Virus record (IMG/VR): IMGVR_UViG_3300045912_000211
Location: 1 to 22,350 of that record
From: a virus
Strand: one strand, 5' to 3'
DNA: 22,350 bases
Shown here: in pieces, positions 1 through 22,350 of the stretch
Layout: the number at the start of each line of letters is the position of its first letter
Position numbering within the stretch: the stretch's first letter is position 1
Notes under the pieces: model-generated
The model's input: only the letters and a program-made list of their open reading frames with translations
What the model was told of the DNA's origin: nothing
Databases searched by the model: none
Program-made: the position numbers and the translations under genes

Positions 1-2
1 GC

Positions 3-95
3 TACGATCCGGTCGCGGCCTGCAAGGAAATCACCGACGCCCGCAACGCACAGGCACGCCGCGATGCGCAGACCCGCTCCGACGCGCCCATGTAG
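3..95 (+). CDS. C-terminal end of an unidentified protein (5' end outside window)
   Basis: This frame is open from the window edge to a TAG stop and encodes 30 residues ending in SDAPM. It was chosen over the two other open rightward frames because its composition is protein-like (mixed Ala, Asp, Glu, Lys and Gln), while the others are Arg/Pro/Thr-rich shadows. Too little is present to assign a family. If real, it runs toward the leftward repressor gene, so the two genes converge around the hairpin at 139-165. The possibility that this is non-coding cannot be excluded. Confidence 0.4.
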   Translation, partial: YDPVAACKEITDARNAQARRDAQTRSDAPM

Positions 96-138
96 GGCGT
101 CCGTTTCCCGTGAAGCATCGGCGTAAGGGTGCATGGGG

Positions 139-165
139 CCTAGCCATTTCGACTTAATGGCTAGG
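139..165. other. Perfect 10-bp hairpin between convergent genes
   Basis: CCTAGCCATT (139-148) is the exact reverse complement of AATGGCTAGG (156-165), with a 7-nt loop. It lies downstream of the unknown gene ending at 95 and downstream of the leftward repressor gene. It could be a bidirectional terminator, but neither side has a run of T, so a protein-binding palindrome or Rho-related 3' end is equally possible. Bases 96-138 show nothing recognisable. Confidence 0.5.
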
Positions 166-167
166 CT

Positions 168-184
168 GTTACCATCATGGAAAC
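168..184. promoter_or_regulatory. Operator-like 17-bp inverted repeat (O-left 2)
   Basis: GTTACC-ATCAT-GGAAAC: six-base arms with a 5-base spacer and one arm mismatch. It matches the reverse complement of the site at 633-649 at 15 of 17 positions, which is far beyond what dyad symmetry alone requires. It lies 33 bp (centre to centre) from the site at 201-217, just beyond the repressor stop codon. Confidence 0.6.
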
Positions 185-200
185 ATCAAGTCAAGAGTTA

Positions 201-217
201 ATTACCTTGGCGGTAAC
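201..217. promoter_or_regulatory. Operator-like 17-bp inverted repeat (O-left 1)
   Basis: ATTACC-TTGGC-GGTAAC: the same arm-spacer-arm plan as the other three sites, with one arm mismatch. It overlaps the last codons and stop of the leftward repressor gene. Being inside coding sequence makes chance or codon constraint possible, but the 33-bp spacing to 168-184 mirrors the 34-bp spacing of the pair on the other side of the repressor gene. Confidence 0.5.
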
Positions 218-564
218 CGCCGCGAATTTGGCCGTCTTCGCTCGGCAGAGGGAAGAGTTAGGACTTCGTTTTCGAGGATGATCTTCGCCGCTTCCTGCAT
301 GACCTGCTTGGCGCGAAGCTGTGCAGGCCGCTGGAACAGGATGCCTGCGTCGCGCATCTGAGGCTCTTCGGACAAAAGCGCGTCTGCAGCAGCAGAAATC
401 ACGTCCAACGAGATCGGGCGGCTGCCGTTAAGCCACCGCGTCACGTTCTCTTTGTTCGTTTCCATGCGAGTGGCAAGTTCATCCTGGGTTACGCCGAGGG
501 CGATCAGCCATTCACCCAAATAAAAGGGCCTGAGCCCGTTCGGTGCGCGATACTTGGTTGCCAT
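202..564 (-). CDS. XRE-family HTH repressor (CI-like), leftward
   Basis: A 120-residue protein with a helix-turn-helix in its first half: the stretch around VTQDELATRMETNKENVTRWLNG (about residues 25-47) fits the XRE/Cro-CI fold, where the second helix contacts operator DNA. The C-terminal part is Arg/Pro-rich and lacks the Ser/Lys dyad and peptidase domain of a LexA-type CI repressor, so RecA-stimulated self-cleavage is not expected. It is transcribed divergently from the small HTH gene at 658 across a 93-bp gap that holds two operator-like dyads. The likely role is lysogeny repressor; an accessory HTH regulator is the alternative. The ATG at 564 is preceded by a weak GAGAAG about 8-9 nt upstream. 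Confidence 0.85.
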   Translation of the reverse strand: MATKYRAPNGLRPFYLGEWLIALGVTQDELATRMETNKENVTRWLNGSRPISLDVISAAADALLSEEPQMRDAGILFQRPAQLRAKQVMQEAAKIILENEVLTLPSAERRRPNSRRLPPR

Positions 565-598
565 GGCGGCATCTTCTCAGCCGTCGCCTTGGCGCGCA

Positions 599-615
599 GT
601 ATCCACAGCGGTAAC
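599..615. promoter_or_regulatory. Operator-like 17-bp repeat in divergent promoter region (O-right 2)
   Basis: GTATCC-ACAGC-GGTAAC: the right arm is perfect and the left arm matches 4 of 6 bases, so this is the weakest of the four sites. It covers a leftward GATACT (598-603 on the + strand reads AGTATC) that could be the -10 element of the repressor promoter, so occupancy could give autoregulation. The first nine bases also resemble a DnaA box. Confidence 0.45.
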
Positions 616-622
616 TTTCCGA

Positions 623-651
623 TTGCCCTCTAGTTGCCGTGATGGTAACTG
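623..651 (+). promoter_or_regulatory. Possible promoter of the Cro-like gene
   Basis: TTGCCC (623-628), a 17-bp spacer and TAACTG (646-651) give a weak sigma-70-type promoter. Transcription would then start at about the ATG at 658, giving a leaderless or nearly leaderless message, which fits the lack of a clear ribosome binding site there. The operator at 633-649 covers the spacer and -10. Prediction by eye only. Confidence 0.3.
633..649. promoter_or_regulatory. Operator-like 17-bp inverted repeat (O-right 1)
   Basis: GTTGCC-GTGAT-GGTAAC: six-base arms, 5-base spacer and one arm mismatch. It ends 8 bp before the ATG of the Cro-like gene, where a bound repressor would block the start of the early operon. 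Its reverse complement matches 168-184 at 15 of 17 bases. Confidence 0.65.
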
Positions 652-657
652 GATTGC

Positions 658-888
658 ATGAACGATTCGCCGCTCAAGACATATCGCGAGCAGCAAGACC
701 CGCCTCTCACCCAGGAGGACTTGGCGCGCCTGCTAGGCGTCACCAAAGCAACAGTCTCACGGTGGGAGAGCGGCGCGCGTAAAATCGACGCGGAGAAGCT
801 TCCTGAAGTGAGCGAGAAGACGGGCATCCCGCCGGCTTTTCTCAGGCCTGATCTTGCCGAGATGATGCGCGCGGAGCCAGCCCAATGA
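658..888 (+). CDS. Cro-like XRE-family HTH regulator, rightward
   Basis: A 76-residue protein that is almost only a helix-turn-helix: LTQEDLARLLGVTKATVSRW (about residues 17-36) has the classic XRE pattern with the Q-x-x-L-A and T-V-S-R-W positions. The size and divergent arrangement with the repressor at 202-564 match Cro or CII-type early regulators. There is no good Shine-Dalgarno sequence before ATG 658, in line with the possible leaderless transcript. It ends 11 bp before the stop of the leftward gene at 900, so the two converge. It probably binds the same GTTACC-N5-GGTAAC sites; this is inferred from position only. Confidence 0.85.
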   Translation: MNDSPLKTYREQQDPPLTQEDLARLLGVTKATVSRWESGARKIDAEKLPEVSEKTGIPPAFLRPDLAEMMRAEPAQ

Positions 889-899
889 AGGCTCCCGTC

Positions 900-1172
900 C
901 TACATCAGCCGCGCTGGCGTATCGTTCCCGTCCTGCGCGACCGGGCATCCCGACAGGCTGCATTCGGTCTGCCGCAGCATCGCCTTGGCGTCCTCCCGGC
1001 TGCAGACGATCTTCACCTCGATCTCCCGGCGGCCATCGTCCTCCCGGTAGAAGGCGAACATCAGATTCCCCCCGCCGACCGGCGTGATCTTCGCAATCCG
1101 GTTGACGAAATACACCGGCGCGCAGCCGCGCTCGACCAGGGGTGCGGGCTCCGGCGCAGCAATCATTCCCAT
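900..1172 (-). CDS. Small conserved phage protein (PVYFVNRIAK type), leftward
   Basis: A 90-residue protein whose core, CAPVYFVNRIAKITPVGGGN (about residues 16-35), followed by FAFYRE and a hydrophobic strand around EIEVKIVC, looks like a small beta-rich protein; similar short proteins occur in rhizobial prophages as hypothetical proteins. The function is unknown. ATG 1172 was chosen over upstream alternatives because GGGGGAG sits 7 nt before it on the leftward strand. The rightward frame 885-1328 across this region begins and ends with ATGA overlaps but encodes a His/Arg/Pro-rich sequence typical of an antisense shadow, so the leftward gene is preferred. Confidence 0.7.
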   Translation of the reverse strand: MGMIAAPEPAPLVERGCAPVYFVNRIAKITPVGGGNLMFAFYREDDGRREIEVKIVCSREDAKAMLRQTECSLSGCPVAQDGNDTPARLM

Positions 1173-1324
1173 TCCAAGTCTCCCCCATATTGCAGACATG
1201 GGGAACCCTACCGATGGTTGCAGCGCACCCGGAATGCGGCGGAACACCGCAAGGTTTACAAAGCGTTAATTCGCGAAATATCAGGCATTTTGTGCCCGTG
1301 GCCCGCCGCTCATGAGGTGTCGTC

Positions 1325-1588
1325 ATGACGGGTACAACCACGCTCTCGCTGCGTTTCGAGACGCATCCGGACGCTGCCGAACTGATCGATCGGCTATCGA
1401 CGCTTGCCGAAGCTGGACCGCAGCTTGTCCCAGGACTTCTCGACCTTCTTGACCGCTTCGGCGGTCTGCCGGCCGGTGCCCTGCCTCGACCGGCTCCGCG
1501 TTCAGGTCGAACCATTTCAGGGTGTAGACCGTGCGCATCATCGGCGACCGCTTGTCGGACGCCATCATCAATACCGACCACGAGATGA
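1325..1588 (+). CDS. Possible small protein, competing with an antisense ORF
   Basis: An ATG preceded by GAGGT at 6-nt spacing starts an ORF whose first 50 residues (LRFETHPDAAELIDRL, then LLDLLDRFGGLPAG) look like a genuine alpha-helical protein. After about residue 55 the sequence turns into Pro/Arg/Ser/Thr-rich text typical of a wrong frame. Either the gene is frameshifted near 1485, or the leftward ORF at 1394-1568 is the real gene and this is its shadow. A weak promoter-like TTTACA-N18-TATCAG lies upstream (about 1254-1283). No family is recognised. Confidence 0.35.
   Translation: MTGTTTLSLRFETHPDAAELIDRLSTLAEAGPQLVPGLLDLLDRFGGLPAGALPRPAPRSGRTISGCRPCASSATACRTPSSIPTTR
1394..1568 (-). pseudogene. 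Small leftward ORF apparently broken by a single-base frameshift
   Basis: On the leftward strand ATG 1568 (with a second ATG at 1565) opens a frame reading MMASDKRSPMMRTVYTLKWF and on to NAEPVEAG. At the GGG run near 1485-1490, skipping one base continues into TGRQTAEAVKKVEKSWDKL and then RSSFGKRR and TAG at 1396-1394. The two halves join into a coherent 57-residue basic protein, while the unshifted frame gives Arg-rich nonsense to 1323. This suggests a one-base insertion (mutation or assembly error) or, less likely, recoding. The ribosome binding site is weak, and the competing ORF on the other strand keeps confidence moderate. Confidence 0.4.
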
Positions 1589-1604
1589 TCGAAGGCAATC
1601 CGCT

Positions 1605-1676
1605 ATGACGTCCGATCTCGGATTGTGGCTCATTGCAGCGCTGGGGCTGCTCGCATTTGCGGCGGTGTTCGCATGA
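1605..1676 (+). CDS. Possible 23-residue single-span membrane peptide
   Basis: ATG 1605 has GAAGG 9 nt upstream and encodes MTSDLGLWLIAALGLLAFAA followed by VFA, an almost entirely hydrophobic segment long enough for one membrane span. Its TGA overlaps the ATG of the ParB-like gene at 1673 as ATGA, the same coupling used by many genes in this operon. The peptide could be functional or a translational-coupling leader; its small size makes chance possible. Confidence 0.35.
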   Translation: MTSDLGLWLIAALGLLAFAAVFA

Positions 1677-2503
1677 GCGAGACGGTTTTTCCTATTCTGC
1701 CTCTTGGCGAAGAGATCGTGAATGCGAAGGTGCGCGGCGCCGTCGGCACGCTGAAAGTTGTTCCGATCTCGCAGCTTTACGTCGACAGCACCTATCAGCG
1801 CGCGGTCTCGGCAGGATCGGTGCGCAATATCAAGCGAATCTGTTCGGCATTCGACTGGGCCAAGTTTCTGCCTGTCATCGTTGCTCGCGAAGTCGATCGG
1901 TATCTTGTCATTGATGGGCAGCACCGGACTATCGCTGCGGCGACCGTCGGGGTAAAGCAGGTGCCATGCTACATACTGTCGTGCTCGCCGGCGGAGGCTG
2001 CGTCCGCCTTTGCTGCGATCAACGGCAACGTCACCCCGATGCAGCCGATTGATCTTTGGTTTGCGGAACTTGCTGCAAAGGACCCCGATGCGGTCGCGCT
2101 GCAGCAAGTCCTCGATGCTGCGGGCGTGAAGGTGACCCGAAAGAAGGAGGGCTTCGCGGTTGGCGAGACCCGTTCGATCAACGTGCTGCGGCGCGCCTTG
2201 CGTTTCTATGGCTCCGCGATCCTGACCACGATCCTGCAATGCATCGTGGAGACCGGTGACGGCAATCCCGGCATGATCAACGGGGCGTTCGTAAACGGCA
2301 TTGGCTACGCCATCCGCACCAAGCCCGACCTGCTCGCGAAGCCGACCGAGCTGTTCGATGTGCTGGACAAGATTTCGTTGTCCGAACTCTTGCGCGAGGC
2401 GCAGATCGAATACGCCCGCACCGGCAATCCCGTGCAGTTCATCATTACCAGACAGGTCAATGCTGCCCTCAAGCGCGGAAAGGAGCCGGCCCGTGCCGCA
2501 TGA
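1673..2503 (+). CDS. ParB/Sulfiredoxin-fold (DGQHR-type) phage protein
   Basis: A 276-residue protein with a ParB-like N-terminal domain: VVPISQLYVDSTYQR (about residues 29-43) followed by the hallmark DGQHR at 81-85 and a helical region. DGQHR/ParB-fold proteins bind nucleotide or DNA, and some act as nucleases or CTPases; the rest of this one (residues 110-276, with a REAQIEYAR helix) has no recognised motif. Phage copies usually lie in early operons and their role is unsettled. The start at 1673 overlaps the preceding stop; the frame is open further upstream to 1625, but that part matches the hydrophobic mini-ORF region and lacks a ribosome binding site. It overlaps the next gene by 11 bp. 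Confidence 0.8.
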   Translation: MSETVFPILPLGEEIVNAKVRGAVGTLKVVPISQLYVDSTYQRAVSAGSVRNIKRICSAFDWAKFLPVIVAREVDRYLVIDGQHRTIAAATVGVKQVPCYILSCSPAEAASAFAAINGNVTPMQPIDLWFAELAAKDPDAVALQQVLDAAGVKVTRKKEGFAVGETRSINVLRRALRFYGSAILTTILQCIVETGDGNPGMINGAFVNGIGYAIRTKPDLLAKPTELFDVLDKISLSELLREAQIEYARTGNPVQFIITRQVNAALKRGKEPARAA

Positions 2504-2849
2504 ATGCGCCTGCCCGATCTGTGGGACGCCCGTTTCCGATCTGCCGCTGCAGATCCTGCCGGAACGCGGGATGGTCATCGCCAATGGCCGGTTTGTGACA
2601 ATCTCCGGCCAGGAGATGCAATTGCTGGCCTTGCTGGCGCGTATCTTTCCCCGCGTGCTCACGAAGGAAGCCGCGCTCGATCATCTCTATCAGCTCAATC
2701 CCGAAGGTGAAGCGGAGGCAAAGATCCTCGACGTGATCATTTGCAAGATCAGGCGAAAGGTTCAGCCGTTGGGTCTTCGTATCGATACGCAATGGGGCAT
2801 TGGCTACGCGCTTGCGGCGCCCGTCCGGATTTCGGGAGAGGCCGCATGA
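2493..2849 (+). CDS. Winged-helix DNA-binding protein (OmpR/PhoB C-terminal type)
   Basis: A 118-residue protein starting at GTG 2493, chosen because AAGGAG lies 7 nt upstream; the frame upstream is a Ser/Arg/Pro-rich shadow of the ParB-like gene. Residues about 28-108 follow the OmpR/PhoB wing pattern: a beta strand (GRFVTIS), helix 1 (EMQLLALLARIF), helix 2 (TKEAALDHLYQL), recognition helix (AKILDVIICKIRRKVQ) and the wing strand IDTQWGIGYAL. There is no receiver domain, so this is a stand-alone DNA binder. An N-terminal CACPIC (residues 5-10) hints at a partial zinc site without an obvious second pair. It probably regulates phage transcription; the target is unknown. Confidence 0.8.
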   Translation: MPHECACPICGTPVSDLPLQILPERGMVIANGRFVTISGQEMQLLALLARIFPRVLTKEAALDHLYQLNPEGEAEAKILDVIICKIRRKVQPLGLRIDTQWGIGYALAAPVRISGEAA

Positions 2850-3484
2850 ACCCCGCCACCATCCTCACCATGGCCAACGGCAAGGGCATCGATCTGTTCG
2901 ATCCGAAGCCCGAGGATATCGACTTCGCCGTTGTCGCCGAACATCTCGCCAAGGAATGCCGCTATAACGGCGCAACCCCCGGCGTGTTCTATTCGGTGGC
3001 CGAGCATAGCGTGCGCGGCGCCAAGGCGATCCTCGCCCACAATCTCGACCATCGCCTCGCCGCCTATTTCCTCGTGCATGACTGCCACGAGGGCTTCCTG
3101 AAAGACGACACCACGCCCAAGAAGCAGCTCGTTGCCGAGATCGCAGAGACGAGCTTCGGCACGCTCGCCGGGCATGTCAGGTCGGCCTTTGATCTCGCCA
3201 CCTATCGCTTCGACAAGGTCATTCACGATGCCGCGGGCCTTGCATGGCCGCCCGATTCAGGCCTTCAGGCGGCCCTCAAGCGCTGGGACCTGATCATGTT
3301 CATGACCGAATGGCGCGACCTGATGCGCGACATCCCGCATCCAAACCCCGCGCCGTATTCCGGCATCAAGCCGCTGCCCGACAGGATCGAACCCTATCTC
3401 GACTGGCGCGACGCCATGGCCGAATACATCGCAGTGGCGAGGGCGATCCTTCCAGCGCTGCAGCGGCAGGCGGAGGCTTTGTGA
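2846..3484 (+). CDS. HD-domain phosphohydrolase, YfbR/5'-nucleotidase-like
   Basis: A 212-residue protein with HD-domain signatures: AEHS (His54), then LVHDCHEGFLKD with the His78-Asp79 metal pair and Glu82, as in YfbR-type dNMP 5'-nucleotidases; a later Asp in KRWDLIMFMTEWRDL would complete the site. Members dephosphorylate deoxynucleoside monophosphates using a divalent metal in the cytoplasm, so a role in nucleotide pools during phage replication is likely; removal of specific nucleotides as counter-defence is speculative. ATG 2846 overlaps the previous stop (ATGA), and its own stop overlaps the next start. Confidence 0.85.
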   Translation: MNPATILTMANGKGIDLFDPKPEDIDFAVVAEHLAKECRYNGATPGVFYSVAEHSVRGAKAILAHNLDHRLAAYFLVHDCHEGFLKDDTTPKKQLVAEIAETSFGTLAGHVRSAFDLATYRFDKVIHDAAGLAWPPDSGLQAALKRWDLIMFMTEWRDLMRDIPHPNPAPYSGIKPLPDRIEPYLDWRDAMAEYIAVARAILPALQRQAEAL

Positions 3485-4026
3485 TGGCCTCCAAATCAGC
3501 CATCGAATGGACCGAGTCGACCTGGAATCCGATTGTCGGATGCACGATCCTGTCGCCCGGCTGCACGCATTGCTATGCGATGCGGACGGCCGCGCGGCTC
3601 TCGAACAATTCCGCCACGCCCCACTATGCCGGCACGGTCAAGACCGTGAACGGCCATCCGGTCTGGACCGGCAAGGTCGCGCTCGCGCCTGAGCGCGTGC
3701 TCACCGAACCGGTCCGCCGCAAGAAACCGACGATGTATTTCGTCAACAGCATGTCCGATTTGTTCCACGAGGATGTGCCCGACGACTGGATCGACAAGGT
3801 GTTCGCCGTCATGGCGCTTACGCCGCAGCACACCTACCAGGCGCTGACAAAGCGGCCGGCGCGGATGCGCTCCTACATGGCGGAGATGACACGGCAAGAA
3901 TGGTGGAAGGCCCGCATCTTCGGCAAGACAGCACGAGCCATCCGCAGGAACGGTCAGACCGTCCAGATGCCGGTGCTGGCGATCACCGTCCCGGAATGGC
4001 TTGCGCGTGAGAAGGGGTTGATCTGA
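3484..4026 (+). CDS. Phage Gp37/Gp68 family protein (DUF5131), short form
   Basis: The N-terminus has the family pattern: IEWTESTWNPIVGC, then SPGCTHCYAMR with Cys20, Cys27 and Cys30 (a CX6CX2C arrangement resembling a radical-SAM/Fe-S site), then MYFVNSMSDLFHEDVPDDWI and ALTPQHTYQALTKRPARM. Known full-length relatives continue for some 60-80 more residues with SAEPLLG- and GGESG-like motifs. Here the protein stops at residue 180 with a different tail (TVPEWLAREKGLI). It is therefore either a natural short form or a fusion or truncation. The biochemical activity of the family is not established. ATG 3484 overlaps the preceding TGA. Confidence 0.85.
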   Translation: MASKSAIEWTESTWNPIVGCTILSPGCTHCYAMRTAARLSNNSATPHYAGTVKTVNGHPVWTGKVALAPERVLTEPVRRKKPTMYFVNSMSDLFHEDVPDDWIDKVFAVMALTPQHTYQALTKRPARMRSYMAEMTRQEWWKARIFGKTARAIRRNGQTVQMPVLAITVPEWLAREKGLI

Positions 4027-4059
4027 CCCCATGTTTTCAAACCTCCAAGGGAGAATGCA

Positions 4060-4401
4060 ATGCGCCTGATTACTGACGTGCTGCGGGACATCCGAAAGGG
4101 TCGTCCCGTGGAAGAGGCGACGATGGCGCTGGCGGATGTGGTCCGCGCCGTCGACGAAACCGGCAAGGAAGGCTCGGTCACGATCACGCTGAAGATCAAG
4201 CCCGCCAAGCACGGCGGGCCGGAAAAGACGCTCGTCGCCGAAGTCAAGGCAAAGAAGCCGATCTCGGAAATCGCGCCGGCGGTGTTCTTCTCCGATGCCG
4301 AGGGCGACCTGCATCGCTTCGATCCGCGTCAGGAAGAGATGGCGCTCGGCGAAGTCGGTGGCGACAAGCCGGTGATGGACGCTAGCCGGTTCGCCGGCTG
4401 A
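4060..4401 (+). CDS. Small conserved phage protein preceding DUF2303
   Basis: A 113-residue protein beginning MRLITDVLRDIRKGRPVEEA, with a likely beta-hairpin region (GSVTITLKIKP) and an acidic C-terminal half (FFSDAEGDLHRFDPRQEE). GGGAG lies 7 nt before ATG 4060. It is recognised only as the kind of small protein that usually precedes DUF2303 genes in alphaproteobacterial phages; no catalytic motif is visible. The pairing with the next gene suggests a shared role in early DNA metabolism or host takeover, but this rests on position only. Confidence 0.75.
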   Translation: MRLITDVLRDIRKGRPVEEATMALADVVRAVDETGKEGSVTITLKIKPAKHGGPEKTLVAEVKAKKPISEIAPAVFFSDAEGDLHRFDPRQEEMALGEVGGDKPVMDASRFAG

Positions 4402-4444
4402 CCGCCTGATTTTGTCCTACTTAAACTCAAAAGGATCAATTGCA

Positions 4445-5269
4445 ATGGCTGAAACCAATACCGCCGAAACGATTGCCGATCTGGCACGGCAAGGCATGCA
4501 GGCGCATGTCGTCACCGCAAAGGATGGCCGTGAATTTCTGATCGTTCCTGATGGCTACTGCAAACACGATATCGCGGAAGAGCATGGCCTCAAGCGCACC
4601 ATGCCGGCCTATCTGTCCCAGTCGGTGACGCTGCAGACCGCCGACTCGCTGGTCGATTACGTCAACCGCTTCAAGGGCGCTGAGACCGTGCTCTTCGCCG
4701 ATATTGCGGCGAACCGCATCCTGGCCGCGATCGATTTCCACACCGCGGCCGGAAAGGATGCGCCGCAGGTGCGCCGCGTGGCGCACCGCGCCGATCTGGT
4801 CCTGCCCTTCTCCGAAGAGTGGAACCTGTGGCGCGGCATATCCGGGAACCTAAAGCCGCAGCTTGAATTCGCCCGCTTCATCGAAGAGAACGGGGCGGAC
4901 GTGACGGCTCCCGATGCGGCCGAACTCCTTGAGGCCGTCCGCGACCTGCAGGCAAAACGTCACGTCAATTTCATCAAGGCGGTCCGTACGTCCAGCGAAA
5001 ACGAGACCTTTGAATATTCCGACGATACCAAGGCGGTTACCAAGGGCGGCATCGAATTGCCGACCAAGTTCAAGCTCGGTATTCCGGTTTACTTCGGGGA
5101 GCCTGACGTCGAGCTCTTTGCCTTCCTGCGCTGGAAGCTCGGCGAAGGTTCGCTGACGCTCGGCATTCAGCTTCACCGCGCCGAGCATGTTCGGCAGGCG
5201 GTGTTCAAGCAGATAGTCACGCAGGTGGCCGAACGCACGGGCTGTCTCGCGGTCTTCGGCAAGATCTGA
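4445..5269 (+). CDS. DUF2303 (YfdQ-like) family phage protein
   Basis: A 274-residue protein with the family's layout: an N-terminal segment about a gene-specific TADSLVDYVNRFKG, a core with LFADIAANRILAAIDFH and GKDAPQVRRVAHRADLVLPF, the EEWNLWRGISG region, and a C-terminal beta-rich half ending in FGKI. Family members are common in temperate phages beside early genes, and their function is unknown. ATG 4445 was chosen over the upstream frame opening at 4412 because AAAGGAT lies 8 nt before it and the extra 11 residues are not conserved-looking. It is followed after 10 bp by the ParB-methyltransferase fusion. Confidence 0.85.
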   Translation: MAETNTAETIADLARQGMQAHVVTAKDGREFLIVPDGYCKHDIAEEHGLKRTMPAYLSQSVTLQTADSLVDYVNRFKGAETVLFADIAANRILAAIDFHTAAGKDAPQVRRVAHRADLVLPFSEEWNLWRGISGNLKPQLEFARFIEENGADVTAPDAAELLEAVRDLQAKRHVNFIKAVRTSSENETFEYSDDTKAVTKGGIELPTKFKLGIPVYFGEPDVELFAFLRWKLGEGSLTLGIQLHRAEHVRQAVFKQIVTQVAERTGCLAVFGKI

Positions 5270-5279
5270 GCTGCCGGGA

Positions 5280-6743
5280 ATGGACACTCTCGAATTTCAC
5301 CCGCTGGCGAACCTGTTCCCGCTGATCGAAGGCGAGGAATTCGACGCGCTTGCGGGTGACATTCGGGACAACGGGCTGCACGAGCCGATCGATCTCTATC
5401 AGGGCAAGATCCTCGACGGCCGCAACCGCTACCGCGCGGCGCTGGCCGCAGGCATTGAACTCGAAAAACGGAATTTCCGGCACTATCACCCGGAACTGTA
5501 TGGAGACCCGCTCGCCTATGTGATCTCCAAGAATCTCAACCGCCGGCATCTGGACGATCGTCAGCGCGCATCGGTCGCTGCAAAGATCGCGAATTTCACG
5601 CATGGGGGTAACCGCAGCAACCCGCCAATTGGCGGCTTGACCGTCGACCAGGCGGCGGAAAAATTGAACGTCTCGCCCCGGCAGGTTGAGCGCGCTCGCA
5701 CAGTGCATGACCACGGTGTGCCGGAAGTCCGCGATGCTCTCGACCGTGGTGAAATAGCGGTGTCCGCGGCGGAGCGCATTGCTCGCCTTCCGCAGAAAGA
5801 GCAGGTCGAGGTGATCCGGCGCCACCTGCCCAACGGTTCCCGAGCAATAATGGGCTCGCGGGTCGAGCCGGACGATAGCCTCGACTATTTCCCCACTCCG
5901 CCGTGGGCCACGCGCGCGCTCATTGAAGTTGTTCTGCGTCAGACCGGCCACGCCGCGAGTGTGCATGCCCAAACGGTTTGGGAGCCCGCATGCGGCGAAG
6001 GGCACATGGCGGAAGTGCTGGCGGAATATTTCGGCGATGTGGTTGCCTCCGACATCCATGATTACGGCTACGGTCACACTGCGAATTTTTTAGGCGATAT
6101 CGTCCCTAGTACGGACGACTGGATCATAACGAACCCGCCGTTCGGCAAGGATGCGGAAGCGTTCGTACTACGGGCGCTGGAATTCGCCCGCGTGGGCGTT
6201 GCGATGTTTCTGCGGCTGCAATGGCTGGAAACCAACGGGCGTTTCGAGCGGGTCTTTCTGCCTCATCCGCCAGCGCTGATCGCGCAGTTTGCGGAGCGCG
6301 TGCCGCTGCACAAGGGACGCTGGGAGCCAGACGGCGATACGGCAACGGCTTATCTCTGGATCGTCTGGCTGAAGCTGCGTGCGGGCCGGGACACGAGGTT
6401 CATGTGGATTCCACCGGGTCAGCGCGAAGCCCTGACGAAGCCCGACGATGCCGAGCGCTTCACCGCGCATCCCGTGATCAGGCGCAGCCCACGGCCCGCT
6501 GCGCCGGTGACCGCACCGGCGGATGCACAAGCACAATGCCAGCCTGAAACAGAGTCGCAATCCGAACCGCAAGCCTTGCCCGATAACGAACACGGCGGTC
6601 CTCCAGGCGCCGTGGAGCCCGCGCATGTCTCCTCAGTCCCCAGCCCCGCAGGCGCGGGCTCGCCTTCTCAAGACGATATCGATCTGACGCTTCCGGATTT
6701 CCTCGACCGGCGGGTGCCAGCGCAGGCGGAGGCGGTGGAATGA
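5280..6743 (+). CDS. ParB domain fused to a SAM-dependent DNA methyltransferase
   Basis: A 487-residue two-part protein. Residues 1 to about 190 are ParB-like: HPLANLFPLIEGEEF, the ILDGRNRYRA box (44-53), then a helix-turn-helix region (LTVDQAAEKLNVSPRQVERA, 120-139). Residues about 200-375 form a Rossmann methyltransferase: PTPPWATRALIE, the SAM-binding EPACGEGHM (235-243), an acidic VASDIHDYGYG and the catalytic NPPF (285-288), a motif typical of N6-adenine or N4-cytosine amino-methyltransferases. A disordered Pro/Gln/Glu-rich tail (400-487) follows. It most likely binds phage DNA through the ParB/HTH half and modifies adenine, perhaps for self-protection. The target sequence is unknown and activity is unproven. 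Confidence 0.85.
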   Translation: MDTLEFHPLANLFPLIEGEEFDALAGDIRDNGLHEPIDLYQGKILDGRNRYRAALAAGIELEKRNFRHYHPELYGDPLAYVISKNLNRRHLDDRQRASVAAKIANFTHGGNRSNPPIGGLTVDQAAEKLNVSPRQVERARTVHDHGVPEVRDALDRGEIAVSAAERIARLPQKEQVEVIRRHLPNGSRAIMGSRVEPDDSLDYFPTPPWATRALIEVVLRQTGHAASVHAQTVWEPACGEGHMAEVLAEYFGDVVASDIHDYGYGHTANFLGDIVPSTDDWIITNPPFGKDAEAFVLRALEFARVGVAMFLRLQWLETNGRFERVFLPHPPALIAQFAERVPLHKGRWEPDGDTATAYLWIVWLKLRAGRDTRFMWIPPGQREALTKPDDAERFTAHPVIRRSPRPAAPVTAPADAQAQCQPETESQSEPQALPDNEHGGPPGAVEPAHVSSVPSPAGAGSPSQDDIDLTLPDFLDRRVPAQAEAVE

Positions 6744-6946
6744 GCAATCCCATTATCGCCGCCATCTCGCCACCGCGCGAAACCGCGCCATCCGGCACCG
6801 ACAAGCGCACCCGCTGCGCCTATGCGATCTGCCGGCGGATCCTGCGCGGCGCCTGCGCCTGCGAATATGCGCGCATCGATCCGCCCTGTCCGGAGCGCAT
6901 GCTCGCCGCCCTCGACGCCGAATCCATCTTTGCAGGGGAGGGGTGA
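6740..6946 (+). CDS. Cysteine-rich mini-protein
   Basis: A 68-residue protein starting at ATG 6740, overlapping the previous stop (ATGA). Five cysteines (26, 31, 39, 41 and 50) in RCAYAICRRILRGACACEYA and DPPCP could bind zinc or form a small structural core; similar Cys-rich short proteins occur in rhizobial phages. No function is known. It is followed 1 nt after its stop by the next gene. Confidence 0.65.
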   Translation: MSNPIIAAISPPRETAPSGTDKRTRCAYAICRRILRGACACEYARIDPPCPERMLAALDAESIFAGEG

Positions 6947-6947
6947 G

Positions 6948-7328
6948 ATGCCCCGTCACGAAAACATGGCCCGGCGCTGGACGTTCGATTGGCCGCTTGC
7001 CGTCGATATGGCGCGTTCGGGCGCGACGGTGGAATTCATTGCGCAACGCCTCGGCCGCAGCGTCGCCCAGGTGATCTGGAAGTTCAACAACGAAGGCCGG
7101 CCTCTGCCGCCGCGCGACGGCAGCCGCAAGCGCGGGCCGCGCAACCGCAGCGAGCCCGAAGGCGATAGCGAGCGCCTCGTGCCGGCGAAAATCTCCGCCG
7201 CGCAGGATGCCGAGCGCAACGCCCGCGCCGCGGCCGCCGCCCGCCGCAGCCTAACCGCGCAAATCTTCGGCGACCCGCCGCCGGGCTTCTCCGCCCTCGA
7301 CCGCAAGCAAGCCGAGCGCCGCCCATGA
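6948..7328 (+). CDS. Small basic DNA-binding-like protein (HTH)
   Basis: A 126-residue protein with an N-terminal helix-turn-helix-like stretch, VDMARSGATVEFIAQRLGRSVAQVIWKF (about residues 19-46), similar to sigma-region-4/GcrA-type recognition units, followed by a basic Arg/Pro/Ala-rich tail (residues 50-126). ATG 6948 was chosen because GGGGAGGGG lies 4-12 nt upstream; the frame extends upstream only as a shadow of the Cys-rich gene. Probably a phage regulator or replication accessory; no target is known. Confidence 0.7.
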   Translation: MPRHENMARRWTFDWPLAVDMARSGATVEFIAQRLGRSVAQVIWKFNNEGRPLPPRDGSRKRGPRNRSEPEGDSERLVPAKISAAQDAERNARAAAAARRSLTAQIFGDPPPGFSALDRKQAERRP

Positions 7329-7774
7329 GCAACAGCAAGTGGAAATCCGCCATGCCGCTCGGCGACATGACCCGCGACATCGCGATCATGCTGCGGCAGA
7401 GAAAATCGCCCGCCTATATCGCTTCGGTGTTCGGCTGGAGCCTGACCTATTTCCACGAATTCTGCCGGGTCAACCGCATCGATCTGCCGGAGGGCGAATC
7501 CATAGCGCCGCCCGACAGAACGCCGGTGCGGCCCAAGCGCCGCGCAGAGCGAACCTTAAGCCGCCCGCTTCAGCTTTCCTTCAACACCGAGGCCCGCATC
7601 GCGGCCGCCATCCAGGCCGCTGCCATCGAGCGGCAAACCTCGGTCTCCGCCATCATCGATCGCATTCTCACCGGCGCGCATGACCGCGGTCTGTGGCCGC
7701 GTCTGCTCGGCGCCAATGCAGATTCCAGTTCCGTTGCGTCCGCGTCAAACCCGAACCCGGAAACGCAAGGATAA
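7325..7774 (+). CDS. DNA-binding-like protein with HTH and ribbon-helix-helix-like tail
   Basis: A 149-residue protein. Residues about 15-50 (DIAIMLRQRKSPAYIASVFGW) resemble the HTH of the preceding gene, suggesting duplication and divergence. Residues about 88-125 (QLSFNTEARIAAAIQAAAIE followed by TSVSAIIDRIL) fit a ribbon-helix-helix strand plus two helices. ATG 7325 overlaps the preceding TGA. With its neighbour it forms a pair of small DNA binders directly upstream of the replication gene; regulation of replication is inference from context. Confidence 0.65.
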   Translation: MSNSKWKSAMPLGDMTRDIAIMLRQRKSPAYIASVFGWSLTYFHEFCRVNRIDLPEGESIAPPDRTPVRPKRRAERTLSRPLQLSFNTEARIAAAIQAAAIERQTSVSAIIDRILTGAHDRGLWPRLLGANADSSSVASASNPNPETQG

Positions 7775-7783
7775 GCGGGCGGT

Positions 7784-8692
7784 ATGTCGAATCCCTGGAT
7801 GAAGTTCTATCCGTCCGACTGGCGGGCCGACCCGGCATTGCGCGTATGCTCGATTGGTGCGCGCGGTCTGTGGATGGAGATGCTGTGCCTGATGCACGAG
7901 GCGGAGCCTCGCGGCTCGCTGCTGGTGAACGGCAAGCCCGTCAATGACCGGATGCTTGCCAATCTGTGCGGGCTGCCGGCGCGGGACTGCGCGGCGCTGA
8001 TCGGCGAGCTCGAGGATGCCGGTGTCTTTTCGCGTGACGAAGACGGGACGATTTACAGTCGGCGCATGCGGCGTGACCACGCGAAAGCCGAAGAGGGCCG
8101 AAAGCAAGTGTCGAAGCGATGGGGAGGCGACGAAGGCCCGCCGCCGCGTGGACCTAATAGGTCACCTAATAGGTCACCTAATAGGTCACCTAATAGGTCC
8201 GACGATAGGTCACCCCCATCCGGACCTATTACTCAGAAGCCAGAGTCCAGAAGCCAGAGTGGAGAGAACGCGCGCGCGCGCGAGGCGCCGTTGATCGAAC
8301 TGCAGGCTGAAATCGCCACGGAAATCCTTGCGAGCAAGGGACTTCCGCTCGATGCGCTCGAGGGCACAGGCCTGATGCATCAGGCGCAATGCTGGCTGAA
8401 TCAGGGGATTCCGAAGGATTTCATCATCGCAACCGGCATCCGCGTCATCGCCAAGCTGCCGCGCTTCCCCGATCTGAAATACCTCATCACCGCGATGGCC
8501 AACGAGTGGCAGCGGGCCTGTGAACAACCCCGGTCAACATCGGATAAATCCCATGCTCAAACCGCTCCCCGACGTAACGGCATTACCTCCGCAATCGACG
8601 GACTCGTCGAACGCTTTGAAGCAGAGGCGAGCGAAGGTGGCGAAATACGCGAAGCTGTTGCTGGGCTGCTTCCGGACCGGCGATGCCACTGA
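7784..8692 (+). CDS. Phage replication initiator-like protein (DUF1376-type N-terminus)
   Basis: A 302-residue protein. Residues 1-100 (MKFYPSDWRADPALR, SIGARGLWMEMLCLMHEAEP) match the winged-helix N-terminal domain seen in phage O-type and DUF1376 replication proteins. A repeated linker (PNRS units, about residues 123-144) is encoded by the 12-bp iterons at 8153-8212. The C-terminal part (ELQAEIATEILASKGLPLDA, then PRFPDLKYLITAMANEW) is helical. This mirrors lambda O, where the initiator gene contains its own origin. The end at 8692 overlaps the next gene by about 140 bp, unusual here, and the last 10 residues (DRRCH) look out of frame, so a frameshift or a late start of the next gene is possible. 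Confidence 0.8.
   Translation: MSNPWMKFYPSDWRADPALRVCSIGARGLWMEMLCLMHEAEPRGSLLVNGKPVNDRMLANLCGLPARDCAALIGELEDAGVFSRDEDGTIYSRRMRRDHAKAEEGRKQVSKRWGGDEGPPPRGPNRSPNRSPNRSPNRSDDRSPPSGPITQKPESRSQSGENARAREAPLIELQAEIATEILASKGLPLDALEGTGLMHQAQCWLNQGIPKDFIIATGIRVIAKLPRFPDLKYLITAMANEWQRACEQPRSTSDKSHAQTAPRRNGITSAIDGLVERFEAEASEGGEIREAVAGLLPDRRCH
8153..8212. repeat. 12-bp iterons inside the replication gene (candidate origin)
   Basis: Four tandem copies of CCTAATAGGTCA (8153-8164, 8165-8176, 8177-8188, 8189-8200; the last ends in CC) with exact 12-bp period, plus a degenerate fifth copy at 8201-8212 sharing ATAGGTCA. The units are dyad symmetric (GACCTAATAGGTC at 8151-8163 is a perfect palindrome around its centre). 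A half-site GACCTATTA lies at 8223-8231. The period keeps the reading frame, encoding SPNR repeats. Layout and position match iteron origins such as lambda ori inside gene O. Confidence 0.75.
8234..8260. repeat. Tandem 13-bp direct repeat
   Basis: CAGAAGCCAGAGT occurs at 8234-8246 and 8248-8260, separated by one base (14-bp period). It follows the iterons and precedes the CG run; it may be part of the origin or merely a slippage duplication in the linker. Confidence 0.6.
8269..8282. repeat. (CG)7 alternating purine-pyrimidine run
   Basis: Seven consecutive CG dinucleotides encode Arg/Ala in the linker of the replication protein. Such runs can form Z-DNA and are prone to slippage. It lies 69 bp after the last full iteron. 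Confidence 0.6.
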
Positions 8693-9104
8693 TCCGGAGG
8701 TCTACACAACAGCGGTTGTCGCGGTGCTCGCCGATTATCCGGATGACGTCATTGAGCGGGTGATCGATCCAAGGACCGGTCTGCCGTCGCGCCTGAACTG
8801 GCTGCCAACCATCGCCGAGATCAAATCGGCCTGCGAAGACCTTTATGGCCATCGCCGGCGCATGGCGGAATGGCATGACGGCGCGAACAAGCAGATCGCG
8901 GCCCGCAAGACGCTCGCCATCACCGATGGCCGCTCTCCGGAACAGATTGCGGCACACAAGGCGGCGCAGGTGGAAAGCCTGAAGGCGCAGCTCGGGCCGG
9001 GGTTGCGCAAGGGCTACTTGCCGCCGACCGACGGCAGGCATGCGGAGCGGGTCGCTGCGGATCTGGCGCGTCGGCGCGCTCTGCGGGAGGCCAGAGGGGC
9101 ATGA
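8553..9104 (+). CDS. Replication-region protein of unknown function
   Basis: A 183-residue mostly helical protein. The N-terminal part (KVAKYAKLLLGCFRTGDATD, then VYTTAVVAVLADYPDDVIE) and the Trp/Pro segment SRLNWLPTIAEIKSACE resemble the hypothetical proteins that follow initiator genes in alphaproteobacterial phages, in the place of lambda P (helicase loader). The role as loader is inferred from position. ATG 8553 has a GGAT about 7 nt upstream; GTG 8520 and GTG 8637 are alternatives, the latter giving a much smaller overlap with the initiator gene. Confidence 0.65.
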   Translation: MLKPLPDVTALPPQSTDSSNALKQRRAKVAKYAKLLLGCFRTGDATDPEVYTTAVVAVLADYPDDVIERVIDPRTGLPSRLNWLPTIAEIKSACEDLYGHRRRMAEWHDGANKQIAARKTLAITDGRSPEQIAAHKAAQVESLKAQLGPGLRKGYLPPTDGRHAERVAADLARRRALREARGA

Positions 9105-9622
9105 ATCTCCTCGCCCTGATCGATCAGGCTGTGGCCGAGGGCCTTGCAGCGCACGAAAGCTACCTGTCCGCCTACGGCAAGGAAGGTGGACGGGCACACA
9201 AGATGATCGTGCGCAAGGTCACAAAGGCTCTGCGCGAAAGCCTCTCGGCGCCAAAGGACGACGAGCCTGCGGAAGCCCCGCAGCGCGAGCCGGAAGCGCC
9301 CTCGCCCTACTTTCAGTGCGACGTCTGGTCGAGGGAATGGTGGGCCCTGTTCTTTGCCGAGATCGATCGCGGCCGGTCGGTGCGCTTCATGCTCGAAAAC
9401 GCAATCAAGTCTGAAAAAGGCGCGGTCTTCACCGTCACCCGCGACAGGACGCCGCCGCCCGATCTTGTCGAGTGCATGCGGGCTTATCCGAGCGACGGCG
9501 ACGCTGCGATCAAGTGGCGGCTGTGGCTCAACCGGAAGGGAATCCGACTGCCGGACTGGCGCGGCCGTATGTGGATATTCCTGCCATCGGACGCGCCCGA
9601 AAGCGAAATCACCGCCGCCTGA
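9101..9622 (+). CDS. Unknown early protein
   Basis: A 173-residue protein starting at ATG 9101, overlapping the previous TGA. The N-terminus (residues 1-50) is a helix with basic residues, then a Pro/Glu linker (about 50-66), then a Trp-rich compact region (DVWSREWWALFFAEIDRGRS) and a C-terminal WRLWLNRKGIRLPDWRGRMW. No family or motif is recognised. Its place between replication genes and the antiterminator suggests an early function only. Confidence 0.7.
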   Translation: MNLLALIDQAVAEGLAAHESYLSAYGKEGGRAHKMIVRKVTKALRESLSAPKDDEPAEAPQREPEAPSPYFQCDVWSREWWALFFAEIDRGRSVRFMLENAIKSEKGAVFTVTRDRTPPPDLVECMRAYPSDGDAAIKWRLWLNRKGIRLPDWRGRMWIFLPSDAPESEITAA

Positions 9623-9659
9623 CGACAACCACAAAACAGCACCGCGAATGAGGGAAACG

Positions 9660-10259
9660 ATGGAGATGGGTAATATCGAGCGGGCTGCGATCCATGCGGG
9701 ATTACTCGCCTCTCCCGATGCGCTGCGGCCGGCCTTCCACGATCCGCGGCAGTGGCATGTCCTGGTGGTCGCGCCGAACCACGAACGCAAATCCGCGGAC
9801 TGGCTGCGGGAAACCCATCACCGCGTCTATTTCCCGAATTACTCGGTGCATGTGCGAAGCCGCGGCGGCCAGCGCCGCACCATCGTACGGGCCCTGATAC
9901 CAGGCTATCTGTTCCTGGCCACCGCGCCCGAGGCCGATGTCGACGGCTTGGTCGACGACGTTCCGGGTCTTGTGCGCTGCCTTCGTGATGAGAAGCGCAA
10001 CCTCTACACGGTTCCGGAATGGGAGATCGAACGGCTGCGACAGATCGAAGCCGACTTCAATCTGCCCGGGATCCACGAACGCCCAATCCGCAAATGGCGG
10101 GTCGGCGAGCGCTGCCGCACTGTGGAAAGACTGGGACTTCCCTGGCAAGGGGTGGTCGTGGGACTCGACTCCCGGGACCGAATCATCGTTGAGGTGAAGG
10201 GTCTGCTGGGACGGGCCACGAAGGTCACCCTCGCCCCGTTCCAGATTGAGCCGATATAG
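9660..10259 (+). CDS. NusG paralogue, likely late-gene antiterminator
   Basis: A 199-residue protein with the NusG layout: an NGN domain (residues about 31-110; WHVLVVAPNHERKSADWL, then the hallmark ALIPGYLFLA at 78-87) and a KOW-type C-terminal domain (about 149-199; VGERCRTVERLG and GVVVGLDSRDRIIVEVKG). NusG/RfaH proteins bind RNA polymerase and change its response to terminators. It is the last early gene, followed by a hairpin-rich leader, an intrinsic terminator at 10380-10405 and then the morphogenesis genes, the position of lambda Q. ATG 9660 is preceded by GAGGGA; ATG 9648 and 9666 are possible. It lacks any SsrA-like or other fusion. Confidence 0.85.
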   Translation: MEMGNIERAAIHAGLLASPDALRPAFHDPRQWHVLVVAPNHERKSADWLRETHHRVYFPNYSVHVRSRGGQRRTIVRALIPGYLFLATAPEADVDGLVDDVPGLVRCLRDEKRNLYTVPEWEIERLRQIEADFNLPGIHERPIRKWRVGERCRTVERLGLPWQGVVVGLDSRDRIIVEVKGLLGRATKVTLAPFQIEPI

Positions 10260-10306
10260 GCAAAGGCTTTCCGCTTCACGGAGACCCCTGGCCAAGTCGC
10301 TCAATG

Positions 10307-10341
10307 CCGGGAAAGGCCCGGTCGACCGCACCAATTTGGTG
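10307..10341. promoter_or_regulatory. Structured leader elements upstream of late genes
   Basis: A short hairpin CCGGG-AAAGG-CCCGG (10307-10321) and a palindrome CACCAA-T-TTGGTG (10329-10341) lie in the 166-bp gap between the NusG paralogue and the first late gene; GGCTTTCC is repeated at 10264-10271 and 10354-10361. They could be RNA or DNA signals for antitermination. No clear promoter was found. Confidence 0.35.
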
Positions 10342-10379
10342 TGGCTGCGCATGCGGCTTTCCCTGCCGGATATCCGATC

Positions 10380-10410
10380 AAAGCCCCGCCATCGTGCGGG
10401 GCTTTCTGCT
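10380..10410 (+). terminator. Intrinsic terminator ahead of the late operon
   Basis: AAAGCCCCGC (10380-10389) and GCGGGGCTTT (10396-10405) form a perfect 10-bp GC-rich stem with a 6-nt loop, followed by CTGCT. The A-tract and T-tract make it work in both directions. It lies only 20 bp before the first late gene, so late expression needs read-through, fitting the NusG-type factor encoded just before. Confidence 0.8.
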
Positions 10411-10425
10411 GGTGGGTAGGGTAGA

Positions 10426-11184
10426 ATGGCGCGCGCATCGTTCACCATTTCCGTCGATACCCGCGATGTCATGAAGGCCATCGATCGGCTGCGCCGTGAA
10501 GACGCGCCTTTCGTCACCGCCTATGCGCTCACCAAGACGGCGCAGGATATCAAGGCCGAAGAGGTGAAGACCATGGGGCAGGTCTTTGATCGCCCCACGC
10601 GCTTCACTCTCAATGCGCTCTATGTGAAGACCGCAACCAAGAAAGACCTTTCCGCCGTGGTCGAATTCAAGGATGGCGGGGGCAAGTCCGTACCGGCTTG
10701 GCGCTATCTCGGGCCGCAGGTCTCGGGCGGTGGCCGTCAGAAGAAATCCCATGAGCGCAGGCTGGAACGGGCGGGAATCCTGCGCTCCGACGAATACGTG
10801 GTGCCGGGACAAGGGGTGGAACTCGATGCCTACGGCAATATGCGCGGCGGGCTGATCGAACGCATTCTCTCGCAATTGCAGGCGGCGGAACAGTTCGCTG
10901 GCTATCAGGCTAACGAGACCGCGCGCTCCCGCAAGCGCAACGCCTCAAAGCGGACCGGGCGCTATTTCCTGTTGCGGGGGCGCGGCGCGCCCGACGGTAT
11001 CTATCATCGGCCCGCGGGCAACACCCGCGAGATCAGGCCGGTGATGATGTTTGTGAAGGCCCCGCGCTATCAGAAGCGCTTCCCGTTCTACGAGGTGGCG
11101 CAGAAGGTCTTCAATGATCGGTTTCTCATGCATGCCCGGGCCGGATTCGAGCGGACCATCAAGCCGGTCAGGGTCAAGGCATGA
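10426..11184 (+). CDS. Phage morphogenesis protein (unknown, minor tail/head-like)
   Basis: A 252-residue protein with an N-terminal strand and helix (FTISVDTRDVMKAIDRLRRE), a hydrophobic helix (FVTAYALTKTAQDIKAEE), a basic centre (RQKKSHERRLERAGIL) and a C-terminal PFYEVAQKVFNDRF. The organisation resembles gp10/HK97-family head-tail and tail-component proteins, and relatives sit before terminase genes in some alphaproteobacterial phages. I cannot assign a precise role. TAGGGTAGA precedes the ATG. Its position upstream of terminase, rather than with the tail genes, is unusual. Confidence 0.7.
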   Translation: MARASFTISVDTRDVMKAIDRLRREDAPFVTAYALTKTAQDIKAEEVKTMGQVFDRPTRFTLNALYVKTATKKDLSAVVEFKDGGGKSVPAWRYLGPQVSGGGRQKKSHERRLERAGILRSDEYVVPGQGVELDAYGNMRGGLIERILSQLQAAEQFAGYQANETARSRKRNASKRTGRYFLLRGRGAPDGIYHRPAGNTREIRPVMMFVKAPRYQKRFPFYEVAQKVFNDRFLMHARAGFERTIKPVRVKA

Positions 11185-11273
11185 TCGCGGGTCCTTCCGA
11201 CGACCCCGCCGCGTGCGAGTAATTCGGACCCCGATGTTGCGCCAGTCTGGCAGTCGCAGTTTCACGGTTAACG
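11185..11273. other. Non-coding gap with candidate cos site
   Basis: The 89 bp ahead of terminase small subunit hold GCGGGTC (11187-11193) that pairs with GACCCCGC (11202-11209) apart from one bulged base, a palindrome GCCAG-T-CTGGC (11241-11251) and GTTAAC (11267-11272); GTTAAT and GTTAAC recur at 11276-11281 and within GCGTTAACGC (11296-11305). Terminases of the GpA type cut a cos site normally placed here, and repeated motifs could serve as small-subunit binding sites. This is inference; the exact nick positions cannot be read from the sequence. Confidence 0.35.
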
Positions 11274-11897
11274 ATGTTAATGGCGGGAGAAACAGGCGTT
11301 AACGCGCCACGTGCCGTGATGATGAGCATCGCGGCTTTGGCGCAGCGTGATGGCGTGTCCAAGGCCGCCGTGTCGCGCAAGGTGAAGCAGCTTGCCGAAG
11401 AGCACGGCCTGACCGTCGAGCGGGACGGGCAGGGGCGTGTCGCCGGCGTGAACGTGGCCGAATACGACCACCTGCGCGGCAGGTACGGGGATCCGTCGAA
11501 GGCGCAGGCAGCCCGCTCCGTGCGGGTCGATACCCCGCCGCTTCAACCCAATGAGACCTATGACGAGGCGCTGCGGCAGAAGACCTGGATCGAGGCCGAG
11601 CGCGCCCGGCTGAAACTCGCTGAGGAAGCCGGGCAATTGCTCCGGGTCGATCGCGTGGCCGATGCCGCCATGACGTGCGGTGAGGATGTCGTGCGCAGCA
11701 TCGACCGACTCGGGGGGTATGTCGACGAAATGGCTGCCGCGGTCGCCAAGGATGGCGTGCATGGCCTGCGCGTTCTGGTCAAGGAAATCACCCGGCGCCT
11801 GAAGGCGGATGTCGCGCGCTCGCTGGAACAGATTGCGGCTGGCGCCCCGGTCTCGGATGAGACCGCGGTTCAGGAGCCGGCGGAGACCGGTCAGTGA
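11274..11897 (+). CDS. Terminase small subunit (Nu1-like)
   Basis: A 207-residue protein. Residues about 17-50 (MSIAALAQRDGVSKAAVSRK) form a winged helix-turn-helix for recognising packaging sites; residues about 97-150 (YDEALRQKTWIEAERARLKL then EAGQLLRVDRVADAA) resemble the Nu1/DNA-packaging oligomerisation region found just before GpA-type terminases. The small subunit binds cos and loads the large subunit. No Shine-Dalgarno sequence precedes any candidate ATG (11274, 11280, 11319, 11322), so the exact start is uncertain. Its TGA overlaps the GTG of the large subunit (GTGA), as expected for coupled subunits. Confidence 0.75.
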   Translation: MLMAGETGVNAPRAVMMSIAALAQRDGVSKAAVSRKVKQLAEEHGLTVERDGQGRVAGVNVAEYDHLRGRYGDPSKAQAARSVRVDTPPLQPNETYDEALRQKTWIEAERARLKLAEEAGQLLRVDRVADAAMTCGEDVVRSIDRLGGYVDEMAAAVAKDGVHGLRVLVKEITRRLKADVARSLEQIAAGAPVSDETAVQEPAETGQ

Positions 11898-13963
11898 CGA
11901 TCCTTCCGCTCGGTTTGCCGGGCCATCCGGGCGCGCTGCGCACCATTGCGCGCACGCTCGCCGACGCGATCAGGCCGCCGGAACCGCTGCCATTCTCGAA
12001 ATGGCTGCCGCAGAACATCGTGCTGATTGACGGCGAACGCGCCGGCGAGATGTGGAATGCGGACGGTGCGCCGTATCTTGTCGAGATCGCCGATTGCCTG
12101 TCGGACGATCATCCCTGCAACCTCGTGACGCTGCGCAAGTCACAGCAATCCGGCGCCTCGATCCTGGCGCTCGCCTGGTGCCTCTACATCGCCGATCGCG
12201 AGCCCGCCAATGTGCTCTACGGCATGCCGAACATCGATGCGCTGCGCGAACTGAATTCGCAGAAGCTGCAGCCGCTGATCGATGCCTGGCACAAGCATAT
12301 CCGGCGCACGGTCATCTATCCGCAGACCTCGCGATCGAATATCGGCTCGACAACCTACGAGAAGAAATTCGCCGGCGGCTACATCGCGCTCGCCAATGCC
12401 AATGCGGTGATGGACCTGTCGTCGAAGACGATCCGCAAGGGCGTGAAGGACGAGGTTTCTAAGTGGCAGGAGATTCCGGGCTATGGCGATCCGGAAGATT
12501 TGTTCTTCGGCCGTTTCACTGCCTTCCGTCGGACGCGCAGCTGGAAGATCCTCGAAATCTCAACGCCGGAAGTCGATTCCGGCGATGAGCTTGGCGAGGC
12601 GGAGGGCCACTGCCGGATCGACCGGAGCTTCCGGAGATCGGACCAGCGCTACTGGCATGTGCCGTGTCCGGAATGCGGCGGTCTGTTCCGGCACGAATTT
12701 GACCGGCTGCGGATCGATGCCGCGCATCCGCACAAGAGCGCGTATGAGTGTCCGCATTGTGGACACCTGGTGAGCGAAGCCGAGCGGGTGCTGGCGCTTC
12801 GCTCGCCGGCGGCGAGCTGGATTGCAACGCATCCGGGGGAGAGCCGGCATCCCGGGTTTCACATCGATGCCTTCGTGTCGCTGATGATGAGCTATGAGGC
12901 CATCGCCGAAGACTGGCTGAAGGCCAAGACCGAGATCGAGAAAAAGGGTTTCCACAACCTGGTGCTGGGGCTCCCTTACCGCTTCAAGGCGGATGTTCCC
13001 GATCACGAAAAGCTGCTGGCTCGGGTCGAGTCGCATTTGAAGCGCGGTCATGTGCCGCCGAAGGGGTTGCTGCTCACGGCTTTTGCCGACGTGCAGATGC
13101 GGGGCATCTGGCTGGAAATCGTCGCCTTCGCGCCGAACCGCGAATCCTGGTGCGTGGATGCGCTGTATATCGATGGCGATACATCCGATCCCAATGGTCC
13201 GGCGTTCCAGCAATTGCGTCGCGAGACGCTTGATCGCAAGTTTCCGGATGCGTTCGGGCGAGACCGAACCATTGATGCGTTGGCGGTGGACTCTGGTTAT
13301 CGCGCGCATGTCGTCTACGCCTTCGCGCGCGCGTCCCAGTGCGTGCATCCCCTGACCGGACGGGATGTGGTGCTGGCGACTAAGGGGTTGCGCGGCTGGG
13401 GCCGCCCGGCGATCGGTCAGCCGTCCCTCGTCGACATCGACCTCGACGGTCGCAAGATCAAACAGGGTTGCAAGGTCTGGGGTCTCGGTACCTGGCCATT
13501 GAAGGCCTCGCTTTACAGCCAGTTGCGCCAAGAGATACCCGCAGCTCCGGCGGAGCCGGTCGCGCCGGATGGTTATTGCCACTTCGGCGCATGGTGTGAC
13601 GAAAACTACTTCAAGCAGCTCACCGCCGAGGTTCTGGAAGACATCAAGTTTCGCGGGCGGGTGACGGCGCAGAAATGGACGAAGACGCGCGAGAATCACT
13701 TTCACGATTGCCGCGTCGGCAACTTGGCGCTGGCGGAGTATCTCGGAATGTCGTCGACGACGGCGGAGCAATGGGCGGCACTGGCAAAGCGCCGCGGGCT
13801 TCCGGATGAGCTGACTGAAACGACGCTATTCACTGTGCGAGATGTTGCGCCGGTGCTGGACGTGGCGGCAGGTGAAGCGCGGGCCGAAGATCGGCGGGCT
13901 GAAATGCGCAATCCTTCGAGCAATATCGATCGCTGGCTCGATGGATATGATCTGAAGTTGTGA
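11894..13963 (+). CDS. Terminase large subunit (GpA family)
   Basis: A 689-residue packaging motor and nuclease. The N-terminal ATPase has a variant Walker A (RKSQQSGAS, 81-89) after the adenine-region PYLVEIAD, and a Walker B-like VKDEVSKW (184-191). A zinc ribbon is formed by CPECG (258-262) and CPHCG (286-290), typical of the GpA family. The C-terminal nuclease shows acidic residues in FADVQ (Asp399), VDALYIDGD and DALAVDSGYR (Asp466). It packages DNA into proheads and cuts it, with the small subunit, at cos. GTG 11894 overlaps the previous stop. Length is normal for the family (about 650-700). Confidence 0.92.
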   Translation: MTILPLGLPGHPGALRTIARTLADAIRPPEPLPFSKWLPQNIVLIDGERAGEMWNADGAPYLVEIADCLSDDHPCNLVTLRKSQQSGASILALAWCLYIADREPANVLYGMPNIDALRELNSQKLQPLIDAWHKHIRRTVIYPQTSRSNIGSTTYEKKFAGGYIALANANAVMDLSSKTIRKGVKDEVSKWQEIPGYGDPEDLFFGRFTAFRRTRSWKILEISTPEVDSGDELGEAEGHCRIDRSFRRSDQRYWHVPCPECGGLFRHEFDRLRIDAAHPHKSAYECPHCGHLVSEAERVLALRSPAASWIATHPGESRHPGFHIDAFVSLMMSYEAIAEDWLKAKTEIEKKGFHNLVLGLPYRFKADVPDHEKLLARVESHLKRGHVPPKGLLLTAFADVQMRGIWLEIVAFAPNRESWCVDALYIDGDTSDPNGPAFQQLRRETLDRKFPDAFGRDRTIDALAVDSGYRAHVVYAFARASQCVHPLTGRDVVLATKGLRGWGRPAIGQPSLVDIDLDGRKIKQGCKVWGLGTWPLKASLYSQLRQEIPAAPAEPVAPDGYCHFGAWCDENYFKQLTAEVLEDIKFRGRVTAQKWTKTRENHFHDCRVGNLALAEYLGMSSTTAEQWAALAKRRGLPDELTETTLFTVRDVAPVLDVAAGEARAEDRRAEMRNPSSNIDRWLDGYDLKL

Positions 13964-13977
13964 GATGGGGATGATGC

Positions 13978-14175
13978 ATGCCGGCCCTCACGCAGCAGGA
14001 CGTCGACAAGCTCAAGAGGGCCATCGCCTCGGGCATTCGCACGGTGCAATACGCCTCGGGCACCGTCACCTATCAGTCAATCGACGACATGCTCAAGGCG
14101 CTGGCTTTTGCCGAGAATGAACTTGATCCGCATCGCCGCCCGCCGTCGTCTCTCGCGGTCTTCAGCAGGAATTGA
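13978..14175 (+). CDS. gpW-like head-tail connector protein
   Basis: A 65-residue protein with the gpW pattern: a helix TQQDVDKLKRAIASG, a beta hairpin (IRTVQYASGTVTYQS) and a second helix (IDDMLKALAFAENEL). Lambda gpW joins the head before tail attachment, and small proteins of this size lie between terminase and portal in many siphoviruses, as here. ATG 13978 follows GATGGGGATG, a weak purine-rich signal. The last residues (PHRRPPSSLAVF) are unstructured. Confidence 0.85.
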   Translation: MPALTQQDVDKLKRAIASGIRTVQYASGTVTYQSIDDMLKALAFAENELDPHRRPPSSLAVFSRN

Positions 14176-14180
14176 CAGAC

Positions 14181-15734
14181 GTGAATCTCAATCTGTTTGA
14201 ACGCGGGATTGCGGCGATAGCTCCGAGCTGGGGCATGCGCCGCCTTTCAGCGAAGGTGGCGCTGCATGAAGCGCAACTCGCGCTTCGGCATTATGATGCG
14301 GCACGGCGGGACCGGCGTACCGAAAACTGGATCGCGACCGGCGGCTCCGCGAATGCGGAACTGGCGCCCTCGCTCGATTTGATCCGGCGCCGCTCGCGCG
14401 ATCTGTGCCGCAACAACGAATGGGCAGTGAACGCGAAGCGTAAGCTTGTCGCACACATGATCGGCATGGGAATCATGCCGCGCCCGAAGCAGGATGTTCC
14501 GGAGCGGGCCAAGCAGGTTGCCTCCGATGCGTGGGATGCGTTTGTCGAACAATGCGACCCCGAGGGCCTTACCGACTTCTACGGTATGCAGGCGCGGCTT
14601 GTCGGCGAGGTGGTCGAGGGCGGCGCCGCGTTTATTCGCTGGCATCTGCGAAGCCCGGAATTCGGGTTGAAGGTGCCGCTGCAATGCGAGGTTCTCGATC
14701 ACGATTTTCTCGATATCCGAAAGACCGAGATACCGCGAGATCGCCCCGGCCACGTGATCATAAACGGCGTTGAGTATGATCGCTATGGCCGCCGGGTCGC
14801 TTATTGGCTTTATCCCGTGCATCCCGGCGATTTCAACGTGGTGGTCCGGGGCGGCAGCAATGTGCTGTCCCAGCGCGTCCCGGCGTCGATGTGCGATCAT
14901 GTTTTCCGCGTAGACCGTCCCGGCCAAGTTACGGGCGTGCCGTGGCTTGCGCCGACAATGCTGCGGCTTCGCGATCTGGCGGATTACGAGGAAGCCGAGC
15001 TGATCCGCAAGAAGATCGAGGCGTGCTTCACGGTATTCGTCCGTCGAGAGGGTGTGGGCATGTCTGGCGTGGCGCAGGCAGCCGATCAATCCAAGGATTC
15101 CGGCGGGCGTCGGATCGAGCAGCTTAAGCCTGGGCTGATCGCCTATGTCGAGGGGCAGGGCGACATCACGACGGCAGCGCCGTCACCCTCCAGCGGAGCG
15201 GCAGAGCATACCGACCGGCAGCTCTACGCCTTCGCGGCCGGTGTTGGCCTGACCTTTGCGCAGGCCTCCGGCAATCTGACGCGGGTGAACTATTCCTCGA
15301 TGCGCGAGGGCAAGCTCGACTTCTGGGCGACGCTCGATCAGTGGCAGTATTTCATGGCGATCCCGCAAATCTGCCGTCCCGCTTGGCGGCGGGTTATGGC
15401 TGCGGCTGCCGGCCGCGGCTTGCAAGTGTCGCCTGATCTCGGCGCTGAATGGACGCCGCCGCGGCGTCCCTGGGTCGATCCGAAAAAGGACCTGGAAGCC
15501 GAGGAAATCGAGCTGCGCCTCGGGCTGGAATCTTGGCGCGAGAAGGTCGCGGCGCGGGGCTACGATCCTGACCGGCTGTTGGCCGATATCAAGAAAGAGC
15601 GCGACCAGTTGAAGGCCGCGGGGCTCGCGCCGGCGGCGACGCCGGGGCAATCCAGCGCCACTGGCAATGGATCGGTGAATCCGGAAGACCGAGAGGACGA
15701 GGACGATGAGCGATCAGACCGCACATACCAGTAG
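14181..15734 (+). CDS. Portal protein (lambda gpB family)
   Basis: A 517-residue protein with the gpB-type layout: helices (ALHEAQLALRHYDAARRDR), SLDLIRRRSRDLCRNNEWAV, then KLVAHMIGMGIMPRPK, the core YRCY-type region and a C-terminal DPKKDLEAEEIELRLGL helix and disordered tail. Twelve copies form the vertex ring through which DNA enters and leaves. GTG 14181 was chosen because AGGA lies 10 nt upstream; TTG 14172, overlapping the previous stop, is an alternative but would have almost no spacing. The end overlaps the protease start by 29 bp. Confidence 0.92.
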   Translation: MNLNLFERGIAAIAPSWGMRRLSAKVALHEAQLALRHYDAARRDRRTENWIATGGSANAELAPSLDLIRRRSRDLCRNNEWAVNAKRKLVAHMIGMGIMPRPKQDVPERAKQVASDAWDAFVEQCDPEGLTDFYGMQARLVGEVVEGGAAFIRWHLRSPEFGLKVPLQCEVLDHDFLDIRKTEIPRDRPGHVIINGVEYDRYGRRVAYWLYPVHPGDFNVVVRGGSNVLSQRVPASMCDHVFRVDRPGQVTGVPWLAPTMLRLRDLADYEEAELIRKKIEACFTVFVRREGVGMSGVAQAADQSKDSGGRRIEQLKPGLIAYVEGQGDITTAAPSPSSGAAEHTDRQLYAFAAGVGLTFAQASGNLTRVNYSSMREGKLDFWATLDQWQYFMAIPQICRPAWRRVMAAAAGRGLQVSPDLGAEWTPPRRPWVDPKKDLEAEEIELRLGLESWREKVAARGYDPDRLLADIKKERDQLKAAGLAPAATPGQSSATGNGSVNPEDREDEDDERSDRTYQ

Positions 15735-16374
15735 GACGCCGGAATGCCTGCCGCTGCAGACGCGCCTTGCCCCGCTCGACAAGATCAATGCCGAGGCGCG
15801 CACGGTGGAGGTTATTTTCTCAACCGGCGCCGCCGTTCGTCGTCGACGTTGGACCGGATGGGATACCGCCGTGCCGTTCGACGAATTGCTCGAGGTGACC
15901 CGCGAAGCGGTCGATCTGACGTGGCTGAATGCCGGTGGGCCCGTCCTCGACAGTCACAATATGTGGTCGCTCGGTGCCGTCCGTGGCGTTGTCGATCGCG
16001 CGTGGATCGATGGCGGCGAGGCCCGCGCGCTCTGTCGTTTCCCGAGCAAGGGAACGTCGGCCGATGCAGACAGTCTCTGGTCTTTGATCGAGCAGCGGAT
16101 CGTGCGCAATGTTTCCTGCGGTTACACGATCGATAAGGTGAGGGTCGAGCCGGCGGAAGGCGAAAAGGTCGAGCGGCGTATCGCAGAACGCTGGACTCCG
16201 AAGGAGATTTCCTTCGTCGCGGTGCCGGCTGATCCTGATGCCCAGGCGCAGGTGCGTTCGGATGCGCCGATGTATCCGGTGACGATCGTGGCCCGCCCGC
16301 AAGCACATAACGACGTTGCCGCCGCCTTGGTGCGGATGCGCATGCGACAGGCCTCACTCGTCGCCCCGATCTGA
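15706..16374 (+). CDS. Prohead protease (HK97 U35 family)
   Basis: A 222-residue serine protease. The family signature is visible: PVLDSHNMWSLGAVRGVV with catalytic His84, RNVSCGYTI with Ser137, and PKEISFVAVPADPDAQAQV (Glu167 region). It processes scaffold or delta-domain segments of the capsid protein during maturation. GAGGACGAGG precedes ATG 15706, inside the portal gene's end. In some relatives this domain is fused to the capsid protein; here it is a separate gene, and the capsid protein carries its own N-terminal coiled coil. Confidence 0.9.
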   Translation: MSDQTAHTSRTPECLPLQTRLAPLDKINAEARTVEVIFSTGAAVRRRRWTGWDTAVPFDELLEVTREAVDLTWLNAGGPVLDSHNMWSLGAVRGVVDRAWIDGGEARALCRFPSKGTSADADSLWSLIEQRIVRNVSCGYTIDKVRVEPAEGEKVERRIAERWTPKEISFVAVPADPDAQAQVRSDAPMYPVTIVARPQAHNDVAAALVRMRMRQASLVAPI

Positions 16375-16470
16375 ATCAATCCCGCGTTTCATTCTGGAAT
16401 GCCGCCTGCGCTCCCGCCGGGGCCGCAGGACGACGGCCAATTGCCCCGGCACAGGCAAAAGGAGAATCAG

Positions 16471-18012
16471 ATGCCGATTCCCAACAAGGCGGCCGGTCTC
16501 GATGCGCTGCGCATGCAGCACAACGACCTCGTGACTCGTGCCGAGGCGAAAATCGCCGAAGTGAAGGAAGGCCTCGATCCGGCCGCTGTGCGGGCGATCG
16601 AAACCGAGCATGCGGAACTCGTGCGGCAAGCCGCCGAGGTCAAAAGGCAGATCGATGCTCTGGAACAAGAGCAGCGTAACGATCCCGCCCCGACGAATGA
16701 CCGCCACGCATGGAGTGGCGAGGATATTGCCCGAATCCATGCGCGCGCGGCGGCCTTCGGTCTCGAAAGCTCGATCGCGGTCGAGATGATGGCGGATGCG
16801 CGCTATCGTTCGATCGATGCCATCACCGACGCGCTGCAGGCGCGAGCGGCAAGCGCCCAAAATAACGGTCCGCGCCAGCGCCCGCAGGTGGACGTTCTTC
16901 GCGACGAGAACGAGACCCGCCGGCGCGGCATGCGCGATGCCCTGGTTGCGCGGATGGCGCGCGCGACCGCTCGTCTGCGCGGCGAACGCGATCCGGAGAT
17001 TCCGGAGCACGCCCGCGCCTTCGGTGAAATGGGTATTGTCGAGATGGCGGCGGAGGCTACGGGGTATCGTGGCCAGTTGCGCAACGCGCGGCAGGTCGAG
17101 GATGTTCTGCAGCGCGCGTTCCACACGGTGTCGGATTTCCCGGCGATCTTCATCGATGCGATGAATACCCGCCTGCTTGCCCGCTACCAGCAGGCGATGC
17201 CGACCTATCGCCGTTTCTGCGCGCCCTACACGGCGACGGACTTCCGCCCGACGCATGTGATCCGGGCCGGCGACTTCCCGATTCTGCAGCCGGTGGCGGA
17301 GAGCGGCGAGATCAAGGCCGGCACGTTCTCGGAGTCCCGTGAGGTCTTCAAGGTCGATCCTTATGGCGTGACGTTCAACATCTCGCGCCAGATGATCGTC
17401 AACGACAATCTGGCGGCGATCGATCAGGTGATCGGTTCGTCAGGAGAGCGGGTGACGGACTGGGAGAACATGAAGGCGTTTGCCCTTCTGCTGTCCGGGG
17501 GCGGGCAGGGGCCGACGCTCCTGACCGACAATACCGCGGTGTTCCATGCCGCCAATCATGGCAATTACACTTCGTCTGGCACGGCAATCGGCATCACGTC
17601 TCTCGGTGTCGGCCGGGCTGCCATGATGAAGCAGAAAAGCCTCGATGGCATCAATCTCGGTCTGACTCCCGTGACCATTATGACGGGGCCGGATCGTCTG
17701 ACCGAAGCCGAGCAGCTCGCGGTTTCGATCACTCCGGCAGCGGTCGGGTCTGCGGTGCCGGACTGGATCAAGCGTCTTGTGCCGGTCGGCGATGCGAATA
17801 TCACCGGCAATGCCTGGTATCTGTGGGCCGATCCGGCGGTCGCGCCGTGCTTCGTGTACGGTTACCTTGAAGGCTTCGAGGGGCCGCGCCTGTCGACCAA
17901 GGATCATTGGACCGTGCAGGGCCTGGGCGTGAAGCTCGAGCATGATTTCGGCGTGGCCGCGATCGACTTCCGTGGCGGCTACAAGAACAACGGCGCGGCG
18001 CCGGGCGGTTGA
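16471..18012 (+). CDS. Major capsid protein with N-terminal coiled-coil (delta/scaffold) domain
   Basis: A 513-residue protein. Residues 1 to about 70 are a charged coiled coil (DLVTRAEAKIAEVKEG, ELVRQAAEVKRQIDALEQEQ), typical of the HK97 delta domain or scaffold that is removed by the protease. From about residue 230 the Mu gpT-like/HK97-fold capsid region begins (TYRRFCAPYTATDFRPTHVI, GDFPILQPVAESGEI, KVDPYGVTFNISRQMIVNDN, and TGNAWYLWADPAVAPCF). ATG 16471 has AAGGAG 6 nt upstream, better than earlier in-frame starts. It is followed by a terminator-like hairpin, which would limit read-through after this highly expressed gene. Confidence 0.9.
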   Translation: MPIPNKAAGLDALRMQHNDLVTRAEAKIAEVKEGLDPAAVRAIETEHAELVRQAAEVKRQIDALEQEQRNDPAPTNDRHAWSGEDIARIHARAAAFGLESSIAVEMMADARYRSIDAITDALQARAASAQNNGPRQRPQVDVLRDENETRRRGMRDALVARMARATARLRGERDPEIPEHARAFGEMGIVEMAAEATGYRGQLRNARQVEDVLQRAFHTVSDFPAIFIDAMNTRLLARYQQAMPTYRRFCAPYTATDFRPTHVIRAGDFPILQPVAESGEIKAGTFSESREVFKVDPYGVTFNISRQMIVNDNLAAIDQVIGSSGERVTDWENMKAFALLLSGGGQGPTLLTDNTAVFHAANHGNYTSSGTAIGITSLGVGRAAMMKQKSLDGINLGLTPVTIMTGPDRLTEAEQLAVSITPAAVGSAVPDWIKRLVPVGDANITGNAWYLWADPAVAPCFVYGYLEGFEGPRLSTKDHWTVQGLGVKLEHDFGVAAIDFRGGYKNNGAAPGG

Positions 18013-18033
18013 TCTCTTTCCTGAAATGATCCG

Positions 18034-18059
18034 GGCGGGGCCGTAACGGCTCCGCCTTT
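18034..18059 (+). terminator. Terminator-like hairpin after the capsid gene
   Basis: GGCGGGGCC (18034-18042) pairs with GGCTCCGCC (18048-18056) with one G-U wobble and a 5-nt loop, followed by TTTC. It lies 22 bp after the capsid stop and before the decoration gene. It could lower expression of downstream genes or protect the capsid mRNA end; the T-run is short. Confidence 0.55.
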
Positions 18060-18093
18060 CCCATAATTCCCCGATTCAGAAAGGCTTACAGCC

Positions 18094-18474
18094 ATGAAGA
18101 ACTACATCCAGCCCGGAAGCATTCTGTCCGCGGTGGCGCCAACGGGCGGCGTCCTTTCCGGCCAGGGCATGCTCGCAGGCAGCATCTTCGGCGTCGCGCA
18201 GTTTTCGGCGGCGCAGGGCGAGCCGGTCGAGATCGCCGTCGAGGGCGTCTTCGAACTGACGAAGGTCGGCTCGCAGGCCTGGACGGTGGGTCTCCAGATC
18301 TACTGGGACGACACCAACAAGCGCTGCACCAGCGCCTACGATGCCGCACATACCCTGATCGGCGTGGCCGTTGCGGCGGTCGCCGACGGTGCGAACGACA
18401 CCAAGGGCCGCGTGCGGCTCAATGGCGCGTTCGGCGTCATGTCGAAGGCCTATATCGACGCCGGAGACGCATAA
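18094..18474 (+). CDS. Capsid decoration-like protein (DUF2190 family)
   Basis: A 126-residue protein of beta-rich composition: MKNYIQPGSILSAVAPTGG at the start, GEPVEIAVEGVFELTK, VGLQIYWDDTNKRCT and LIGVAVAAVADGAND, the DUF2190 pattern. Members follow the major capsid gene and are thought to stabilise the head by binding its outer surface. AGAAAGG precedes ATG 18094. It would be translated at high level if the hairpin at 18034 does not stop polymerase. Confidence 0.85.
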   Translation: MKNYIQPGSILSAVAPTGGVLSGQGMLAGSIFGVAQFSAAQGEPVEIAVEGVFELTKVGSQAWTVGLQIYWDDTNKRCTSAYDAAHTLIGVAVAAVADGANDTKGRVRLNGAFGVMSKAYIDAGDA

Positions 18475-18480
18475 GCCGCC

Positions 18481-18813
18481 ATGAAGCTGATCGACGGGCT
18501 GCCTGATATCTTTACCGGCACCTTCGGGGAGCCCGTCGTCTATACGCCTGCCGGCGAGGATGCCGAGCCGTTGCAAATCACCGCGATCTGGATCGAGTCC
18601 CATGTGCCGGATGTGCTCGGCGAGGTGGCGTCGGACTCGCTGCGCGTGGAATTGCATCTGCGCCGCGCGGATGTGCCCTCTCCCGCAGAGGGCGACCTGG
18701 TGCAGCGGGTCGAGACCGGCCGCACGATGAAGGTGGTGCCGCCGATCCGGCCGGACGATCAGGGCATGATCGCGGTGACGCTCGCCGAATACGAGGCTCC
18801 GCCCGAACCATGA
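18481..18813 (+). CDS. Head-tail joining protein (gpFII-like)
   Basis: A 110-residue protein of likely beta barrel type: FGEPVVYTPAGEDAEPLQIT, AIWIESHVPDVLG, SLRVELHLRRADVPSPAEGD and an end of MIAVTLAEYE. Size, position between decoration and tail-terminator genes, and the D-V-P-S-P-AEGD turn before VQRVETG agree with gpFII-like or similar adaptor proteins that seal the head-tail junction. The assignment is moderate because it rests partly on gene order. Stop overlaps the next ATG. Confidence 0.7.
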   Translation: MKLIDGLPDIFTGTFGEPVVYTPAGEDAEPLQITAIWIESHVPDVLGEVASDSLRVELHLRRADVPSPAEGDLVQRVETGRTMKVVPPIRPDDQGMIAVTLAEYEAPPEP

Positions 18814-19253
18814 CGCATCTGCGCCAGCAAATCCGCGCCGCGGCGGTGTCGGCCCTCACCGGGCTCGCCTCGACCGGGGCCAGGGTCTATGCCGGGCGGT
18901 CTCGCCCGCTTGCGAAAAACCACGAGCCGACGCTTCTGGTCTACACCCAGCAGGAATTGTCGGCGCGCTCGTTCAACGGCAATCCCCCGGTGCTCGAGCG
19001 GGTCATGTCGCTGGTCATCGAGGGGCGGGTGTCGACGGCGGGCGAGCCGGACGATGCGCTCGACCAGATCGCCAAGGACATCGAGGCGGCGATGTGGACG
19101 CATCGCAGGTTTGGCGGCATTGCCATCGATACGCGGCTTGCCGACACGATCATCGCCACGGAAGCCGAAGGCGAGCGCCAGTCCGGCAGCATCCGCCTGA
19201 CCTATGAGGTCCGATATCAGTCGCTGGAAGGGTCTGCGGACCTGAACGGCTGA
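18810..19253 (+). CDS. Tail terminator / minor tail protein U-like
   Basis: A 147-residue protein: HLRQQIRAAAVSALTGL helix, ARVYAGRSRPLAKNHEPTLL, VLERVMSLVIEGRV strand and a helix DDALDQIAKDIEAAMW, ending with an antiparallel strand RLTYEVRYQSLEG. This matches lambda gpU and related tail-completion proteins, which cap the tail tube. ATG 18810 overlaps the preceding stop (ATGA). The order FII-U-V is that of lambda. Confidence 0.8.
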   Translation: MTHLRQQIRAAAVSALTGLASTGARVYAGRSRPLAKNHEPTLLVYTQQELSARSFNGNPPVLERVMSLVIEGRVSTAGEPDDALDQIAKDIEAAMWTHRRFGGIAIDTRLADTIIATEAEGERQSGSIRLTYEVRYQSLEGSADLNG

Positions 19254-19324
19254 GCACGTAACCCGCACCCGCAGGGCTGATCGGCGGGCCTTCTCTCACA
19301 CTCAACATCGTAGGAGATTTCGCG

Positions 19325-20014
19325 ATGTCTGCGACCAATGCCGAGCTTGGCTATGGCCTGCTTCTGAAAATGCTGACCTCGACCGGGCCGGATGTCTATA
19401 CGACGCTCGGGCAGATGCGCGATGTCACACCATCCGGCGCATCGGTCGATATGGTGGATGCGACCCACAACGAGTCGCCGTCCGCGACCGAGGAAATCAT
19501 TCCCGGTCTGATCCGCACCGGGGAGACCACCTTCCAGATCCACTACAATCCGGTGTCGTCGGTGATGACGCTGATGATGGCGGCGCTGCGGGTGAAAAAG
19601 ACCTTCCGCGAGGTCTGGCCCGACGGCCGTTATGTGCAGTATCAGGGCTACATCACCAATATCGAGCCGGATGCGCCGACCGAAGACAAGGCGGTGGCGC
19701 AGGTGACGATCAAGCGGTCGGGTCCGCTGACGGCGCATGCCGCGGCGCAGCCGTCTAACCTGGTGCTGCCGGCGATCTCCGGTCAGCTCGCGGTCGGCCA
19801 GGTGCTCACGGCCTATGAGGGCGTCTGGGCGAACGAGCCGACCAGCTTCACCTATGTGTGGGAAAACGAAGGCGCGCCGATCACCGGCGCGACCGCCAAG
19901 ACCTACACCGTGCAGGCGGGCGATTCCGGCGACGGCATCACTGTGGTGGTGACGGCGATCAATTCGGCGGGCTCTGCGTCGGCGGAAAGCGCCGAAGTCG
20001 TGATCGGCGCATAG
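19325..20014 (+). CDS. Major tail tube protein with C-terminal Ig-like domain
   Basis: A 229-residue protein. Residues 1 to about 138 are the tail tube fold (LGQMRDVTPSGASVDMVDAT, EEIIPGLIRTGETTFQIHYN, QYQGYITNIEPDAPTEDKA). After a short linker, residues about 143-229 form an Ig-like beta sandwich (SNLVLPAISGQLAVGQVLTA, TSFTYVWENEGAPIT, SGDGITVVVTAINSAGSASA), as in lambda gpV, whose surface domain decorates the tail. AGGAG lies 9 nt before ATG 19325. Confidence 0.88.
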   Translation: MSATNAELGYGLLLKMLTSTGPDVYTTLGQMRDVTPSGASVDMVDATHNESPSATEEIIPGLIRTGETTFQIHYNPVSSVMTLMMAALRVKKTFREVWPDGRYVQYQGYITNIEPDAPTEDKAVAQVTIKRSGPLTAHAAAQPSNLVLPAISGQLAVGQVLTAYEGVWANEPTSFTYVWENEGAPITGATAKTYTVQAGDSGDGITVVVTAINSAGSASAESAEVVIGA

Positions 20015-20024
20015 CGGGTGGCGC

Positions 20025-20399
20025 ATGGCGAATCCGCATGTGGGTGAAGTCACCCTGAAGTCCGGGGAGCGCAGCTACACGCTGCGCTTCGATATGCAGA
20101 CCGTGTTCGCGTTCGAGGGGGAGACTGGGAAGTCTTTCTTCGCGGAATTCTCCGATTCCGAGATGACGCGGGTGACGACGGTGTGCGTGCTGTTGTGGGC
20201 GGCGCTCCGCAAGCATCATCCCGGTATCGGCCGGGATGAAGCGGCCGAGATCATGATCGAAGCGGGCGGCATGGTGCATGTGCTGGAAGTGATGGCGCCG
20301 AAGCTGAAGCCGCTGGTGGAGGCTCTGGTCGGCGCGCGCCCTCCGGCGCCGGATCAGGCTTTGACTGGTCCGGCTTCTACAGGCAATGGCGAAGCTTAG
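20025..20399 (+). CDS. Tail assembly chaperone, N-terminal frame (GTA gp10-like)
   Basis: A 124-residue protein beginning MANPHVGEVTLKSGERSYTL, with FDMQTVFAFEGETGKSFF and a helical centre, matching the GTA_gp10/Phage_TAC_11 family of tail assembly chaperones, which bind the tape measure during tube assembly. Its last residues (ALTGPASTGNGEA) are Gly/Ala/Thr-rich, as though reading through sequence that codes in another frame. The following ORF in the -1 frame overlaps its end and has no start codon, so this gene is probably the upstream half of a frameshift pair equivalent to lambda G/GT. Confidence 0.85.
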   Translation: MANPHVGEVTLKSGERSYTLRFDMQTVFAFEGETGKSFFAEFSDSEMTRVTTVCVLLWAALRKHHPGIGRDEAAEIMIEAGGMVHVLEVMAPKLKPLVEALVGARPPAPDQALTGPASTGNGEA

Positions 20400-20659
20400 G
20401 GCTTCCGGCAGAGGACTTCTGGTCGGCAACGCCGCAGATTCTGACGCTCGAATTCGAGGCGGCCGCGGATCGGCAGCTTCGCCACCACAACGAGATGATC
20501 TTCCTCGCCTGGCACATCGCCGCGCTGATGCGGCAGCAAAAACTGCCGCGGCTCGATAGCCTGCTCTTGAAGCAGGGTGCCGCGGGCAAGCGCCGCACAC
20601 AGACCCCGGAAGAGCGCTGGCAGATGCTGCGTGCCGAAGCCGTCAATCGCATTCATTGA
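20240..20659 (+). CDS. Tail assembly chaperone, -1 frame extension (second half, no own start)
   Basis: Frame -1 relative to the upstream chaperone is open from 20240 to the TGA at 20657-20659 with no ATG, GTG or TTG until an internal ATG that would leave only 54 residues. Its protein-like part starts about FDWSGFYRQWRSLGLPAEDF and continues to LAWHIAALMRQQKLPRLD and RWQMLRAEAVNRIH, similar to the GTA TAC proteins (PF09550-like) that pair with gp10. The likely product is a -1 fusion of about 211 residues spanning 20025-20659. The true joining point lies somewhere before the stop at 20397-20399. The start coordinate given is the limit of the open frame, not a start codon. Confidence 0.8.
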   Translation, partial: SGRDHDRSGRHGACAGSDGAEAEAAGGGSGRRAPSGAGSGFDWSGFYRQWRSLGLPAEDFWSATPQILTLEFEAAADRQLRHHNEMIFLAWHIAALMRQQKLPRLDSLLLKQGAAGKRRTQTPEERWQMLRAEAVNRIH

Positions 20660-20670
20660 AGGGGCAGGGC

Positions 20671-22350
20671 ATGGCCGGAAACTCCGTCATAGGCGCGCTT
20701 CGCGTTGTCCTCGGCGCCGATACCGCGGCGCTCGACAAGGGGCTGAAGGATGCGCAGGGCGCTTTGCAGCGGTTCTCTGCGCAGGTGAAGAATGCCGGGC
20801 TGGTTGCGGCCGGTGCGCTGGCCGGCGCGATCGGCGGCACGGCGGTCGCCATGAAAGGCATGATCGATCAGGCCGACAAGATGGGCAAGCTCGCCCAGTC
20901 TGTCGGTGTGCCGGTCGACGAATTGTCGCGCCTTAATCATGCGGCCGATCTGTCCGGCGTTTCTGTCGAGTCGCTGGCAAAGGCGATGGGCCGTCTGTCG
21001 AAGTCCATGATGGAAGTCGGCGGTGGCGCTGAAAACAACGTCTCGCAGACGCTGAACACGCTCGGCATTGCGGTCAAGAATGCCGATGGTTCGCTGAAAT
21101 CTTCTTCGCAGGTGATGGCGGAGGTTGCCGGTAAGTTTGCCGCGATGCAGGACGGAGCAGGCAAGACCGCCATCGCAATGAACCTGTTCGGCCGCGCCGG
21201 TGCCGAGCTCATCCCGATGCTGAATGCCGGCAAGACCGGGCTGCAGGAGATGATGGCGGAGGCCGATGCTCTCGGCATCGTCATCGATAGCAGGACGGCC
21301 AAGGCTGCGGAAGCGTTCAACGACAACCTGACGCGGCTATCCCGTGTGAAAGACGGGTTTGTTCTCAAGGTCACGCAGGAATTGCTGCCTGCGATGCAGC
21401 TTCTTTCGCAGCGGTTCGTCGAGGCGGCGAAGGACGGCACGACATTCCAGACGGCGGCTCAATCCGTCGCAAACATGATCAAGTTTGTCGCGTCGGAAGT
21501 GGCTTCTGCTGTGGTTTTCGTACAGCGGCTTGGTGCGGAATTGTCGGCGTTGTGGAACGTCATCACGTCAATCGGCTCGAGCAACTTCAGCTCGGCATGG
21601 CAGCAGTTCAAAGAAGCAGGTGCTGAGACCGAGCGGCAATTCGCGCGGCTAAAGGAAACGGTTGCGGAGTTCTGGAATGTCGCGGCGGCTAATGCCGATG
21701 CGCAGGCGCAAGAGACCGGCAACAAGCTTGCCGCGCCAATCGTCGCTGCGTCCGAGGTGGTGAAGAAACTCGCATCCGAAGGCGAGGCAGCATGGAAAAG
21801 AATCGAAGCTGCCGGCAAGCGGATGACCGAACAGACCCGCACGCCGCTGGAGGAATTCCGCCAGAAGATCGCCGATATCAACATGCTTTTCTGGCAAGGC
21901 CAGATCAGCGCGGACACCTATGCCAGAGCGGTTGCGCAGGCGCAGGATAAGCTCGTGCAAGCCAATCCCGCGGCGCAGGCGCTGGAATCGGCGCTGACAT
22001 CGGCTTTCGATCGGGCGCTCGAGGGCGGGCAGAAGTTCAGCGAGATTGTCAGCCAGTTGATCCGCGATCTCGCGAAGATGGCCGCGCAGGCGGCGTTCAA
22101 GCAATTGATGTTTGGCAATGTCGCTGGCGGCGGCACGTCGCTTGGCCTGCTTGGCTCGATCTTCTCCGGCCTTCCGGGTTTTGCGCAGGGTGGTTCGTTC
22201 AAGGTGCCCGGCGCCGGCGGCATCGATTCCCAGATTGCGGCCATGCGGGTGACGCCCGGTGAGCGTGTGACGGTGACGAAGGACGGCAGTTATCCGGGCG
22301 GCGGGGCGATCAGCATCGTCAACCACAACGATTTCCGCGGAGTCGATCCT
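20671..22350 (+). CDS. Tail tape measure protein (incomplete at window end)
   Basis: ATG 20671 follows AGGGGCAGGGC and opens 560 codons that run off the window. The N-terminus has VIGALRVVLGADTAALDKGL, a hydrophobic segment (LVAAGALAGAIGGTAVAM, about residues 44-61) and the tape measure family segment KLAQSVGVPVDELSRL. Long helical repeats follow. Near the window end LPGFAQGGSFKVPGAGGIDS and MRVTPGERVTV match the lambda-type tape measure C-terminal region, so only a short part is missing. It sets tail length and helps DNA delivery across the host membrane; the hydrophobic segment fits membrane entry. Complete length is probably near 600 residues. Confidence 0.9.
   Translation, partial: MAGNSVIGALRVVLGADTAALDKGLKDAQGALQRFSAQVKNAGLVAAGALAGAIGGTAVAMKGMIDQADKMGKLAQSVGVPVDELSRLNHAADLSGVSVESLAKAMGRLSKSMMEVGGGAENNVSQTLNTLGIAVKNADGSLKSSSQVMAEVAGKFAAMQDGAGKTAIAMNLFGRAGAELIPMLNAGKTGLQEMMAEADALGIVIDSRTAKAAEAFNDNLTRLSRVKDGFVLKVTQELLPAMQLLSQRFVEAAKDGTTFQTAAQSVANMIKFVASEVASAVVFVQRLGAELSALWNVITSIGSSNFSSAWQQFKEAGAETERQFARLKETVAEFWNVAAANADAQAQETGNKLAAPIVAASEVVKKLASEGEAAWKRIEAAGKRMTEQTRTPLEEFRQKIADINMLFWQGQISADTYARAVAQAQDKLVQANPAAQALESALTSAFDRALEGGQKFSEIVSQLIRDLAKMAAQAAFKQLMFGNVAGGGTSLGLLGSIFSGLPGFAQGGSFKVPGAGGIDSQIAAMRVTPGERVTVTKDGSYPGGGAISIVNHNDFRGVDP

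Follow-up and report, generated by a model that had tools for sequence, protein, structure and literature searches.

A putative replication origin of 12-bp repeats and same-strand heptamers within the presumed initiator gene of a virus record

In uncultivated phages the replication origin has rarely been located, and an array of short tandem repeats in the middle of a presumed replication gene raises the question of whether its DNA serves as an origin as well as encoding a protein linker. We addressed this question for IMG/VR virus record IMGVR_UViG_3300045912_000211, positions 1 to 22,350 (the window). Based on sequence comparison and structure prediction, we consider it very likely that positions 8152-8260 form a putative origin of theta-type replication that lies within the linker codons of the phage's own initiator gene. 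We distinguish the following features at the locus.

7784-8692, plus strand: presumed replication initiator gene, 302 amino acids, carrying the array (weak replisome-organizer profile hits; 102 relatives)
7784-8068, plus strand: N-terminal winged-helix domain, residues 1-95 (AlphaFold2 model, mean pLDDT 88.5; fold matches)
8069-8122, plus strand: basic extension RRDHAKAEEGRKQVSKRW, residues 96-113, whose type tracks the repeat type (KRW/GGN co-variation)
8152-8199, no strand assigned: the 48 bp of lowest stability anywhere in the 22,350-bp record, a candidate unwinding region coinciding with the repeats (nearest-neighbour profile)
8152-8163, plus strand: repeat unit 1, ACCTAATAGGTC
8164-8175, plus strand: repeat unit 2, ACCTAATAGGTC
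8176-8187, plus strand: repeat unit 3, ACCTAATAGGTC
8188-8199, plus strand: repeat unit 4, ACCTAATAGGTC
8200-8211, plus strand: repeat unit 5, degenerate, CGACGATAGGTC (12-bp register)
8212-8223, plus strand: repeat unit 6, decayed, ACCCCCATCCGG (by register only)
8224-8235, plus strand: repeat unit 7, the last, ACCTATTACTCA, abutting the heptamers (class-A last-unit consensus aCCTAtTACtCA)
8233-8260, plus strand: heptamer array of four CCAGANN units, TCAGAAG CCAGAGT CCAGAAG CCAGAGT
8261-8689, plus strand: C-terminal domain, unlike those of the relatives compared (no recognised relative in the relative set or in phage records)

The four exact copies of ACCTAATAGGTC at 8152-8199 (TRF score 96) each contain the 11-bp dyad ACCTA-A-TAGGT. 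ACCTAWTAGGT is confined to the array, with no other site in the 22,350-bp record, and when up to two mismatches were allowed the record held 6 matches compared with 0.74 expected from shuffles. The original prediction had described four perfect, dyad-symmetric 12-bp repeats with a degenerate fifth and a frame-preserving period, all of which we confirmed, including CGACGATAGGTC at 8200-8211. The array it delimited stopped short: the strict 12-bp register continues past unit 4 to give seven units in total (8152-8235), in frame with gene 7784-8692. What had been read as a nearby inverted half-site is unit 7, which stands in register at 8224 and is kept by relatives as the last direct unit; since the unit is palindromic, both descriptions agree with the letters there. 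The placement of repeats in the linker was correct, but a second direct-repeat element, the heptamers at 8233-8260, had been overlooked.

The gene product is presumed to be an initiator on the basis of weak profile hits and a winged-helix model. Profile searches with the window protein gave weak matches to phrog_13246 (replisome organizer, E 1e-4) and phrog_9327 (primosomal protein), and a match to PF09681 below the cut-off (E 0.18). The protein exceeded no Pfam cut-off for the lambda O, SPP1 or pSK41 families and matched no lambda-O-type Pfam or PHROG profile up to E 1. Against Phage_rep_org_N (PF09681, curated cut-off 23.3 bits) it scored 12.3 bits, and the domain alone 15 bits; for DUF1376 (PF07120, cut-off 30.1 bits) it was unlisted and 2 of 15 relatives matched, with a best E of 0.021. 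Modelling of the N-terminal 121 residues predicted a winged helix followed by a long C-terminal helix (residues 93-113). The best PDB matches were RepA_N initiators, at modest values (Z 6.5-7.4, rmsd about 3.8, 85-87 residues), and profile and sequence comparison gave no RepA_N sequence match to the window protein. Among viral models, the winged helix matched DUF1376 and replisome-organizer proteins.

An alignment-guided scan together with DNA scans yielded 102 non-redundant related genes, which share a common plan: a winged-helix domain, 11- or 12-bp repeats, same-strand heptamers (in most members, not every one) and a variable C-terminal domain. The array is mid-gene in all members and always 3' of the same winged-helix domain. 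The commonest repeat is GGWTAACC (64 genes), also with a 12-bp period, and other types include CGTTCAACGG, GTCACG and GCAATGC, several of them with an 11-bp period. When the array was compared with phage records by BLAST, only Pam1 and phiLM21 matched meaningfully; a match in Escherichia phage KMB41, which falls on the opposite strand within a functionally unassigned gene neighbouring capsid and tail genes, was rejected as chance. The array is at 33839 in Pam1 and at 18863 in phiLM21. Pam1, an isolated cyanophage, is about 60% identical in the N-terminal domain and its linker holds CCTAATAGGTCACCTAATAGGGAGCCTAATA at the same place as the window array. We searched 385 genomes from the class to which the Sinorhizobium locus belongs for the 19-mer and obtained one match, in G103, where the window's gene family was not recognisable in the reading frames at the match. 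Two DNA patterns joining the last unit to the heptamers, neither using protein information, matched 9 and 26 contigs among 2.9 million; in 34 of these 35 contigs the match lies in the window's gene family (the exception is L191), a tally that counts L203, in which the contig end truncates the gene, and that includes several contigs already known from the protein search.

The linker DNA of these genes is under selection beyond the needs of the protein, as evident from synonymous shuffles, codon choice, frame-breaking 11-bp arrays and the heptamer register. Our null shuffled synonymous codons within each gene, keeping protein and codon usage. Across the 102 genes, self-similarity of the linker exceeded this null at lags 7 (z 8.7), 14 (z 7.1), 12 (z 6.4) and 11 (z 5.6), and palindromes were likewise in excess (z 7.7), while the N- and C-terminal regions displayed no comparable lag or palindrome peaks. 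In 14 class-A genes the PNR motif is written with CCT (36/36), AAT (36/36) and AGG (29/29); the corresponding counts in the remainder of these genes are 42/227 (other prolines), 39/101 and 35/329 (other arginines). Copies within one gene are not independent, and the genes are spread over many phages. Arrays with an 11-bp period break the reading frame and so cannot be in-frame protein repeats. The conservation in relatives beyond protein needs that the original prediction had proposed looking for is therefore present, in the CCTAATAGGTCACCTAATAGGGAGCCTAATA of Pam1 as well as in the shuffles, codon choice and 11-bp arrays.

Protein comparison by itself had found 76 genes; in 64 of these the coding strand carries CAGAAGCCAGAAGCCAGA, an 18-mer, with at most four mismatches, whereas on the opposite strand the closest gene still had at least seven mismatches; a recognisable heptamer array was absent from 12. 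The heptamers are always on the same strand in the genes that carry them. Positions 1-5 are conserved at 81-95% and positions 6-7 at about 68%, and this conservation tracks position in the heptamer, not in the codon, the copies standing in different codon phases. A heptamer 21-mer alone matched 71 contigs, compared with 5 for a reversed-heptamer control, and in 47 of the 71 the match lies in the window's gene family. Of 61 distinct contexts upstream of the 21-mer, 29 had a best period of 12 bp and 19 one of 11 bp. All seven further heptamer-bearing reading frames that we tested were DUF1376 genes with the heptamers in the same place; the DUF1376 contigs with (CCAGAAG)3 after the domain (L109, L113, L114, L125, L132, L151 and L165) have an array identical to that of the window family. 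In roughly half of the relatives L020-L099, short-looped hairpins (the loop is often TAAC or TAAA) occur 5-60 bp 3' of the heptamers, with a summed stem length of 315 compared with 138 (sd 23) in synonymous shuffles. Despite this family-wide enrichment the window's own downstream hairpins are weak, and for this reason we leave them outside the main claim. In the window an alternating-CG run (8264-8281) lies directly past the heptamers.

In a nearest-neighbour stability profile, 8152-8199 ranked first of 22,302 windows, and the array/linker of Pam1 is likewise the least stable stretch (rank 1). The least stable 1% of the locus was reached in the linker of 53 of 67 relatives, compared with 3 of 67 for an N-terminal control. 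The linker was also less stable than its synonymous recodings (z 19.7 over all genes, z 6.3 for the window); the flanking regions show the opposite sign, which in part mirrors the linker result, as AT-rich codons are redistributed by this null. GC skew does not turn at the array in phiLM21 and turns there only loosely in Pam1, and is uninformative in both phages because it is confounded by gene strand.

Repeat type and protein sequence change together. Class-A repeats are accompanied by ...KRW past the winged helix in 15/15 genes and class-B repeats by ...GGN in 64/64, a complete co-variation across the 79 A- and B-class genes. In L020 (A) and L038 (B) the winged-helix domains are 87% identical, yet extension and repeats differ. 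This could mean that the extension recognises the repeats, or else that extension and array move together as a single cassette. In a poorly resolved tree of the N-terminal domain, class A needs six changes on the best tree while the starred branches force one, so independent class switches cannot be counted. Natural pairs such as L020 and L038, with similar winged helices and different repeats, make initiator specificity directly testable, and the same layout with different repeat sequences across about 100 related genes makes the rules of origin recognition testable.

We weighed three other readings of the composite, which could in principle serve another DNA-binding function. That the repeats are an operator for transcription of the replication module, bound by the initiator or by a phage or host regulator, or else a partition site, is unlikely. 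Palindromic 11-bp units would suit a dimeric regulator, and CI/Cro-like genes and a ParB-like gene (1625-2503) in the window make these roles conceivable; however, no promoter-like or terminator-like sites were found in 7700-8700, the array keeps its mid-gene place in all members, 3' of the same winged helix and mostly 5' of same-strand heptamers, its type changes together with part of the very protein that the gene encodes, and low stability of its DNA is under selection. A second alternative is that the linker DNA, above all the heptamers, marks a recombination boundary where phages exchange N- and C-terminal modules, much as has been proposed for boundary sequences in lambdoid phages. The C-terminal domains do differ beyond the heptamers, the window's being unlike the others, and the L020/L038 pair with its differing extensions and repeats also speaks for exchange, but this reading, which we regard as very unlikely, leaves unexplained the regular 11/12-bp arrays of many sequences, the low duplex stability, and the conservation of heptamer positions with two of them free. 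In-frame slippage giving a low-complexity PNRS linker, with DNA lacking a function of its own, suits the four identical copies and frame-preserving 12-bp period but is extremely improbable, being contradicted by rare codons fixed across 14 genes and by the relatives' 11-bp arrays, and further opposed by the heptamer register and the retention of the motif in cyanophage Pam1.

The putative origin is best explained as one of the iteron type embedded in the initiator gene, like lambda ori, SPP1 oriL and the pSK41 Rep boxes. The locus has tandem dyad-symmetric repeats between the N- and C-terminal domains, selection at the DNA level, and a low-stability region at or beside the repeats. In lambda ori, dyad-symmetric initiator sites lie in gene O between its DNA-binding N-terminal and partner-binding C-terminal domains, with easily melted DNA (PMC6022878, PMC5043065). 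The predicted resemblance held for this layout, which the window reproduces as initiator domain, linker repeats, easily melted DNA and separate C-terminal domain, and the CI-Cro-initiator gene order of lambda recurs in the window gene's relatives. It did not extend to sequence kinship, and the nearest solved folds are RepA_N. Lambda has four 18-19-bp inverted repeats next to a distinct AT-rich region of roughly 40 bp, whereas the window has seven 12-bp units in register, is least stable in the array itself, carries a heptamer array after the repeats and encodes a protein without a lambda O family match. In SPP1 oriL of Bacillus phage SPP1, direct repeats bound by the initiator lie within gene 38, encoding the G38P replisome organizer (PMC6316719). 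This shares with the window the position of direct repeats in the initiator's own gene, but the repeats are different, the AT-rich unwinding element is separate, and SPP1 encodes a loader and a helicase, unlike the window record, in which no DnaB-type helicase was recognised. The RepA_N initiator of pSK41 has a winged-helix N-terminal domain of about 120 residues, four Rep boxes central in rep, an ori-encoded linker and a genus-specific C-terminal domain (PMC5703833), and the RepA_N plasmids pSK41 and pTZ2162 carry semi-palindromic direct repeats (PMC7145576). These are the window's top solved-structure matches, at modest Z only, and differ in sequence, unit length, heptamers and phage context. 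DUF1376 and Phage_rep_org_N have a predicted fold similar to that of the window protein, and DUF1376 has the identical heptamer array, but the protein falls below either family's cut-off.

If the array acts as an origin, the winged helix and basic extension would bind the 12-bp units as an array, and binding would bend and strain the easily melted repeats so that the duplex opens there and/or toward the heptamers. The C-terminal domain may then deliver the replicative helicase, or the loader of that helicase, to the strand thus exposed; the window record, which may be a fragment, holds no recognised DnaB-type helicase, so the recruited helicase is probably the host's. The CCAGANN heptamers would be a directional accessory element, most likely a site of single-strand capture, helicase loading or primer start. 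Their complementary strand reads NNTCTGG, presenting CTG every 7 nt. CTG is the start triplet of E. coli primase, and a link between the two is a guess.

The layout is known, but the gene family, repeats and heptamer element appear undescribed: neither the heptamer nor an origin within such genes was described in the literature searched, which excluded most subscription journals, and the genome papers of Pam1 and phiLM21 mention neither heptamer nor in-gene origin. Also new, in our view, is that repeat type co-varies with a short segment following the winged helix. With the balance slightly against it, we tentatively suggest a large, undescribed class of phage origin, made up of two separable DNA modules within the initiator gene, in which swappable 11/12-bp arrays are read by the short extension and not the conserved winged-helix core, and a near-universal, strand-fixed (CCAGANN)n element, used by at least two initiator families (the window's and DUF1376), serves helicase loading or primer start. 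In practice, an in-gene 11/12-bp array followed by same-strand CCAGANN heptamers is a sequence rule that leads to a candidate origin.

In the wider genome context, DnaB_C helicases were found in the records of 10 of 30 relatives, and both Pam1 and phiLM21 have a CI-Cro layout in which a replicative helicase precedes the gene. Two weakly ParB-like genes of the window (1625-2503 and 5280-6743, the latter also weakly matching a methyltransferase) lie between the CI/Cro-like region and the initiator. A NusG/UpxY-type transcription antiterminator is encoded 3' of the initiator at 9675-10259, and phiLM21 has an antiterminator in a similar position.
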